This document shows positions 1 through 64,000 of a stretch of DNA of 64,000 nt, one piece after another. The position numbers and the translations under genes were made by a program. The DNA is taken from the NCBI GenBank assembly GCA_017621815.1, contig JAGASK010000029.1, positions 175,239-239,238 on the forward strand, given 5' to 3'. The notes below the pieces were generated by a model. That model was given only the letters and a program-made list of their open reading frames with translations, did not search any database and was not told where the DNA came from. Within the stretch, counting starts at the first letter, position 1; each line of letters begins with the position of its first letter. Source of the DNA: Lachnospiraceae bacterium. Lineage in GTDB: Bacteria > Bacillota > Clostridia > Lachnospirales > Lachnospiraceae.

Positions 1-50
1 CGTACTTCCTTTTTCGGAACTTCCGCTTTCGGAACTTCCATTTTGGGAAG
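1..50. repeat. 15-bp direct repeat at window edge
   Basis: The unit CGGAACTTCC recurs with a 15-bp period (copies ending at 24 and 39, and a partial copy ending at 9). It continues to the left window edge, so the full copy number is not visible. It lies downstream of the MATE gene end on the minus strand. No function is evident. Confidence 0.6.
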
Positions 51-156
51 TGTCCAGCCACGGCTTCCTGCCGGGGATTGTTGGCTGAACCCTTTTTACT
101 ACTCCCTTTTAACTAAAAAAACTCTACCAAAAAACTGCCTTTCTGTCAACCACATA

Positions 157-1527
157 TTATTTTTCTCCAATATGCCGTATAATCTTTTTATTAATTCTTG
201 TTATAAAAATAACGGACATTATCAGCGACACCACTTCCGCAATAGGGAAAGCCCACCATACATAATTGACATTCCCCAGTCTGGAAAGCAGATAAGCTGC
301 CGGCAAAAGAACCACTAACTGCCTTGCAAATGATACCAGCATACTGTATACACCATTTCCCAGCGCCTGAAATACCGAACTGCAGACAATACAAAATCCT
401 GCAAGCAAAAAGCTGAGACTGATAGTTCTCAAGGCAGGTATTCCGATTTCCAGCATAGTCTCGGAAGCCTCAAACAACATAAACAGCTGAGACGGAAAGA
501 TTTGAAATACCATAAATCCCACAGCCATAATGATTACAGCATACATGATGCTGAGCTTAATCGTCTTAACCAGCCTGTCCCTTTTACCTGCCCCATAATT
601 ATAAGCAATAATAGGCACCATACCGTTATTCAGTCCGAATACAGGCATAAAAATGAAACTCTGAAGCTTAAAATAAACACCGAATACTGCCGCTGCAGTA
701 GAAGTGAATACAATTAAAATTCTGTTCATGCCATATGTCATAACCGAACCGATTGCCTGCATTATAATAGAAGGAATTCCTACTACGTAAATCTGTCCTA
801 TAATAGGTAATTCCGGTTTAAAACCTTTAAGGGAAAGGCTGATTTCCGTGTTTTTCTTTATATTAATAATAAATGCAAATACAGCTGCAATAATCTGCCC
901 GATTACTGTAGCTACGGCAGCTCCTGTCACGCCCATCTTCGGAAAACCCAGATAACCGAAGATTAAAACAGGATCCAAAATAATATTGATGATTGCGCCT
1001 GTTCCCTGCGTAATCATCGTATAAAAAGTTTTACCTGTTGACTGGAGCAGCCGTTCAAAAACAAACTGTCCATACATCCCGAATGAGAAGCAGCATACAA
1101 CCGTCAGATATTCCTTTCCGTATTCAAGAATCTGCGCATCCGTTGTCTGGCTCATATAAAAAGGATTTACTGCCGTAAGCCCCACAATAAGAAAAATAAT
1201 ATAATTGACTGCAGCCAGAAACATACCGTTTACAGCTACTTTATTTGCTTTCTCAAACTCCTTTTCACCAAGAGACCTGGAAAGCAGCGCATTAATACCT
1301 ACTCCCGTTCCCGCTCCCAGCGCAATCATAAGGGACTGAATCGGGAATGCCAGTGATACTGCCGTCAAAGCATTTTCATTAATTCTTGATACAAAGATGC
1401 TGTCCACAATGTTATAAAGAGCCTGGACAAGCATGGAAATCATCATGGGCAGTGACATGCTGATCAGCAGTTTATTTACGGGCATAACTCCCATTTTGTT
1501 TTCTTTTACCATATCTTTTGAATCCAT
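157..1527 (-). CDS. MATE family multidrug/Na+ efflux transporter
   Basis: An integral membrane antiporter of about 456 residues, predicted to export cationic drugs or metabolites using a Na+ or H+ gradient. The sequence is hydrophobic throughout, with about twelve membrane segments in two MatE halves. It opens with the typical N-terminus (VNKLLISMSLPMMISMLVQ, then YNIVDSIFVSR). Length fits the family. I chose the ATG at 1527 because GGAAAGGA lies at a workable distance, whereas the upstream TTG lies almost on that site. The gene stands alone between a repeat and the tRNA array. Substrate cannot be told from sequence. Confidence 0.9.
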   Translation of the reverse strand: MDSKDMVKENKMGVMPVNKLLISMSLPMMISMLVQALYNIVDSIFVSRINENALTAVSLAFPIQSLMIALGAGTGVGINALLSRSLGEKEFEKANKVAVNGMFLAAVNYIIFLIVGLTAVNPFYMSQTTDAQILEYGKEYLTVVCCFSFGMYGQFVFERLLQSTGKTFYTMITQGTGAIINIILDPVLIFGYLGFPKMGVTGAAVATVIGQIIAAVFAFIINIKKNTEISLSLKGFKPELPIIGQIYVVGIPSIIMQAIGSVMTYGMNRILIVFTSTAAAVFGVYFKLQSFIFMPVFGLNNGMVPIIAYNYGAGKRDRLVKTIKLSIMYAVIIMAVGFMVFQIFPSQLFMLFEASETMLEIGIPALRTISLSFLLAGFCIVCSSVFQALGNGVYSMLVSFARQLVVLLPAAYLLSRLGNVNYVWWAFPIAEVVSLIMSVIFITRINKKIIRHIGEK

Positions 1528-1560
1528 AAAACGCAAATCCTTTCCGTTTTTAGCGTAACA

Positions 1561-1597
1561 AAAAAAGAGAAATCAGAAATCCCTGATTTTTCTTTTT
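1561..1597. terminator. Hairpin with flanking A/T tracts upstream of MATE gene
   Basis: AAATCAG and CTGATTT form a stem extended by A-rich and T-rich arms, giving a hairpin that could terminate in either direction. It lies about 35 bp upstream of the MATE start. The rest of 1528-1771 is A/T-rich and shows no gene. Confidence 0.5.
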
Positions 1598-1771
1598 CTA
1601 AACTGCATATAATGTTTATATTATATACAATTAAATATACGCATAATTATTATACAGCTGATATATAACTTTGCAAGCATTTTTTTAAGCACTTTTCCCT
1701 GTAAAAACCTGAAGGGAAAACTTTTGGAAAATTCGCTGGAAAATTCCTTTTGAAAAATTTTCAATTTTTTG

Positions 1772-1800
1772 TTGACAGAATTCTCCACATCAAATATAAT
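1772..1800 (+). promoter_or_regulatory. Consensus sigma-A promoter of the tRNA array
   Basis: TTGACA at 1772-1777 and TATAAT at 1795-1800 are separated by exactly 17 bp, a perfect housekeeping promoter. The first tRNA begins 42 bp downstream. It is the only strong promoter seen before the six tRNAs, which fits one polycistronic tRNA transcript ending at the terminator at 2464-2498. Confidence 0.9.
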
Positions 1801-1841
1801 ATATCTTGCGTTGTGTGAGTGTCAACAAGGAAAGAGACCAG

Positions 1842-1916
1842 CGGGGTGTGGCTCAGCTTGGCTAGAGCGCCTGGTTTGGGACCAGGAGGTCGCAGGTTCG
1901 AATCCTGTCACCCCGA
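1842..1916 (+). tRNA. tRNA-Pro (TGG)
   Basis: The acceptor arms CGGGGTG and CACCCCG pair fully. The anticodon stem CCTGG/CCAGG encloses loop TTTGGGA with anticodon TGG. The T-loop reads GGTTCGAATCC. No CCA is encoded. First gene of the array. Confidence 0.97.
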
Positions 1917-1941
1917 TTTAATAACAACGCAGTTTGATTCT

Positions 1942-2012
1942 GCGGGTGTAGTTCAATGGTAGAACACCAGCCTTCCAAGCTGGATACGTGGGTTCGATTC
2001 CCATCACCCGCT
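1942..2012 (+). tRNA. tRNA-Gly (TCC)
   Basis: Acceptor arms GCGGGTG and CACCCGC pair. The anticodon stem CCAGC/GCTGG encloses CTTCCAA, anticodon TCC. Second gene of the array; CCA not encoded. Confidence 0.97.
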
Positions 2013-2036
2013 TTGTACTTGATTTCAGGTGCATGT

Positions 2037-2110
<74 letters not shown>

Positions 2111-2160
2111 CTTTGAGATATGGATAAAGTCAATTGGCTGTTATGTACTATCTCTCATAT

Positions 2161-2235
2161 GGTGGGTATGGCGCAGTTGGCTAGCGCGCCAGATTGTGGC
2201 TCTGGAGGCCGAGGGTTCGAGTCCCTCTATCCACC
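2161..2235 (+). tRNA. tRNA-His (GTG)
   Basis: The anticodon stem CCAGA/TCTGG encloses TTGTGGC, anticodon GTG. The acceptor GTGGGTA pairs with TATCCAC. G2161 pairs with the discriminator C2235, giving the extra G-1:C73 pair typical of tRNA-His. Confidence 0.96.
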
Positions 2236-2292
2236 CTTTACCAAGCTTGCCTTTGGGCAAGCTATTGTTCCAGGGATGAGCTTGGTGTATAT

Positions 2293-2364
2293 TGGGCTAT
2301 CGCCAAGCGGTAAGGCACAGGACTTTGACTCCTGCATTCGCTGGTTCGAATCCAGCTAGCCCAG
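2293..2364 (+). tRNA. tRNA-Gln (TTG)
   Basis: Acceptor arms TGGGCTA and TAGCCCA pair fully. The anticodon stem CAGGA/TCCTG encloses CTTTGAC, anticodon TTG. Fifth gene of the array. Confidence 0.97.
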
Positions 2365-2385
2365 TTTTGTTTTATAATTATATAT

Positions 2386-2458
2386 GGGCTACTAGCTCAG
2401 GTGGTAGAGCACTTGACTTTTAATCAAGTTGTCCCGGGTTCGAGTCCCGGGTGGCTCA
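2386..2458 (+). tRNA. tRNA-Lys (TTT)
   Basis: The anticodon stem CTTGA/TCAAG encloses CTTTTAA, anticodon TTT. The acceptor GGGCTAC pairs with GTGGCTC using G-T pairs. The T-arm CCCGG-GTTCGAG-TCCGGG is clear. Last gene of the array. Confidence 0.96.
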
Positions 2459-2463
2459 TTAAA

Positions 2464-2498
2464 AAAAGTTGTTAAGCATTTTGTTTAACAACTTTTTT
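2464..2498 (+). terminator. Intrinsic terminator of the tRNA array
   Basis: GTTGTTAA and TTAACAAC form a stem extended by A/T pairs and followed by TTTTTT, directly after tRNA-Lys. It may also serve the minus-strand side. Confidence 0.9.
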
Positions 2499-2510
2499 GT
2501 TAGTATTCTT

Positions 2511-2990
2511 TCAGAGATAATTAATTGTGAAATGGGCATCCCCGTTTTTATCCAAATCCATGATTATATATGAAGGTTTTTTCCCTTCCTGTCTCGGATA
2601 TGTAAGGCTTCCCGGATTAATTGCTATAATATCACTTTCAATATCTATCACAGGCCTGTGTGAATGTCCGTACATCACAATATCCACGCCTCTTTCCCGT
2701 GCTTCTCTCTTTATATTTTCATTGCTCATAGATACATAATATGTATGTCCATGAGTCAGCCATACTTTATATTTACCTATGTTAAACTCTTTTTCTCTTG
2801 GCAAATCAGAAAAAAAGTCATTATTTCCCATTACCATCTGTACAGGGCATCCGGCACATTCCGCAATCAGATATTCACTGCCTTCAATATCACCGCAGTG
2901 AATAACCATATCAACGGGTGCAACTCTTTCAATTACCCGAATGTAATTATCATTATGATGATGTGTGTCACTGACAATCAATACTTTCAT
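2511..2990 (-). CDS. YfcE/MJ0936-type metallophosphoesterase
   Basis: A 159-residue cytoplasmic phosphodiesterase of the small YfcE/YsnB group, expected to use two metal ions. The whole metal-binding set is visible in order: SDTHHHND near residue 7, HCGD near 31, GNND near 54, THGH near 79 and GHSH near 107. Length is normal for the family. It lies 30 bp downstream of rdgB on the same strand; this rdgB-phosphodiesterase pairing is common in Firmicutes and suggests one operon. The natural substrate is unknown. Confidence 0.92.
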   Translation of the reverse strand: MKVLIVSDTHHHNDNYIRVIERVAPVDMVIHCGDIEGSEYLIAECAGCPVQMVMGNNDFFSDLPREKEFNIGKYKVWLTHGHTYYVSMSNENIKREARERGVDIVMYGHSHRPVIDIESDIIAINPGSLTYPRQEGKKPSYIIMDLDKNGDAHFTINYL

Positions 2991-3020
2991 ACTTTATCCC
3001 CAACTTCGCATATAAGTATC

Positions 3021-3632
3021 TTATATGTTCTCCTCAAGTCTTTTTCTGATAGCACGCAGTGCTTTTCCTCTATGGCTGATTTCATTCTTTTCATCTTCTG
3101 ATAATTCTGCTGTGGTTTTCCCATAGTCCGGGACATAAAAAATCGGGTCATAGCCAAAACCGTTGTCTCCGCGTTCTTCATATCCGATTCTTCCTTCTAT
3201 GGTACCTGTTTCGGTAATGATATTTCCGCCGGGAAGCGCCGCCGCTATGGCACAGACAAAACGAGCCGTTCTTTTCTCATCCTCCACACCGTTTAATCTT
3301 TCTATCAGATTGGCATTCTTTATGCGATAAGAAGTATCCTCTCCCATATACCTTGCAGAATAAATTCCGGGCTCCCCATTCAAATAATCAATTTCAAGTC
3401 CTGAATCATCAGCAAGAACAATCGCATCCTCAACTTTCAATGAAACTGCCCTGGCCTTAATCACGGCATTTTCCGCAAAGCTTTTACCATTCTCAACAAT
3501 ATCCGCATTGATACCGGCTTCTTTCATTGAAAGAATCTCTGTTTCTTCTCCGCCTATCTTCATATTTTCAAGTATTTTTCGTATTTCACGCATTTTACCC
3601 TGATTTCCGGTTGCAAAAATAATTCTGCGCAT
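3021..3632 (-). CDS. rdgB: RdgB/HAM1 XTP/dITP pyrophosphatase
   Basis: A 203-residue cytosolic house-cleaning enzyme that hydrolyses non-canonical purine triphosphates (dITP, XTP) to monophosphate and pyrophosphate. Visible hallmarks are the N-terminal ATGNQGK loop, the ADDSGLEID motif, NGEPGIYSARY, GFGYDPIF and the C-terminal SHRGKA. Length matches the family. It sits between the amidase-like gene (21 bp upstream) and the metallophosphoesterase (30 bp downstream), all on the minus strand, so it is probably part of the same operon. Confidence 0.95.
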   Translation of the reverse strand: MRRIIFATGNQGKMREIRKILENMKIGGEETEILSMKEAGINADIVENGKSFAENAVIKARAVSLKVEDAIVLADDSGLEIDYLNGEPGIYSARYMGEDTSYRIKNANLIERLNGVEDEKRTARFVCAIAAALPGGNIITETGTIEGRIGYEERGDNGFGYDPIFYVPDYGKTTAELSEDEKNEISHRGKALRAIRKRLEENI

Positions 3633-3653
3633 AAATTATCCTCTTTCGATTAC

Positions 3654-4709
3654 TTATTGAATTTCCTCATATACCTTTATAATGGCATTATAAATTCCCG
3701 TTGCAATCTTATCTATGTATTCTTCCCTGCTCAGTAAGGCAGCCTCCTGTTTATTGGTAATATAACCCACATTGACTGCTGCAGCCGGTATGACGGACTG
3801 TCGAAGGGTATATTCTTCCTTCTCTGCCTCTACAAGTCCGACAGCCTTACCCTTAATGGCAGTTACCACTTCCCTCTCCAGGCAGTCCGCCAATTCTACA
3901 TTACCGAATCCCGGAATAAAATAATCACCATTATAAACAGCGCTCGTCCCATATACCGAAGAATCTTCGGACGCACTCAACTGAATACGGATATACATAT
4001 CTGCTCTTGTTTCGTTACCAAGCGCCGTCCTGTCTTCTTTTGAAGGATTCACATCATCCATTCTGGTATAGTATGCTTTAATGTCGCTTCCATCCAGCTT
4101 TTCCTTCAATTTTCTGGCAATCTGCAGGTTTATATCCTTTTCCAGAATATTTTCTGCCGTATATCCCAAATCACTGCCTCCGCATGCCGGGTCAATTACT
4201 ACAATTTTGTCATACATCTCAGCAGGCGCCAAAAAACTGATATAAAGATTTTCGTTTTCTAAAATAGTACGGCATTCATAAATTCCTGTCAACTGAAAAT
4301 TAAGGGCAATTCCCTCTTTTGTCACTTCAAAAGAGCCCTGTCTGACTGATTCCCTGTTTCCTGAAATAACATTTTCTTCATAAAAATCTTCGTCAGCATT
4401 TGGTATCAAAATCCACAAAGCTCTGTCCATATAATGATTTTCAATAATAATATCATCAGCCTTGCATCCTTCAGGCAGCGGTATCCTCAAATAGCTTGTA
4501 TCAGCTTCGCCCAGTTTAAAGGTAAGGTTCTTTACTGCTCCGTCTCCGGCAGTATTTTCCTTTACTGCCAGGTTTTCCATCACCTCATCCTGAGCCACAT
4601 CAGCAATAGTGATTACTTTATTTGCTGACATCCCAAAAATCATTCCCATAGCTGCAAGAAAAAATACAAGACTGCAGACCGCCGTTTTTTTCATCAATGT
4701 CTGATTCAT
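3654..4709 (-). CDS. Secreted amidase-3-fold protein, probably catalytically inactive
   Basis: A protein of about 351 residues with an N-terminal membrane/signal segment (AVCSLVFFLAAMGMIFGMS), an uncharacterised middle region, and a C-terminal N-acetylmuramoyl-L-alanine amidase (Amidase_3) fold from about residue 168. Active enzymes carry GHGG, a zinc Glu, SIHAN and a catalytic VELGF. Here these read ACGG (His to Cys), LEKD (Glu kept), RIQLSA (His to Gln) and VNVGY (Glu to Asn). Two of three zinc ligands and the catalytic Glu are therefore gone. I infer a structural or regulatory cell-wall role. Start ATG 4709 is chosen over the GTG that abuts GAGG. The upstream methyltransferase gene ends 2 bp before it. 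Confidence 0.8.
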   Translation of the reverse strand: MNQTLMKKTAVCSLVFFLAAMGMIFGMSANKVITIADVAQDEVMENLAVKENTAGDGAVKNLTFKLGEADTSYLRIPLPEGCKADDIIIENHYMDRALWILIPNADEDFYEENVISGNRESVRQGSFEVTKEGIALNFQLTGIYECRTILENENLYISFLAPAEMYDKIVVIDPACGGSDLGYTAENILEKDINLQIARKLKEKLDGSDIKAYYTRMDDVNPSKEDRTALGNETRADMYIRIQLSASEDSSVYGTSAVYNGDYFIPGFGNVELADCLEREVVTAIKGKAVGLVEAEKEEYTLRQSVIPAAAVNVGYITNKQEAALLSREEYIDKIATGIYNAIIKVYEEIQ

Positions 4710-4711
4710 AA

Positions 4712-5857
4712 TCACCTCTGCTTCGGCGGTTTAGGCCCCGGAAATTGATAAAAATACGTTTTCATCATCCCATTATATATTTTTCTGTTTTTAGCCGCCT
4801 TCATTTTCATTGATTCTTCTGCCTGTTCATAAGCAGTAATTAAATACATGGACCATGAATCCAGAGTTCTGAACCTTTCCCCTATTGTTCTGTAAAGTGA
4901 AGGAAGATTTTTCTTTTCCTCTATCCTTTCTCCGTAAGGCGGATTCGTTATAATAAAACCATATTTTTTACTATGGCTGAGTGCCGAAACATCTCTTCTC
5001 TGGAAATGAATCAGAGAATCCACCCCTGCAAGCCTTGCATTTTCTCTGGCAATGTCCACCATCTTTTCATCAATGTCATAACCCTGAATATCTGTATCCA
5101 CATTCAGATTTACCATTTCCCTGGCCTCATCTACAGCATGATACCATTCCTTTGAAGGCACCAGGTGCTGCCATTTTTCAGCCGTAAATTCCCTGTTCAT
5201 TCCGGGAGCAATTCCGGCTGCCATCAGTGCCGCTTCAATGGGAAATGTTCCGCTTCCGCAAAAAGGGTCAACTAAAATCCTGTCCCCCTTCCAGGGTGTC
5301 AGCATAATCAGTGAAGCCGCCAGATTTTCCGCAATGGGCGCTTTTGCCGTCAGCTTACGATATCCTCTTTTATGTAGAGATTCCCCTGTGGTATCAAGAG
5401 CTGCCGTAACCTCATCTTTCATCAGGAACACGCGAATCGGAAAAGGCTCGCCGTCTTCCGTAAACCAGTTCACCTTATAAATTTCCTTCAAACGCTCCAC
5501 CATGGCTTTTTTCATCACAGACTGAATATCAGAAGGACTGAAGAGCTTACTCTTTACACTTGCCGCCTTAGTTACCCAGAATTTTCCATCAACCGGAACA
5601 AATTCTTCTAAGGGAAGAGCCTTCGTCCCCTGAAACAGTTCCTCATAGGTTTCCGCATGAAAGCTTCCTATTTTAATCAGAATCCTCTCTGCCGAACGCA
5701 GGAATACATTAGCACGGCAAATTGCTTCTTCATCACCAATAAAGGTAATCCTGCCATCTTCTACCTTTGATACATCATATCCCAAATCTGTTATTTCTCT
5801 TTTCAACACTGCTTCCAGTCCAAAATGACATGGCGCAATCAATTCGTATCTTTTCAT
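4712..5857 (-). CDS. THUMP-domain class I SAM-dependent RNA methyltransferase (RlmL/YpsC family)
   Basis: A 381-residue cytoplasmic enzyme predicted to methylate a guanine N2 in 23S rRNA using S-adenosylmethionine. The N-terminal 160 residues form the ferredoxin-like and THUMP RNA-binding part. The C-terminal Rossmann domain has VDPFCGSGTFPIEAAL (SAM binding, about residue 197) and the catalytic TNPPYGERI (about 308). It matches the single-domain YpsC type, not the fused RlmKL. It appears to head the operon leading into the amidase-like gene, rdgB and the phosphodiesterase. Confidence 0.9.
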   Translation of the reverse strand: MKRYELIAPCHFGLEAVLKREITDLGYDVSKVEDGRITFIGDEEAICRANVFLRSAERILIKIGSFHAETYEELFQGTKALPLEEFVPVDGKFWVTKAASVKSKLFSPSDIQSVMKKAMVERLKEIYKVNWFTEDGEPFPIRVFLMKDEVTAALDTTGESLHKRGYRKLTAKAPIAENLAASLIMLTPWKGDRILVDPFCGSGTFPIEAALMAAGIAPGMNREFTAEKWQHLVPSKEWYHAVDEAREMVNLNVDTDIQGYDIDEKMVDIARENARLAGVDSLIHFQRRDVSALSHSKKYGFIITNPPYGERIEEKKNLPSLYRTIGERFRTLDSWSMYLITAYEQAEESMKMKAAKNRKIYNGMMKTYFYQFPGPKPPKQR

Positions 5858-5941
5858 TTCAATTTACCCTATAGTTTCAGTTTTTCATGCATTTAGAGTT
5901 AGTATAACACACTTTTTCTACTTTTGTATACGTCATACGTC

Positions 5942-5968
5942 AAAAAGGGATGCCGAAGCATCCCTTTT
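5942..5968 (-). terminator. Intrinsic terminator after the Asn-rich small gene
   Basis: GGGATGC and GCATCCC form a stem with loop CGAA, extended by A/T pairs and followed on the minus strand by a T run. It separates the small Asn-rich gene from the methyltransferase operon. Confidence 0.85.
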
Positions 5969-5990
5969 CTCTGTGACAAAATTGACTGAC

Positions 5991-6137
5991 TTAAAACTCG
6001 TTATTCTTCTTATTGCTGTTTGAGCTGTTGTTAGAAGAACTGTTTTTCTGGCTGTTCTTGCATTCCTGATTATTCTTGTTCTCCTGATTTTTGTTGTCAC
6101 AATTCTGATTGTTCTGATTATAATCGTTCTTAGACAT
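5991..6137 (-). CDS. Asn/Gln/Lys-rich 48-residue protein
   Basis: A 48-residue open frame that begins ATG at 6137 behind a strong AGGAGG (8 bp) and ends TAA at 5991, followed by its own terminator. About 40% of the residues are Asn, with many Lys, Ser and Gln and two Cys (positions 13 and 26). It has no hydrophobic core and is probably disordered. Promoter-proximal palindromes lie upstream at 6213 and 6270. I do not recognise the family. The ribosome site, terminator and isolated position argue that it is a real gene. Confidence 0.65.
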   Translation of the reverse strand: MSKNDYNQNNQNCDNKNQENKNNQECKNSQKNSSSNNSSNSNKKNNEF

Positions 6138-6212
6138 ATTTCATTCCTCCTGATTCTTTAGGTTACAGGAGTAGTATTTTCTTTTTTATAAGCATTTATT
6201 CAAGACTTGCAT

Positions 6213-6226
6213 GGTACTTTAGTACC
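6213..6226. promoter_or_regulatory. Palindrome GGTACTTTAGTACC, possible operator
   Basis: A perfect dyad with arms GGTAC and GTACC, about 75 bp upstream of the Asn-rich small gene. A second similar dyad lies 57 bp further on at 6270-6283. Paired dyads of this kind often bind a dimeric regulator; no regulator gene is adjacent. Confidence 0.4.
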
Positions 6227-6269
6227 TGTTTTTTATTTATTTTGCACAATTTTCTTCAAAATATCGACC

Positions 6270-6283
6270 GGTACTTTTGTACT
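6270..6283. promoter_or_regulatory. Second GTAC-arm palindrome
   Basis: It reads GGTACTTTTGTACT, with arms GTAC and GTAC and the same 4-5 base centre as the dyad at 6213. Confidence 0.4.
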
Positions 6284-6393
6284 ATTATATCATTGCTTTT
6301 TATTTGTCCCTACGCTATAATATAAACGTAAACAGGAAACCCCTTCATATTCCTATTTACAACCCTTATATTAATTATTTATACTCCCCAAAT

Positions 6394-6471
6394 AACAGAA
6401 AATTCGCAAAGCGGATTTTCTGTTATCATGAACAATAGAATGGCGCTTTGCGGATTTTCTATTGTCATGAA
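6394..6471. repeat. Double stem-loop of the TTTCTATTGTCATGAA family
   Basis: The first stem-loop pairs ATAACAGAAAAT with ATTTTCTGTTAT around a CGCAAAGCG tip. The second pairs ACAATAGAA with TTCTATTGT around GGCGCTTTGCG. Each ends in TCATGAA. Related copies occur at 21438, 31413, 42437, 46740 and 48187. Confidence 0.6.
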
Positions 6472-6472
6472 T

Positions 6473-6501
6473 AAAGCCTGTCAGCCCCCCTGACAGGCTT
6501 T
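6473..6501 (-). terminator. Intrinsic terminator of the 128-residue gene
   Basis: AAAGCCTGTCAG and CTGACAGGCTTT form a 12-bp stem with a short C-rich loop, just past the stop codon at 6510. A T run follows on the minus strand. Confidence 0.85.
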
Positions 6502-6509
6502 ATACTTTT

Positions 6510-6896
6510 TTACAATTTATCTTCTCCACGACCTTCTTCCAGTCTTCTTACATACTCATCAGGATGCCGCTGCATATCAATCATAGTTCTGAATGCTCGC
6601 ATTACCATTCTCTCTTTATTACATGTCCGCGGATTCTTTCCAATCTCCCGGACGAGATTATATTTATCCATCTGCCAGACATATATATCCGACAGGGAAT
6701 AACCTCTTACTTTTATCTTATCCATAAAAGTATGATGCTCGATATAATAAACAAGCTCCTCATAAATATCTCTGCAGGTTATAATATCTGTCCACAGCTT
6801 ATCTGTCCATTCTTTATCAAATTCCGCATATTCACAGATGTCATAAAAGCCCTGACATACTTTTATTCTCGATGCATCATATAAAATTCCCTGCAT
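6510..6896 (-). CDS. Conserved hypothetical protein, 128 residues
   Basis: A soluble, charged 128-residue protein with no signal or membrane segment, rich in Tyr, Arg and Glu, and mostly helical in look (for example MRAFRTMIDMQRHPDEYVRRLEEGRGE at the C-terminus, quoted only to show its basic-acidic pattern in part). I do not recognise a catalytic motif. AAAGGATAA precedes the start. The gene stands alone, with a 4x25-bp tandem repeat directly upstream and a terminator directly downstream. Function unknown. Confidence 0.65.
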   Translation of the reverse strand: MQGILYDASRIKVCQGFYDICEYAEFDKEWTDKLWTDIITCRDIYEELVYYIEHHTFMDKIKVRGYSLSDIYVWQMDKYNLVREIGKNPRTCNKERMVMRAFRTMIDMQRHPDEYVRRLEEGRGEDKL

Positions 6897-6915
6897 AATA
6901 AATTATCCTTTCCCA

Positions 6916-7015
6916 CCAAACGGCCTAAAGGCCTTATTGGACAAACGGTCTGACGACCTTATTGGACAAACGGCCTAAGGGCCTTATTGGACAAACGGCC
7001 TGACGACCTTATTGG
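6916..7015. repeat. Four tandem 25-bp repeats
   Basis: Units at 6916-6940, 6941-6965, 6966-6990 and 6991-7015 share ACAAACGGYCT and CCTTATTGG, with two alternating centres (CTAARG-GCC and CTGACGACC). The centre of each unit is a small dyad (GGCC...GGCC or GGTC...GACC). The array lies between the solute-binding-protein terminator and the start of the 128-residue gene, inside that gene's likely 5' region. Confidence 0.9.
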
Positions 7016-7030
7016 AGTAAATGGAATATA

Positions 7031-7070
7031 AAAAGTGTTCCGCACTATGTATTATAGTACGGAACACCCT
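7031..7070 (-). terminator. Intrinsic terminator of the sugar ABC operon
   Basis: GTGTTCCG and CGGAACAC form the stem, with an inner ACTA/TAGT pairing, and TTTTTA follows on the minus strand. Confidence 0.85.
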
Positions 7071-7132
7071 TAAAATTCAACTATTCAATTATACAATAGA
7101 AAGTACTCTGTATAAACTTCCTATACTATGAA

Positions 7133-8701
7133 TTAGTTACCAGCCTTCCAAGCATCATACTGAGCTGTGAACTCAGCTAAGATATCCTGATATCCAGCTT
7201 CGTCAAGAGCTGCCTGATATGCTTCGATAGTAGCTTCTACATCAGCTTCTGCAAATCCACCGTTTTCAAGAGGGAAACCATAGGTTTCAAAAACGTTCTG
7301 GCATGCGCTGAACTGAGCTGCAACGGGCTCTTTATCAAAACGGAAACCAGCTGCGCAGGATGTGTTAGCACCACCGTTGAAATCCTTGTAAAGGTCTGCT
7401 TTGTCATCGGGCTCATTGTCAAGAGGAGTAACGATTGTAGCGGAAGCAGATTCCCACATGGAGTGGTTGTACTTGTCACTTGACTGTGTTACATGACCAT
7501 TTGCATCATATGTAAAGTCTTCGCCTTCGATACCGAATGTCCAAAGATCAGCAAGTGTGCTGTCTGTGTAAAGAAGACCCATGAAATCGATACAAGCCTG
7601 TGCCTGTTCAGGTGTGCTGTTTGCTGTTACGCAGTAGCAGGAACCAAGAGCTGATGTGGAGTGTGCCCATCTGTCAGTAATAGGAGTCATAACAACTTCC
7701 TGACCATAACGGCTGTTAGCTTCATCATTTACCGGGATATCTGTCCACCATGAGAAAGCCCAATCCTGTGTCTGAGTTGTTGTATCTGTTGTTGTCTTTG
7801 TAACATCATCTTCAGAAATATAACCAGCTTCTGCCCATTTAGCCATTAAAGTACAGAACTCTTTATACTGAGGAGTAAGAACTACATCAACAACGCTGTC
7901 TGTTGCTCTGTCAACTGCAATCCAGTTAGCTGTAGCATCAGCTGTGAAGAAATCAAAATCATTGATGTAGAGTCTGTAGAACATAGCTGTCTTCTGTGTT
8001 AACCAGGGATACTTAAGTCCTTCTGCCTTTGCATCTGCAAGCATGGGCTCAAGGTCAGCAAGAGTCTTAACAGTAGAAAGATCCCAGCCATACTTGTCAA
8101 CAAGTTCTTTACGAGCCATGATATCGTAGCCTTCTACGTTGTCCTTGTATACAGGAATGAAGTAATTTCTTCCGTTATACTTGGTAGCTTCCCACTGTCC
8201 TGCATCCATGGATTCATAGAGAGGTGTGCCGGGAAGTAAATCTGTAATGTCATAAACGGCATTGTTAGGAACAAGGTCATTTGTTCCGATTGTGCTTTCC
8301 CATGAAGCTGTCCACAGTAAGTTAATCTCGTTGTTAGCCAGTGCAAGGTTAGCCTTATCAGTGAACTCACCAGAACCGATATCAGTAAGAGTAATCTGAA
8401 CATTAATCTTATCCTTGATGTACTCGTTAACTGCGTCCTGTACCTTCTGAACCTGTGCAGAATCAGGAGTTGCAAGGTTAAATGTAGCTCTTGTTACATT
8501 AATTGTTACAGCGTCTCCTGAAGCTTCTGTCGTGTCTGCAGCTGTTGTGTCTGCAGCTTCTGTTGTGTCTGTTGTTTCTGTTGTGTCAGCTGTTGTTGTG
8601 TCAGCTGATGACTCTGTTGTGCCTGAACCGCCGCATCCAACGAGTAAGGATGCTGTCATAGCTCCGGCCAAAACCAAAGCCAAGAGTTTTTTGATTTTCA
8701 T
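7133..8701 (-). CDS. Sugar ABC transporter substrate-binding lipoprotein (LipO type)
   Basis: A 522-residue extracellular lipoprotein that captures an oligosaccharide for the two permeases encoded just upstream. The signal peptide ends in lipobox LVGC with Cys23 as the lipidation site. A Thr/Asp/Glu-rich linker (about residues 25-65, built of DTTEAA-like units) leads to the binding domain. Length and sequence fit the large binding proteins that work with LplB and YtcP permeases. It is last in the operon and is followed by a strong terminator. No ATPase gene is in the operon, so a shared MsmX-like ATPase encoded elsewhere is expected. Confidence 0.9.
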   Translation of the reverse strand: MKIKKLLALVLAGAMTASLLVGCGGSGTTESSADTTTADTTETTDTTEAADTTAADTTEASGDAVTINVTRATFNLATPDSAQVQKVQDAVNEYIKDKINVQITLTDIGSGEFTDKANLALANNEINLLWTASWESTIGTNDLVPNNAVYDITDLLPGTPLYESMDAGQWEATKYNGRNYFIPVYKDNVEGYDIMARKELVDKYGWDLSTVKTLADLEPMLADAKAEGLKYPWLTQKTAMFYRLYINDFDFFTADATANWIAVDRATDSVVDVVLTPQYKEFCTLMAKWAEAGYISEDDVTKTTTDTTTQTQDWAFSWWTDIPVNDEANSRYGQEVVMTPITDRWAHSTSALGSCYCVTANSTPEQAQACIDFMGLLYTDSTLADLWTFGIEGEDFTYDANGHVTQSSDKYNHSMWESASATIVTPLDNEPDDKADLYKDFNGGANTSCAAGFRFDKEPVAAQFSACQNVFETYGFPLENGGFAEADVEATIEAYQAALDEAGYQDILAEFTAQYDAWKAGN

Positions 8702-8789
8702 TTTTAAAAATCCTCCCGTTTTTTTATTTATTTCTAATCCTCCGCACTATTGCTTCAGATTGAAACCTGATTTAATAAAACAATTAATA

Positions 8790-9722
8790 TTAGCCTTTTA
8801 CGGAACCAACCGTAAGACCTTTGACAAAGTATTTCTGGAAGAACGGATATACTATCATAATCGGTCCGATAACTACCAGCACAGTTGCCATTGTTGATGA
8901 ATACTGAGGAATATTTCCTCCCATAGCTGCTCTTGCTGATGCAGGAACATTTGAGTTATTCAACAAGAATTCAATACTCTTCTGAATATTAACGAGCAGT
9001 AACTGCAGCGGTTTCTTATTATCACTTGTGATATAAAGCAAAGCATTCTGCCAGTCATTCCAGTATGCTGTAGCCATCATGAAACCTACGGCTGCAAGTG
9101 AAGGCTTAAGCAGCGGAAGAGTAATCTGGAAGAAAGTACGATACTCACCGGCGCCGTCAATCTTAGCCGCTTCCATCAATTCATTAGGAATACTGTTTGC
9201 TATGTATGTCCTTAAAATAATAACATTCATTGTTGTTACGCACAATGGCAAAATCAAAAGCCACAGGCTGTCTTTTAAATGATAGTAGGATGTAAAGATT
9301 ACATATCCTGAAAGCTGACCACCATTGAACAACATGGGAATCAGTAAATATATGGATAAAAACTTGGATAATCTGAAATCCTTCCTGCTGATGGAATAAG
9401 CGAACATACTCATAACAAGCAGTCCTAAAAATGTTCCGAATACCGTAACAAAAATCGTTATTCCATAAGAGGTTAAAAGCTGTGAACCATATCTTAATAC
9501 GGAATTTACACCGGCCATGGACCACTTTTCCGGGAAAAAGCTGAAACCATTCTGTGTAATGGATTTTTCATCGGTAAAAGCTGAAATAAATACCAGCAAA
9601 ATCGGCAGTCCGCAAAACAATGTATAAAGCAGAAGGAAAAAGCCGAGAATGTATTGTCCTAACCCCTTTTTTTCTTCTTTAGATGGTGCCAAATCGGCAG
9701 CATTACCTTTTTTCTTACTCAT
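8790..9722 (-). CDS. Carbohydrate ABC transporter permease (YtcP/LplC family)
   Basis: A 310-residue inner-membrane permease with about six membrane segments. The cytoplasmic coupling loop is visible (EAAKIDGAGEYRTFFQ, about residues 183-198), and the family ending FFQKYFVKGLTVGSVKG is intact. It pairs with the LplB-type permease whose gene ends 20 bp upstream, and with the binding lipoprotein 88 bp downstream. Substrate is inferred to be an oligosaccharide; the nearby cellobiose phosphorylase hints at a beta-glucoside. Confidence 0.92.
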   Translation of the reverse strand: MSKKKGNAADLAPSKEEKKGLGQYILGFFLLLYTLFCGLPILLVFISAFTDEKSITQNGFSFFPEKWSMAGVNSVLRYGSQLLTSYGITIFVTVFGTFLGLLVMSMFAYSISRKDFRLSKFLSIYLLIPMLFNGGQLSGYVIFTSYYHLKDSLWLLILPLCVTTMNVIILRTYIANSIPNELMEAAKIDGAGEYRTFFQITLPLLKPSLAAVGFMMATAYWNDWQNALLYITSDNKKPLQLLLVNIQKSIEFLLNNSNVPASARAAMGGNIPQYSSTMATVLVVIGPIMIVYPFFQKYFVKGLTVGSVKG

Positions 9723-9741
9723 CTTTCAATCTCCTCTCCAA

Positions 9742-10647
9742 TTAGAACAATGCATCATCCGGTGAAACCTTACGAACCATACCATTGGCAAACAGCATCA
9801 GTAAAAGCCCCACAATAGACTGGAAGAAACTTGTTGCAGAAACAAATCCGAAGTTTGAATTCTTGAAGATAGCGTTTAACACATAGGAGTCAATAACCTG
9901 TGTAGTCGAATACAATACACCGCTGTTTCTTGTAACCTGATAGAACAAACCGGTATCAGATCTCATAATATTACCAACAGAGAGAAGCAGCATAACTGTA
10001 ATCATAGGAATCAGTGAGGGCAGTGTGATATGCCAGATCTGTTTCCATTTATTAGCTCCGTCAATCTGGGCAGCTTCATAAAGCTCTGTATCAATACCGG
10101 CCAGAACGGACATATATAAAACGGAACCGTAACCTACGCTGTTCCATATCTTAACGATAGTCAGAATAAGCGGCCACCAGGAGGCAGTTGAGTAAAATCT
10201 TATACCCATATCGAATGTGTTATTCAAGATACCGGTATCTGTACTGATAAACGCATATACAATAAACTGAACTGCAGCATATGAAATAAATACAGGGATA
10301 ATCATAATGGTCTGCATTACCTTTGCCACTTTCTTAAACACAAACTGGTCAATGGCAATGGCAAGAACCACATTCAAAAAGGTTCCCAGACCAGTAAAAA
10401 TAATATAATACAAAATCGTATTTCTCGTCATTGAAATGAAAGTATTTTTCGATGCCATCAGGAACTTGAAATTGTCCAGTCCGCACCACGGGCTTCCCCA
10501 AATACCTTTCGAAAAGTCAAAGCTCTTAAATGCCATCACAAGACCGGCCATCGGAACATACATGATGAAAAATAAGATCAGAAAAGCCGGTAAAGCCATT
10601 ACTACATGTGCCCTGTGCTTCCACGTGTTTTCTAAAAAGCTCTTCAT
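9742..10647 (-). CDS. Carbohydrate ABC transporter permease (LplB/YteP family)
   Basis: A 301-residue integral membrane permease with six predicted membrane segments and coupling loop EAAQIDGANKWKQIWH (about residues 192-207). The family C-terminus NGMVRKVSPDDALF is intact. It is the first gene of the three-gene importer operon and follows the LacI-family regulator gene by 67 bp, so the regulator may be cotranscribed or have its own promoter. Confidence 0.92.
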   Translation of the reverse strand: MKSFLENTWKHRAHVVMALPAFLILFFIMYVPMAGLVMAFKSFDFSKGIWGSPWCGLDNFKFLMASKNTFISMTRNTILYYIIFTGLGTFLNVVLAIAIDQFVFKKVAKVMQTIMIIPVFISYAAVQFIVYAFISTDTGILNNTFDMGIRFYSTASWWPLILTIVKIWNSVGYGSVLYMSVLAGIDTELYEAAQIDGANKWKQIWHITLPSLIPMITVMLLLSVGNIMRSDTGLFYQVTRNSGVLYSTTQVIDSYVLNAIFKNSNFGFVSATSFFQSIVGLLLMLFANGMVRKVSPDDALF

Positions 10648-10714
10648 ACTACAATCTCTCCTTTTAATAATTTTTAACCGCTAAAGCATGCATAACACAC
10701 ATGCAACAGTTCAA

Positions 10715-11725
10715 CTAAATTCTGGCAACTGAGCTGCCTTCAAATATTTTTCCTTCGACCACTATCTGCTCTGTTAAAGTAGTCTTCGGCTTTTCAATCA
10801 GGCTGATCAGCTTTTCCGCCGCTTTCCCGCCAAGACACCTGGTATCCTGAATCACCGTTGTCAGCTTCGGTTCATAATTTATGGCTATCTGCGTTCCGTC
10901 ATAACCGGCAATGGAAATATCATCGGGAATTCTCATTCCCCGCTCATGTATGGCATTTATTCCGCCAAAACATGCAAAATCATCCGGATACAAAATGCAG
11001 GTAGGCGGATTTTTAAGACCGAGAAGTTCTTTCGTCTTATGATAAGCTTCCTGCGTGTCGCGATATTGGGCTTCGCATATATATTCCGGAGGAACTGTCA
11101 CATTTAATTCTTCGCATGTCTTATAAAAAGAAGAAAGCCGGCTTCTGGTAACAGCCGAATCTGCCCCGTGTATATATGCAATTTTACGATGTCCCATTTT
11201 ATATATGTACTGGACGAGATCCCTCATTCCCTTTACATTGTCTGAAAGAACTGCGCTTTTATCGTTAAAAATATAATCTATTGTTACTACAGGAATACTG
11301 CTCCTGACCAGTTCTTCCACCTCAGGGTCATTAAAATTCACACATGCAATAACAACCCCGTCAAACCGCCGGTACCTGCTGTGCTCCAGATACGACATTC
11401 TGCCGGGTCTTGTTTTACAGCAATTAATAAAAGTAATATCATAGCTTTTCTGCTCTGCTGTACGCTTAAAGCTGTCCAGCACATTGGCAAAATAATCGTG
11501 GGTCAGCCCGCTCTGGCTGTCATCCACAAACAGAACTCCAAGGCTGTAAGTCCGGTTCGTTTTTAATGCTTTGGCAGCCGAATCGGGAAAATATCCGATT
11601 TCCTTAGCCACCTGCCGGATACGTTCCTTTGTTTCTTCCCCAATATCCTTATGATTATTTAATGCCTTACTGACAGTTGCTATTGATACACCGCAAGCCA
11701 TCGAAATATCTTTCATCGATGCCAT
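10715..11725 (-). CDS. LacI family transcriptional regulator
   Basis: A DNA-binding regulator of about 336 residues. The N-terminal helix-turn-helix (MKDISMACGVSIATVSKALN) is followed by the hinge and a periplasmic-binding-protein-like sugar-sensing domain. I start at ATG 11725, behind GAGGAGGGAAAG; the longer GTG frame would overlap that site. It lies between the importer operon and the divergent cellobiose phosphorylase gene. A 14-bp element occurs identically in front of both this gene and the phosphorylase, pointing to control of both. Inducer unknown, probably a beta-glucoside. Confidence 0.92.
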   Translation of the reverse strand: MASMKDISMACGVSIATVSKALNNHKDIGEETKERIRQVAKEIGYFPDSAAKALKTNRTYSLGVLFVDDSQSGLTHDYFANVLDSFKRTAEQKSYDITFINCCKTRPGRMSYLEHSRYRRFDGVVIACVNFNDPEVEELVRSSIPVVTIDYIFNDKSAVLSDNVKGMRDLVQYIYKMGHRKIAYIHGADSAVTRSRLSSFYKTCEELNVTVPPEYICEAQYRDTQEAYHKTKELLGLKNPPTCILYPDDFACFGGINAIHERGMRIPDDISIAGYDGTQIAINYEPKLTTVIQDTRCLGGKAAEKLISLIEKPKTTLTEQIVVEGKIFEGSSVARI

Positions 11726-11812
11726 TTTCTTTCCCTCCTCTGTCACAGAAGTCCGGCTTATTCAACTATTCATCCAAACACCTGTTACAGATGAGTTTTA
11801 CCCCGAAAACCC

Positions 11813-11826
11813 ACTTAATCGTTTTC
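11813..11826. promoter_or_regulatory. LacI-family operator candidate 1
   Basis: ACTTAATCGTTTTC, with the central CG of LacI/CcpA-type sites, lies about 90 bp upstream of the regulator start. It is an exact copy of the site at 12170. Confidence 0.6.
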
Positions 11827-12124
11827 GTGTTTTTAGTTTATATCATTTTTTATACATTTGCAATAGATTTTTAAAATTTTTTCGTCATTTTTTACTATTT
11901 TAGCAAACTTCCACAGTTTTTTTTACTCATTTTTTGTACTTTTTCATAGTTTCAATTAGTCAAAATTTGATTTGGCAACATTTTTAGTTAATTTTAGTTA
12001 ATTTATCATCCTTTATTTCATTTATTAATCATTTTTAATCACTTTTCCGAAAATCTGTCGTTTTTTCCACCCCGATTTAGATTTAATCTCCGATTTATAT
12101 AATATAAATTGCACAATTTTATTA

Positions 12125-12153
12125 TTGCAATGGCTGGATAATTTAGGTATAAT
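12125..12153 (+). promoter_or_regulatory. Promoter of cellobiose phosphorylase
   Basis: TTGCAA (12125-12130), 17-bp spacer, TATAAT (12148-12153). The expected start point is near 12160, so the operator at 12170-12183 would lie just downstream, where a bound repressor can block transcription. Confidence 0.75.
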
Positions 12154-12169
12154 TCATGCTATAGTATTA

Positions 12170-12183
12170 ACTTAATCGTTTTC
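12170..12183. promoter_or_regulatory. LacI-family operator candidate 2
   Basis: This is an exact second copy of ACTTAATCGTTTTC, between the phosphorylase -10 box and its ribosome site. Confidence 0.65.
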
Positions 12184-12201
12184 TAAAAAGGAGAAGAAGC
12201 T

Positions 12202-14637
12202 ATGAAATTTGGTTATTTCGATGATGCGAACCGCGAGTACGTAATCACCACCCCTAAAACGCCGCTTCCCTGGATTAATTATCTTGGCTGCAATGACTTT
12301 TTCAGCCTGATATCCAATACCTGCGGCGGTTATTCCTTTTATAAGGATGCAAAACTGTTAAGACTTACCCGTTACCGTTACAATGATGTTCCGGCAGACA
12401 TTAACGGTAAGTACATTTACATCAAGGACGGCGACACTATCTGGAATCCCGGATGGCAGCCTGTTAAGACAGAGCTTGACTCCTATGAATGCCGTCATGG
12501 TATCGGCTACAGCCGTTTTACTTCTTCCAAAAATGATGTACAGGCTTCTGTTCTCACTTTCGTTCCCATGAATGATACCTGCGAAATAAGCCAGTTGAAA
12601 ATTACAAATAATTCCTCTGAAGCTAAAACACTTTCTGTTTTTTCTTATGTAGAATGGTGTCTGTGGAATGCAGACGATGACAGCAGAAACTTCCAGAGAA
12701 ATTACAGTACAGGTGAAGTTGAAGTAGTTGATTCCACCATTTTCCATAAAACAGAATACAGAGAGCGCCGCAACCACTATGCAATCTATTCCGTAAATGC
12801 CAAAATTGACGGTTTTGATACCATCCGCGATGCTTTCCTTGGTACTTACAGAGGAGCCGGTGAACCTGAAGCTGTAGAAAAAGGCGCCTGCACTAACTCC
12901 ATGGCAAGCGGCTGGCAGCCAATAGCTTCTCATCAGATTAATGTAACTTTGCAGCCCGGTGAAACGAAGTCCTATGTATTTGTGCTTGGCTACATAGAAA
13001 ATCCCGAAGATGATAAATGGGAATCTTACGGTATCATTAATAAAAAGCCTGCCTATGCAATGTTAGATAAGTACAAAACAGACGCTGATGTAGACAAGGC
13101 CTTCGCAGAGCTGAATGAATACTGGAAGAATCTTCTTTCCAAATATACTGTTAAATCTTCCAATGATAAGGTTGACCGCATGGTTAACATCTGGAACCAG
13201 TATCAGTGTATGGTAACCTTCAATATGTCACGTTCCGCTTCTTATTATGAATCAGGTATCGGACGAGGCATGGGCTTCAGGGATTCCTGCCAGGATTTGC
13301 TCGGTTTCGTACATTTGATTCCCGACAGGGCAAGGGAAAGAATTATTGATATTGCTTCCACCCAGTTCCAGGACGGCAGCGCTTATCATCAGTACCAGCC
13401 CCTTACCAAAAAAGGCAATTCCGATATCGGAAGCGGCTTTAATGATGACCCCTTATGGCTTATTGCCGGAACCAGCGCTTATGTAAGAGAAACAGGCGAC
13501 ACTACCATTCTTACAGAAATGGTTCCTTTTGATAATGATGAATCAGTAGCAACACCTTTGATGGATCATCTGAAGCGTTCCTTTGACTATATTGTTAATC
13601 ATAAGGGACCTCACAATTTACCTTTAATCGGACGTGCTGACTGGAATGACTGCCTTAACCTGAACTGCTTCTCAGAGCATCCCGGTGAATCCTTCCAGAC
13701 TTTCGGTCCCAGTGAAGGCCCCGTTGCAGAATCCGTATTTATTGCAGGTATGTTCGTAAAATACGGTGAGGAATATGCGCAGCTGTGCGAGCTTATGGGC
13801 GATGCAGCTGAAGCAGAAAGAGCCCGCAGCGAAGTAAAGATTATGTATGATGCTATCTTAAAGGATGGCTGGGACGGTGAATGGTTCGTACGTGCTTATG
13901 ATGCATACAGCAACAAAGTTGGTTCCAGGGAATGCGAAGAAGGCCAGATTTACATCGAGCCTCAGGGCTTCTGTGTACTGGCAGGCGTAGGTGTTGAAGA
14001 AGGACTTGCCAAAAAAGCTCTTGATTCCGTTAAAGAAAAACTGGATACCAAATACGGAGTTATGATTCTGCAGCCTGCTTATACAAGGTATCACGTAGAA
14101 CTTGGTGAGGTTACCTCTTATCCGCCCGGATATAAAGAGAATGCCGGTATCTTCTGCCACAACAATCCCTGGGTTTCCATTGCAGAAACCGTAATCGGCA
14201 GAGGTGACAGAGCTTTTGAAATTTACCAGAAGACCTGCCCCGCATATGTGGAAGAAATCAGTGAAATCCACAGAACAGAACCTTATGTATATTCCCAGAT
14301 GGTAGCCGGACGTGACGCCAAGTTCCACGGCGAAGCTAAGAACAGCTGGCTTACCGGTACTGCTGCATGGACTTTCGTCAATGTATCACAGTACATTTTA
14401 GGTGTATATCCTACCCACACAGGCTTAAGCATCAACCCCTGCGTACCTAAGGGCTTCGGTGATTTCGAGCTGACAAGAAAATTCAGGGAAGGAACCTACA
14501 ATATCAAGGTTGTAAATCCTGACAATGTGGAAAAGGGCATTAAGAGCATTACCGTAGACGGCACAGCCGTAGAAGGATGCGTAATTCCTTATGTAAAAGG
14601 AAAAGAAACTTACGACGTAGTTGTAACAATGGGTTAA
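12202..14637 (+). CDS. Cellobiose phosphorylase (GH94)
   Basis: An 811-residue cytosolic enzyme that splits cellobiose with phosphate into glucose 1-phosphate and glucose, saving ATP. The length and the opening [16 protein letters not shown] closely resemble clostridial cellobiose phosphorylase. The N-terminal beta-sandwich leads to the (alpha/alpha)6 barrel, and the catalytic acid is Asp483 within [13 protein letters not shown] follows AAGGAGAAG. It is divergent from the LacI gene and ends in a terminator. With the importer it forms a beta-glucan or cellodextrin use cluster. Related GH94 specificities (for example cellodextrin) are less likely given the N-terminal match. Confidence 0.95.
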
Positions 14638-14655
14638 ACCAAATATGTATTATTT

Positions 14656-14685
14656 AAGGGATTGGCTAAAAGCCAATCCCTTTTT
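14656..14685 (+). terminator. Intrinsic terminator of cellobiose phosphorylase
   Basis: AAGGGATTGGCT and AGCCAATCCCTT form a 12-bp stem with a 3-base loop followed by TTTTT. Confidence 0.92.
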
Positions 14686-14745
14686 ATATCCAGACGACGG
14701 CTTGCAAAGTGCACCATCGTCTGGTATTATCTGCAGCATAAGCGC

Positions 14746-16485
14746 CTATTTTAATTCAAAAATATAATTGACACCGGGAGAAAGCTGCAGGGTAACCCTG
14801 CCGTCAACTGCCCGGAATGTAGTGCCTCTGATGACATCCGTTACAGAGGTAATTCCTTCAGCCAGCTTTAATGAAGCGCTTTCCGAATAATCCAAATCGG
14901 AACGTACAATCACTTTCTTATTATCATATACAAATAACTGTACCTTGGAAGGCGCTTCCAGAACTGCAGGCATCTCTTTTGCAAACAGTCCCCTGATTAC
15001 ATTCAGCACCTGAACCGGATAATGATACATATCACCCATGTTATCAGGTATTGTAATAATGCTGATTTGTCCTTTTCCATAGCTGCAGCGCAGCACAACA
15101 GGAAAATTATTATCTGTTCCATAGGCTGCTGCCAGCTCCCATATATCATTGGTGCAGTAATCAAGCTGAGGAATCAGGATGCGGGCATCTCCCGCATATT
15201 TACCGCTGACGCACACACCGTTATCCTTGGTATCGGCATATTCATTTACAAGAGCCTTTCTTGAAGAATATCTCACATTGACAAATTCCTGAAATTCCTC
15301 TCCCAGCTTTCTTACAAAGCCGCTGGTTACGATGACATCCGCTCCGTCAAGCAGGCTCTTTTTCATCTTTTCCACAATATCAGCATCATCCGCAGCGCCT
15401 TCAGCTAAGAAAATAACCTTTTCCTTCTCAGGATAATCAATATATGCTTCAAGGGGAACACCGCACATTCCCAGATAATTATGGAGATTGTTTTCTCCTC
15501 TGGCATTTGCCGGCCTGTAGGCTGCTGCACCAACCGGATTTCCCAATTCTCCAAGAAAAGCATCCACCTCTTCAAACATCTGTCCAAGTGCCGGCGGAAA
15601 TGTCCGGTAAGCAGGGTCATCAATCAATGAGTTCAGACAGAATAAGGTTACTTCTTTGGCCTTTGCAAATAATGTCAGATATCCCTGTTCCAGATAAGAG
15701 GTCAGATTGTAAGTACACTCATAAGGATCAAACCATCCGCCAAGGTTTCTTCCCGGCGCGGCGCTTTCCAGATAACGCATAATAAAATAGCTCAAATACT
15801 TGGGCAGATGCTGCTGCGCATAAGTGGGATTTCTGGTTTCCGTACCGGTGTAAATGGAATCAAACAAAGCAGGCTCCATAACAAGATCATAACCTGTTTC
15901 ATTGTAATCCTCATACCATTGGGGATATTTCACAATCACGTTAATATCAGGATTAATTTCTTTAGCTGTCTTCATGACAAGCTCCTGCGTAATCTCCTTT
16001 TTCTGATCCAGACGAAACTGTGACCAGCTGCGGCTGCCTTTCTTTTTCACACATTCCTCGCAGCGGCAGTTAAGAAAATAAAAATCATCAAAAATAAATT
16101 CGTCAAAAACCTCTGCATTCAGAGCAACTGCCTTCTTTAATATTTCCCTTCCCTTTTCCCCTGAATAGCACAGAGATACAAAACCTTCATTGTTGCTGTC
16201 ATCACAGGTGGTAATTCCTCCCGAAGTGGCAATTCCCTTGCTTTCAAAAAAAGCTTTTACCTTGAGAAGCTGTTCCTTGTCACACCACTCCATACCACGG
16301 TAGCATTCAAGATAGGCACGGCCGATTTTCACATTACCGTACAGCAGCTTGAATTTCTTATCAAAATCGTCGAAATCAGTGATACTGTTAATATTGGCAA
16401 CCGGACAATAAACGCTGACGTTGAAATTCTGATAGCTCATCTTATTCATTCTTTCTGCAATACTTTTGTTTCTTATCCTTTCCAT
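14746..16485 (-). CDS. Putative TIM-barrel glycoside hydrolase
   Basis: A 579-residue cytoplasmic protein with no signal peptide. The first 330 residues look like a glycosidase barrel: acidic/aromatic strand ends (DEFIFDDFYFLNC, VKYPQWYEDYNE, GGWFDPYEC) and a CxxC pair (CRCEEC, about residue 140). The later part resembles a glutamine-amidotransferase-like and beta domain, as in GH42-like enzymes. I cannot assign a family number or substrate. Start ATG 16485 follows GGAGGG. It converges on the cellobiose phosphorylase gene, which suggests a role in plant oligosaccharide breakdown. Confidence 0.6.
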   Translation of the reverse strand: MERIRNKSIAERMNKMSYQNFNVSVYCPVANINSITDFDDFDKKFKLLYGNVKIGRAYLECYRGMEWCDKEQLLKVKAFFESKGIATSGGITTCDDSNNEGFVSLCYSGEKGREILKKAVALNAEVFDEFIFDDFYFLNCRCEECVKKKGSRSWSQFRLDQKKEITQELVMKTAKEINPDINVIVKYPQWYEDYNETGYDLVMEPALFDSIYTGTETRNPTYAQQHLPKYLSYFIMRYLESAAPGRNLGGWFDPYECTYNLTSYLEQGYLTLFAKAKEVTLFCLNSLIDDPAYRTFPPALGQMFEEVDAFLGELGNPVGAAAYRPANARGENNLHNYLGMCGVPLEAYIDYPEKEKVIFLAEGAADDADIVEKMKKSLLDGADVIVTSGFVRKLGEEFQEFVNVRYSSRKALVNEYADTKDNGVCVSGKYAGDARILIPQLDYCTNDIWELAAAYGTDNNFPVVLRCSYGKGQISIITIPDNMGDMYHYPVQVLNVIRGLFAKEMPAVLEAPSKVQLFVYDNKKVIVRSDLDYSESASLKLAEGITSVTDVIRGTTFRAVDGRVTLQLSPGVNYIFELK

Positions 16486-16588
16486 ATAGTACCCTCCAAT
16501 ACATAATTTAGTATGTTTTCAGGATACCATTGCTTCTTATTTATTACTATGATGCTTCCACTCATTTTTTGTACATTTCTCTTTTCTC

Positions 16589-18136
16589 TTACATAAGCGG
16601 TGCAAACAGCTTAAATACAATTCCTATCACTTTCTGGTAAATGGGTATTTTCCTGTAATAATCCATGGTAACTTCCTGACATTTCTGCAGGGTGTTCTGG
16701 AAATCCTCTTCCACTTTTCCTACCACCTTATTGTCATAGAAATATGCTCCGCATTCAAAATGATGATAAAAGCTTCTGTAATCCAGATTAATCGTTCCTA
16801 CTGTTGCGCTGATATCGTCCGATGCGAAGATTTTGGCGTGGACAAACCCGGGCGTATACTCATATACCCTGATGCCTGCTGCCAAAAGCTCAGGATAATA
16901 AGTTCTTGCGATATAATACACAATTTTCTTATCCGGAATATGCGGCAAAATCATGCTTACTTCCACTCCCCTTGCGGCAGCAAAACGCATACTGTCAAGG
17001 AATTCTCTTTCCACTATAAAATACGGAGTCATAATATGCACATATTTAACAGCGCTGTTTATCATGGACTGGTAAACCGTCTTTGCCACTTCCTGCTTCA
17101 TGGTAGGGGTTTCACCATATGGAATTACAAAGCCATCATGGTAAAGAGGCTTCTCATATTCTATATCCTGCAAATATCTTTCATATTTCTCGCTTCCCTT
17201 TTCAGACACATTCCACATTTGCAGGAACATGACTGTAAAGCTTCTGACCGCATCCCCCGTTACTTTTACGGCTACATCCTTCCAATGTCCGTAATATACC
17301 GCTTCATTAATATACTCATCTGCCAGATTCACTCCTCCGGTAAATGCAACTTTTCCGTCAATAACAACTATTTTTCTGTGATCCCTGTTATTCTGGGTCG
17401 TGGAAAGAAATGGCATGATGGGTGCAAACATCTTGGCTTTTATTCCATATTTCCGAAGTTCTTCCGGATATTTATACGGCAGTTTTAAAATAGAACACAT
17501 ACCGTCATACATAACGCGGACTTCCACCCCTTCTTTTACCTTTTCCTTTAATATATCAAGAACCGCATTCCACATAATGCCGCGTTCCACAATAAAGTAC
17601 TCGAGAAAAATAAATTTTTTTGCCTTTCGCAGTTCCAGCAGCAAATCTGCAAATTTATCCTCTCCGATAGGATAGTAAACTGCTGTGGAATTATGATAAG
17701 CCGGATAACCTGCCTCCTGTTCCATATACCGGGTAAAACCTTTGAAATAATCCGGGCACTTGTCAATTTCATCCTGGGTTTCCCTGGCGGTGCTCAGCAG
17801 TCCTTCCGTCTCTTTCATCCGGATACTCATCTTTGCCTTTAATCCGATACCTCCCGCATTGGAAATCACGAACAGATAAATCAATGCCCCCAATACAGGA
17901 AATACACATATGGGAATAATCCAGCTGAGCTTAAATTCTGTTGGTTCATCCCGGTTAATAATATAAATAATCAACAGCGCCCCTAAAAAGCTCATGCCTT
18001 CCCAAATATAATGCAAATAACTTCCAAGCCATGTGAAGCTGCTGATTAATACCAGAATCTGAAAAAGAATCATCAGTATTATAATTAAAGTACGGCTGAA
18101 AATAATTTTAAATGCACAATTTATAAAGCGTTTCAT
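16589..18136 (-). CDS. cls: Cardiolipin synthase
   Basis: A 515-residue membrane enzyme that condenses two phosphatidylglycerols into cardiolipin and glycerol. Two N-terminal membrane segments (residues about 10-75) precede two phospholipase-D half-domains, each with an HKD motif: HRKIVVIDGKVAFTGG and HAKIFASDDISATVGT. Length is typical of Firmicute Cls. No close operon partner is seen; the kinase gene lies upstream, 56 bp away on the same strand. Confidence 0.95.
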   Translation of the reverse strand: MKRFINCAFKIIFSRTLIIILMILFQILVLISSFTWLGSYLHYIWEGMSFLGALLIIYIINRDEPTEFKLSWIIPICVFPVLGALIYLFVISNAGGIGLKAKMSIRMKETEGLLSTARETQDEIDKCPDYFKGFTRYMEQEAGYPAYHNSTAVYYPIGEDKFADLLLELRKAKKFIFLEYFIVERGIMWNAVLDILKEKVKEGVEVRVMYDGMCSILKLPYKYPEELRKYGIKAKMFAPIMPFLSTTQNNRDHRKIVVIDGKVAFTGGVNLADEYINEAVYYGHWKDVAVKVTGDAVRSFTVMFLQMWNVSEKGSEKYERYLQDIEYEKPLYHDGFVIPYGETPTMKQEVAKTVYQSMINSAVKYVHIMTPYFIVEREFLDSMRFAAARGVEVSMILPHIPDKKIVYYIARTYYPELLAAGIRVYEYTPGFVHAKIFASDDISATVGTINLDYRSFYHHFECGAYFYDNKVVGKVEEDFQNTLQKCQEVTMDYYRKIPIYQKVIGIVFKLFAPLM

Positions 18137-18192
18137 AAAACCTGCCCTTCTTCCTGCGCTCCTTGCACGTTCTGCCCTTTAGCCGGAAACAC

Positions 18193-19038
18193 TTATACCT
18201 TCAAAGTATGAAGAATTTCTTCAAAGCATACCCCGTTTTTTCTGTCTATTCCCATTTCTATTGATTTTATCATACTTTTTCTGACAAAAGCAGAAGCTTT
18301 TTTTACAGATTGCTGAAAAGAAACCTCATTAACAGCATCTGCTGCGATAATTGCTGCAAATAAATCTCCCGTCCCGCATCTTTCATCACCTATGCGGTGG
18401 GTTTTTATAAACTTAGTTTCTTCTCCTTTTTCATATACAAAGTTAGCAATGTATTCACCCTGGGGAATACCTGTGATTACAATTTTATCCGGTCCCATGG
18501 AGCTCAATTTCTCCGCCATGGCAGACAGTTCCGCCCTTTTCCATCCGAAATCCCTGTAAGGCGTATCGGTAAGGCGGCAGCTTTCAGTCAAATTAGGAGT
18601 AATGATATCCGCCAGCGAAACAAGCCGTCTCATTTCCATACACATTTCTTCCGTATAGGTTCCTGCAATTTTACCATGGTCTCCCATTACCGGGTCAACG
18701 ATTACTTTCGTTCCTTCACCGCCAAACAGTCTAATAAATTCCTCTACGATTCCTATCTGTTCTTTAGAACCGAGAAATCCTGACATAATGCCATCGAACC
18801 GGAGGTTCAGTTTTTTCCACATGGCAATATATTCCGGAAGCCGGTCTGAATAGTCATCAAAAAAATATTCTTCATATCCTGTGTGGTTGGATAAGATAGA
18901 AGTAGGCACCGGACAGCACTGAATTTTCATATGAGAAATCACCGGTATGGCAACCGTAAGAGCACATCTCCCATAACCTGATAAGTCATTGATTGCCGCA
19001 ATTTTTTTCTGTTTAGAGGGGGTGGAAATTTTTTCCAT
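18193..19038 (-). CDS. Pyridoxamine/pyridoxal kinase, PfkB-like
   Basis: A cytosolic ATP-dependent kinase of about 281 residues that makes pyridoxamine/pyridoxal 5'-phosphate for B6 salvage. Hallmarks are the N-terminal INDLSGYGRCAL, the substrate loop SNHTGYEEY, DPVMGDHG and the anion-hole GTGDLFAAI near the C-terminus. The frame is open further upstream to a TTG at 19080, but that codon overlaps the tRNA-Arg terminator. I therefore start at ATG 19038 (ATG 19050 is also possible). The ribosome site is weak in either case. Confidence 0.88.
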   Translation of the reverse strand: MEKISTPSKQKKIAAINDLSGYGRCALTVAIPVISHMKIQCCPVPTSILSNHTGYEEYFFDDYSDRLPEYIAMWKKLNLRFDGIMSGFLGSKEQIGIVEEFIRLFGGEGTKVIVDPVMGDHGKIAGTYTEEMCMEMRRLVSLADIITPNLTESCRLTDTPYRDFGWKRAELSAMAEKLSSMGPDKIVITGIPQGEYIANFVYEKGEETKFIKTHRIGDERCGTGDLFAAIIAADAVNEVSFQQSVKKASAFVRKSMIKSIEMGIDRKNGVCFEEILHTLKV

Positions 19039-19079
19039 AGCTAAAATCATCCATTCTGTAAAACTATCATTGATACACA

Positions 19080-19106
19080 AAAAGCCCTGTAGATTCTACA
19101 GGGCCT
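19080..19106 (-). terminator. Terminator of tRNA-Arg
   Basis: GCCCTGTAGA and the matching TACAGGGC form a hairpin followed by TTTTT on the minus strand, 10 bp past the tRNA 3' end. Confidence 0.88.
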
Positions 19107-19116
19107 CATACATAAA

Positions 19117-19190
19117 CGTGCGTTAGAGGATTCGAACCCCCGACCTTTTGGTCCGTAGCCAAACGCTCTATCCAGCTGAGCTAAACGCAC
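19117..19190 (-). tRNA. tRNA-Arg (ACG)
   Basis: Read on the minus strand, GTGCGTT pairs with AACGCAC, and the anticodon stem TTTGG/CCAAA encloses CTACGGA, anticodon ACG. The A at position 34 is expected to be edited to inosine. It is a single tRNA with its own terminator. Confidence 0.97.
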
Positions 19191-19306
19191 ACTTCGTTAC
19201 GAGTATCGCAACAAAAGATATTGTAGTATAGACTCTCTTTTTTGTCAAGAGGTTATCAAAAAAAACATATGACACAAAAACCAAAAATTTTTCACCCGAT
19301 ATATGA

Positions 19307-20080
19307 TTACCGGTAGTAAGGTATTCCTCCGCAGCAAAGTCCTCCACCACCGCAGCAGAGATTGCACAAAAGATTTGCGATGCACAGCTTCATGCATAAT
19401 CCGTTTCCGCCGGAATAGGGCTGTCCGTAAGTATATTGCCTTTGTCTGTACCAGCTTCCGCCGTTTTCAAACTGATATACCAGATTGCTGTAATCACTGT
19501 TATCCGGTTCCATGGAGGCTGCTCTTCTGGCATGCTCCAAAGCTGATACCTGATTACCCAACCCTGCATGCGCCAGAGCACTGTAATAATACCACCTTGC
19601 ACTTCTGCCGCTTTCCGGCATATTATCCAGAACGGTTCTTGCTTCTTTATAATAGCCGTTGCGCACATAATTGCCTGCGGCACGAAGATGATTATCTTCT
19701 TCATATCCTGTAGAACTGCTGCCGTTTCCATAGGCATTTCCAAAACCGCCGAAACCGCCGAAGAAATCTCCGAAATCACCAAAGCCGCCGTATCCCGTAC
19801 CATTGCCGCCGTAGGAGTTTCCTCCTGAATTGCCGTAACTGCTGTTTCCGTAGCTGCTGCCGTAGCCGCTGCCCTGATAATGATATCCTTCCGTTCTTTC
19901 CTTCATAATCTGCTGATAAGCCTGCTGGATTTCCTTAAACATCTCCTCAGCCTGGTCTTTATTGGGATTATTAATGTTGGCATCCGGATGATATTTTCTG
20001 CTGAGCGCCTTATATGCTTTTTTTATTTCTTCCTCTGAAGCATTCCTGCTTACGCCAAGGACCTGATATGGGTCACGCAT
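19307..20080 (-). CDS. DnaJ-domain protein with Gly-rich linker and Cys-rich tail
   Basis: A 257-residue protein with an N-terminal J domain (residues about 3-65, HPD motif in SRKYHPDAN) able to stimulate Hsp70 ATPase. A Gly/Ser/Tyr/Asn linker (about 75-125) and a TPR-like helical stretch (about 135-205) follow. The tail is unusual: about 30 residues with eight Cys ([15 protein letters not shown], then GGGGLCC). It is not the full-length DnaJ, since the zinc-finger and substrate domains are missing. Its start overlaps the end of the DUF5685 gene by 8 bp, implying coupled translation and a shared role. Confidence 0.85.
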
Positions 20081-20912
20081 GTTCTTCCCCGCTTTCTCTC
20101 TTCTTCCTTACCATCTCATAACGGTACCAGACACCGGAATACAGAATATTTCTTAATATTTCCACATTCTCAATCACCGGCAGCTTTTCAAACTCCTTAC
20201 AGCAGCCTGCCATCATCATAGTGAGTATCATCTTTACCTCTTCATCGAAATCAGGGGTTTCATATTTTTTCTTTAAGGGATTATACCGGTTCTTCTTAAT
20301 ATCCTCTTCAATGTCTTCATAAGCATCCAAAAGATATATATATTTCCCCAGATAATTTCCCAGAGTATGAAGGCTCTCCTCCCATTCATCCTTTCTTACT
20401 GCAAAGATTTCTCCCATGATTTCGCCAAAAAGACCTGTCATCCTGTCAATATCATCATTCTGTTTTCTCTCTTCCGCAGAAAGCTCCCGCATCAGGGCAT
20501 CAATTTTCTTTATTTTTTCACTGTAATCCGAACACAGCCTGCGGTAAGCCCCTCTCATCAGCTTCCCATAGGCAAGCTTTGATACCTTTCTGTCATCATT
20601 CCAATCATCCTTACATTTATAATAAGTAAAAAGAACATTCATGTCAGCTCCGTAATCAGTACAGAAATTCCGCCTGACAGTCTGTTTTTCAAAAGGATGC
20701 GCAATACATTTTGTCATGCCTTCCCTCGTCTCCGGCTCATAAAGACTGGAAAGCAGCATCACCAGAAAAGTCATATCATAGGCAAGGCTGATTTGTCCAA
20801 GCACGCCGTATCTTTCCTTTAAGGAACGGCAAAGACCGCAATAATAGGAATGATAGACGTCAAATTCTTTAAATTTCATATCTCCTTTATTAATAATAAT
20901 ATATCCGAACAT
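20073..20912 (-). CDS. DUF5685 family protein
   Basis: A 279-residue protein matching the DUF5685 pattern, with N-terminal MFGYIIINK, then YYCGLCRSL and repeated Cys residues (YCGLC, KCIAHP, CCKEF). The spacing suggests metal binding. It is mostly alpha-helical with no signal peptide. The gene overlaps the DnaJ-like gene by 8 bp and follows the zinc-ribbon gene by 15 bp, so the three form an operon. No biochemical role is known to me. Confidence 0.8.
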
Positions 20913-20927
20913 TCCGTTTCTCCCATA

Positions 20928-21320
20928 CTAACTTCTCTTAATAAAGGTCTGGCTGCATTTCGGGCATCTGATTTCAATTTTCCCTTTTCCTTTCGGAATC
21001 CTGATTTTCTGCTTACAGGAAGGGCATTTATAAATATGATGTGTTTTTCTTTGCTGCATATCCCTTTTTAAAGTCGAAAAATACCGCTTTATCTTATACT
21101 CACATTGCATATATTTATTATTTTCAATACTTCTTTTGTAGGTGTTTCTGGAAAGCATCCTGAAATAAGCGTATATCAGACAAACAAGCCCTATCAGATA
21201 TACAAAGGGAACTCTGAACAGGGAAAGAGCAAAAAAGAGAAGCGCCAGTATCATCAAAAATCGGTTAAACTGGTCATTTCCATATCTTCCTATCATAAAT
21301 CGGTATAATTTTTCTTTCAT
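20928..21320 (-). CDS. Small membrane protein with zinc ribbon
   Basis: A protein of about 130 residues with two adjacent N-terminal membrane segments (about residues 20-55) and a C-terminal zinc ribbon with two knuckles, CPSCKQKIR and CPKCSQTF. I start at ATG 21320 because AAAGGTG lies 8 bp ahead; the longer frame has no ribosome site. It is the first gene of the trio with DUF5685 and the DnaJ-like gene. Role unknown; a membrane-linked partner of the J protein is plausible. Confidence 0.75.
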   Translation of the reverse strand: MKEKLYRFMIGRYGNDQFNRFLMILALLFFALSLFRVPFVYLIGLVCLIYAYFRMLSRNTYKRSIENNKYMQCEYKIKRYFSTLKRDMQQRKTHHIYKCPSCKQKIRIPKGKGKIEIRCPKCSQTFIKRS

Positions 21321-21437
21321 GCAAGCCACACCTTTCAAATTGAAATATAAAATAATCCTACTCTTCTTAACGTCATAAATCAATTAAGCCAATATAAAGG
21401 AATATAAAGAATTTCTAAATAAAACACCTTCTGAGGC

Positions 21438-21453
21438 TTTCTATTATCATGAA
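21438..21453. repeat. Copy of the TTTCTATTGTCATGAA motif
   Basis: It reads TTTCTATTATCATGAA (one difference) and lies at the U-tract side of the terminator at 21452-21480. Confidence 0.55.
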
Positions 21454-21480
21454 AAAAAGACATATTCCCAGGAATATGCC
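21452..21480 (-). terminator. Terminator of the 39-residue membrane peptide gene
   Basis: GGCATATTCC and GGAATATGTC form a 10-bp stem (one G-T pair) with a 2-base tip, followed on the minus strand by TTTTTTT. Confidence 0.88.
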
Positions 21481-21512
21481 TTTCCAATATTTCTGCCATA
21501 TGAAAATATCTT

Positions 21513-21632
21513 CTACTGTTCGGATTCATCATCCTGTTCAGCCGCCACTGCTGAAACTACGGAAGATACCACTGCAATCACAACAGCTATAAGAATAATC
21601 AAAAGTCCCCCTGCCAATAAAAAGAATTCCAT
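21513..21632 (-). CDS. Single-span membrane peptide, 39 residues
   Basis: A short frame from ATG 21632 behind GGAAAGGAAG, ending TAG at 21513 and followed by a strong terminator. Residues about 3-30 form one hydrophobic helix rich in Leu, Ile, Val and Ala. The tail is acidic (EQDDESEQ). It resembles many unannotated one-helix peptides of Gram-positive bacteria. The start signal and dedicated terminator support expression. No function can be assigned. Confidence 0.65.
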   Translation of the reverse strand: MEFFLLAGGLLIILIAVVIAVVSSVVSAVAAEQDDESEQ

Positions 21633-21696
21633 CTCACTACTTCCTTTCCTTAAGCACTTGTCTATTTAAACATTTTACATGAACCTGCCTTCTTTT

Positions 21697-22461
21697 TCAA
21701 CTGCTAAATAAACTTTCTCTTCCCGTAAAACGCAAAGGCAGTTCCAGCCCGTTGCTTTCAAGAAGTTCTTTGTCCGTAAGAATCTCCCCGGCCGGTCCGT
21801 CCTTTATTACTCTTCCGTGATTTATTAAAATTACTCTGCTGCAGGTGTCCATGATAAAGTCCAAATCATGGGAAGCTATTATCTTAAGATGACCGAAACC
21901 GTTTAAAATCTGAATAAGATTTCTCCTATTTTTAGGATCCAGGGCAACACTGGGCTCATCCATCAGAATGATATCCGGCGTCATGGACAGAATCGTCGCA
22001 ATGGATGCCAGTTTCTTTTCCCCGCCCGAAAGCTTGTAGGTATGCCTGTCCCTCAAATAAGAAATATGCACCGCTTCCAATGCTTCATTCACCCTGCGCT
22101 CCACTTCTTCCTCCGAAAAACCGTAATTGCGGGGTGCAAAAGCCACGTCATCATAGACTGTGGACATAAACAGCTGGCTGTCGGAATCCTGAAACACATA
22201 CCCGATTTTTTCACGTATCCTGGACAGCATCTTTTTTTCCACCGGGATTTCTTCCACTCTGATGCTCCCCTCAAAATCTGTATACAGCCCCACAAGCAGT
22301 TTTAAAAGAGTGGATTTTCCTGCGCCATTGGCGCCGATAATCCCCACCCTTTCATTCTCTCCAAAGCTAAGAGTAATATCCTTAAGTATCTTTTGATTTT
22401 TTTCATATCCGAAAGTGACATTCGATAATGTAATATGAATATGGCTCATTTTTTCCCGCAT
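21697..22461 (-). CDS. cbiO: Nickel/cobalt ECF transporter ATPase CbiO
   Basis: A 254-residue cytoplasmic ATPase that powers metal uptake. Walker A GANGAGKST, Q-loop VFQDSDSQLF, signature LSGGEKK, Walker B ILMDEP and H-loop ASHD are all present. It is the last gene of larB-larC-cbiM-cbiQ-cbiO. Placement beside lar genes points to nickel, not cobalt, as the substrate. The ATG four codons downstream (22449) is an alternative start. Confidence 0.93.
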   Translation of the reverse strand: MREKMSHIHITLSNVTFGYEKNQKILKDITLSFGENERVGIIGANGAGKSTLLKLLVGLYTDFEGSIRVEEIPVEKKMLSRIREKIGYVFQDSDSQLFMSTVYDDVAFAPRNYGFSEEEVERRVNEALEAVHISYLRDRHTYKLSGGEKKLASIATILSMTPDIILMDEPSVALDPKNRRNLIQILNGFGHLKIIASHDLDFIMDTCSRVILINHGRVIKDGPAGEILTDKELLESNGLELPLRFTGRESLFSS

Positions 22462-22509
22462 TCCGCCGCCCCGCAGCCTTTTCCTTTCACCCTTAAATTA
22501 CCTGTTAAA

Positions 22510-23328
22510 TTATCCTTTAACCAAAAGACTCCCTACTATCGTCAGAAGGGGCACTATTCTCAGGGAAAAGAGTCCTGTGCCCCATAATAAAAGCCAGATA
22601 TAATCCGCCGGTTTTGCTTTTTGCTCCGCTGTGTACTGAAAAGAATTTCCCCTGCTGCCGTCAAAGCCCCGAAGACACATGCTTTCATACACATTTTCTG
22701 CACGGTCCATGCTCCTTAATAGCAAAAGCCCCGCCAAAGAGCCCCATGCTTTAAAACCAACTCCCTTCTGCCCCGGTGCCCTCAGCGCATATGCCTGCAT
22801 TACCCTGTTTGTTTCCTTAAGCAGAAGAGAAATATACCTGTATATCAGTAAAATCATGGTTACCAGTATGGACGGCATGTGAAACTTCCGCAGCGCACCG
22901 CATATTTTTTCAATGCTTGTGGACACAATCAAAAGATAACCTGCAAGTACCGTGAAAAGCCCTTTCAACATAAGGGTTGCCATGGAAACCACGCCGCCGC
23001 TGACTTGCCGGTTTCCTAAACTTCCCAGGATATTTTTATCCAAAAGGGGATTTGCAATTCCCGCAAGCAGCAAAAAAGGAAGAATTATTTTTATTCTTTT
23101 TATACATTGCCGGAAAGGAATTTCATAAATGAGAAACAGCACAAGGGGATAAATTCCCATTCCAAGCAGACCGAATATATCATATTTATGAAAGGATACC
23201 GTAAGCAGAATATACCATACTGTAATAATGACTTTAAAAAGCGCAGGCAGGCTGTTAAGCCTGCCGCATCCTCCTGCCTGTTCCTCAAGCAGATTCATTT
23301 CATAAACAGCATTTTCAAGCTTATTCAT
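22510..23328 (-). CDS. cbiQ: Energy-coupling factor transmembrane protein CbiQ
   Basis: A 272-residue integral membrane protein of the CbiQ/EcfT family with about five or six membrane segments and the coupling region ALRAPG...LLLRSMDRAENVYESM. It joins CbiM to the CbiO ATPase. Its ATG overlaps the cbiM stop (TAATG), implying translational coupling. Confidence 0.92.
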   Translation of the reverse strand: MNKLENAVYEMNLLEEQAGGCGRLNSLPALFKVIITVWYILLTVSFHKYDIFGLLGMGIYPLVLFLIYEIPFRQCIKRIKIILPFLLLAGIANPLLDKNILGSLGNRQVSGGVVSMATLMLKGLFTVLAGYLLIVSTSIEKICGALRKFHMPSILVTMILLIYRYISLLLKETNRVMQAYALRAPGQKGVGFKAWGSLAGLLLLRSMDRAENVYESMCLRGFDGSRGNSFQYTAEQKAKPADYIWLLLWGTGLFSLRIVPLLTIVGSLLVKG

Positions 23329-24323
23329 TATAAATTCCTTTTTCTGAAAAATTTAAACAGATAACAGCAGCCCACGCAAACTGCCGCAACTGCCAGAGCA
23401 CCTGCAATGCCGGAAAAAGAAGTTCCTGCAGCGGAATCTGAATTTTGAAAAGCATAGTCCGGCAAAAGTGCAGTCTTCTCCTGCACAGCCGCTGCCGCAT
23501 CATAAGCTCCTTCTCCGGCTTCCAGTTCCGGCTCTCCCGTCACTTTTTCTATAGACCATTCCAGCCCGTCAGGGAAGGAAGAAGCTGCCAGAGATAATCC
23601 GCCGCCAACCAACACAGTAACCGCCGCCAGTATGACAACTGTTGCCCGTAAACTAAACCGGCCTTCTTTCTTTTCCGTGCCGGAAATGCCCCACAAAAGC
23701 TCCGGCCTTGCCTCATAAACAAAGCAAAGCACCGCTGCGGTAATCAGGCCTTCCACCAGACCGATTGCCAGATGAATCGGCTGCATAAAGCTCACAAAGG
23801 TTACAAACGGCAGTTCCGTAATACCGGAAGCAAGAGTTTCCAGCACAACGGAAAATGCCCCGAGCTGCAGCGTGACCACACAGCCTAAAACCGATACCGC
23901 TGTTATTCTTGCCTTAGATGTGCCGCCTTTCATCATATTTTTCCAAATCAGCATGGCTCCCAAAAAGCAGCCGTAAAACGCCATATTCCATACATTGCAG
24001 CCAAGAGCCAATATGCCGCCGTCAGCAAACAGAAGGCACTGTATCAGCAGCACTCCTATCATAGTTAAAAAGCCTGCATAAGGTCCCAGCAGAGCGGACA
24101 GCATCATGCCTCCGCACAAATGACCCGAAGATCCCGTTCCCGGAATGGTAAAGTTAATCATTTGGGCGGCAAATACAAAAGCTCCCATAACGCCCATAAC
24201 AGGTATCTTTTTCGCATCATTTTCCAGTCTCACTTTTTTGATTGAATAACCTGCTGCTGCCCCAGAACATAAGTACATGGTACCTGCCACTGCAGGCGCA
24301 ACCAAAGCATCCGCCATATGCAT
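23328..24323 (-). CDS. cbiM: CbiM substrate-binding subunit with C-terminal PDGLE (CbiN-like) domain
   Basis: A membrane protein of about 331 residues. The N-terminus MHMADALVAP is the classic CbiM/NikM start, whose His and amino group coordinate the metal. I chose ATG 24323 because GGAGG lies 8 bp ahead, which also exposes this motif. Around residue 230 a PDGLE domain begins (FPDGLEWSIEKVTG) and ends in one membrane helix, so the CbiN/NikN-like part is fused and no separate gene is needed. It lies 20 bp downstream of larC. Nickel is the likely substrate. Confidence 0.93.
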   Translation of the reverse strand: MHMADALVAPAVAGTMYLCSGAAAGYSIKKVRLENDAKKIPVMGVMGAFVFAAQMINFTIPGTGSSGHLCGGMMLSALLGPYAGFLTMIGVLLIQCLLFADGGILALGCNVWNMAFYGCFLGAMLIWKNMMKGGTSKARITAVSVLGCVVTLQLGAFSVVLETLASGITELPFVTFVSFMQPIHLAIGLVEGLITAAVLCFVYEARPELLWGISGTEKKEGRFSLRATVVILAAVTVLVGGGLSLAASSFPDGLEWSIEKVTGEPELEAGEGAYDAAAAVQEKTALLPDYAFQNSDSAAGTSFSGIAGALAVAAVCVGCCYLFKFFRKRNL

Positions 24324-24343
24324 AACGAAAACCTCCAATTTCT

Positions 24344-25630
24344 TTATATTTTCTCTTTTATTTCCCGTAAAGACATTCCTGTTTCTTTCGCAATTTTCTT
24401 TAAATCCTCATACTCAGGCTTTACCTTTTTTATCCCAAAGCCCGTGCATTCCTTCATCCTGATGTTTCCGGCTTCTGTCTGCTTTTCATATTCCCTGCGT
24501 TCCAGGATCATTCTGTTATGAACAGTTTCCCGGATGCCGATAGTGGTGGTGTGTTTAAAAAGCAGCCCTGCCATTTTGTCCTTATCCTCCAGCCTGCACA
24601 TAACGGTAAGCAATATGCCGGGTCTTCCCTTTTTCATCCCAATGGCTGTGGTATATGCATCCAATGCCCCGTTTTCCAAAAGCAGCTCCGATGCAAATCC
24701 TATTTCCTCCGGCGTCATATCATCCAGATTGCAGCAAAGCTCTGTAATCTGATTTCCGTTTTCTTCTGTTTCTCCCAGCATTGCACGAATACAGTTTGCT
24801 GCCGCAAAATCCTTCTTTCCCATTCCATAACCGATTTTCTGAATTGCCATTTGTGGCATTTCAGAAAATTCATCGGTAAAATATTTAAGCACCGCCGCTC
24901 CTGTAGGCGTACAGAGTTCCCCTTCAATCTGTCCTGCATAACAGGGAATTCCCTCTAATAAAAGCGCTGTTGCCGGTGCCGGAACCGGAAGAATTCCGTG
25001 AGCACAGCGAACCTGCCCGAATCCCACATTGACAGGCGAAGTAATAACCCTTTCGACGCCCAGCTCATGCATCAGCATGACGCAGCCCGTAATATCGGCA
25101 ATAGCATCCATCATGCCCACCTCGTGAAAATGAATTTCCGTTACTTCCTTCCCATGTACTTTACTTTCCGCCCGGGCAATCAACTGATAAATATTTTTTA
25201 TATCAGTCTTGATTTTCTCCGGCAGTGCCAGTTCTTCCACGATTGCCAGGATATCCTGCATTCCCATGTGAACATGCGGGTGGAGGTGGTCATGCTCATG
25301 ATTGTGGTGATGCTCATGGGCATGGGTGCCTTCATGTTCGTGGGGACTTTCATGTTCGTGAATGCCTTCATGTTCGTGGGGACTTTCATGTTCGTGCCCA
25401 TGTACAGATTCACAGGCTTCCTCCTGTCCTGCGATATCTACTTTCATGTGCGTTCCCAATATACCGCATTTTTCTGTTTTCCGGGCAGTAATTGTCACAT
25501 CAGGAATTCCGGCTTTATTTATTCTCTTCAGAAAATCCTCTTTATCGGGATGCAGCTCCAAAAGCGCCGCCATCAGCATATCGCCTGCTGCCCCCATATT
25601 ACATTCCAGATATAATGTTTTCATTTTCAT
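24344..25630 (-). CDS. larC: LarC nickel-pincer cofactor nickel insertase
   Basis: A 428-residue cytosolic protein that inserts Ni into pyridinium-3,5-bisthiocarboxylic acid mononucleotide (CTP-dependent cyclometallase). The N-terminus YLECNMGAAGDM and NVGFG and GMGKKD segments mark the family. Residues about 75-120 are very His/Glu-rich, built from HEHESPHEHEG-like repeats, an evident nickel store. In some lactobacilli LarC needs a frameshift to join two frames; here it is one continuous frame. It lies 60 bp downstream of larB. The sulphur-inserting larE and any larA-type racemase are not in the window. Confidence 0.95.
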   Translation of the reverse strand: MKMKTLYLECNMGAAGDMLMAALLELHPDKEDFLKRINKAGIPDVTITARKTEKCGILGTHMKVDIAGQEEACESVHGHEHESPHEHEGIHEHESPHEHEGTHAHEHHHNHEHDHLHPHVHMGMQDILAIVEELALPEKIKTDIKNIYQLIARAESKVHGKEVTEIHFHEVGMMDAIADITGCVMLMHELGVERVITSPVNVGFGQVRCAHGILPVPAPATALLLEGIPCYAGQIEGELCTPTGAAVLKYFTDEFSEMPQMAIQKIGYGMGKKDFAAANCIRAMLGETEENGNQITELCCNLDDMTPEEIGFASELLLENGALDAYTTAIGMKKGRPGILLTVMCRLEDKDKMAGLLFKHTTTIGIRETVHNRMILERREYEKQTEAGNIRMKECTGFGIKKVKPEYEDLKKIAKETGMSLREIKEKI

Positions 25631-25690
25631 ACTTCCTCACTGTTGATTAATCTGTTACTGAATATTTACAAGGTCTTTTATCCGGCTTCT

Positions 25691-26437
25691 TTATAAATGA
25701 TTAATCATGCTTGCCAGGTAGCCTGCTCCAAAACCATTGTCGATATTAACTACGCTGACTCCGCTTGCACAGGAGTTCAGCATGGAAAGAAGCGCCGAAA
25801 GCCCGCCGAAATTCGCTCCGTAGCCCACGCTGGTAGGCACTGCAATAACTGGACAGTCCGCCATTCCTCCTATCACGCTGGCAAGGGCGCCCTCCATTCC
25901 CGCTATGGCAATAATAACCCTGGCACTCATAATATCTTCCATATGGCTCATAAGCCTGTGAATTCCTGCTACGCCCACATCATAAAGCCGAATCACTTCA
26001 TTTCCATAGACTTCAGCCGTAAGCGCTGCTTCCTCAGCCACCGGAATGTCACTGGTTCCTCCCGTCGCCACCACAATTTTCCCTTTACCGTCTTTAGGGG
26101 GCAATTCTCCTATCACACCTATGCGGGATGCCTCATCATAATTTAAAGGCAGCTCCCCCGCCACAAAATCGGCTGCTTCTTTGGACATTCTGGTAATCAG
26201 CACTGTTTTTTCATGCTCTTTTACCATTTCCCGGGCAATGGAAAGTATTTGTTCTTTGGTCTTACCTGCCCCGTAAATCACCTCTGAGGCGCCCTGCCTG
26301 ATTCCTCTGTGGGTATCTAACTTGGCAAATCCCAGGTCCTTATAAGGTTCCGCTTTTATTTGAAGAAGCGCTTCCTCAGGTCTCACTTTCCCTTCCGATA
26401 CCTGTATCAAAAGCTCCTGCAGTTCTTTCTTATCCAT
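25691..26437 (-). CDS. larB: LarB nicotinate-mononucleotide derivative carboxylase
   Basis: A 248-residue cytosolic enzyme that carboxylates and hydrolyses nicotinic acid adenine dinucleotide in the first step to the nickel-pincer cofactor. The C-terminal PurE-like domain is clear (VVATGGTSDIPVAEEAAL, then GMEGALASVIGG and PTSVGYG). It is first in the larB-larC-cbiM-cbiQ-cbiO operon. The 387-bp upstream region has structured elements that may control it. Confidence 0.95.
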   Translation of the reverse strand: MDKKELQELLIQVSEGKVRPEEALLQIKAEPYKDLGFAKLDTHRGIRQGASEVIYGAGKTKEQILSIAREMVKEHEKTVLITRMSKEAADFVAGELPLNYDEASRIGVIGELPPKDGKGKIVVATGGTSDIPVAEEAALTAEVYGNEVIRLYDVGVAGIHRLMSHMEDIMSARVIIAIAGMEGALASVIGGMADCPVIAVPTSVGYGANFGGLSALLSMLNSCASGVSVVNIDNGFGAGYLASMINHL

Positions 26438-26546
26438 GTATTATTTATCCCTTCCTTTCCATTTTGCAGCAGGAAAAACTCATTCACCGACAGAATATTC
26501 CGACAATATTTCTGTGATAAATGCAGCCGGGTTTCCAGAAAAAAAG

Positions 26547-26605
26547 TCATGAATCCTGTTCATACTCCGCACTTCAGTACGTCCAGTCTTCATGACTTTC
26601 ATTGC
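26547..26605 (-). terminator. Terminator-like hairpin ahead of larB
   Basis: AAAGTCATGAA and TTCATGACTTT pair around a 35-base inner loop, and TTTTTTT follows on the minus strand. It lies about 110 bp upstream of larB. The long inner segment is unusual for a simple terminator. Confidence 0.6.
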
Positions 26606-26700
26606 TACATTTCAAAATATAATTGTATAAATAATTATTGATATCTGTTGTTTTTTGCGGAACTTCGGTTCCTGCTGCAGGCTTCTGCCTGTCATTTCTT

Positions 26701-26726
26701 AGCAGTATACCATAAAATATACTGCT
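26701..26726. promoter_or_regulatory. Palindrome AGCAGTATA-N8-TATACTGCT
   Basis: A perfect 9-bp dyad with an 8-bp centre. One arm contains TATACT, which could act as a -10 box for larB. A nickel- or leucine-responsive regulator could bind here, but no match to a known consensus is claimed. Confidence 0.4.
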
Positions 26727-26824
26727 TTAAAAGCCCTAACTTTGTTGCTGTTTACTTTCTTTTCTTTTCGGCTTTCTTTCAGGCAGCATTCGCAAATCCA
26801 TCTCAAATGCGCTGTGCCTGCTTT

Positions 26825-28822
26825 CTACCTGCTTTCACGCCTGAACTGTACAGGAGTCATTCCATAGGATTTTTTAAACAGCCTGTTAAAATGCTCCACA
26901 TTTTCATAACCTACGGAAGCTGCAATGCTCTCCACTGTCTGATTGGATTCTTTAAGCAGGGTTCTTGCTTTTTTCATTCTTGCCTTTTTAACGGCTTCCT
27001 GGAAGGTAATTCCCGCGTTTTCCTTAATGTACTTGGAAAGATAGGGCTTGGAAAGGTTGAAATTTTCAGCCAGTTCATCCAGAGTAACATCCTTATAGTG
27101 GTTTTTCAGATAATTCATAATGTCCACAATGCGCTCTTCCCTGCCCTCTTTGATGTTTTCATTCTGGGCGAGCTTATTTCCTGCGGAAACCAAAGCAGCA
27201 ATGGAGCTCTTGATAATATCCTCATCAATACCCACACCCCAGTACATCTTTCCGTCCTTCATAATGCCCACATAGGCAGCCGCTTTGGAAGAAGACCCTC
27301 TGGAAACCGCATGTTCCTCATAAACGGACAATTCATAGCTGACGCCGAAGTACAGCTTAATTGCATTGCTGACAGCATCAAGACGTCCGTTACCGGAGGT
27401 TTCAATTACTCTTCTTTCCTTATTCTGCTCAATGGTTACTTCTGCAGTAATACCGCCGTCTATCTGCTTAAAATGGCATTCCGGCACATTGAAAATTTCC
27501 CTCTGGTCAATATAGTTATCCTTAAAAATCTGGTAAATATCGGCAGGCGCAAGCTCGCTGTGCTTTCTGTCGGAAACGCCCTTCATCAAATAACCCACTT
27601 CTTCCTTCATCTTATCGGGAAGGGACATACCGAAGTTCTGTTTTAAGATAAAGGCAATGCCGCCCTTGCCGGACTGGCTGTTGATACGGATTACATCGGA
27701 CTCATATTCACGTCCCAAATCCTCAGGGTCAATGGGAAGATAAGGAACATCCCAGCGTCCGCCGCTCTTTCCTTCCTTCCACCATGCCATGCCCTTGGAA
27801 ATAGCATCCTGATGAGAACCGGAAAAGGCAGTAAATACTAAATCACCTGCATAAGGAGCACGCTCATATACCCTCATGCCTGTAAGCAGCTCATAAGTTT
27901 CACGGATTTTTGATATATTGGAAAAATCAAGCCCCGGTTCCACACCATGGCAGACCATGTTCATGACCAAAGTAATAATATCCACGTTACCTGTTCTTTC
28001 TCCGTTTCCGAACAGAGTTCCTTCCACCCTGTCCGCTCCTGCCAGCACCCCAAGCTCGGCATCGCTGACGCCGCACCCTCTGTCATTATGAGGATGTACG
28101 CTGAGCGCAACCGCATCTCTGTATTTTAAATTCTTATGGAAATACTCTACCTGGGAAGCAAACACGTGGGGCATTGCTATCTGTACGGTTGTAGGTATGT
28201 TGATAATTACCTTATTTTCTTTCACAGGCTGCCATACATCCAGCACTGCATTGCATACATCCAGCGCATAATCCACTTCCGTTCCCGGAAAGCTTTCGGG
28301 ACTGTATTCAAAGGTAAAATTGCCGTCAGTCTCATCTGCCAGCTGCTTAAGGAGCTTAGCTCCGTCTACTGCCAGCTGTTTTACTTCTTCTTTGCTTTTT
28401 CTGAAAACCTGCTCCCTTTGTGCCACAGATGTGGAGTTGTAAAGGTGGACAATAGCCCGGGGCGCTCCCTTTACTGCTTCAAAGGTTCTCTTGATAATAT
28501 GTTCTCTTGCCTGTGTCAGCACCTGAATAGTAACATCTTCAGGAATCATATCCCTTTCAATCAAAGCCCTGATAAAATTGTACTCTGTATCGGAAGCTGC
28601 GGGAAATCCCACTTCAATTTCTTTAAATCCGATTTCTACCAGCATCTTGAAAAACTGCAGTTTTTCCTCCAGATCCATGGGCTCAATCAGCGCCTGATTG
28701 CCGTCCCGCAAATCCACACTGCACCAGATGGGCGCCTTTTCAATCGTATCCTTCTTTACCCAGTCATAGGTTGTTACCGGGGGCATAAAATAAGATTTTC
28801 CATACTTTTTGGCTACATTCAT
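26825..28822 (-). CDS. leuA: 2-Isopropylmalate synthase fused to an AraC-type HTH domain
   Basis: A 665-residue protein. Residues about 1-550 are a full LeuA of the long (LeuA2) type: catalytic barrel with [13 protein letters not shown] and [14 protein letters not shown], then the linker and C-terminal leucine-sensing region. It condenses acetyl-CoA with 2-ketoisovalerate to start leucine synthesis. Residues 563-665 are an AraC/XylS DNA-binding domain with both helix-turn-helices ([20 protein letters not shown] and [20 protein letters not shown]) and the signature ending [10 protein letters not shown]. There is no stop or frameshift between them. ATG 28822 follows GGAGG. A leucine T-box precedes it. 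Confidence 0.93.
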
Positions 28823-28857
28823 TTCTTTTCCTCCATTTAAACTACTGCATATTGTAA

Positions 28858-29180
28858 TCATGAAAAAATCTCTATGAAAATGCTTTCTCACACTTTCATA
28901 GAGACGTAAATTCTTTACGCGGTACCACTCTATTTCACGGCATACCCTGCCATGCACTTACAGACACTGTCATGTCCTCTCCCTTTTACGGCGGAATTTC
29001 CGTCTGCGCCTACACAATCACCTGTCTGATGCCTGCTTTAACTCTTTCCTGCATTTGACCTGTCATCTTCAGCCAGCTGCTCCAAGGTGAGTTCGCTTTC
29101 CGCCAATGACTGCCTTGCACCCTCCGGCAGTTCTCTGATTTCCTGCTTCCAGTTACTATTCCTCTTCTTTGCATTTAAAA
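28858..29180 (-). promoter_or_regulatory. Leucine T-box riboswitch of leuA
   Basis: A tRNA-sensing leader read on the minus strand. The T-box sequence AGAGTGGTACCGCG is at 28918-28931, and stem I has the AGTA bulge and a specifier loop GAACTCACC whose codon CTC (29089-29091) is leucine. Uncharged tRNA-Leu should stabilise the antiterminator and let transcription reach leuA. Codons in this region on the same strand form a short frame, but it is leader RNA, not a gene. The 5' limit is approximate. Confidence 0.93.
28863..28904 (-). terminator. T-box regulated terminator
   Basis: TCTCTATGAAAGTG and CATTTTCATAGAGA form the stem, followed by TTTTTT, 40 bp before the leuA start. The T-box antiterminator competes with it. 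Confidence 0.92.
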
Positions 29181-29260
29181 TATTCGGTTCGCTCTGTAGG
29201 ATAAATCTTATCATACTTTCTTGATGTTTACAAGGAGTGATTTTAATCAATTTTATTGAT

Positions 29261-29527
29261 TTATTTTATCAAATTAATTTCTATATTCATATCAAGGGCA
29301 GATGCAATTTTTACCATCATCTCCAAAGAAGGATTATAAGTTCCACTTTCAAATCTTGATATATTGCTGCGTGAGATTCCTGCCCGCATAGCCAATTCTG
29401 CCTGCGTCATATTTTTTTCTTTACGCCATCGTATATATTCTGCCGCAACATTTTCTCTTACTGATTTTTGAATTTCCTCTATTAATATCTTTTCATCTCT
29501 ATAATAATAATCAATTTGGGTTTTCAT
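29261..29527 (-). CDS. XRE-family HTH protein, candidate antitoxin
   Basis: An 88-residue protein with a Cro/CI-type helix-turn-helix at residues about 38-85 (MTQAELAMRAGISRSNISRF). The family includes HigA-like antitoxins. It lies 66 bp downstream of the nuclease-like gene on the same strand. A large dyad overlaps the promoter ahead of that gene, as expected for an autoregulated toxin-antitoxin pair. The ribosome site is weak. Confidence 0.75.
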   Translation of the reverse strand: MKTQIDYYYRDEKILIEEIQKSVRENVAAEYIRWRKEKNMTQAELAMRAGISRSNISRFESGTYNPSLEMMVKIASALDMNIEINLIK

Positions 29528-29593
29528 TTTTCTACACTATACCATTGCAATTTATATTTTTATATGATATTCTTATGCAAAAGGAGCGGTTTT

Positions 29594-30091
29594 TTACCGT
29601 ACGGTCTTAATTGACTCAAGCGGCGTACTCGCTTCTTTTTTTATATTAATTATATCATATAGATATAAACCTTTTATAGATTTTTTTACTACCAGCGTTG
29701 CCTTATATATATTAATTCGTTTTCCTTTTTCATCACTTCCCTGAACTGGCATCGCAAAATACGAATCATACCTATACCATCCCTGCTCCGCATCCTTTGC
29801 ATGTTTATCTGCCTTATTTTCCGTCCACCTTCTGTTAGTTGCGATTACAACCATTTTACCTACTACCTGGGAAGCATTTGCTTTAGCCTTTGCCATATTT
29901 CCCCGAAGACTCTTGGTATACCTCGATTCTGCAAATTCTTCCGGAAAATCATATCCAATATAAATACTGTCTTTACTTTCTTCAACAATATAGTTTTTTC
30001 CTACATACTGTTTTAAATATTGCTCCACTTGTGACCATGGAATGTTCTGTTTATTCATAAATAAAATATTTTCTATATATGCAATATCCAA
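29594..30091 (-). CDS. BECR-fold nuclease-like protein, candidate toxin
   Basis: About 165 residues. It resembles the barnase/EndoU/ColicinE5/RelE-like (PBECR) domains found at the C-termini of large polyvalent proteins of phages and integrative elements: YVGKNYIVEESKDSIYIG, YTKSLRGNMAKAKANA and the ending YLYDIINIKKEASTPL. Here it is a stand-alone protein, so it may be a toxin or a remnant of such a giant gene. I propose TTG 30091 behind AGGAG, because the longer ATG frame starts upstream of the promoter itself. It is followed by an XRE gene. RNase activity is inferred. Confidence 0.55.
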   Translation of the reverse strand: MDIAYIENILFMNKQNIPWSQVEQYLKQYVGKNYIVEESKDSIYIGYDFPEEFAESRYTKSLRGNMAKAKANASQVVGKMVVIATNRRWTENKADKHAKDAEQGWYRYDSYFAMPVQGSDEKGKRINIYKATLVVKKSIKGLYLYDIINIKKEASTPLESIKTVR

Positions 30092-30127
30092 TATTTCCTG
30101 GCTCCTGTATAATTTATTTTTAACGGA

Positions 30128-30178
30128 AAATGTTCCATATACGATACATAATTGTATCATATATGGAACATTTGTCAA
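30128..30178 (-). promoter_or_regulatory. Promoter overlapped by a large palindrome
   Basis: On the minus strand TTGACA (30173-30178), 16-bp spacer and TACAAT (30151-30156) form a good promoter. A 46-bp inverted repeat (30128-30173; arms AAATGTTCCATAT and ATATGGAACATTT, with further ATACA/TGTAT pairing) covers the spacer and -10 box. It is a strong candidate operator for the XRE protein. Confidence 0.75.
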
Positions 30179-30199
30179 TATTATATCCATTATAGTATC

Positions 30200-30964
30200 T
30201 TACTTTTCAATCCAGTCCCCCACTGCATCCTTCAGAAATTCCGCACAGCCGGAAACTTCTTTATCATAATAAGCTGTGAAGCGCTCATCTGCAGTATACA
30301 TTTTCGCCACTTTTTTATGAGCCTCCTTACTATAACTGTTCCAGGTCATGGAAATCCATTCTTTATGCAGTAAGGCTATTTCCTTCCCCGTCTCGCTTTG
30401 GGGGCTTGCTTTCTCAAGAACTGCCTGTTTCAGCTTATTAAGAATCTGCTGTTCCAACTCTTTAAAATGCTTATAATCTTCTTCTGTCATATTCATCATT
30501 TTGCGGTTAGACCCTTCCACTTCCTTTTCGCCGTACTTTTCACGGATTTCTTCTCCATATCTTTTTTCATTATCAGAAATTAACTGCTTTTTAAAAGCTT
30601 CAAATTTTTCTTTATCGCTCATTTTTCTTTCTCCCTTCAATGCTTCCATTGTGTTCTTAACAGCAGCAATCAGCATAGCCGTTCTTTCCTGCTGTTTTTC
30701 CAGTTCTGCAAGATGCTCTTTAAGAGCAGCTGATACATCAAAATCTTCCCTATATAGAATCGCTGCTATTGTCTGCAGTTCAAAGCCGCGTTCTTTATAA
30801 AATAAGATTTGCTGCAGTAGTTCCAGTTCCTTTTCTCCATAATACCGGTATCCTGAGTCACTGATATAAAGCGGCTTTAACAGATTAATGGAATCATAAT
30901 AACGCAGAGTACGTGCACTTACTCCTGCCAGCTCCGATAATTTTTTTATGCTGTATTCTCCCAT
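30200..30964 (-). CDS. MerR family regulator, TipA type
   Basis: A 254-residue transcription activator. The N-terminal MerR winged helix (YSIKKLSELAGVSARTLRYYDSINLL) and dimer coiled coil (about 75-110) are followed by a TipAS ligand-binding domain (about 125-250) that in relatives binds thiopeptide or other hydrophobic drugs. No target gene is adjacent in the same direction, so it may act on its own promoter or elsewhere. Confidence 0.9.
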   Translation of the reverse strand: MGEYSIKKLSELAGVSARTLRYYDSINLLKPLYISDSGYRYYGEKELELLQQILFYKERGFELQTIAAILYREDFDVSAALKEHLAELEKQQERTAMLIAAVKNTMEALKGERKMSDKEKFEAFKKQLISDNEKRYGEEIREKYGEKEVEGSNRKMMNMTEEDYKHFKELEQQILNKLKQAVLEKASPQSETGKEIALLHKEWISMTWNSYSKEAHKKVAKMYTADERFTAYYDKEVSGCAEFLKDAVGDWIEK

Positions 30965-31262
30965 TTTCTTCCTCCTGCTTTCAGACAGCCCTTTACTGCT
31001 GTTTATTACTGCTGTGAATATAGTCTACAACTTGACGTAACGTCAAAGTCAATAGTAAAAAAATATTTTTAATTCATAAAATTATAACCGCTCAGCCTTT
31101 TTTAATATGGAAATATTGTAATCTTACAAATGAGTATAAAACTGAAAATGAACGCTGAAATACCCTGCCGATTAATGTGAAAAACACAAAAATACACTCA
31201 CCCCATTAATCTTTTTACAGCAGGCTCATGTATATTCCATAAAATTAAGACTTTCCCATTAG

Positions 31263-31392
31263 TTTTTTTATTGCAGATTCATGTGTATGTTGGAAATGAC
31301 CTCATTCCCATTATTTTTTGGTGATAGATAGTTATGTGATTTAAGGAAAAGCACCATTTCCAATATACACATGATAAAACTGCAAAAATAAT
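31263..31392. repeat. Imperfect inverted repeat, MITE-like
   Basis: The arms at 31263-31298 and 31355-31392 share TTGCAG, TCATGTGTAT and TTGGAAATG in opposite orientation around a 56-bp centre. A third, partial direct copy precedes them near 31212-31250. No transposase is near. Confidence 0.5.
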
Positions 31393-31395
31393 AAA

Positions 31396-31430
31396 AAGTA
31401 CGCTTTGCGAGCTTTCTACTCTCATGAATA
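31396..31430. repeat. Stem-loop copy of the TTTCTATTGTCATGAA family
   Basis: AAAGTACGC and GCGAGCTTT form the stem, followed by CTACTCTCATGAATAA. Confidence 0.5.
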
Positions 31431-31725
31431 ATAATGGGCTGAACGAATTTTAGAATTTTCCACATCAGCCTGAAAATAAATTCACCATTTATTAACAGTT
31501 TCATGCTTATCTGCACCCCTCAATGCTTCCCTGCCCACGGAAGGCTGAACTGTTACATAAAATCCGAAGGCCTGATATGCAGTTAAAGATTATATATTAT
31601 CTGCACAGGCTTCAGAAAATCGGCAAAAAAGACGATATAATTAATGAAACTAAAAGCAAGTTGTCCAGGGAGGGATAATCAAAGCATACGGAGATGAAAA
31701 GCTTTATAAAGTTCAGGCGGTCACG

Positions 31726-31938
31726 GTGATACCGCCCCTTCGAAGAGTTTTCTCACAGAAGGAAAAACACCAGTCCAAACAGAACTCTTCCAGTCCTTTT
31801 TCAGAAAATCCTTTTACGGAAGTATTGGAAGATGCATGTAAAAAGGAACAGCAGAGAGATATTCATATTGTTAACAGCGGATATACAAAGAATGCACTTC
31901 CTTTTTACAACTTAGTCAGTATGAGAGAATATTGCTGA
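31726..31938 (+). CDS. Short conserved-looking protein, start uncertain
   Basis: The frame is open from 31654 to the TGA at 31938 and reads as a plausible protein (KAYGDEKLYKVQAVTVIPPL before the GTG, then a Ser/Gln linker and a C-terminal VNSGYTKNALPFYNLVSMREY). The only standard start is GTG 31726, which has no ribosome site. A strong GGGAGGG sits at 31668-31674, just ahead of ATA/ATC codons. Either a rare start is used or the 5' end is damaged. A terminator follows. Function unknown. Confidence 0.45.
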   Translation: MIPPLRRVFSQKEKHQSKQNSSSPFSENPFTEVLEDACKKEQQRDIHIVNSGYTKNALPFYNLVSMREYC

Positions 31939-31961
31939 CACAATTTATTAACTGTATTTTT

Positions 31962-31989
31962 AAAAGGAACCGCAGACCGGTTCCTTTTT
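31962..31989. terminator. Bidirectional terminator
   Basis: AAAAGGAACCG and CGGTTCCTTTT form a stem with T tracts on both strands, between the short plus-strand frame and the convergent ABC gene. Confidence 0.88.
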
Positions 31990-31990
31990 A

Positions 31991-33196
31991 TCATAAGCTT
32001 CCTTCATTTACATAATACTTCGCCTGGGCATTCCAAAGTTCGGCATATTTTCCGTCTTTTACAGAAAGCAGCTTCTCATGGCTTCCCTGCTGTATTACTC
32101 TGCCTTCATGGAATACAACAATCTCATCACAAAACCGGCAGGAAGACAGCCTGTGGCTGATGTAAACTGCCGTCCTGTCACCCACAATCTCATTAAACCG
32201 GGTATAGATTTCATATTCCGCCACCGGATCCAGCGCCGCAGTGGGCTCATCCAGAATAATAAATGCGGCATCCTTATAAAGGCTCCTTGCTATGGCTATC
32301 TTCTGTCCCTGTCCTCCGGACACCTGAATTCCGCCTTCTTCATAATCCTTTCCTATACAGGTATCAAGACCCTCCGGCAGGTCGCGAAGCATTCCTTCCA
32401 GTCCGGCCTTGCTGATACATTCCAGCACCCACTGCTCATCATAGCTTTCCGCTGCTGCCACATTCTGTGAAAGAGGAAGGGACAAAAGCTGAAAATCCTG
32501 AAATACTACAGAGAACACAGATAAATATTCACGATAATTATATTTACGGATATCAATTCCGTTCAGCAAAATCACCCCTTCCGAAGGGTCATACAGCCTG
32601 CAGAGAAGCTTGATAAAAGTGGTCTTGCCGGAACCATTCTGCCCCACCACCGCCAGACGCTGCCCCACCTGAAATTTCAGGGAAACATTGCGCAGTGCAT
32701 AAGTGTCATTCCCCGGATACCGGAAGCTCACATCACGAAATTCAATTTCATACTTTCTGTCAGAGCGCTTTTCCACGGTAAGGGAGCCCTGATACATATC
32801 ATTGGGAATGTCCAGAAACTGGAACAGCTCCCTCAAGTAAAAAGCATTGGCTCTTGCCTGCATCAAACCATCCAATATCCCCAGCATACCGCCTGAAAGT
32901 GCAGTAACTGCGCCGACATACTGAGTAACCATTCCGATTCCGAACGCCCCTGCCCATGCTTTCAGGCACACATATAAATAAACGATTCCCATAAACAACA
33001 CCGGCAGCACAGTTGATAATGCCCGCAGCAAGCCTCCGATTTTCATAAACATAGCCGCCAAAGACGCTATTTCAAAAGAGTTACTGGATTGGAAAAATGC
33101 AGTTCCCGCCTTTTCCTGCAATTTTATCAGCAATTCCTGCCTTTTCAAGGCATTCCCACGCCCTCTTTCTGTCCCCCTCTTCTGTCTGTGACACAT
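31991..33196 (-). pseudogene. ABC exporter second subunit, N-terminally truncated
   Basis: A 401-residue frame. It keeps the last part of a transmembrane domain (about residues 45-125) and a full ATPase domain: Walker A GQNGSGKTT, signature VSGGQGQK, Walker B FIILDEP and H-loop YISHR. Normal half-exporters have about 580 residues and six membrane helices, so roughly the first 200 residues are missing. Its first 25-35 codons are read out of frame within the end of the upstream ABC gene and are not family-like. A deletion that joined two neighbouring exporter genes explains this. Activity is doubtful. Confidence 0.8.
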
Positions 33197-34538
33197 TTAA
33201 AAGCACGCTTCCGGCAAGAATGGAAAACTCCTGAAATACTCCCGCAAACAAACGGTAATATTCCCGTCTGTTAAATTCCTTTATATTAATACCGTTTAAG
33301 AGTATTTCTCCTTCTGTGGGATCATATAATCCGCAAATCAGCTTTACCAGCGTAGTCTTTCCGGCGCCATTTCGTCCCACCACCGCCAGCTTTTCTCCCC
33401 AGGGAATCGTCAGATTAAAATTTTCAAAAATGGGCTTATCCGTTCCGGGATACTGAAAAGTTACATTCTTAAGTTCTATGTCAAAATGAAGTTTCCCATA
33501 AAGGTCAACACTTTTTCCCCCTTCCATCAGGAATATTTCCTCCTGAGCCAGATATTCCCGTATGGATGCAATATCCAGACATTGCCTGTACAGAGTGGAA
33601 AAACCGTTTAAAATTCCTCTTACCCATTCCGTAAATCCACCTACCGCCGTAAAGAGAAGCAAGAACCTTGCTGCGTCAATTTCTCCCCGTAAAATAAGGG
33701 TAATCAAATATCCGTAAGCAATTCCGTTCCTCAAAAAAGCCAGTATAACATCTATCATATCTGCCAGTAAGTACTTTTTCTCTCTCTTTTTGCAAAAATC
33801 TTCATACAGCTTCAAATGTCCGTTCAGGAGATCCTTAATCCATTTTTCCATTCCGAAGAGCCGCACGTCCTTTGCCAGTAAGCGATCCTGACTTTTTCCC
33901 TGCACATAATACAGCTTCTTCAAGATAACAGCCTTTTCCTCTCTGTGACGATATTCCCAGCCTGAAATATGGTTGGTAATCAGATATCCTGAAATAGTGG
34001 TAACTAAAGTAATCGTAATCAGGAATAAATTAACATCTCTAAGCAAAAACAAATAAATTCCAAAAGCAATTCCGTTTTTTAAAATTTGATACAGAGTTTT
34101 CCAGATTGCCTCAGCCGCCGCATCGTTCGACTGCACAATTTCCCTTGCCTTAGCCAGACAGTTCTGATATTCCGAATCTTCTGTAAGCGGGTAAGAGCAC
34201 ATCGCACTCTTTTTCATGATTCGGGTCACGATACTCATACGCACTTCCACTCTTCCCGGCAGGGTATTTAAGTCAATATAAGCATTCAGCGCCCGAAACA
34301 GCATCAGCCCTAAGGTAAAGAATCCAATCAAAACCAACAGTTCCGTTAAAGCTGCATGAGTTTCGATTTTTCCAAGCAGCACCGGTGCCACAAACAGTTC
34401 CAGTAAAGAAATTCCCACTGCCGTAATGGCCTGTGCCGCCACCAGATACAACACCGAAGGCACATTGTGCGCGGCTTCTTTTATCATAAACCAAACGTTG
34501 CTTCCCATTCCGTATTTCTTTAAGGTTTTGTTCCCCAT
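33081..34538 (-). pseudogene. ABC exporter first subunit, truncated in its ATPase domain
   Basis: About 485 residues, with a complete six-helix membrane domain and the first half of the ATPase domain (Walker A GRNGAGKTT and Q-loop GVFQEF). After EKAGIADKI the sequence turns unrelated and stops. The ABC signature, Walker B and H-loop are absent, so it cannot hydrolyse ATP by itself. Its end overlaps the next ABC frame by 116 bp out of register. ATG 34538 is chosen as the family-like start. The neighbouring LytTR two-component system suggests a former peptide or drug exporter under its control. Confidence 0.8.
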
Positions 34539-34637
34539 CTTCTGCTTCGCTCCTTCCTCCTGCACTTTAACACACAAAAAAATAAAACACACAAATCGGG
34601 GACGAAATGTGTGCCTTCGGGGATAAAATGCAATTTG

Positions 34638-35297
34638 CTACTGAGGCAGAAGAATTTCCGTTGTAAATGCGCCCTCTTCGCTGTTACGGTTTAAATACCC
34701 CTGATACCGTTCCACAATGGTATCAATACGGACCAGTCCGTATCCGTGCCCCACTCCTTTTCCTGAAAGGAAACGCCCCTGACTCTTGTTCAGCTTTTTG
34801 CCTGCAGTTGTATTGGTAAAAGACATATAAAGCTGTGTATTTTTCATATCCATATACACCCGGATTAAGCGTTCTTCCTTCGGCAGTTCCATACAGGCTT
34901 CGATTGCATTGTCAAACAGATTTCCTATAATAATACAAAGATCAATCTCTGCGGTGGTAAGGGCAACCGGTACGCTGGCATCCGCAGTCACCTGAATATC
35001 CTTTGATTTGGCGAGGGAAATCTTGCTGTTTAATATAACGTCCGTCATTTTATTTCCCGTCTTAATTGCCATATCCACCGTATTCAGGTCTGTATCCAGT
35101 TCATCCAGATATCGTTTTAATGCTTCCAAATCGCCCATTGTCGCATAGCTTTTCAGCACCTGAATATGATTTCGGTAATCATGCCTCCATCCCCGAATCT
35201 GACGGTACATGTTTTCCACCTCCGCATAATGGGTGGCAAGCAAATCACTCTGGTATCTGGCAATCCTCTTATCTATCATTTTATCTAAGAAATACAT
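34638..35297 (-). CDS. GHKL-type sensor histidine kinase, soluble
   Basis: A 219-residue kinase of the AgrC/citrate-sensor-like GHKL group. The phospho-acceptor His lies in WRHDYRNHIQ (about residue 38), the N-box is NLFDNAIEAC and the G-box is GHGYGL. There is no membrane sensor domain; only about 30 helical residues precede the His box, so it may sense an internal signal or rely on a partner. It lies 8 bp downstream of the LytTR regulator gene and 99 bp upstream of the broken ABC exporter. Confidence 0.87.
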   Translation of the reverse strand: MYFLDKMIDKRIARYQSDLLATHYAEVENMYRQIRGWRHDYRNHIQVLKSYATMGDLEALKRYLDELDTDLNTVDMAIKTGNKMTDVILNSKISLAKSKDIQVTADASVPVALTTAEIDLCIIIGNLFDNAIEACMELPKEERLIRVYMDMKNTQLYMSFTNTTAGKKLNKSQGRFLSGKGVGHGYGLVRIDTIVERYQGYLNRNSEEGAFTTEILLPQ

Positions 35298-35305
35298 GGC
35301 ACCCC

Positions 35306-36001
35306 CTAAAAATATTTAATCATGGCCTGATTAATCTTATCATAAAGTCCTCTTGATAAAGGAAGATTCATTCCGCTTTTCAAAAACACTTCATTTTTCG
35401 TAATTTTCTTTACACAGCTTAAATTTACAATATAAGAACGGTGAATTTGAAAAAACCGCTCATCCAACTCTCCGCTCATTTCCTTTAGTGAACGCTTGAT
35501 ACTGTAATCCTCCGCCCCATGAATAGTCACATAATTTTTCTGCACCTCCAGCCATTCAATTTCATACAAAGGTATCCGCCGCATTTCACCGGATGTTTCT
35601 AAAAGCAGTACTCTTTCCTGAACCTGAATGCGTCCCGCTGCCCGTTCAAGCACCTGATGCAGCTTTTCCTTTGTGACAGGCTTAAGCAGATAATGCAGGG
35701 CTTCCACATCATAGCCCTCTGAAATATATTCCATATACCCGGTAACAAAAATAATCTGAATGCTTTTGTTTTCCTTCCGGATGAGCTTTGCCAGCTCCAC
35801 TCCGCTCATTTTTCCCATTTCAATATCCAGCAGAAGAATGTCAAAATCCTTTTCTTCCTCATAAGTAAACAGAAAGCTTTCTGCTGAGGGAAAAGTCTTA
35901 ATCTCCGCACTGCTTCCCCTTACTTTCACCCACTGCTCTATAATTTCCTTTACATAAGCAAGGTCAGCCTGCTCATCATCACATATTGCAAATTTATACA
36001 T
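35306..36001 (-). CDS. LytTR-family response regulator
   Basis: A 231-residue regulator. The receiver domain (residues 1-125) has CDDE acidic pair, phospho-acceptor Asp in LLLDIEMG and Lys in LLKPVT. The LytTR DNA-binding domain follows (about 135-231, EIEWLEVQKNYVTIHG and FFQIHRSYIVNL). It forms a two-component system with the adjacent GHKL kinase; the pair is typical for control of peptide secretion or bacteriocin genes. Confidence 0.92.
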   Translation of the reverse strand: MYKFAICDDEQADLAYVKEIIEQWVKVRGSSAEIKTFPSAESFLFTYEEEKDFDILLLDIEMGKMSGVELAKLIRKENKSIQIIFVTGYMEYISEGYDVEALHYLLKPVTKEKLHQVLERAAGRIQVQERVLLLETSGEMRRIPLYEIEWLEVQKNYVTIHGAEDYSIKRSLKEMSGELDERFFQIHRSYIVNLSCVKKITKNEVFLKSGMNLPLSRGLYDKINQAMIKYF

Positions 36002-36140
36002 TACCGCTTCTCCGTTCTATACAGGTTCACTCACATCAATGCTTTTTTGCTGTTTAATCCCATATTCCTGGTACAAGGTCGATTTCCTGTTTTCTTTTGA
36101 TTATATTATGGAGCCACAATTTTTACAATTGCAAAGACAG

Positions 36141-36168
36141 AAAAGGGACCGGCAAATGCCGATCCCTA
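36141..36168 (-). terminator. Terminator of flagellin gene 1
   Basis: AGGGATCGGCA and TGCCGGTCCCT form the stem (one mismatch), followed by TTTT on the minus strand, 43 bp past the flagellin stop. Confidence 0.85.
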
Positions 36169-36210
36169 AGTCCTTCACAATTTTCTCTTAGCTTTGAACT
36201 TCTTCTGTAA

Positions 36211-37560
36211 TTAACTAAGTAAAGACAATACACCCTGATTAGCCTGATTGGACTGAGCCAGCATCGCCTGACCTGCCTGAGCAAGGATATTGTTATTGGA
36301 GTACTTAACCATTTCTGTTGCCATATCTGTATCACGAATCTGGCTTTCAGCTGCAGTTGTATTTTCAACAACGTTATCCAGGTTGTTGATAGTGTGCTCA
36401 AGTCTGTTCTGAACTGCACCGAGTGCAGAACGCTGCTTAGACACTATTGAAATAGCATCTTTAATTGTATCAATTGCCGCAGTAGCATCATCTGCTGTCA
36501 TAACGCCATTTCCAGACAATGTATCTACACCAATACCCTTTGCAGACATAGACTTAATTGCTACTGTAATCTTATTGGCCTCGTCAGATTCAGAGCCAAC
36601 ATGCAACTTAAAAGTCAGATCCTTAGTCACTTGATAATTTTCTTCCGTTGGATCTCCCGCTGGCGTAACTGTTACAAAGTCATCAATCTGTTCTGCTCCA
36701 ACCTCTGCCCAACCACCGGCAGTTGTTTTAGCCTGCAAACCACCCTTGTAAGTACCATCTTCATTAAAGTAAAGCTTTAAATCTTCTTCCGCTACTTTCG
36801 TTACTCCGGCATCAGAATACAATGAGAATGCACTTGCACCATATATAGCCTGAATATCTGCATCAGTAACCTGATTAGCCTTAGTTTGTGCACCATATTC
36901 TGTAGTAACAGCCGCCGTCTTATAAAGCGCTTTTCCTTCTGCTGTAGTAACTTTACCATCCTCACCTACCACTAAATTTGCAATAATTGCATCATCATCT
37001 GCAAGTTTAGAATCATCTCCTTCTAAATACCATTCTGGAGTCGTCGCTGATTGTATTTTAGAAATAGTAACGGTTGTATTGTCCTTAGCATACTTGGCTG
37101 TCATGGGCGTGCCGTTAATTGTTTTGGTCTTAGTTTCCTCACCATCTCCCTTCAAAAGTTCTAACTCATTGAACTTGGTGGTCTCTGATACACGATCAAT
37201 TTCTGTTACCAGCTGATCGATCTCATCCTGAACAGCCTGACGATCATCTGCTGACATGGTTCCGTTAGCCGCCTTGGTTGCAAGTTCATCCATTCTCTGA
37301 AGCATATCATGAACTTCTGTAAGCGCACCTTCTGCTGTCTGCACTGCAGAAATACCGTCCTGTGCGTTCAGGGAAGCCTGCGTCAAACCTCTGATCTGTC
37401 TTCTCATCTTTTCACTAATTGATAAGCCTGCTGCGTCATCAGCTGCACGATTGATTTTGTAACCTGAAGAAAGTTTCTCGGTTGATTTAGACTGTGTCTT
37501 TGTTGTTAATCCTAACATTCTGTTAGAGTTCATTGCTGTAAGATTGTGTTGTACTACCAT
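36211..37560 (-). CDS. fliC: Flagellin 1
   Basis: A 449-residue filament protein secreted through the flagellar export channel. The conserved N-terminal D0/D1 part ([16 protein letters not shown] to about residue 140) and C-terminal D1/D0 part (about 370-449, ending QGVLSLLS) flank a variable centre. LQRMDELATKAANGT matches the TLR5-contact region. Its ends are nearly identical to those of flagellin 2. It has its own sigma-28-type promoter and a CsrA-target-like leader. csrA-1 lies 235 bp upstream. Confidence 0.96.
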   Translation of the reverse strand: MVVQHNLTAMNSNRMLGLTTKTQSKSTEKLSSGYKINRAADDAAGLSISEKMRRQIRGLTQASLNAQDGISAVQTAEGALTEVHDMLQRMDELATKAANGTMSADDRQAVQDEIDQLVTEIDRVSETTKFNELELLKGDGEETKTKTINGTPMTAKYAKDNTTVTISKIQSATTPEWYLEGDDSKLADDDAIIANLVVGEDGKVTTAEGKALYKTAAVTTEYGAQTKANQVTDADIQAIYGASAFSLYSDAGVTKVAEEDLKLYFNEDGTYKGGLQAKTTAGGWAEVGAEQIDDFVTVTPAGDPTEENYQVTKDLTFKLHVGSESDEANKITVAIKSMSAKGIGVDTLSGNGVMTADDATAAIDTIKDAISIVSKQRSALGAVQNRLEHTINNLDNVVENTTAAESQIRDTDMATEMVKYSNNNILAQAGQAMLAQSNQANQGVLSLLS

Positions 37561-37567
37561 AAATTTA

Positions 37568-37599
37568 CCTCCTTGTACCCTTGCGCAATTCCGTTTGCG
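37568..37599 (-). promoter_or_regulatory. CsrA-target-like hairpin and Shine-Dalgarno of flagellin 1
   Basis: On the minus strand CGCAA and TTGCG form a stem whose loop holds ACGGA (37584-37599). The second GGA lies in the Shine-Dalgarno AAGGAGG (37568-37574), 7 bp before the ATG. Paired GGA sites, one in a hairpin loop and one over the ribosome site, are how CsrA blocks hag translation in Bacillus. Confidence 0.65.
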
Positions 37600-37682
37600 T
37601 CGGTTTTGTTTATTTAGTTTTTATTGAATTCATTCCAGGCTTTAGTGCTGGAACCTCCACGATTCACTTTGCAAATCGTGAA

Positions 37683-37708
37683 GTATCGAACAGCTTTGCT
37701 GTTCTTTA
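37683..37708 (-). promoter_or_regulatory. Sigma-28-type promoter of flagellin 1
   Basis: On the minus strand TAAA (37705-37708), 14-bp spacer, TTCGATAC (37683-37690); the flagellar sigma consensus is TAAA-N15-GCCGATAT. The spacer contains a GAACAGC/GCTGTTC dyad. The same arrangement is present ahead of flagellin 2. Confidence 0.75.
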
Positions 37709-37794
37709 TAGTAACCGGAAACCAAAAGACTTTTGAAAACGGGCCCGGCTTCCAAACTGCTTAAAGCCTCCGGTTATTATCTTAAAAATGAATA

Positions 37795-38070
37795 TTACGG
37801 TTCCAGATTTCCGCGGGTGATAATCACACGGGAACTCTTTTTTCTGAGATACTTTGCATCCGTTTCAGGCTCCGCATAATACTTTGGAAGCTTAGCCTTC
37901 TCTTCCGGGTCAGTAATCTTATTTTCCAGTACTGTACTTCTGACAATATTGACATCTTTGGGAGCATCCACCATAATGCGCAGATGATTTTTTGTACCTC
38001 CCAGAAAGACAATTTTAATGTTATCATTAATCATCAGATATTCTTCTGTGCTTACTGTCAGCCTTAACAT
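37795..38070 (-). CDS. csrA: CsrA-like translational regulator 1, with C-terminal extension
   Basis: 91 residues. Residues 1-55 match CsrA (MLRLTVSTEEYLMINDNIKI, then LRIMVDAPKDVNIVRSTVL), including N-terminal Leu and the Arg equivalent to the RNA-binding Arg44. About 35 basic residues follow that usual CsrA (about 74 aa) lacks. ATG 38070 follows AAGGAGG; that GGA may allow self-control. It differs from csrA-2 at only two positions. It sits upstream of flagellin 1 on the same strand, 53 bp from the inverted repeat of invertible segment 1. No promoter is evident in those 53 bp. Confidence 0.85.
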   Translation of the reverse strand: MLRLTVSTEEYLMINDNIKIVFLGGTKNHLRIMVDAPKDVNIVRSTVLENKITDPEEKAKLPKYYAEPETDAKYLRKKSSRVIITRGNLEP

Positions 38071-38123
38071 AAAAAACCTCCTTGTTTTGCCAGCTGTAAA
38101 AACTGTGCCGCCCTGCTTTCTCC

Positions 38124-38152
38124 ATGCAACAATCTTCACTAAAATGTTGCAT
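38124..38152. repeat. Inverted repeat IRL-1 of invertible segment 1
   Basis: A 29-bp site: arm ATGCAACA, 13-bp core containing TTCACTAAAA, arm TGTTGCAT. Its reverse complement occurs at 39918-39946 with 27 of 29 bases matching. The 8-bp arms themselves are inverted, as in binding sites of tyrosine recombinases. It lies between csrA-1 and the recombinase gene. Confidence 0.9.
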
Positions 38153-38174
38153 AACAAAACAACAGGAGGTCATT

Positions 38175-38753
38175 ATGAGTACAACACAGCCAATCAGAAA
38201 TATTGAACAATTAAAACAGTTTAAGAATTATTACAGATACGAAAAGCCAAACCAAAGGAACTATATGCTGATTATCGTTGGTTTAAATTCTGCTCTTCGC
38301 ATTTCAGATATTCTTCATTTAACCTATGGGGACATTTATGATTTTCAGAAAAAAGAATGGAAAACTCATATCACAATCAGAGAACAAAAAACAGGAAAGG
38401 TGAACCGCATTTATATTAACCGTGAAATCCGCAATACTCTGGAATACTGCAGTGATTATTCCCATCACCAGAAAGACAACTGGTTATTTGAAAGCCAGAT
38501 ACAAAATACCATGCCCTTAAGCCGCTTTCAGGCCTATCGGCTGATCAAGGAAGCTGCCGCCTTCGCCGGGCTTAACTCCGGTATCAGCTGTCATTCTCTC
38601 CGAAAGACTTTTGGTTATCATGCCTGGAAACAGGGAACACCGCCTGCCCTTCTGATGAATATCTATAATCATTCCACCTATCAGATAACAAAACGATATT
38701 TATGTATCGACCAGGATGATAAAGACGAAGTTTTTGAAAAAATCCGGCTTTAA
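38175..38753 (+). CDS. FimB-like tyrosine recombinase 1
   Basis: A 192-residue site-specific recombinase consisting only of the catalytic domain, the size of fimbrial invertases. All catalytic residues are visible: Arg42 (SALRISD), Lys72 (REQKTGK), His140 and Arg143 (CHSLRK), His166 (YNHST) and nucleophile Tyr175 (TKRYL). ATG 38175 follows AGGAGG. It starts 22 bp inside repeat IRL-1 and most likely flips the segment it lies in. The hydrolase gene follows at 62 bp. Its own promoter is not evident. Confidence 0.92.
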   Translation: MSTTQPIRNIEQLKQFKNYYRYEKPNQRNYMLIIVGLNSALRISDILHLTYGDIYDFQKKEWKTHITIREQKTGKVNRIYINREIRNTLEYCSDYSHHQKDNWLFESQIQNTMPLSRFQAYRLIKEAAAFAGLNSGISCHSLRKTFGYHAWKQGTPPALLMNIYNHSTYQITKRYLCIDQDDKDEVFEKIRL

Positions 38754-38814
38754 AGTAGTATACTATAGTTATCAGGAAAACCTGAATTTTGAAATCTGGA
38801 GGAAAAGATTAAAA

Positions 38815-39825
38815 ATGAAATTTGGATGCAGCAGCTTTTCTTGGGAAACTGAAGATAATAAACATTTACTCGGACGGACTTATGACCAGTTTGGAAATTT
38901 ATATGGGAATCGCATTGCAGCAGTTCCCCGCTCCTTTCATATGAAAACCGAAATAAGCGAAACCAGTAATTCCGCTGCAACGGTAAAGTATGCCTTTCTG
39001 GGAATGGCAGTTACCGGACTGAAAACGCCAGTCATGGTAGATGGCATTAATGAAAAAGGCTTGATGGGAGCTCTTTTAAACTACCCCGGTTACGCAGTTT
39101 ATGACACACAAAAACACAGAGACTGCCTTAATATCCATCCCGGCTTTTTGGTCGGCTATCTCCTGGGACAATGTGCTACGGTTGAAGAGGTGGCAAAACA
39201 GATACCATTTATCAATCTGACCAATGAAAAAATATTCAATCAGGAAATGACAGTTCACTATATTTTTTCCGATACTACAGGGGAAACAATCATTATAGAG
39301 CCGGATGCGGAAAGCATTCATGTTCACCGCAATACACTGGGCGTTATGACCAACAGCCCTGATTATTTGTGGCAGAGGACAAATCTCCGTAATTATGTAC
39401 CGGTAACCAATGTGCATACACCACCCCAAAACATCATCAATATGGAGTTTTCCTGCTTTGGACGGGGCACGGGCGGCGGATTCGGACTTCCCGGTGACTA
39501 TTCCTCAAGCTCACGCTTTGTAAGACTTGCAATGATGAAAAATTTTGCCGTAAAAGGAAAGGATGAAATTGACGGTATCACAAAGATGTTTCACAATTTT
39601 GCTCCCGTGGATATTCCTGAAGGAATTTTGAAAGCGAATAAAGAAGAAGCTTCTTATCACCAGACCTTGTGTATCACCGCTATGTGTGCTGAAAGTCTTA
39701 CCTATTATTTTTCCACCGTATCTGACAGACGTATATCGGCTCTCCGCCTGGAACGGGAAAAGGAAAATACCGGCATTAAATATTTTGACTTACCGAAAAA
39801 GCAGGATATTTCCTATTTAAATTAG
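38815..39825 (+). CDS. Choloylglycine hydrolase family protein (penicillin V acylase-like)
   Basis: A 336-residue Ntn hydrolase. The N-terminus MKFGCSSFSWET resembles penicillin V acylase, where residues before Cys are removed so that Cys (here Cys5) becomes the nucleophile; bile salt hydrolases instead start MC. Arg in LLGRTYDQ and the MTNSPDYLWQ motif (about residue 177) complete the site. No signal peptide, so cytoplasmic. The substrate may be a bile acid conjugate, N-acyl homoserine lactone or other linear amide. It lies inside invertible segment 1. GGAGG is 12 bp ahead of the ATG. Confidence 0.88.
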   Translation: MKFGCSSFSWETEDNKHLLGRTYDQFGNLYGNRIAAVPRSFHMKTEISETSNSAATVKYAFLGMAVTGLKTPVMVDGINEKGLMGALLNYPGYAVYDTQKHRDCLNIHPGFLVGYLLGQCATVEEVAKQIPFINLTNEKIFNQEMTVHYIFSDTTGETIIIEPDAESIHVHRNTLGVMTNSPDYLWQRTNLRNYVPVTNVHTPPQNIINMEFSCFGRGTGGGFGLPGDYSSSSRFVRLAMMKNFAVKGKDEIDGITKMFHNFAPVDIPEGILKANKEEASYHQTLCITAMCAESLTYYFSTVSDRRISALRLEREKENTGIKYFDLPKKQDISYLN

Positions 39826-39872
39826 CGTTAAAGTGATACGGATAAAATTTTTAAAAAATTTTGTTTATTCTC

Positions 39873-39899
39873 TAAAGTATTTGAAATTTATTCCGATAA
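39873..39899 (+). promoter_or_regulatory. Outward sigma-28-type promoter in segment 1
   Basis: TAAA (39873-39876), exactly 15 bp, TCCGATAA (39892-39899): almost the textbook flagellar promoter (TAAA-N15-GCCGATAT). It points right, toward IRR-1 and away from csrA-1, with the start point expected near 39906. There is no plus-strand gene to its right. Confidence 0.85.
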
Positions 39900-39908
39900 T
39901 AATATCAG

Positions 39909-39955
39909 ATAATAAAAATGCAACATTTTAGTGAAAAATGTTGCATTTTTATTAT
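39909..39955. terminator. Terminator hairpin built on repeat IRR-1
   Basis: A perfect 21-bp stem with loop AGTGA. Its right arm runs out of the invertible segment into fixed flank (TTTTTATTAT), giving a T-rich tail. In the present orientation it would stop transcripts from the promoter at 39873. It can also end minus-strand transcription from the glycosyltransferases. Confidence 0.8.
39918..39946. repeat. Inverted repeat IRR-1 of invertible segment 1
   Basis: A 29-bp site, the reverse complement of IRL-1 with two mismatches (at site positions 9 and 11). Confidence 0.9.
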
Positions 39956-40002
39956 GTCCAATTTTATTCCTTTATATTCCTGCCAGGGAAATTTATTATT
40001 TT

Positions 40003-41187
40003 CTATAATTTCCCCCATATTTCCAGCATCGAAATAATACGTTGCTGATAAGTATGCCCTTCCATTACTGTCTGAAAGGCCGCAGTTCTGACACGCTCCC
40101 TTTCCTCATAGCTGTTTCCATACCGCATGATTGCCTGCTTAAACTCTGCCGAATTAGTAAAATACACAAGATTTTCATTCATTTTAAAAAAATAATTATA
40201 ATCTTTTTGAAAACCGGAAATAGGAAAGCCTCCTGCAGCTATAATTTCCAGCATCTCCCTGGGGATACCATTGTGTAAATTATGGGGAGCTAATACCAAC
40301 GTAAATTCTTTGCCGGCATAAACTGCCCGTCGTTCTTCCTCAGTTTCAGGAAAAGATCTTTTTTCTGCTTTACAATGAGGAAAACTTCCATCGGAATAAA
40401 TTGTCATAATAGAATCAAAATTCTGCAAAAAAATACTCTGCTGTAAACCGGTACATACAGGGGCAAAAAAACAGTCAGCCATAAAAAGTCTCCGCATCTC
40501 AGGAAGAACTACCTCAGGAAGAACTACCTCCGGAACAGAATTACACGCCAGAAACTCCTGCTGTACCCGACGCAAAAGTCCGTCTTCCAGAATATATGCG
40601 CCATACAATACCCTCTGTGCATGAATAAATGCATCCAAATAGCCCTTTCCATACATAGTCATTTTCCCTGTTTTCAAACATTGCCCGGGATGCTTTGCCA
40701 CAAAGCAGCATTCTCTCTCGATAACAACATCTTTTACTGGTTCTTTCAGTTCTATGGCGTCAGGCAGAAAAAATGCCCTCGAAACGCCCAACTGCCATAA
40801 CTTTTCTACCAAATAACTATCACACACTGCCACATAATTACATTCATTTTTAACTGCAGCTGTATACAGGTCAAAATCAGGGAGTTGCAGTACCCAACTG
40901 CAATAAGGGATTTCTTCCTGTTTACAAAGATTTGATACCTGCGCAAAAAAATTAACAGAAAAAATAATATCCCCTGCTTTTGTGCGAAACTGCTCCTTCA
41001 AATAGCTTAATGACTGTCCAAAAGTATTTTCCCGTCTTCTGCCAGGCTGTATGTCAGAAACACTTTTCCAGTCATATATTAATTCCTCCGGGAGCGTTAC
41101 TGTATTTACAATGAATCCCACTGCTTTTAACGCACGAATAATAGCATCATCATAAGGATATCCCCACATGAGATATGTCAATTTCAT
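40003..41187 (-). CDS. CgeB-like glycosyltransferase (likely flagellin modification) 2
   Basis: A 394-residue cytoplasmic protein with an N-terminal Rossmann-like half and a C-terminal CgeB/Glyco_trans_1_2-type half (HNGIPREMLEIIAAGGFPISG, the donor-binding region). GAGGAAAC precedes the ATG. It lies 28 bp downstream of a related glycosyltransferase gene and two genes after flagellin 2, the usual place for flagellin O-glycosylation enzymes. A 15-bp DNA repeat (40501-40530) duplicates EVVLP. Acceptor role is inferred. Confidence 0.78.
   Translation of the reverse strand: MKLTYLMWGYPYDDAIIRALKAVGFIVNTVTLPEELIYDWKSVSDIQPGRRRENTFGQSLSYLKEQFRTKAGDIIFSVNFFAQVSNLCKQEEIPYCSWVLQLPDFDLYTAAVKNECNYVAVCDSYLVEKLWQLGVSRAFFLPDAIELKEPVKDVVIERECCFVAKHPGQCLKTGKMTMYGKGYLDAFIHAQRVLYGAYILEDGLLRRVQQEFLACNSVPEVVLPEVVLPEMRRLFMADCFFAPVCTGLQQSIFLQNFDSIMTIYSDGSFPHCKAEKRSFPETEEERRAVYAGKEFTLVLAPHNLHNGIPREMLEIIAAGGFPISGFQKDYNYFFKMNENLVYFTNSAEFKQAIMRYGNSYEERERVRTAAFQTVMEGHTYQQRIISMLEIWGKL
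40501..40530. repeat. 15-bp tandem duplication inside a glycosyltransferase gene
   Basis: Two exact copies of AGGAAGAACTACCTC, encoding a duplicated EVVLP in frame. This is a possible slippage product and could vary between strains without a frame change. Confidence 0.85.
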
Positions 41188-41215
41188 AATGTTTCCTCAC
41201 TTGCTTGTTTTCATT

Positions 41216-42418
41216 TTATCCGGGCAATCCGGCTTTCAATCCCGAGAGTTCCCATATTCGGTTCAGTTGATGTTCATAACTGAACTGATCCCTGACTATT
41301 TTGTATCCGTTCAATCTGATTTTATCAGCTTCCTCTTTATGCGTCAGATAATACTTGCATTTATCTAATGCTTCTTCTACAGAACTGTACATCAACAAAT
41401 CTCGTCCGTCTTTAAAATATTCCTCTATGTCCTTTTGATAATTTGTTAATACCAGAGAACGGCATCCCATAATATCGATTACTCTCTGAGGAATTCCATT
41501 ACGAATTGTCCTAAGGGTAATGTTCAAATTAATTTTGCTGCATTTAAATACCATCGGCATTTCACTCACATAATCAACTGTACTATATGTATGTACACCC
41601 GGAAGCTTTGGTGCACTGGTGGTAAACAGCTTTACATGAAAATACTTTGCCAGAAGCGTGAGCAAAAGCACACGCTCCTTATTTGTCACTGCCTTCAAAA
41701 GAAATGAAGCAAGCAACCAGCTTTTCAATTCATTCACATCATGAAAAAAATCATCATTCAAATTCTTAACAAGAGCATCTGTAACTTCTTCGTTACAGAT
41801 TCTTTTCATAATATCCGCATTAATCAATTCTTTCACAATATTCGTACCATAAATATTTAACTGTGTGTTGATAATGGCTGCGACATAACCCGCACTATAC
41901 TCATCAAACAACGGAAACATTTTATCCATATCTGACTGATAGAGCCGCCCCACCAAAGATACATCCGAATGGTACTTCATTTGTTCCATAGGGGAAGGCT
42001 TCATCTGGTTCAGACGTTTTACATTGACTGCCAAAGGTAAATAATACAAATTGGGAATATCACACTTCCGATACTCCTCTAATTCAGCAGAATCAAATAA
42101 AAAAATACGGTTTGTGTCAAGAAAATGACAATTTCTAACCCCTCCAAGTGCCGGACTATCGTATGTCCAGCAGATATACAGAATTCCTTTTTCATGGGCT
42201 GCATTTGCCAAATCTTCATAAAAGTTAATTGAAAAGACAGCATCATACGACTTTCTTTTCAAAGCTTTTTGCAGATTATCACGAAATTGATCCCTTTGAT
42301 TCTCGAATCTTGGAGAAGCATTTGAAGTAAATAAATCAAATTCAATTCCCATTTTCTCTAACTCAAGATATAAATCATGCTTAGTAATGAATGTCCAGTT
42401 ATAAATTAAGAGTCTCAT
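41216..42418 (-). CDS. CgeB-like glycosyltransferase (likely flagellin modification) 1
   Basis: A protein of about 400 residues (MRLLIYNWTFITKHDLYLEL start) with a DUF3880-like N-terminal half and CgeB-type C-terminal half (NGIPQRVIDIMGCRSLVLTN and FKDGRDLLMY). I use ATG 42418 behind CAGGAG; the longer frame overlaps the flagellin 2 end and terminator. It follows flagellin 2 directly and is probably reached by read-through or an unseen promoter. Role in flagellin glycosylation is inferred from family and position. Confidence 0.8.
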   Translation of the reverse strand: MRLLIYNWTFITKHDLYLELEKMGIEFDLFTSNASPRFENQRDQFRDNLQKALKRKSYDAVFSINFYEDLANAAHEKGILYICWTYDSPALGGVRNCHFLDTNRIFLFDSAELEEYRKCDIPNLYYLPLAVNVKRLNQMKPSPMEQMKYHSDVSLVGRLYQSDMDKMFPLFDEYSAGYVAAIINTQLNIYGTNIVKELINADIMKRICNEEVTDALVKNLNDDFFHDVNELKSWLLASFLLKAVTNKERVLLLTLLAKYFHVKLFTTSAPKLPGVHTYSTVDYVSEMPMVFKCSKINLNITLRTIRNGIPQRVIDIMGCRSLVLTNYQKDIEEYFKDGRDLLMYSSVEEALDKCKYYLTHKEEADKIRLNGYKIVRDQFSYEHQLNRIWELSGLKAGLPG

Positions 42419-42436
42419 TTCGCACTCCTGTAAACT

Positions 42437-42452
42437 TTCTATTGTCATGAAC
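42437..42452. repeat. Copy of the TTTCTATTGTCATGAA motif
   Basis: Exact motif between the flagellin 2 terminator and the glycosyltransferase ribosome site. Confidence 0.6.
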
Positions 42453-42486
42453 AAAACAGGCGGTGTATAAAAACCACACCGCCTGT
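42453..42486 (-). terminator. Terminator of flagellin gene 2
   Basis: ACAGGCGGTGT and ACACCGCCTGT form an 11-bp stem followed by TTTTG on the minus strand, 20 bp past the flagellin stop. Confidence 0.88.
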
Positions 42487-42506
42487 CAGCGTTTATACAA
42501 TTTGTC

Positions 42507-44084
42507 TTAACCAAGTAAAGACAAAACTCCCTGATTACTCTGGTTTGCCTGAGCAAGCATAGCCTGACCTGCCTGTGCCAGAATATTGTTGTTTGAATAT
42601 TTTACCATTTCAGTAGCCATATCAGTATCACGAATCTGGCTTTCTGCGCTTGTAGTATTCTCAACTACATTGTCCAGATTACTGATAGTATGCTCTAAAC
42701 GATTCTGAATTGCACCAAGTGAAGATCTCTGATCAGATACCTTATTTAATGCCGCCTTAATAGTTTCTATGGCATTTAATGCATTAGTATCATCCTCACC
42801 GTCTACTTTTAATCCATTTACACCAAGTGTTGCAGCACTCATAGATTTAATATCCAGCGTAATTTGATTATTAGCGGTTGCATCTGCTCCTACGTGAAGT
42901 TTCAAGGTCAAAGCACCAACTTCAAATCGATCAGTACTGTCCACAAAGGTATCTACATCCTCCTGTCCTGCAGGTTTGTGCGCAGTTACTCCTTCTCCCG
43001 TCTTTAAGTATAAACCGGCATCCGGATCCAGTTTGCCATTATTGTCAATGTATTTATCCAGTCCATTAGCCGCAATTTCATTACCATCCTTATCAACAAA
43101 CTGAACCTTGCTCTTCACTGTATAATCAGAAAGCGCAACAGCATCACTCGATGCACCAAGCTTCACATTTGCTAATGATGAATAATACTTAGATATAGCT
43201 GTAGCATCGGAGCCAATATCTGTGCCGCTTGCCACTTTACCGTCTGAACTATACACATCCTTGGTAGTCAGGTAATGAGCAGCCGTTTCCGCAACACTTG
43301 TTGCCAAAACCATCTCACTGTCAACGATGCCCGTCCCTGCTGTAGCAGTGTAATACTCTTTTGAGGAATCGTATTCTGTTCCGGAAGCAACTGCATAGAA
43401 CTTATCTCCGTCTTTCGTATAATACTTATCTGCCGCCGTAATCACATTCTTAGATGCCACAAAATCAGCAGAATCACTGCTTGCAATTGTCATACCTGCC
43501 TGTACACCTGTGCTGTCACTATAATAATTCATTGTGGTATCTACAGCCTTCAAAGAAGTACCCTTATCCAGTGTCTTTACTTCCGTTCCAACTAGATAGT
43601 AAAGATCCTGTTTGATAACATCACCTTCTTTATACTTAAAATTAATATCCTTTACCTCTGCGTTTTCATCACCTTTAAGCAGATAAATTTCATTAAACTT
43701 GGTTGTTTCTGATACACGGTCAATTTCTGTTACCAGCTGATCAATCTCAGCCTGTATTGCATCACGGTCAGATTCTGAATTGGTACTGTTTGCTGCCTTA
43801 ACTGCCAGCTCGTTCATTCTCTGAAGCATATCCTGTACTTCATTTAATGCACCTTCTGCTGTCTGCACTGCGGAAATACCATCCTGTGCATTTGCGGAAG
43901 CCTGTGTCAGGCCTCTAATCTGCTTTCTCATCTTTTCACTGATGGAAAGACCTGCCGCATCATCTGCCGCACGGTTGATTTTATAACCGCTTGAAAGTTT
44001 TTCTGTGGACTTAGCCTGTGTTTTTGTGTTGACACCTAACATTCTGTTAGAGTTCATTGCTGTAAGATTGTGTTGTACTACCAT
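42507..44084 (-). CDS. fliC: Flagellin 2
   Basis: A 525-residue flagellin. D0/D1 ends match flagellin 1 almost residue for residue ([16 protein letters not shown] and the final QGVLSLLG), while the centre (about residues 145-450) is different and longer, rich in Ser, Thr, Asp and Tyr-Tyr pairs (for example [13 protein letters not shown]), which suits glycosylation. It has its own sigma-28-type promoter and CsrA-target-like leader. csrA-2 lies upstream and two glycosyltransferase genes downstream. Confidence 0.96.
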
Positions 44085-44091
44085 AAATTTA

Positions 44092-44124
44092 CCTCCTTGT
44101 ACCCTTGCGCAATTCCGTTTGCGC
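44092..44124 (-). promoter_or_regulatory. CsrA-target-like hairpin and Shine-Dalgarno of flagellin 2
   Basis: On the minus strand GCGCAA-ACGGAA-TTGCGC (44107-44124) is a perfect 6-bp stem whose loop holds GGA. The second GGA is in AAGGAGG ahead of the start. In flagellin 1 the basal pair is changed, but stem and loop are kept. Confidence 0.68.
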
Positions 44125-44203
44125 CGGTTTTGTTTATTTAGTTTTTGAATTCATTCCACGCTTTATCGCAGGAACCTTCCCGATCTGCTTTGTAAATCGG
44201 GAA

Positions 44204-44229
44204 ATATCGAACAGCTTTGCTGTTCTTTA
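44204..44229 (-). promoter_or_regulatory. Sigma-28-type promoter of flagellin 2
   Basis: On the minus strand TAAA (44226-44229), 14-bp spacer, TTCGATAT (44204-44211), with the same spacer dyad as flagellin 1. Confidence 0.77.
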
Positions 44230-44316
44230 TAGTAACCGGAAACCAAAAGACCTTTGAAAACGGGCCCGGCTTCCAAACTGCTTAAAGCCTCCGGCTATTA
44301 TCATGAAAATGAAATA

Positions 44317-44592
44317 TTACGGCTCCAGATTTCCGTGGGTGATAATCACGCGGGAACTCTTTTTTCTAAGATACTTTGCATCCGTTTCAGGCTCTGCATA
44401 ATACTTCGGAAGCTTAGCCTTCTCTTCCAGATCAGTAATCTTATTTTCCAGTACTGTACTTCTGACAATATTCACATCCTTGGGAGCATCCACCATAATA
44501 CGCAGATGATTTTTAGTTCCTCCCAAAAATACGATTTTAATATTGTCATTAATCATCAGATATTCTTCTGTGCTTACTGTCAGCCTTAACAT
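44317..44592 (-). CDS. csrA: CsrA-like translational regulator 2, with C-terminal extension
   Basis: 91 residues, the same as csrA-1 except Leu for Pro near residue 54 and His for Arg near 86. It keeps the CsrA core (residues 1-55) and the basic 35-residue tail. AAGGAGG precedes the ATG. It lies upstream of flagellin 2 and 52 bp from repeat IRL-2. As for csrA-1, no promoter is visible in the fixed DNA upstream, so expression should depend on what the invertible segment presents. The leader sequences of the two csrA genes are closely alike. Confidence 0.85.
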   Translation of the reverse strand: MLRLTVSTEEYLMINDNIKIVFLGGTKNHLRIMVDAPKDVNIVRSTVLENKITDLEEKAKLPKYYAEPETDAKYLRKKSSRVIITHGNLEP

Positions 44593-44644
44593 AAAAAACC
44601 TCCTTGTTTTGCCGCTGCTTACGCCGTGCCGCCCTGCTTCTTAA

Positions 44645-44673
44645 ATGAAACAATTTATAATCAAATGTTGCAT
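44645..44673. repeat. Inverted repeat IRL-2 of invertible segment 2
   Basis: A 29-bp site: arm ATGAAACA, core with TTATAATCAA, arm TGTTGCAT. Its reverse complement lies at 46613-46641 with 27 of 29 matches. The arms resemble those of segment 1, but the core differs. Confidence 0.9.
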
Positions 44674-44696
44674 TTTTATAAAAGGAAGGAGAAACT

Positions 44697-45281
44697 ATGA
44701 GCACAACACAACCTATCAGAGACCCTCAGCTTTTGAAGGATTTTAAAGACTACTACCTGCACCGCTCACCAAATATCAGAAATTATGCTTTATGCATTCT
44801 GGGGTTAAATACCGCCCTGAGGATTACAGATATGCTGAATCTTAAATGGAAGGATATTTACCGGTTTGACAAGGCCGCCTTTCGTCCGCACCTTACAATC
44901 AAAGAAAAAAAGACAGGAAAACAAAACACTGTTGCCTTAAACCAAGCCGTTACGGACACTATGTCACTTCTTTTTTCCAGCCAGCCTGCCGCTCCCTGCG
45001 AAAACGGTTATATCTTCGTCAGCAGAAACGGAAATAATTGTCCTTTAAGCAGATATCAGGCTTACAGGATTATCAGGGAAGCAGCTTCAAATCTTGGAAT
45101 GCAGCAGCATATCAGTTGTCATTCCCTTAGGAAAACCTTTGGATATTATGCCTGGAAGCAAGGCACCGCTCCCGCAATGCTTATGACAATCTTTAATCAT
45201 TCTTCTTATCAAATTACCAAGCGTTATCTTGGAATTGAACAGGATGATAAAGATAAAGTATTTTTAAATATTTCCCTTTGA
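44697..45281 (+). CDS. FimB-like tyrosine recombinase 2
   Basis: A 194-residue catalytic-domain-only recombinase, clearly paralogous to recombinase 1 (same MSTTQPIR start, CHSLRKTFGY and NHSSYQITKRYL blocks). Arg42, the KKTGK Lys, His-x-x-Arg, His and the Tyr nucleophile are all present. GGAAGGAGA precedes the ATG. The central regions differ more, which fits recognition of a different repeat core. Predicted to invert segment 2. Confidence 0.92.
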   Translation: MSTTQPIRDPQLLKDFKDYYLHRSPNIRNYALCILGLNTALRITDMLNLKWKDIYRFDKAAFRPHLTIKEKKTGKQNTVALNQAVTDTMSLLFSSQPAAPCENGYIFVSRNGNNCPLSRYQAYRIIREAASNLGMQQHISCHSLRKTFGYYAWKQGTAPAMLMTIFNHSSYQITKRYLGIEQDDKDKVFLNISL

Positions 45282-45392
45282 CCACACCTGAGCGGTTATA
45301 TGATTTTGTCCGTGTTTTGTGGGATAAACGTAAAATAATTATTGAATTTATGACAATTACATGTTACGATATGTTCAAAGCAAATGATTTCT

Positions 45393-45443
45393 ATAAGCGA
45401 AAGCTTATTTAGCGGCATTGCCGCATCTCACAGAACATTCTGT
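45393..45443. repeat. Three consecutive small hairpins
   Basis: ATAAGC-GAAA-GCTTAT, GCGGC-ATT-GCCGC and ACAGAA-CA-TTCTGT stand in a row in the 287-bp gap upstream of the Rpn gene. They could be a structured leader; the rest of the gap shows no gene. Confidence 0.5.
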
Positions 45444-45568
45444 TCGTACTTCTTTGAAATCCTGCTTTTAAAAATCCAATTAATAAAAAAGCAGGAAGAT
45501 GAGAACAGATACGGCTATTGCCGACAAAGGTTTTTCCATACATTTTCCTGCAGTAAGGAGGAAAACAT

Positions 45569-46513
45569 ATGGAAAACGAAACAGTAACAATGCTGGAAAA
45601 CCTGAATCTTGTGGACAGATTTCTCTTTGACGAGACCATGGAAAACAGGGAGGCTTATGAAGCGGCAGTCAGCATCCTGCTCGAAAATGAAACAAAGTTA
45701 TTGGACAAATCCGAGACAGAAAAAGAGTTCAGGATTTCGCCGCAGCTCCGGGAAGTCAGGCTGGATGTGGTCAGCATGGACAGCGGCAAAAAGATTTATT
45801 ACACGGAAATGCAGCAGAAAAATACCGGAAATCTCAGGAAAAGGAGCCGTTATTATCAGGCTCACATAGATGTATCACTGTTGGAGCCGGGAAGCAGGGA
45901 TTTCAATACACTGAATGACAGCTGTTTTATCTTGATAGCGCCCTTTGACATTTTCGGGAAGGGACTGTGCCGTTATACCTTTGAGGGAACCTGCAGGGAG
46001 TGCCCGGGATTAAAACTTGGGGATGGTGCAATCCGAATCTTTATCAACACCAGGGGAAAAAACAGGACTGATTTTTCAGAAGAGTTCCTGGACTTTATAG
46101 ACTATGTAACAAATTCTTCCGCAGAAATAGCAAGCAGAACAAAAAGCAAAAAAATCAAGCTGATCCACAAACAGGTACAAAAGATAAAAAAATCAGAAAA
46201 GATGGGGGTAAAGTATATGCAGAGGTGGGAAGAACTGGCAGAGGCAAGAGATGAAGGACTTGCCGAAGGCCGCAGCAAAGGACTTGCCGAAGGTCGCAGT
46301 GAAGGACTTGCTAAGGGTCGCAGTGAAGGCGAGGAACGAAAACTGATTAAACTGATTTGCAAAAAACTCTGTAAAGGAAAACCAATGGAAGAAATCGCAG
46401 AGGATTTGGAAGAAGAACTTGAAGAAATTGAGCGAATCTGTAAGGCAGCAAAAGACTTTGAGCCTGATTATGATTGTGACAGGATTTATGCGAGGCTGCA
46501 CGAAAAACAGTAG
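45569..46513 (+). CDS. Rpn family recombination-promoting nuclease / PD-(D/E)XK protein
   Basis: A 314-residue protein of the Rpn/PDDEXK transposase-like family. The catalytic core is at residues about 65-90 (RLDVVSMD, then YYTEMQQK, giving D and ExQ). A Gly/Ala/Glu/Arg repeat tract (EGLAEGRSKGLAEGR, about 225-255) leads to a C-terminal helical region. GGAGG precedes ATG 45569. It is the cargo of invertible segment 2 and lies downstream of recombinase 2. Whether it assists recombination or is a passenger is unknown. Confidence 0.88.
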   Translation: MENETVTMLENLNLVDRFLFDETMENREAYEAAVSILLENETKLLDKSETEKEFRISPQLREVRLDVVSMDSGKKIYYTEMQQKNTGNLRKRSRYYQAHIDVSLLEPGSRDFNTLNDSCFILIAPFDIFGKGLCRYTFEGTCRECPGLKLGDGAIRIFINTRGKNRTDFSEEFLDFIDYVTNSSAEIASRTKSKKIKLIHKQVQKIKKSEKMGVKYMQRWEELAEARDEGLAEGRSKGLAEGRSEGLAKGRSEGEERKLIKLICKKLCKGKPMEEIAEDLEEELEEIERICKAAKDFEPDYDCDRIYARLHEKQ

Positions 46514-46567
46514 AAGTCACTCTTCGCAGACTCTTTTTAATTTTTTTAGATTTTTTTGAATCAGCTA

Positions 46568-46594
46568 TTAAGTAATTCAAAAAGAGTCCGATAT
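46568..46594 (+). promoter_or_regulatory. Outward sigma-28-type promoter in segment 2
   Basis: TTAA (46568-46571; one change from TAAA), 15 bp, TCCGATAT (46587-46594). It points right, into IRR-2 and away from csrA-2. It matches the promoter at 39873 in position, spacing and direction. Confidence 0.78.
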
Positions 46595-46604
46595 ATATAA
46601 CAAG

Positions 46605-46649
46605 AAACAGCAATGCAACATTTGATTATAATTTGTTGCATTGCTGTTT
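46605..46649. terminator. Terminator hairpin built on repeat IRR-2
   Basis: A perfect 16-bp stem: the repeat arms extended by AAACAGCA inside the segment and TGCTGTTT outside it, ending in a T run. It would stop rightward transcripts from the promoter at 46568 in the present orientation. Confidence 0.8.
46613..46641. repeat. Inverted repeat IRR-2 of invertible segment 2
   Basis: A 29-bp site, reverse complement of IRL-2 with two mismatches (at site positions 4 and 10). Confidence 0.9.
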
Positions 46650-46737
46650 TTATATATTTCCTATATCATTTATTATTATACATCCATAACAAAAGTATTT
46701 AGGGGCAATTTCACAGAAACATGATTTTTACGAACTT

Positions 46738-46751
46738 CCCATTGTCATGAA
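46738..46751. repeat. Degenerate copy of the TTTCTATTGTCATGAA motif
   Basis: CCATTGTCATGAAT lies at the 3' end of the TauE-like gene. Confidence 0.45.
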
Positions 46752-47519
46752 TTAAATATAATTTACAACTAAAATCACAACTCCAAGCACTGCCAGAATA
46801 ACACCGGTAGCGCGATTCAATGTAATGGCGGAAGCCTTGTTTGCAAATCTTGCTGCAATTCTTGCCCAAAGCAGCGTAAAAACAACACACAAAATGAGAA
46901 GAACCGCATCCGGTGCACCGCCGATAATGAAATGGGATACAGAACCGGTAAATGCTGTAAATGCCATAATAAACACACTGGTTCCCACTGCTGTTTTCAG
47001 TTCATAGCCCAGCACGCTTGTTAAAATGAGAAGCATCATCATTCCGCCTCCTGCGCCCACAAAACCGCAGATAAATCCTACGAGGCAGCCACAGATAATC
47101 GATTGTATGACTCTCTTTCTGGCGGAAACCTGATTCATGGCTTCCTTAGTAGTCATTACCGGTTTTACAATAAACTTAATACCCAGAAGCAATGTCATTA
47201 CAGTAGAGAACCCTTCCATAGTCTGATTCGGAACAAGGCTGGATACATAGCTTCCCACCATGGTAAATATCAGCACAGATACCATCATAACCAACCCGTT
47301 TCTGATATCAAGATTTTTATTTTTGCCATATGTATAAGCAGACACTGCACTTGCCAGCACATCAGATGCCAGCGCAATTCCTACCGCTTCATAAGCCGGC
47401 ACGCCTAAAAAAGTAATCAGCATGGGAGAAATTACAGCTGCCGCACTCATTCCCGCAAATCCTGTTCCAAGCCCGGCTCCCATTCCCGCTATAAAACAAA
47501 CAATCAACTCCATCAACAT
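46752..47519 (-). CDS. TauE/SafE family (TSUP) permease
   Basis: A 255-residue membrane protein with about eight membrane segments and the two-fold repeat of TSUP permeases (GLGTGFAGMSAAAV near residue 16, FICGFVGAGGGMMM near 150). Members export or import sulfite, sulfoacetate or other organic anions; the substrate cannot be told. GAGGCGG precedes the ATG. If the sigma-28-type promoter of segment 2 reads past its terminator it would run antisense to this gene. Confidence 0.87.
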   Translation of the reverse strand: MLMELIVCFIAGMGAGLGTGFAGMSAAAVISPMLITFLGVPAYEAVGIALASDVLASAVSAYTYGKNKNLDIRNGLVMMVSVLIFTMVGSYVSSLVPNQTMEGFSTVMTLLLGIKFIVKPVMTTKEAMNQVSARKRVIQSIICGCLVGFICGFVGAGGGMMMLLILTSVLGYELKTAVGTSVFIMAFTAFTGSVSHFIIGGAPDAVLLILCVVFTLLWARIAARFANKASAITLNRATGVILAVLGVVILVVNYI

Positions 47520-47655
47520 TTTAAAACCGCCTCTTTCTTTTTCTTTATCCGAGAAATTTTGCTATAAAGCTTATCATACTACTTTTATTTTTCTATTGTA
47601 ACAATATTTCTTATTCTTAATAAACTGTTTCCATTTTTTACAAAGTATTTATAAA

Positions 47656-47684
47656 TTGACAACTCTGTTAATATGCTATATCAT
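47656..47684 (+). promoter_or_regulatory. Promoter of the DUF5684 gene
   Basis: TTGACA (47656-47661), 17 bp, TATCAT (47679-47684). Confidence 0.65.
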
Positions 47685-47723
47685 GGTTTTTATAGTTTAT
47701 AAATTTTTAATAAAAAATTTATA

Positions 47724-47750
47724 CTTAATGAACTTCTAACGTTCATTAAG
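47724..47750. promoter_or_regulatory. 10-bp perfect inverted repeat in the 5' leader
   Basis: CTTAATGAAC and GTTCATTAAG with a 7-base centre, between the promoter and the ribosome site of the DUF5684 gene. An operator or an mRNA hairpin are both possible. Confidence 0.5.
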
Positions 47751-47783
47751 GCATACATTTCTAATGAAGGGAGGAATTTATCC

Positions 47784-48167
47784 ATGGAAGGAAGTTATGA
47801 TGCTGTCTATACAGCTGTAGGCGCAGGAGTTTCCGCTGTTTATTCCATTATCGTTTTGGTTATTGCTGTTTTAACATTAGTAGCAATGTGGAAAATTTTC
47901 ACCAAAGCGGGTAAACCGGGATGGGCTTGCCTGGTTCCTTTTTACAACATGTACTGCATGTATGACATTGCATGGGGCAACGGATGGTTATTTTTACTTA
48001 CATTCATTCCCTGTGTAAATTTTGTAGTGGGAATCATGATGCTGTTTAAACTTGCCAAGGCTTTCGGTCAGGGAACCGGTTTCGGATTTGGTCTTTTATT
48101 CTTAAATACCATTTTCGTGCTGATTCTCGGTTTTGGTAATGCCGAATACATAGGACCCCAGCAGTAG
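47784..48167 (+). CDS. DUF5684 family membrane protein
   Basis: A 127-residue protein with three or four membrane segments and the DUF5684 pattern: WKIFTKAGKPGWACLVPFYNMYCM in the middle and a C-terminal hydrophobic pair. GGAGG precedes ATG 47784. It is monocistronic, with its own promoter and terminator. No biochemical role is known; similar domains occur next to signal peptidases. Confidence 0.82.
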   Translation: MEGSYDAVYTAVGAGVSAVYSIIVLVIAVLTLVAMWKIFTKAGKPGWACLVPFYNMYCMYDIAWGNGWLFLLTFIPCVNFVVGIMMLFKLAKAFGQGTGFGFGLLFLNTIFVLILGFGNAEYIGPQQ

Positions 48168-48171
48168 AAAG

Positions 48172-48202
48172 CACGCTCTGCGAGCTTTCTATTGTCACGA
48201 AT
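48172..48202. repeat. Stem-loop copy of the TTTCTATTGTCATGAA family
   Basis: AGAAAGCACGC and GCGAGCTTTCT pair, followed by ATTGTCACGAATAA; it runs into the terminator at 48203. Confidence 0.55.
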
Positions 48203-48233
48203 AAAAGGATGCACAGCTTGCTGTGCATCCTTT
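48203..48233. terminator. Bidirectional terminator
   Basis: AAAGGATGCACAGC and GCTGTGCATCCTTT form a 14-bp stem between the DUF5684 gene and the convergent cyclase gene. Confidence 0.9.
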
Positions 48234-48268
48234 ATCCATTGCAACAAAAGGTCTGTAAATCGTGCTTT

Positions 48269-49591
48269 CTATTGCATTTTTCCGGCATAATATCTCCGTT
48301 TATTCTCGTACATCTTATTATCTGCTTCCGACAAAAGCTTATCCATATCCTCAATACTTTCTGAACGCCATACACATCCCAGCGCCATCAGTGCTGAATT
48401 TTCCTGCATGTCCTGCTTCAGGGCTTCAGCCCTCGCAAGCAGTTCTTCTTCCCTAATCCCGGCACATAAAACAAGAAATTCGTCTCCGCCGATACGGAAT
48501 AAAGAATAATCTCCGTATTTTCTTTTCAGGCATTCGCAGGCCCGAAGCAGCAGGTCATCACCTGCCTGATGTCCCTGAGTATCATTTACCTTTTTCAGAC
48601 CCATTACATCGCAGTACAAAATTCCTATACTGTTTTCCTGGCGCATCTCGGAAATATAGGCATTCATTGCATGTCTGTTGCCTATTCCCGTCAGCTGGTC
48701 AAGATAACTTAAGCTTGCCAGCCGCTTAACCAAATCCCGTCTTCTGAGCAATGAGACAATAAAATGTCCCATAATCTGAAACATAGTTGAGATATGATTC
48801 AATAATTCACCGGGCGGATTGTCCACACCATAAAAACCAATAATCTTCTTATCATTGACAAGAGGGCTTACCACAAGTGTCCGGATATTCTGAGGCTGCA
48901 GATATTCATATACTACCGGGTCAATTTTCCTGATGGCTTCCAGTTCCTTTATTATAACATTTTCGTTATTCCGAAATCTTTGATACCATGGCTCCACTAC
49001 CTCATAGGCCACATTCTGGAGATTATCCTTCTGCGGTTCAACATCATTTGCACACCACTCGTATGTATTGTTGTGAATACCTTGATTTGTCCCTTCAAAA
49101 ATATAGACTCTTTCACTTTTAAGCGCATGCCCCAGATATTCAAGAAGAATTTTAATGGATTCTTCCGGAGTGGGAGCCGACAAAGCAATCTTTAACCCCT
49201 CGTTAATCATGGCTTCATTATCGGAAAATTCCCGAATTGTCTTGCTTTGCTGCTCCTGAATACTCATATCGATGGCTATCTCCATCCGGAATCTTTTGCC
49301 TTCATCCATCACCATGGTATCTTTCAGACCATATGTTTTACCAAGAACCGGATTATAGTACTGCCATTCTTCAAAATATCCCTGCCTCAGGCTCCTGTTA
49401 TTGCAAATGGCACAAGGGCAGGAACAGCCCTGCAGTACCTCATAGCATTTCTTTCCTTTAAACTCGCTGTCTGAGGAATATCCATATACCTCCCTTGCCT
49501 TACTGTTCATATAAATCAGTTCATAGCTGTCCATATCAGCGGTATAAACTATTTCATTTAAATTCTCATAAAATTCCCAGATTTTTTCCAT
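48269..49591 (-). CDS. Diguanylate cyclase with PAS and GAF-like domains
   Basis: A 440-residue soluble protein predicted to make cyclic di-GMP from GTP. An N-terminal PAS domain (residues about 5-110) holds a Cys cluster (CSCPCAICNN) that might bind metal or redox cofactor. A GAF-like domain follows (about 135-270) and a C-terminal GGDEF domain (about 280-440) with intact FRIGGDEFLVL. ATG 49591 follows AGGGG. Cyclic di-GMP commonly opposes motility, which fits a genome with flagellins, but a direct link is inference. Confidence 0.9.
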   Translation of the reverse strand: MEKIWEFYENLNEIVYTADMDSYELIYMNSKAREVYGYSSDSEFKGKKCYEVLQGCSCPCAICNNRSLRQGYFEEWQYYNPVLGKTYGLKDTMVMDEGKRFRMEIAIDMSIQEQQSKTIREFSDNEAMINEGLKIALSAPTPEESIKILLEYLGHALKSERVYIFEGTNQGIHNNTYEWCANDVEPQKDNLQNVAYEVVEPWYQRFRNNENVIIKELEAIRKIDPVVYEYLQPQNIRTLVVSPLVNDKKIIGFYGVDNPPGELLNHISTMFQIMGHFIVSLLRRRDLVKRLASLSYLDQLTGIGNRHAMNAYISEMRQENSIGILYCDVMGLKKVNDTQGHQAGDDLLLRACECLKRKYGDYSLFRIGGDEFLVLCAGIREEELLARAEALKQDMQENSALMALGCVWRSESIEDMDKLLSEADNKMYENKRRYYAGKMQ

Positions 49592-49615
49592 ACTAAGTCC
49601 CCTGTGACGCAAAAA

Positions 49616-50566
49616 TTATTCTTCTATCTGCTCATGATAACGCTCAACGGTAAAAGAATAATTCTCCTTTTCACAGAAAGCTAAATCAAGCTCAAATATA
49701 CCGTCTTTCACAAGAGCAGTGGAAGAATAGACTGGTATAAAAATAGCAATTTCCTCTCCTTTTGTCAAGAACCCTGACGGTTCCTCCTGCACTACAGCCG
49801 TATATAATGTCCCCATCTCTTCCGCTGTCTGCGCTTCCAATATATAATCATCAACTTCCGTTACTTTAACGATAACATTGGAAAAAATCTGCCCTTCTTC
49901 CGGTTTTTTCTTTTCATTACTCTGCAATTTTTCCTGTAAATCGTCTTCTGCCTTATCTGCCTTCATACCTGCTGCCTGTGTACTTCCTGCAGCTTTTCTT
50001 TCCGCATTGTCAGAAAGACTGTCCATGCCGGCAGTTTCTTCACCGCCTTCATCTGCTGTCTCTTCCCACGCTTCATCAGCTGCCGACTCGCACATTGCAT
50101 TTTCAGCTTCCGGTGCTTCTGCCGCCGAAGCCGCATTCACCATTCCAGCGGTTTCCTCTGTGGTATCCGCAGCTGCCATACTGCCAGTTACCTCTGCCAT
50201 CTCCGCCGGCTCTTCTGTCATCTCTGTGGTTTCGCAGGCCGCATCATAAGCTTCTTCCGCAACAGCTGTGTCCGAAGAAGATTTATCCATTCCTGACTGT
50301 TTCATAAATATCAGCGCAGGAACAATGATTGCCAGACAAAGTACAGCTGCTGCCAATGAGGAATATCTCTTTATAAATATAGTAACCTTACTTTTTTTCT
50401 TTATCTTTACTGTATCTGTCTTTTCATTTGTGACAGACCTGTCTATAATTACGCCGCCTTTATCAGGTGCGGATTTCTCGGTAAGTCCTGCTTCAATTCT
50501 GCCCCATAAATCGGGAACTTCTATTTCGGCAAGTTCTTTATATGCTTTTTCAAAGTCTTTACTCAT
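49616..50566 (-). CDS. Membrane-bound anti-sigma factor-like protein
   Basis: About 316 residues. A short cytoplasmic N-terminus (about residues 1-70, with VPDLWGRIE typical of anti-sigma zinc-less modules) precedes one membrane helix (about 72-92) and a low-complexity Ala/Glu/Thr-rich extracellular stretch (about 95-200), then a small beta-rich end. The start overlaps the sigma factor gene end by 8 bp. It likely holds the sigma factor inactive at the membrane until a surface signal. ATG 50566 has GGAGG at good spacing. Confidence 0.78.
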   Translation of the reverse strand: MSKDFEKAYKELAEIEVPDLWGRIEAGLTEKSAPDKGGVIIDRSVTNEKTDTVKIKKKSKVTIFIKRYSSLAAAVLCLAIIVPALIFMKQSGMDKSSSDTAVAEEAYDAACETTEMTEEPAEMAEVTGSMAAADTTEETAGMVNAASAAEAPEAENAMCESAADEAWEETADEGGEETAGMDSLSDNAERKAAGSTQAAGMKADKAEDDLQEKLQSNEKKKPEEGQIFSNVIVKVTEVDDYILEAQTAEEMGTLYTAVVQEEPSGFLTKGEEIAIFIPVYSSTALVKDGIFELDLAFCEKENYSFTVERYHEQIEE

Positions 50567-51131
50567 ATCCACACCTCCTTAGTTTTTTTATTGCATTCTG
50601 ATACTTCCAGGTTACCGTTCCCATAGGAATACCCATAGCCTGTGCGATTTCCTTAAAAGTCATCTCCCCCAGAACCTTCAAAGATACCACCTGTCGTTCC
50701 GACGGTTTTAAGGTTTCCAGAGCTTCTTTTATTGTCATATCCTGTATGACACTTTGCTCTACTTCACTTGCAGGATCTTCCTTATAAAAACGCTTTTCTG
50801 TTTTTTCTTCTTCCTCCGGTCCGGCTTCAATATCCTGCATCAGTGCTGTCAGTTCTTCTCTTCTGTGTTTTCTGATGAAGTCTATTGCCATATTTCTCGC
50901 CATAGTTGCAAGATATCCTTTGTGCCCGCTGCCGGGTTTAAACTGCTCTGCCTTGTCCCACAGCCTTATAAAAAAGTCACTGGCAACATCTTCGGCATTT
51001 TCCTTATTCTGCAGTACTTCATAGACAATCCGGTAAATATAACCGATGTAGGCCTCATAGATTTCCTTTAATCCGGTTTTATCCCCTTGTACCATCCGTG
51101 CTACAGCATCTTCAAATTGATGTTCGTTCAC
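50559..51131 (-). CDS. ECF-type RNA polymerase sigma factor
   Basis: 190 residues with region 2 (about 20-90: YEVLQNKENAEDVASDFFIRLWD) and region 4 (about 130-185: LKPSERQVVSLKVLGEMTFKEIAQAMGIPMGTV). A GTG start follows GGGAGGAAG. It is encoded in one operon with the membrane anti-sigma gene that overlaps its end. It probably drives a surface-stress or envelope regulon, and perhaps its own promoter, which I could not identify. Confidence 0.92.
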   Translation of the reverse strand: MNEHQFEDAVARMVQGDKTGLKEIYEAYIGYIYRIVYEVLQNKENAEDVASDFFIRLWDKAEQFKPGSGHKGYLATMARNMAIDFIRKHRREELTALMQDIEAGPEEEEKTEKRFYKEDPASEVEQSVIQDMTIKEALETLKPSERQVVSLKVLGEMTFKEIAQAMGIPMGTVTWKYQNAIKKLRRCGYE

Positions 51132-51300
51132 GGCTTCCTCCCTTTCCTTAGATACGTTTCACTCGCTTATTTTTATGGAAAAATTTTAATCCTTTACAGT
51201 ATATCACGCCTGACTGCTGTATTCCAGAAAAAGCCGCAGGATAAATGTTCTTATACATGAACATATCCTGCGGCTTTCTATTGTTTATAATTCTTTTACT

Positions 51301-52515
51301 TTACAGTGCTTTAATCCTATCCACTGCTTCTACCGTATTTTCATGGCTGCCAAAAGCTGTCAGCCTGAAATAAGTTTCTCCGCTGGGTCCGAAACCTGAA
51401 CCGGGAGTACCTACTACGTTTGCATTTTCAAGCAGATAATCGAAAAATTCCCAGCTTGTCATACCCTTAGGCGCCTTCAGCCAGATATAGGGTGCATTGA
51501 TACCGCCTGATACGGTATAGCCTGCTTCCTTCAAACCGTTTAAAATGTAAGCAGCATTTTTCATATAATATGCCACCTGCTCTTTTAACTGGGCTTTTCC
51601 TTCCGGAGAATAAACGGCTTCACCGGCACGCTGTACAATATAAGGAGCTCCGTTGTACTTGGTTCCATGTCTTCTTGCCCATAAGGAGTGCAATGCAACA
51701 TCACCGCATTTCAAATCCCTGGGAATTACGGTATAACCTAAACGGACTCCTGTAAATCCTGCGTTTTTGGAGAAGGAATGAAGCTCAATGGCACAGGTTC
51801 TGGCACCTTCGCACTCATAAATGGAATGAGGCACATCGGACTCTGAAATATATGCCTCATAAGCTGCATCATAAATAATGACAGCTCCCACTTTATTGGC
51901 ATAATCAACCCATTCCTGAAGCTGGTCTTTATTAATGGTGGAACCTGTAGGATTGTTGGGGAAGCACAAATAAATAATATCCGGCGTTTCCCTGGGAAGC
52001 TCAGGCGCAAAATTATTTTCTGCAGTGCAGGGCATATAAATAACATCGCTCCAGGTCTCCTTTACGCTGTCATAAACACCGGTTCTTCCTGCCATTACGT
52101 TAGTATCCACATAAACGGGATATACAGGGTCGCAAACCGCAATTTTATTATCCACACTGAAGATTTCCTGAATATTGCCGGAATCACATTTTGCTCCGTC
52201 AGATACGAAAATTTCGTCGGCAGCAATATCACATCCTCTTGCTTTATAATCATTCTCTGCAATAGCATTTCTTAAAAATTCATATCCAAGGTCAGGTGCA
52301 TATCCCTTAAAAGTTTCCGCCCTGGACATTTCATCTACAGCGCCGTGAAGCGCCGTAATAATAGCCGGAGCCAGCGGCTGTGTTACATCACCGATTCCCA
52401 GACGGATAATCTTCTTATCGGGATTAGCTGCCGCATACGCATTTACTTTTTTGCCAATAGTCGAAAACAAGTAGCTTCCCGGAAGCTTTAAATAGTTATC
52501 ATTGATTTTGAACAT
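51301..52515 (-). CDS. dapL: LL-diaminopimelate aminotransferase
   Basis: A 404-residue PLP enzyme that converts tetrahydrodipicolinate plus glutamate straight to LL-diaminopimelate, the one-step route to lysine and peptidoglycan. The PLP Lys is in [10 protein letters not shown], with CFPNNPTGS and YDAAYEAY substrate/cofactor loops. Length is normal. It is followed upstream (71 bp) by dapF, whose product acts next, so they are likely cotranscribed. Confidence 0.96.
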
Positions 52516-52586
52516 GGTACTCTCCTCCTGTTATCTGTTTCTATCAGTACTGAATCTCCGCCATCCCCGGCTCCCGATTCATACTC

Positions 52587-53432
52587 TCACACTTCTGCTT
52601 CTCCTTCAAAAACAGTAGCTGCAGGTCCTGTCATATAAACAAGATTTGCCTGTCTGTCCCACTGTATCTTAAGAGAACCACCTAATAGTTTAACAGTAAC
52701 AGTGTCATTCGTCAAACCATTTAAAACACATGCTACTACTGTGGCACAGGCCCCGGTACCGCAGGCTAAAGTCTCGCCTGTACCTCTTTCCCATACCCTC
52801 ATTTCCACCGTATTTTTATCAATGATTTTTACAAATTCCGTATTCGTGCGGTTGGGGAATCTGACATGGTTTTCAAACAGCGGTCCGATTTTTTCAATAT
52901 CAAGATTTGCAACATCCTCCATGAAAACAACTGCATGGGGATTTCCCATTGACACACATGTCATTTCATAAATCTGCGGTCCCACTTCAATTCTTTTCCC
53001 TACTATTTCTTCGTCTTCCGTATCCGCAATCACCGGAATATCCGCTGCCCTTAAAATGGGAGAACCCATGTTGACTTTTACTAAAGTCACCTTTCCGCCA
53101 GAGACGGTAAGGTCTAAGTACTTTATTTTTCCGCAGCTGACAATGCTTATGGAGGTTTTGTCTGTCAGCCCTTTATCATATACGAACTTTGCCACACAGC
53201 GGATTCCGTTTCCGCACATTTCCGCACGTGAGCCGTCCATATTGTACATTTCCATTTCAAAGTCGGCTTCACTGGAAGGATTAATAAAAATAACACCATC
53301 TCCGCCGATTCCGAAATGCCTGTCGCTTAAGCGCCTTACCAAATCAGGCTTTTTGTCCTCTGCAATCTTCTCTTTTGCACCGTCCACATAAATATAATCA
53401 TTACCGCACCCATGCATTTTTGTAAATTTCAT
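52587..53432 (-). CDS. dapF: Diaminopimelate epimerase
   Basis: A 281-residue cofactor-free racemase that turns LL- into meso-diaminopimelate. Both catalytic Cys are in place: MCGNGIRC (about residue 73) and ACGTGACAT (about 224). The N-terminus MKFTKMHGCGNDYIY is characteristic. It is the first gene of the dapF-dapL pair, supplying the peptidoglycan cross-link residue. Confidence 0.97.
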   Translation of the reverse strand: MKFTKMHGCGNDYIYVDGAKEKIAEDKKPDLVRRLSDRHFGIGGDGVIFINPSSEADFEMEMYNMDGSRAEMCGNGIRCVAKFVYDKGLTDKTSISIVSCGKIKYLDLTVSGGKVTLVKVNMGSPILRAADIPVIADTEDEEIVGKRIEVGPQIYEMTCVSMGNPHAVVFMEDVANLDIEKIGPLFENHVRFPNRTNTEFVKIIDKNTVEMRVWERGTGETLACGTGACATVVACVLNGLTNDTVTVKLLGGSLKIQWDRQANLVYMTGPAATVFEGEAEV

Positions 53433-53551
53433 ACGCTAAACCTCCGTTCACACAAACTCAACATACCTTGTTTTTATCATAAGTATAGTGTACCACAATT
53501 TTTCATTACAAAAATGTTGTTCCATGCGGTTTGGTATGCAAAAAATGCGGT

Positions 53552-55228
53552 TTAAATAAACATGTTCAAATTTACTTTACTGAGGGCTGCATCCGCAATA
53601 TTCACGCAGCAGTTTCCCATTCTGTCCACGCTGTGAATCACATCATTTAAAGGAGCAGTCATTTTAGCAGAGCACTTTCCTTTGCTCACCCTGTCCATAT
53701 GGCTTTTACGCATTTCAATATCCAGGTCAAGCACCTTTTCCTTTTTTTTGCGAATCCTTTCAGCGCTTTCCTCATTTCCCGTGGTCATGACTTCCAGCGC
53801 GTCAGAATACATTTCCTCAATGACATTAAGGCTCTTTTCCAAATCCTTTCTGGCATCCTTGGAGTATTTATTCTTTTTATCCATTTTGTTTCCTACAGAA
53901 CAGGCAATGGCATTGCACAAAACTCCCATACGTTCCACATCACTTAAAACATACATCATACCCGCCGTCTGGCTAGCCTGTTCCTCTGTCAGTGCGCCGG
54001 AAGAAAATAAATTGGAAAGATAATCTGTAATTCTTCCACTGTGTCCGCAGACGGTTTCTCCCTTTTTTATAATGATATCCAGAAGTTCCTTTTCCTCCTT
54101 TCTAACAGCCTTTGAGGTATCCTGCAGAAGCTCCCGCACCATATCGCCAAGCCGGAGCACTTCTTTTGCTACCAGCTGAAGCGCTGCCGCAGGCTGGGCA
54201 ATCAGTCTTTCATCCAGATAAGGAATTTCTTCAGCTGTATCTTTTTCATTTCCACCTTCCGGAATCAGACGCATTACTATTTTTACCATCAGCCCCAAAA
54301 GAGGAGTCCATAATAATGTCATTACAATATTAAAAATTGTGTGTGCATTGGCTATCTGTCTGGAAATCACCTCTATTTCCGGACCTTTTGAAGAAATCAT
54401 CTTTATAAATTCCGCAAAGGGCGTTACAAACCATATGAAAATAAGGCTCCCCGAAATATTGAAAATACAATGGGCAAGCGCCGTTCTCTTGGCATCCTTG
54501 GGCTGACCGATGCTGGCAAGAAAAGCGGTAATTGTGGTGCCGATATTATCACCGAAAAGAATGGGAATAGCGCCTGCAAGGCCGATAATGCTGCTTACTC
54601 CGTCTGCACCGGGCTGGGAAGCAAAATTCTGAAGCACTGCAATGGTAGCGCTGCTGCTTTGCACTACCAGAGTCATCAGTGTACCCACTGCCACACCCAG
54701 AATGGGAACATCAGCCACTCTGGCAATCAAATCGGTAAAAACAGGACTGGAAGCCAGCGGCTTCATTACCTTTCCCATGGTTTCAATTCCCAGGAAGAGA
54801 AGTCCGAATGCAAATACCGTCTGCCCGATATTTTTTACCTTTTCCGATTTAGAAATAAAAGAAATGAAAAATCCTGCAAAAATAAAAAGGAAAATATAAT
54901 CGCTGATTTTAAAAGCAATAATCTGCGCTGTCATGGTGGTTCCGATATTAGCACCGAAAATAATGGAAATGGCCTGGGGCAGATTCATCAGGCCTGCGCT
55001 GACAAATCCGATTGCCATAACCGTAGTGGCGCTGCTGCTTTGTAATACCGCTGTGGTAAGGGCTCCTGCCAGAACTCCCATTACAGGGTTCTTTGTAAGC
55101 AGCGCAAGAATATTTTTCATTTTTTCGCCGGCCGCTTTCTGCAGGCATTCACTCATCATATTCATGCCGAAAATAAAAAGCGCAAGGCCTCCGAATAATC
55201 CAAACAGAATTTCCAATGTACCGTTCAT
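53552..55228 (-). CDS. Na+/phosphate cotransporter (NptA family) with PhoU-like domain
   Basis: 558 residues. Two inverted membrane repeats each contain the QSSSATT signature (about residues 64 and 187). The C-terminal 200 residues form a PhoU-like helical domain (about 340-545). It imports, or possibly exports, inorganic phosphate with sodium. It is monocistronic between dapF and the two-component system. Confidence 0.93.
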   Translation of the reverse strand: MNGTLEILFGLFGGLALFIFGMNMMSECLQKAAGEKMKNILALLTKNPVMGVLAGALTTAVLQSSSATTVMAIGFVSAGLMNLPQAISIIFGANIGTTMTAQIIAFKISDYIFLFIFAGFFISFISKSEKVKNIGQTVFAFGLLFLGIETMGKVMKPLASSPVFTDLIARVADVPILGVAVGTLMTLVVQSSSATIAVLQNFASQPGADGVSSIIGLAGAIPILFGDNIGTTITAFLASIGQPKDAKRTALAHCIFNISGSLIFIWFVTPFAEFIKMISSKGPEIEVISRQIANAHTIFNIVMTLLWTPLLGLMVKIVMRLIPEGGNEKDTAEEIPYLDERLIAQPAAALQLVAKEVLRLGDMVRELLQDTSKAVRKEEKELLDIIIKKGETVCGHSGRITDYLSNLFSSGALTEEQASQTAGMMYVLSDVERMGVLCNAIACSVGNKMDKKNKYSKDARKDLEKSLNVIEEMYSDALEVMTTGNEESAERIRKKKEKVLDLDIEMRKSHMDRVSKGKCSAKMTAPLNDVIHSVDRMGNCCVNIADAALSKVNLNMFI

Positions 55229-55445
55229 AATTAAGTCCTCCCAGCGCCATTATACTAAAGTAAAGTAAATTTCAGGTTATGCCTATGTCAAATCTATGTA
55301 AAATTTACTGCAGCTTATGAATGGCATGACTTCAGGCACCTGATTTTATTTTCCCCAAATATGGCCGAAAATAAGCAGCCTGAGGGAGAAAATTTATTCT
55401 TTCCTTCCTCAGGCTGCTTTAACAATACTTTACTTTTCTTTGATA

Positions 55446-57758
55446 TCACTTAAAATTAAGAATTACTTTAAATAGATCCCCGTCTATTTCTACCTTTAAC
55501 TCACCTCCCTGAAGCTCTGTAAAGCTTCTGGCTATGGCAAGGCCAAGACCGCTTCCTTCCGTATTCCGGGAGCTGTCTCCCCTTACAAATCTTTCCGTCA
55601 AATCCTCCGGCGGCATATTCAGCTCTGATGCCGACATATTTTTAAGCTCAATTCTGATGCCTTTCTCAGTCTTTACCCCGTTTATATAAACTCTGGTATG
55701 GGGCATGGCATATTTAATGATATTGATATATAAATTTTCAAAAACCCTGAAAGTTTTCTGGCTGTCCAGCCTTAAAATGACTTTTTCCTCCGGAAGGGAA
55801 AAGCGGAAAATCAAATCGGCTTCTTCCACTTTATCCTCATATTCCAGATACACCTGGCGCATAAGATTGCAGATATCCACATCCACCGGATTTAAGGTCA
55901 CATTGCCGGTAGTTGCCTTGCTGACCTCAAATAAATCCTCTATCAGAAATTTCAGTCTGGCAGACTTCTTCTTAAGTACCCCGAGATATTCTTTTCTTTG
56001 CTCTTCAGTAATCGTTTCATCTTCCAGCAGTTCAATATAAGTGGTAATAGCTGTCAGAGGTGTTTTCAAATCATGGGATACATTGGTAATCAGCTCCGTT
56101 TTCATCCTCTGGCTCTTAACTTCTTCATTTACCGCCTTTTTAAATCCATTCTGAATCTTTAAAAGCTCCTCCTTCAGGGATTCAAAAATTCCAAAATCCT
56201 CATTCAAAGCAGTATTTAAATTTCCTTCCGCAATGGATTCCGTAGCTTTCAGCAGTTTTTCATACTGCTCCTGCAAACTGCCGATGTATTTTTTAATTCC
56301 GATATAAAGAACTATGGAATAAACAATAAGCAGAACCCATCCGAATGCCCATGTAAAGCTGATTACCGCAAGTACAATATAGTTAATTAAAAGCAGCTTT
56401 TTTAAAATTCCATCTGCTTTTTCTCCCAAATCCGCATGCAAAAGCTCTGTCCTTAATTTATCTCTTTTTGCGCGGCATCCTCCCAAAAACCATGAACAGA
56501 AACGCACAATCAAACTTCTTTCCCTGATAAACTGCCAAATTCCAAAATCAAAAATTTCTCCGAGACCAGTAACAAAATAATACCAGCCGCCAAAGAATAA
56601 CAGCAGAACCACTGCGTTAAATACCCCTGTCATAACCGGATAAAGGGCTTTCGGCATAAATTCCATATATTGGGCTAAGAATCCTGAATAATATCCGTTA
56701 TTTGTATGTACCATCAAATCTATTGCAATGGAGCAAAATCCAACCAGGCAGGCAAGCCCCACAATTTCCGTCTCCATATGTGTTTTAAAACCGCTAAGAT
56801 GGTGCAGACAATATTTTTTGCTTCTCGTCCAAAGCAGCGCCGCAAATCCAAGCACCAGCATAATTACCATATAAACGCTTCCTGCCCCGGCATTCACATA
56901 TGCATTTTTTTCACTCCATGTATCACCTGCAATAAAACTGCTGCCTTCCGAAGCATTCAGATTTTCCTTCTGTTCCTTTGTCATCGCATAAATGAAAGTC
57001 ACATTTCTTAAGGGCTCTTCAATCTTTACGGACAATTCCACAGGGGTCCCTTTATTGTCATATGCATAAATAGTATTTCTGTAAAAATTAATATTTGCAT
57101 TCTTATAATAAAGGCTGCTTTTCAGGCTCTTGCTTGCCATCACACTCTGTACATCCTTTAAAAGCTCATCTGAATTTACATCCCGCACTGTTATGCCAGA
57201 AATATTACCTGCACTGTCGTATGCCATTTTCACATAGTACACATAAGGGTTTTCATCCTCATTCATCGTTCCGTCATACAGTTTTTCGATATTTCTTCCC
57301 GTATTTTTTATGATTTCACCTGTTGTATTATCTATTACGGCATAATCCATTCCCTTTGCCAGCCCGAACAACATTTCAATTTTCCATTCCTCCAACAGGG
57401 AATTTATTTCATTTTCCAGATAATCCTTTAATTCTTCGCTGGTATATCCGTTTTCAAACTCTGCATTGTAAGTATCTGCTTCCTTCGGCAAAGCTTCCTC
57501 ATCTATGGTCATATATAAATCTGCATAGCTGCCGCTTCGTTCTTCTGCCTTGTCAAGAATATCCTTGTACAGCACAAGATTACTTTCATACATTTTTTCA
57601 ACCAGCTGCACATTAATTGTACCGGATGTATAATGACTGCTTACCTGATTTTTAAATACGGGATAACATGCCATGTAAACAATTACTGCCAGCCCCACTG
57701 ATATCCCCGCAATAATAAAACTGAATTTTTTACTGTTTTTCGATTTTGTATCCAACAC
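55446..57758 (-). CDS. Membrane sensor histidine kinase
   Basis: A 770-residue kinase. An N-terminal helix (about 15-33) and a long extracellular sensor region (about 35-290) are followed by several membrane segments (about 295-480), a HAMP-like stretch, the phospho-acceptor helix (NVSHDLKTPLTAI, His near 560) and an ATP-binding domain with GSGLGLAIA. It works with the OmpR-type regulator whose gene overlaps its start by 29 bp. Signal unknown. Confidence 0.93.
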   Translation of the reverse strand: MLDTKSKNSKKFSFIIAGISVGLAVIVYMACYPVFKNQVSSHYTSGTINVQLVEKMYESNLVLYKDILDKAEERSGSYADLYMTIDEEALPKEADTYNAEFENGYTSEELKDYLENEINSLLEEWKIEMLFGLAKGMDYAVIDNTTGEIIKNTGRNIEKLYDGTMNEDENPYVYYVKMAYDSAGNISGITVRDVNSDELLKDVQSVMASKSLKSSLYYKNANINFYRNTIYAYDNKGTPVELSVKIEEPLRNVTFIYAMTKEQKENLNASEGSSFIAGDTWSEKNAYVNAGAGSVYMVIMLVLGFAALLWTRSKKYCLHHLSGFKTHMETEIVGLACLVGFCSIAIDLMVHTNNGYYSGFLAQYMEFMPKALYPVMTGVFNAVVLLLFFGGWYYFVTGLGEIFDFGIWQFIRERSLIVRFCSWFLGGCRAKRDKLRTELLHADLGEKADGILKKLLLINYIVLAVISFTWAFGWVLLIVYSIVLYIGIKKYIGSLQEQYEKLLKATESIAEGNLNTALNEDFGIFESLKEELLKIQNGFKKAVNEEVKSQRMKTELITNVSHDLKTPLTAITTYIELLEDETITEEQRKEYLGVLKKKSARLKFLIEDLFEVSKATTGNVTLNPVDVDICNLMRQVYLEYEDKVEEADLIFRFSLPEEKVILRLDSQKTFRVFENLYINIIKYAMPHTRVYINGVKTEKGIRIELKNMSASELNMPPEDLTERFVRGDSSRNTEGSGLGLAIARSFTELQGGELKVEIDGDLFKVILNFK

Positions 57759-58437
57759 CCCACACCACCTTTAAATATTTCGGTTCCTTCGGGTTGATTT
57801 CAATTTTTTCCCGAATTTTTCTGATATGTACCATAATGGTATCCGTATTAATTGCCTGTTCATTCCATACTCTTTCATAAATCTCTTCCGCAGAAAATAC
57901 TCTTCCGGGATTTTTCATCAACAGGGTTAAAATCTTAAATTCCAGGGGAGTCAGTTTCACGGGCTTACCATCCACTGAAACTTCCACTGTCTCTTCATTT
58001 AATTCCAGTCCTCCGATGATATAAACCTTATCATTTTTCTGTCCGCCTTCAACGGCTTTCAAAAATTTACTGTATCTGCGCAGATGGGAGTTAACCCTTG
58101 CCAGCAGCTCCATGGTGGTAAAAGGCTTGGTTACATAATCATCCGCTCCCATGTTCAGCCCCATAATCTTATCCACTTCCTCTGATTTGGCAGAAAGCAT
58201 GATTACCGGGAATTCAAAACCCTTTTCCCTTACCTTCATCATCATGGTAATTCCGTCCATTCTGGGCATCATTACATCCACAATAGCAAGATGAATTTCC
58301 TGGTTTTCGATTACTTTAAGGCCTTCCACACCGTCTCCTGCCTGAAATACGATATATCCCTGATTTTTTAAATATATCTCAATTCCTTCCCGAATTTCCT
58401 TATCATCCTCTACAATTAAAATGCGATTTGCTTCCAT
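57730..58437 (-). CDS. OmpR/PhoB-family response regulator
   Basis: 235 residues. The receiver domain (1-120) has EDD, phospho-acceptor Asp in IVDVMMPRMDG and Lys in VTKPF. A winged-helix DNA-binding domain follows (about 135-233, LTPLEFKILTLLMKNPGRVF). ATG 58437 follows GGGAGAG; the longer frame has no family match. It is cotranscribed with the sensor kinase. Confidence 0.95.
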   Translation of the reverse strand: MEANRILIVEDDKEIREGIEIYLKNQGYIVFQAGDGVEGLKVIENQEIHLAIVDVMMPRMDGITMMMKVREKGFEFPVIMLSAKSEEVDKIMGLNMGADDYVTKPFTTMELLARVNSHLRRYSKFLKAVEGGQKNDKVYIIGGLELNEETVEVSVDGKPVKLTPLEFKILTLLMKNPGRVFSAEEIYERVWNEQAINTDTIMVHIRKIREKIEINPKEPKYLKVVWGVGYKIEKQ

Positions 58438-58507
58438 TCTCACGCTCTCCCTTATTTGCGACAATCGGTTTGCACGTAAAGCCTGCAATCCATTGCCATA
58501 TGTTCTG

Positions 58508-59707
58508 TCACTGTGAGTATACCATGTCCCGCTTATTTTTCCTATGAAAATACTTCATTCCAATCTTTTCCTTTCTTATCTTAACGGCATCCATATAAAT
58601 AGCCGAAGCTCCTTTCCCGATCTCATCCACATCATAATGACGGGCAGTATCTATAGCTCCTTTCATCAGAATATCCGGCTCTTTCTTTTCCAGAATATCC
58701 ATTAGTTTTTCTGCAAATTCCTTTTCTGACACATCTGTCATATACCCGTTTATACCATTAATTACCACATCCTCCGTTCCCGTTGCTTTCACTGCGAGTA
58801 CCGGGGTTCCTGCTGCCATGGCCTCAAGCAGTACAATTCCCTGGGTTTCCGACTGTGAAGCAAATAAAAACATGTCGCTGGCACAGCAGTAATCCTTTAT
58901 TTCATCATTAGGAATCTTTCCGGCAAATACAATTTCCTCCGTAAGCCCCAGCTTTTCCGTAAGTTCTTCAAGGCGGCGCCTGTAAGGTCCCTCTCCGATT
59001 AACAGCAGTTTAAAATCCCCGCCGCAGATTTCTTTTCTTATCTTCATACTGCGGATTAAGAAATCAATATTCTTTTCTTTTGCCAGCCTTGATACACTGC
59101 AAAACAGAAAAGTTCTGCCATGCATTATATTTTTTCTGATTTCCTGCGCCTTTTTCCTGTCAGGCTCAAAGCTTTCCTTCCCAATTCCCGTAGGCAGCAC
59201 TTTGATTTCGGAACTTACACCATATGCCTGCAAATAACGTTTCATTTGAGGCGTAGGCGCTATCACCACATCACATGCTTTTGTAAAATGCCTGATATAT
59301 GCAGGCATAATCCCCCTGACAGCGGAAAGCTTCACATAATGCAGGTACTGTTCATACCTGGTATGATAAGTAAATACCAGCGGTATCTGATATTTTCCTG
59401 ACAAATACCTGGCCATATTTCCTATCATCATGGGATGGTGCACATGAATCAAATCAAACTCCCCTTCCCGAAAGCTTCTTTCAATAACAGGGTCAAAGCT
59501 GTCAGGAACAGAAAAGCCTCCCGCAACATCACGCAGCAGGGAACGGTATCTGATTACGCCATCTTCCTCCTTCTGTCCGTCATAGCTGGGCGCAAAAACC
59601 ACCACCTGATGACCCTGCCTCCTCAGACTGTCCACCAGCCTTTCAATGGATATGGGAACCCCCGCCACAAAAGGTTTATAATTGTTTGTCATCATTGCTA
59701 TTTTCAT
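58508..59707 (-). CDS. GT4-family glycosyltransferase
   Basis: A 399-residue retaining glycosyltransferase of GT-B fold, similar to alpha-glucosyl-diacylglycerol synthases. The acceptor half starts MKIAMMTNNYKPFVAGVP; the donor half has LLIGEGPYRRRLEEL and the E-x7-E motif GIVLLEAMAAGTPV. It is likely peripheral to the inner membrane and makes glycolipids. AGGAAGG precedes ATG 59707. It lies 28 bp downstream of the DedA gene, so the two are probably cotranscribed. Confidence 0.88.
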   Translation of the reverse strand: MKIAMMTNNYKPFVAGVPISIERLVDSLRRQGHQVVVFAPSYDGQKEEDGVIRYRSLLRDVAGGFSVPDSFDPVIERSFREGEFDLIHVHHPMMIGNMARYLSGKYQIPLVFTYHTRYEQYLHYVKLSAVRGIMPAYIRHFTKACDVVIAPTPQMKRYLQAYGVSSEIKVLPTGIGKESFEPDRKKAQEIRKNIMHGRTFLFCSVSRLAKEKNIDFLIRSMKIRKEICGGDFKLLLIGEGPYRRRLEELTEKLGLTEEIVFAGKIPNDEIKDYCCASDMFLFASQSETQGIVLLEAMAAGTPVLAVKATGTEDVVINGINGYMTDVSEKEFAEKLMDILEKKEPDILMKGAIDTARHYDVDEIGKGASAIYMDAVKIRKEKIGMKYFHRKNKRDMVYSQ

Positions 59708-59735
59708 ACTCACATGCCTTCCTTTCCTTTTTTGC

Positions 59736-60245
59736 CTAACCCAAATACTGAAACACCTTATCTCCAAACAAATACCCCGCTCCCACAAAAACAAAATTCC
59801 AGACTAAAATTCCAAGTGTTGAACTGACCGTATACGGAACCAGATTCATTTTAGATACACCTGCCGGTATGGAAACCAATGTTCTTATCATGGGTATCAG
59901 CTTGCTGACAAAAATTCCAATGCACCCCTTCTCACGCACCCACTTAAGCTTACCTTCAATAGCAGGACGCTGCTTCGGAAATTTATTTAAGTATTTCTGC
60001 AAAAACAGTTCCCCGCCTGTATATCCCAAAAAATATAAAATAAGGCTTCCTGTAAGTCCTGCGGCTATGGTAATCAAAAGTGCCGGAATAAAATGAATAT
60101 TTCCTCTTGCCGCCCAGATTCCCGCAAGGGGCATAATGACTCCGGCCGGGAATCCCGGCAGATTCATATATTCCAGAAGCACAATTACAAAAATGGCAAT
60201 GCCTCCGTATCTTGTAAAATAATCTGTAATCATTTCCAGTGTCAT
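59736..60245 (-). CDS. DedA family membrane protein
   Basis: A 169-residue integral membrane protein with the DedA/SNARE-associated pattern: NLPGFPAGVIMPLAG early, GYTGGELF in the middle, and F(V)SKLIPMIRTLVSIPAG (about residue 115). Homologues flip or scramble lipid carriers such as undecaprenyl phosphate. ATG 60245 follows AAAGGAG; the longer frame is not family-like. It is paired with the GT4 gene. Confidence 0.9.
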   Translation of the reverse strand: MTLEMITDYFTRYGGIAIFVIVLLEYMNLPGFPAGVIMPLAGIWAARGNIHFIPALLITIAAGLTGSLILYFLGYTGGELFLQKYLNKFPKQRPAIEGKLKWVREKGCIGIFVSKLIPMIRTLVSIPAGVSKMNLVPYTVSSTLGILVWNFVFVGAGYLFGDKVFQYLG

Positions 60246-60333
60246 AAGCTCTCTCCTTTCTTTGAATATAACGAAAAATCCTAAACAAAATATTTCCCTA
60301 TTTCTAAATATTTTCTTAAGAAAAGTAAAAAAA

Positions 60334-60363
60334 CAAAAAAAGAGCCGCAATCGGCTTTTTTTC
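60334..60363. terminator. Bidirectional terminator
   Basis: GAGCCG and CGGCTTT form a short GC stem flanked by A and T runs, giving U-tracts on either strand, between the DedA gene and a plus-strand gene. Confidence 0.7.
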
Positions 60364-60371
60364 ACATACTT

Positions 60372-60400
60372 TTTACATAGATTTCACATGCTTATGATAG
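60372..60400 (+). promoter_or_regulatory. Possible promoter of the 78-residue membrane protein
   Basis: TTTACA (60372-60377), 17 bp, TGATAG (60395-60400); moderate match. Confidence 0.4.
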
Positions 60401-60464
60401 TTTTATGAAAAAATTATTCCTAAAATAGAAATATGACATATAAAATATCATGGAGGGATGCAAT

Positions 60465-60701
60465 ATGGTATTTCTTTATAAATTTTTAAATCGTAAATTT
60501 GATTTCCCGCTTGCAATGTACTTTTTTCTGCTTCTTCATATTATGATTTGGTTTTTCACAGGCGCCGTTACAGGAGCCTTATTATCGCTTCTTCTTTTCC
60601 GGATATCGATGCTTTTTACCTTTACCGTCACTTCGGGCGCATTTTTCGCCATAACCTTCGGGTATATATACGGGTATATAATTATAATTCGGAATACTTA
60701 A
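60465..60701 (+). CDS. Small hydrophobic membrane protein, 78 residues
   Basis: A very hydrophobic protein with two or three membrane segments (about residues 15-70), basic at the N-terminus (KFLNRKFD). I start at ATG 60465 because GGAGGG lies at good distance within the longer frame. It is followed by a strong terminator, so it is probably a real single-gene transcript. No family recognised. Confidence 0.6.
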   Translation: MVFLYKFLNRKFDFPLAMYFFLLLHIMIWFFTGAVTGALLSLLLFRISMLFTFTVTSGAFFAITFGYIYGYIIIIRNT

Positions 60702-60710
60702 TTTACAGAC

Positions 60711-60754
60711 AAAAAATCCGTGATTACAAAAAACTTGTAATCACGGATTTTTTT
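60711..60754. terminator. Strong bidirectional terminator
   Basis: AATCCGTGATTACAA and TTGTAATCACGGATT form a 15-bp stem flanked by A and T runs, between the small membrane protein gene and the ANTAR gene, whose transcripts converge. Confidence 0.93.
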
Positions 60755-60764
60755 TACACAATTC

Positions 60765-61316
60765 TTATACCCTCATCATGGACAACACCATCTGCGCTGT
60801 TTCCACCATATTTGTTCCACTATCCATACTGCACTTTTGAATATATCTGTGAGCTTCTTCTTCAGACATATGATTACGGGTCATCAAAACCCCTTTTGCT
60901 TCTTTTATTAATGCTATTTCCTCCGGTCTTCTCTCTCTGGGCTTTTCCTTCAATCTTCTTTTACGCCGCTCAATGGTTTGAATCATCATATCCACAGTGT
61001 TAATCAGGTCATGAACCTTAAGAGGCATAGATAAACATACGATTTCCTTATCAATCATCCCGCTCCCTATTACATGCTGGGATGCCATAAGCAGCATCTC
61101 AAATCCAAAGGGAAGGTCATCATGTAATTGAGAATAAATCATATCCGCCATTTTATATCCGCAGATTATGATACCGTAATTGAGTCCGTCCGCTAATGTA
61201 ATCGCCTGCGCGCCCGTAGTACAGATTCCTGCCACGGGTATGCCGCTTCTGACTAACAGACTTTTTATATTTCTAGCATCATCGACTTTAGGGAGGGCAA
61301 TAATTATACTGGTCAT
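60765..61316 (-). CDS. ANTAR-domain RNA-binding antitermination regulator
   Basis: 183 residues: a receiver-like N-terminal domain (about 1-110, in which the usual phospho-acceptor Asp region reads GIIICGYKM, so phosphorylation is doubtful) and a C-terminal ANTAR three-helix domain (about 120-180, KEAKGVLMTRNHMSEEEAHRYIQ). ANTAR proteins bind paired hairpins in leaders and prevent termination. ATG 61316 follows GGAGG. It lies 35 bp downstream of glnA, whose leader has a terminator, so it likely controls its own operon and other nitrogen genes. Confidence 0.9.
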   Translation of the reverse strand: MTSIIIALPKVDDARNIKSLLVRSGIPVAGICTTGAQAITLADGLNYGIIICGYKMADMIYSQLHDDLPFGFEMLLMASQHVIGSGMIDKEIVCLSMPLKVHDLINTVDMMIQTIERRKRRLKEKPRERRPEEIALIKEAKGVLMTRNHMSEEEAHRYIQKCSMDSGTNMVETAQMVLSMMRV

Positions 61317-61351
61317 GGGCAAACCTCCTCTTGCTTTCTGATAATATGATG

Positions 61352-62686
61352 CTAAAACTGATTTAAGTACTGATTAATTTCCCAATCAGTTACCTGAGCA
61401 GTGTACTTTGCCCATTCCTCCTTTTTCGCCTGGATGTACTTTTCTGAAACATGTTTACCCAGAACTTCTTTAACAAATTCATCCTTTTCAAGTTCCCTGA
61501 CTGCTTCCTGCAGAGTGCTGGGAATCGCTTCAATTCCTTTTGCCGCTTTTTCTTCTTTTGACAAATTGAAAATATTACAGTCAACACTTTCCGGCGGCTC
61601 AATCTTGTTGATTATGCCATCAAGCCCTGCACGAAGGCATACTGCCAAAGCAAGATACGGATTGGCTGAAGGGTCGGGGCAGCGTAATTCGATTCTGGTG
61701 CCTTCTCCCCTGGCTGCAGGAATACGAATCAGCGGACTTCTGTTGGTAGCGCTCCACGCAATATAAACAGGTGCCTCATACCCCGGCACAAGTCTCTTAT
61801 AGGAATTGACAAGAGGATTGGTAATCGCAGTCATTCCTTTCATATGTTTAATAATGCCGCCGATAAAATAATACGCTTCTTTACTTAAGCCCAGCTTATC
61901 GGATGTATCTGCAAAAATATTCTTTCCGTCCTTTGACAAAGACATATTAATATGCATACCCGAACCGTTTACTCCGAATTTTGGCTTCGGCATAAAAGTA
62001 GCATGAAGCCCATGCCTTTTGGCAATGGTCTTAACCGCCAGCTTAAAGGTCATAATATTATCGGCTGTTGCCAATGCTTCATCATATCTGAAATCAATCT
62101 CATGCTGTGCAGGCGCTACCTCATGATGTGAAGCTTCGATTACAAATCCCATATCTTCCAGAGTCAAAACCATATCTCTTCTTGCATTTTCGCCAAGGTC
62201 AAGGGGTCCTAAATCAAAATACCCTGCCTGTTCATGGGTCAATGTAGTAGGAAGTCCGTTTTCATCCGTATGGAACAAAAAGAATTCGCATTCCGGTCCC
62301 ACCTCAAAAGAATAGCCAAGATCTGCAGCTTCCTTCACAGCACGCTTCAATATATATCTGGGATCTCCTTCAAAAGGCTCCCCGTTTGGTCTGTAAACAT
62401 CACAAATTAATCTTGCAACCTTCCCCTGCTGAGGCCTCCATGGAAATATTTCAAGTGTGTTCAAATCAGGATACAAGTACATATCCGATTCTTCAATTCT
62501 GACAAAGCCCTCAATGGAAGAGCCGTCAAACATACATTTATTGTTCAGTGCTTTTTCAAGCTGGCTTGCCGTAATTGCCACATTTTTCAGGCTGCCGAAC
62601 ATATCCGTAAACTGCAGGCGGATAAATTCCACATCTTCATCCTGTACAAGCTCCATAATATCCTCTTTGGAATAGTGCTTAAACAT
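61352..62686 (-). CDS. glnA: Glutamine synthetase, type I
   Basis: A 444-residue dodecameric enzyme that makes glutamine from glutamate, ammonia and ATP. The beta-grasp N-domain is followed by the catalytic domain with [22 protein letters not shown] and NRSPLIRIP. Length is that of the short Firmicute GlnA, with no adenylylation loop (no NLYDLPP), so control is by feedback and gene regulation. GGAGG precedes the ATG. It heads an operon with the ANTAR gene. Confidence 0.96.
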
Positions 62687-62788
62687 AAAATTTCCTCCCT
62701 TTTTCCCTGTATTCAGTATATATCCCTTTTGCCCGGCATCAGATGCCGAAGCACACAGGCACAGGCTTGATTCTGACCCACTGCCTGC

Positions 62789-62849
62789 AAAAAGGCGCCC
62801 TCATAATAACAGGCCATCATCATATCACCTGCTGTTATAAGGACGCCTT
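62789..62849 (-). promoter_or_regulatory. Leader terminator of glnA (attenuator)
   Basis: On the minus strand AAGGCGTCCT-TATAACAG pairs with CTGTTAT-TATGAGGGCGCCTT around about 14 bases and ends in TTTTT, about 100 bp before glnA. An intrinsic terminator inside the leader, with an ANTAR gene in the operon, suggests regulated readthrough. A smaller hairpin (AAGGACG/CGTCCTT) overlaps its 5' arm and could compete with it. Confidence 0.7.
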
Positions 62850-62973
62850 CGTCCTTTACTATAATAACAACGACTTTTCTTATTTGTCAATACAAAACTG
62901 TTTTTCGCATTTGTCAGGTATAAAACCGCATATCCGATAATAATATAGTAAAAAGAATGAAACGGTGATATTC

Positions 62974-63462
62974 ATGAGTTCCAAAACTAAAATTGTTGTA
63001 CTTCATTTGAAAGAATTAATATATACGGGAATCTTCGTATTGTTCGGCATCCTGTTTATTGTCATGCTGATTATCATGTTCGTGCCCAGGGATAAAAAGG
63101 AAGATAATGCTGTGGAAACGCCTGCTGCCACTTATGTACCCGGAATTTATACCACATCACTGATTATCAATGATAATGTTGTGGATGTTGAGGTTACGGT
63201 GGATGAAACCAATATCAACGATATCCGTATTGTAAATCTGGATGAAGCGGTTACCACCATGTTTCCCCTCCTGGAACCCGCTTTTGATGACCTTGCAGGT
63301 CAAATCTGCGCAAATCAGTCTCTGGATAATATTACCTATTCGGATGATAATAAATATACTTCCATGGTTCTGCTAGGCGCTATTAAAGCATCCCTTGAAA
63401 AAGCTGCGGTTCCCTCGGCTTCGCCTTCAGCCAGCCCTTCGGCCTCACCTGCAGCTACATAA
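62974..63462 (+). CDS. Membrane-anchored protein with FMN-binding-like extracellular domain
   Basis: 162 residues. A basic N-terminus and one membrane helix (about 17-42) precede an outside domain (about 55-145) whose YVPGIYTTSLIIN, VDVEVTVDETNI pattern and IKASLEKA end resemble FMN-binding repeat domains, though the flavin-attachment SGAT motif is not seen. The tail is a Ser/Pro/Ala linker repeat. ATG 62974 is chosen. It is divergent from glnA. Function unknown. Confidence 0.6.
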   Translation: MSSKTKIVVLHLKELIYTGIFVLFGILFIVMLIIMFVPRDKKEDNAVETPAATYVPGIYTTSLIINDNVVDVEVTVDETNINDIRIVNLDEAVTTMFPLLEPAFDDLAGQICANQSLDNITYSDDNKYTSMVLLGAIKASLEKAAVPSASPSASPSASPAAT

Positions 63463-63502
63463 GTCTTTTCTGATATCGTCTGCCTGCCGGCTGATAAAGA
63501 AC

Positions 63503-63529
63503 GATGCGCTTCTTTTACAGAAGCGCATC
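63503..63529. terminator. Hairpin between converging genes
   Basis: GATGCGCTTCT and AGAAGCGCATC form an 11-bp stem with a 5-base loop. There is no good T run on the plus strand and only a weak one on the minus strand. Confidence 0.55.
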
Positions 63530-63546
63530 ATGCCACAGCTATACAC

Positions 63547-64000
63547 TCACTTCACCAGTCCTGATGGAGTCTTTCGCTTTTTACCATTGTTCAAAATAGC
63601 GGAAATTTGAGAAATATCATAATCAGGTGCTGCCACCTTAGCTGCATGGCAGATTTCCTCAACAATGAATAAGTCTTCCTCCAATTCCTCCGCTATCTGC
63701 TCCGGACTTTTCCCTTTCTTTATTTTTTTACATATTATTTCAATCAGCTTCTGTTCGCATCCTTGTTCACGTCCTTCTGCCAGACCCTTCTCGCGCCCTT
63801 CTGTCAGACCCTTCTCACGTCCTTCTGCCAGACCTTGCTTCTCTGCCTCTTCTTTTATGTAGTCTTCTATTGCCTTCCTGTCCCTTTTGGCATCCATATA
63901 ATCCCTGTATACATCCCTCGCTGCTCCTATCAGGCTGAATCTTTTCACTTCCCGTATCGCCTCCCTGATCCCTGTGTTTGCTGTTTTTATCATGTCCAGT
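63547..64000 (-). CDS. Rpn family nuclease, C-terminal part (cut by window end)
   Basis: The frame is open to the right window edge, so only the last 151 or so residues are seen. They hold the Gly/Glu/Arg repeat tract (GLAEGREKGLTEGREKGLAE) and the C-terminal helices (LIEIICKKIKKGKSPEQIAEELEEDL) that also end the Rpn protein at 45569-46513. The nuclease core lies beyond the window. It is a second, diverged member of the family. Confidence 0.8.
   Translation of the reverse strand, partial: LDMIKTANTGIREAIREVKRFSLIGAARDVYRDYMDAKRDRKAIEDYIKEEAEKQGLAEGREKGLTEGREKGLAEGREQGCEQKLIEIICKKIKKGKSPEQIAEELEEDLFIVEEICHAAKVAAPDYDISQISAILNNGKKRKTPSGLVK

Follow-up and report, generated by a model that had tools for sequence, protein, structure and literature searches.

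The DNA next to csrA-1 and flagellin 1 raises the question of whether it inverts and, if so, which genes its inversion would control. We analyzed the 64,000-nucleotide stretch of a Lachnospiraceae genome that contains this locus (here referred to as the window) together with loci of related genomes. Judged from sequence, it is very likely that two independent and parallel ON/OFF phase switches for csrA-like/flagellin operons are present, each acting by inversion of a promoter segment.

Anatomy of the two modules

Module 1 spans positions 38124-39946. The original prediction had placed inverted repeats of 29 nt with 27 matches at 38124-38152 and 39918-39946, which was confirmed. The csrA-1-proximal site (38124-38152) is an imperfect palindrome and has the same core spacer as the distal site (39918-39946), whose palindromic arms are perfect; sites and predicted terminators are given without strand. 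Both enclosed genes that had been predicted were found on the plus strand, a complete small tyrosine recombinase (38175-38753, 192 aa) and a cargo enzyme of the choloylglycine-hydrolase / penicillin-V-amidase family (38815-39825; PF02275, 267 bits). The ribosome-binding site of recombinase 1 is located directly 3' of the proximal site. The outward sigma-28-type promoter TAAAGTATTTGAAATTTATTCCGATA (39873-39898, plus strand, TAAAGT-N14-CCGATA) matched at 12/12 positions across the two scored hexamers; for this and the other candidates we used what we take to be the sigma-28 consensus. It had been called outward without mention of its direction relative to csrA-1. The promoter leaves the segment through the right end and is directed away from csrA-1, and the assembled state is therefore OFF. 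The right-hand site forms the centre of a perfect 21-bp hairpin with T-runs (39909-39955), which looks like a terminator for promoter 1. On the other side of the segment csrA-1 (37795-38070, minus strand, 91 aa; PF02599, 63.3 bits), encoding a CsrA-like protein with a C-terminal extension, starts 53 nt from the proximal site. Flagellin 1 (36211-37560, minus strand; PF00669/PF00700) is located downstream of it behind a leader of about 230 nt, which is structured by fold prediction.

A single switch beside csrA-1 had been proposed. The module exists there, but a second complete and parallel module, previously missed, was found at 44645-46641 beside csrA-2 and flagellin 2. Its proximal site (44645-44673) carries a core spacer different from that of module 1, and the distal site is located at 46613-46641. 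Between them are recombinase 2 (44697-45281, plus strand, 194 aa), which shares 56% identity with recombinase 1, and as cargo 2 an Rpn-family PD-(D/E)XK nuclease/putative transposase (45569-46513, plus strand; TIGR01784, 72.7 bits, cut-off 52.1). Promoter 2 (46568-46593, plus strand, TTAAGT-N14-CCGATA, 11/12) is likewise directed away from csrA-2 (OFF), into a predicted OFF-state terminator (46605-46649), an extended hairpin across the distal site with bounds read off the sequence. csrA-2 (44317-44592, minus strand) is 98% identical to csrA-1 and starts 52 nt from the proximal site; flagellin 2 (42507-44084, minus strand) was assigned by profile match. Both modules share the layout site, tyrosine recombinase, cargo, sigma-28 promoter, site, situated 52-53 nt upstream of the CsrA-like gene, which is followed by the flagellin.

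With 79.9 and 85.5 bits, recombinases 1 and 2 clearly exceeded the PF00589 cut-off of 27.1 bits, and the residues R42, K72, H140, R143, H166 and Y175, which we take to be catalytic and family-defining, were invariant in 16 aligned sequences, the two of the window included. At E<=0.001 the recombinase matched no Pfam family but PF00589, which speaks against a serine recombinase of the Hin type. The suggested likeness to FimB/FimE shrinks to a distant relationship, since recombinase 1 stayed far below the cut-offs of NF007370 (41.8 versus 221 bits) and NF007371 (49.0 versus 222 bits), presumably the FimB and FimE models, respectively. NCBI names both models tyrosine-type DNA invertase.

The cargo had been regarded as part of the design. 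Cargo 1 scored below the NCBI cut-offs for bile-salt hydrolase (238 versus 350) and penicillin-V amidase (235 versus 600); like cargo 2, it is a sporadic passenger. Among the segments of the window and its relatives 57/72 were at most 950 bp long, little above the length of the recombinase gene, and an evident second gene was seen in only 5 of 16 longer segments inspected (both window modules, L075, L092 and L112). Since most segments are too short for a cargo, we rejected it as part of the mechanism.

Paired crossover spacers and both orientations among relatives

Searched with one mismatch allowed, the site pattern ATGCAACA-N13-TGTTGCAT occurred at four places in the whole 3.5 Mb assembly, all of them in the two modules, while the reversed control pattern gave 0 matches. 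With up to three mismatches, four sites were found in the window against 0.64 expected, a number reached in 0/100 shuffles. The arms TGCAAC-N15-GTTGCA were present in 49/72 site pairs of the window and its relatives; spacer scoring covered 49 pairs and left 23 unscored. Within pairs, site positions 11-16 were identical in 49/49 and position 17 in 48/49, as opposed to 27-74% identity at positions 11-17 between pairs. The 8-bp core was the same within 47/49 pairs and in 9/1176 between-pair comparisons, a contrast somewhat favoured by the selection of pairs by similarity (>=80%, 8-nt exact seed). Mismatches within pairs were mostly located in the outer half-site. A central 7 bp matched within and varied between pairs is the signature expected of strand exchange by a tyrosine recombinase. 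The two modules have the arrangement of a conservative inversion switch, namely an inverted and spacer-matched pair of sites around a promoter. As each has its own crossover spacer, modules 1 and 2 should not recombine with each other.

For the analysis of orientation we started from 112 recombinase places. Excluded were 26 places without a csrA-like gene nearby, 8 duplicates, five places with csrA but no called repeat (L044, its duplicate L071, L096, L116 and L137) and L133, whose csrA lies on the wrong side of the called repeat, leaving 72 segments. Later pattern searches revealed sites in L044, L096, L116 and L137 and promoters directed away from csrA in L044, L096 and L137. Seven loci initially had no promoter; six of these carried a variant -10 (CCGAAA in five) and were scored OFF, and L120 was dropped. 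For L118, which has two csrA genes, the farther one was used for pairing.

In all 71 distinct csrA-linked segments, a non-independent set with close relatives and several modules per genome, the promoter lay just inside one end, called as a sigma-28-like match of at least 9/12 at the segment end. It was directed away from csrA (OFF) in 68/71, both window modules included, and into csrA (ON) in L077, L104 and L107, where it is located at the csrA-proximal end. Matches of at least 11/12 numbered 65 at distal ends (shuffle average 0.07) and 3 at proximal ends (shuffle average 0.02). Recombinase and promoter were combined as OFF/divergent in 63, ON/co-directional in 2, OFF/co-directional in 5 and ON/divergent in 1 segment; in the compared assemblies the two turn together. 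The ON locus L077 was aligned directly to its OFF relatives L074 and L076, with the segment on the plus and csrA and flagellin on the minus strand. Since the segment is only 72-75% identical and the far flanks are unaligned, the turn is seen relative to csrA and flagellin and over species-level time. The comparison is one between assembled genomes of different related species. Contig ends near sites, weighed from the locus tables as a sign of mixed orientations, were not counted as evidence. The matched spacers and the two orientations support the original proposal of an invertible promoter segment as a putative switch for csrA-1 and flagellin 1.

Predicted terminator and csrA-flagellin operon

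For folding, the junction absent from each assembly was built virtually. The predicted median energy was -21.3 kcal/mol for the OFF and -15.3 kcal/mol for the ON junction; more base pairs spanned the site in OFF in 59/65 and fewer in 4/65. The 12 nt at the 3' end of the stem contained 6.0 T in OFF versus 2.6 in ON. A foreign outer flank used as control gave a median of -18.4 kcal/mol and 21 pairs versus the true 22; because 21 of 22 median pairs are kept, the palindromic site by itself accounts for much of the hairpin, which weakens the flank argument. The promoter-side half was complemented better by the distal than by the proximal outer half in 31/49 cases, worse in 5 and equally in 13 (p=2e-5). 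A stronger hairpin with a T-run in OFF is what characterizes an inversion-controlled intrinsic terminator as predicted here, and a flip is predicted to weaken the hairpin that the promoter meets in OFF.

We propose that the small tyrosine recombinase inside the segment would recombine the two inverted sites of about 27 bp and thereby flip the segment. In the OFF state the promoter would fire away from csrA into the hairpin formed by the distal site and its outer flank, which may act as terminator, and the csrA-like gene and the flagellin behind it would be left without the segment promoter. In the ON state the promoter would face csrA, and both genes would be co-transcribed; as the inner half-site of the promoter now adjoins another outer half and another flank, the hairpin would be weaker and poorer in T. 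The CsrA-like protein would then most likely tune translation of its flagellin and/or repress others.

csrA had been named as the target. A CsrA-like gene is indeed present, but csrA-1 reached only 37.0 bits against TIGR00202, the canonical CsrA equivalog (cut-off 70.1); as it matches PF02599 all the same, we regard it as a CsrA-like paralogue. The switch-linked CsrA proteins (about 60 bits to PF02599) are separate from the CsrA of about 90 bits encoded beside fliW in 30/37 genus genomes. Being divergent and flagellin-linked, they are not clearly global regulators, and we did not accept a global csrA as the target, since the switch-linked proteins form a separate, lower-scoring group.

Of the csrA-to-flagellin stretches 73/76 were without a sigma-28-like match of at least 9/12. 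Among five flagellins lacking both csrA and a site upstream, three (one in L074, two in L076) had a 12/12 match 196-226 nt upstream; for those of L061 and L130 no upstream 12/12 match was found. In both window leaders a weak match (10/12), of a kind expected in 4-5% of shuffles, lies about 120 nt ahead of the flagellin; if real, the flagellin would not be wholly dependent on the switch. With flhA and four rod/hook-type matches to PF06429 the genome is equipped for flagella. fliW, a long FlgK-like PF06429 match and a further flagellin-type match (possible FlgL) were not found in this 91.6%-complete assembly. As FlgK- and FlgL-type matches are missing too, the absence of FliW was not accepted as a biological fact; it suggests an assembly gap.

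A strong bias towards one orientation (68/71) would also result from a fixed promoter-carrying mobile element beside csrA, whose repeats are element ends and which no longer flips. Relatives of the recombinases are frequent on plasmids (913 records, each below 60% identity), at least 401 relatives occur in viral contigs, a segment carries an Rpn-type nuclease, and as L077 and its relatives did not align in their far flanks, the segment may there have been re-inserted the other way round. We nevertheless consider such an element quite improbable, because three segments are turned with promoter and recombinase together, spacers agree within and diverge between pairs, and the promoter stays close to the repeat in 71/71; moreover, the site pairs of L120 and L133 enclose a short stretch without a recombinase, unlike element ends. 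Still less credible is the reading that the segment is productive as it now lies and acts on something beyond its far end, such as the glycosyltransferase at 40003-41187 by antisense control. The promoter is directed that way, and in L086, L110 and L149 the gene that it drives is a flagellin, with another flagellin at the opposite flank. However, it meets a long hairpin at once in both window modules, and the far flanks of ten segments laid out had no common gene start.

The inversion switch might also have a wider logic, in which the ON state supplies CsrA-like protein at levels that silence other flagellins and filament exchange is the main effect, as with FljA in Salmonella. We regard this as possible, though doubtful. 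A CsrA-like gene is located near the recombinase at 86/112 places, usually with a flagellin behind it, a third flagellin-type gene is present in the genome outside both modules, and CsrA reportedly represses flagellin translation in B. subtilis. GGA sites resembling what we take to be the CsrA binding consensus lie over flagellin ribosome-binding sites, including GTACAAGGAGGT (11/12) in both window modules. However, the mean site score was 9.4/12 behind csrA (65 leaders) and 9.2 without csrA (13 leaders, with one or more window rows misfiled among them), which shows no preference for a target, and the switch loci of L086 and L110 are without csrA.

Relation to known switches and significance

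The fljB promoter of Salmonella is sigma-28 dependent, and in the fim system of E. coli the small tyrosine recombinases FimB and FimE invert a promoter. In the available text of PMC9368917 and PMC2784873, the hin/fljBA segment contains the recombinase gene and the promoter; one orientation drives a flagellin and the repressor of the other flagellin, and the other is silent. The window modules resemble it in carrying recombinase and promoter within the segment and would likewise turn an operon ON in one orientation, and a recombinase inside the inverted DNA is therefore not the new feature it was thought to be (PMC2784873, in part). Hin, however, is a serine recombinase with hix sites and a Fis-bound enhancer, whereas the window modules combine a tyrosine recombinase with sites matched in their spacers. 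In place of FljA they have a CsrA-like companion, whose gene precedes the flagellin, and the genome carries two modules, each with a hairpin on its OFF side. The fim recombinases are encoded beside their switch (PMC2784873, in part) and are only distant homologues of those inside our segments.

A tyrosine recombinase, RecV, also acts at Cdi4 of the clostridial gut bacterium Clostridioides difficile, where it inverts a short stretch of DNA that governs flagellar genes (PMC7446863, PMC5903667, both in part). There, according to the same portions, the switch lies in the flgB operon leader, Rho ends OFF transcripts early and several switches are served by RecV; the window modules would instead turn the promoter itself and target a flagellin operon, and they keep the recombinase inside their own switch. 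For cwpV (Cdi1) the OFF transcript was proposed to gain its intrinsic terminator through inversion (PMC2784873, in part), as predicted here, but its promoter stays outside the inverted DNA and the terminator alone changes, whereas in our modules one exchange would alter promoter direction and terminator.

No description of a Lachnospiraceae flagellin inverton was found in the mostly open-access literature searched; inverton surveys may list such loci. The main texts of PMC11892184 and PMC10939037, as far as available, contained no flagellar terms. By term look-up in the accessible portions, PMC3720852 on Eubacterium/Roseburia motility genes mentions csrA but neither recombinase nor phase variation, and PMC5903667 on inversion signatures in Clostridia names neither Lachnospiraceae nor Roseburia.

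Flipping of the segments probably decides whether a flagellin gene is expressed, and many related gut bacteria carry a switch of this type. Evenly balanced, in our view, is the broader proposal of a convergent hin-fljBA counterpart from unrelated parts (tyrosine recombinase, sigma-28 promoter, inversion-made terminator, dedicated CsrA-like repressor and flagellin) that is widespread in gut Lachnospiraceae and multiplied within genomes as private-spacer modules; several flagellin combinations would then be open to the choice of a cell, with a two- or three-way flagellin selector in L086, L110 and L149. The combined exchange of promoter and terminator would be a compact design, and paired sites with matched 7-bp spacers offer a simple search rule for such switches. 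The flagellins made by gut Lachnospiraceae are major targets of host immunity. A heritable switch that is OFF in 68/71 assembled copies would help to explain the filament-free gut life of genomes with flagellar genes, and it would make the surface-antigen heterogeneity of commensals directly measurable from long-read metagenomes.

Structure of the two modules and their predicted recombination sites

The inverted repeats placed by the original prediction at 38124-38152 and 39918-39946, beside csrA-1 and flagellin 1, were borne out (27 of 29 positions matching), as were the contents assigned to them: a tyrosine recombinase of 192 amino acids, a gene of the choloylglycine-hydrolase family and a promoter of the sigma-28 type (39873-39898). 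A second complete module (44645-46641), absent from that prediction, adjoins csrA-2 and flagellin 2. Its sites (44645-44673 and 46613-46641) were found by a palindromic-motif search and have a core spacer of their own. They enclose a second recombinase, which is 56% identical to the first, the gene of an Rpn-family nuclease and another promoter of the sigma-28 type (46568-46593). In both modules the CsrA-like gene starts 52-53 nt from the segment on its downstream side and is followed by the flagellin; csrA-1 and csrA-2 are 98% identical. Allowing one mismatch, the site motif was found in the whole assembly at four places only, which are the four module sites, and a reversed control pattern had zero matches there. 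The nuclease of module 2 (45569-46513) was of the Rpn type by HMM, and judged by eye such cargo seemingly recurs inside the segments of three related loci (L092, L112 and L075).

Among the site pairs of related loci, TGCAAC-N15-GTTGCA fitted 49 of 72, the arms being common to all 49. The remaining 23 pairs were left unscored (N14 spacing, GTAAC-type arms, or repeats truncated or misplaced by the finder). Tyrosine recombinases accept any arm-matched partner but require identical overlap DNA. Within pairs, each of the central 7 bp (positions 11-17) matched in at least 48 of 49 cases, compared with 27-74% between pairs, and the 8-bp core was identical in 47 of 49 pairs versus 9 of 1176 between-pair comparisons; some of this core identity is built in, since pairs were found by overall similarity. 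Within-pair mismatches fell in the outer half-sites, where identity was 63-67% at positions 7, 8 and 10, and hardly at all in the core. At the level of sequence, shared arms with pair-specific cores are the pattern needed by a tyrosine recombinase. The cores of the window modules differ (TTTCACTAA versus TTATAATCA), as do those of the two modules of L074, and neighbouring switches should therefore be insulated from each other.

Orientation of the segments in related genomes

The recombinase was present at E<=1e-10 in 21 of 60 genomes searched, own genome included; 13 of these 21 belong to the 35 same-genus relatives. Order-wide, 35 of 294 sampled genomes (completeness at least 85%, own included) matched at E<=1e-60. 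A scan of named genomes gave at least 550 relatives, and 61 of the best 80, which were kept, had Lachnospiraceae or Acetatifactor titles. The genome search and these best 80 matches together provided 112 recombinase places in 108 sequences; the loci are interrelated and not independent, which applies to all locus counts. Of these places, 81 combined a repeat pair with a csrA-like gene. Removal of one with csrA on the wrong side and of eight duplicates left 72 segments, and without L120 (spurious repeat) 71 for the orientation count. Segment length was at most 950 bp in 57 of 72, and five of 16 longer segments had an evident second gene.

Comparison of related genomes, proposed as a check in the original prediction, revealed both orientations. 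In 68 of the 71 segments a sigma-28-like promoter (at least 9/12) was located at the csrA-distal end and directed away from csrA (OFF), and in three (L077, L104 and L107) at the proximal end and directed into csrA (ON). Matches of at least 11/12 were present at 65 distal and three proximal ends, with shuffle averages of 0.07 and 0.02, respectively. Recombinase and csrA diverge in the 63 OFF segments of the main group and run in the same direction in its two ON segments; where the recombinase gene is reversed within the segment, five OFF loci have the two co-directional and one ON locus has them divergent. The recombinase thus turns together with the promoter. When L077 was compared to L074 and L076, the segment aligned on one strand and csrA with flagellin on the other. 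With a segment identity of only 72-75% and no alignment of the far flanks, this turn is a difference between species rather than a switch within one. In L251, a csrA-flagellin locus of a different family and not one of the 71, the csrA match is weak and the promoter, which scores 10/12, is also directed towards csrA. Both window modules were assembled OFF. The excess of OFF may reflect dominance of OFF cells in the gut or biased switching.

Target genes and a predicted hairpin

Between the proximal site and the BLAST-placed csrA-like start lie 33-151 nt in all but one of the 72 segments (the outlier has 574), which leaves little space for another promoter. A sigma-28-like match of at least 9/12 was absent from 73 of 76 csrA-to-flagellin stretches. 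Five flagellins have no csrA and no site ahead of them; three of these (one in L074, two in L076) are preceded by a 12/12 match at a distance of 196-226 nt, and none was found for those of L061 and L130. The two window leaders have a 10/12 match in common, approximately 120 nt ahead of the flagellin (chance expectation, 4-5% of shuffles), so a weak private flagellin promoter is possible. The window CsrA-like proteins scored 63 bits against the PF02599 profile and 37 bits against the CsrA equivalog model; a separate CsrA of 85-92 bits beside fliW was present in 30 of 37 genus genomes. In the leaders of both window flagellins GTACAAGGAGGT lies over the ribosome-binding site and fits the CsrA consensus at 11 of 12 positions. 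Control of flagellin translation by the CsrA-like protein is plausible from these leaders.

The window's own genome carries flhA, four PF06429 rod/hook-type matches, two CsrA genes, both within modules, and three flagellin-type proteins, two of them within modules and the third a flagellin by eye; the contigs concerned are C14, C30 and C44. FliW, a CsrA of about 90 bits, and FlgK-like or FlgL-like proteins had no match in this 91.6%-complete assembly, probably because one flagellar cluster was lost to an assembly gap. Two glycosyltransferase-like genes with DUF3880 (40003-41187 and 41216-42418) lie between both flagellin cassettes and possibly serve flagellin glycosylation. A GHKL sensor kinase and LytTR response regulator (34638-36001, minus strand) adjoin flagellin 1. 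Further away, in one reading frame (26828-28957, minus strand) alpha-isopropylmalate synthase domains are followed by a C-terminal helix-turn-helix of the AraC type, an unusual fusion.

In OFF, RNA from the promoter would cross the distal site, whose outer half would pair with its inner half, and the outer flank could lengthen the stem and supply a T-run. Complementarity of the two halves averaged 9.4 of 10, and in module 1 distal site and flank form a perfect 21-bp stem (39909-39955). Promoter-to-flank RNA was folded for 65 loci (62 OFF, 3 ON), the junction absent from each assembly being virtual. OFF junctions had a median energy of -21.3 kcal/mol and a median of 22 pairs spanning the site, ON junctions -15.3 kcal/mol and 14 pairs; OFF had more pairs in 59 loci and fewer in four. 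In 31 of 49 cases the distal outer half was a closer complement of the promoter-side half than its proximal counterpart; it was a poorer one in five and an equal one in 13. A foreign outer flank gave an intermediate energy (-18.4 kcal/mol) with nearly the same pair count (21), which indicates that most pairs come from the site itself and that the flank contributes stability. By this folding the ON hairpin should be weaker and poorer in T, termination itself being a prediction only.

Variant loci and known systems

In three loci the switch segment is flanked on either side by a flagellin, the two being divergent, and csrA is absent. L086 has recombinase and promoter in this position. L110 has three sites with the same core and three flagellins, one of which is truncated by the contig end, and L149 has two same-core sites, a third near-same site (by eye) and two flagellins. 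These layouts suggest a flagellin selector with two or three settings. The recombinase lies outside the site pair in L120 and L133. More remote members of the order contributed 13 places (L247-L259), eight of which had a site pair approximately 130-175 bp apart beside the recombinase; these eight (L248, L249, L250, L252, L254, L256, L257 and L259) had no flagellin match in the fetched stretch and are apparently small invertible segments for other genes.

To our knowledge, no known system joins the hin-fljBA layout, a tyrosine recombinase and an orientation-dependent terminator. The paper passages searched contained no description of such a switch for Lachnospiraceae. Salmonella hin-fljBA has the same layout as the window modules (PMC2784873, PMC9368917), the C. 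difficile switches likewise use a tyrosine recombinase (PMC7446863, PMC2784873, PMC5903667), and an orientation-dependent terminator, predicted here, was proposed for C. difficile cwpV (PMC2784873). Switching, recombinase activity and ON transcription are predicted features of the window modules.
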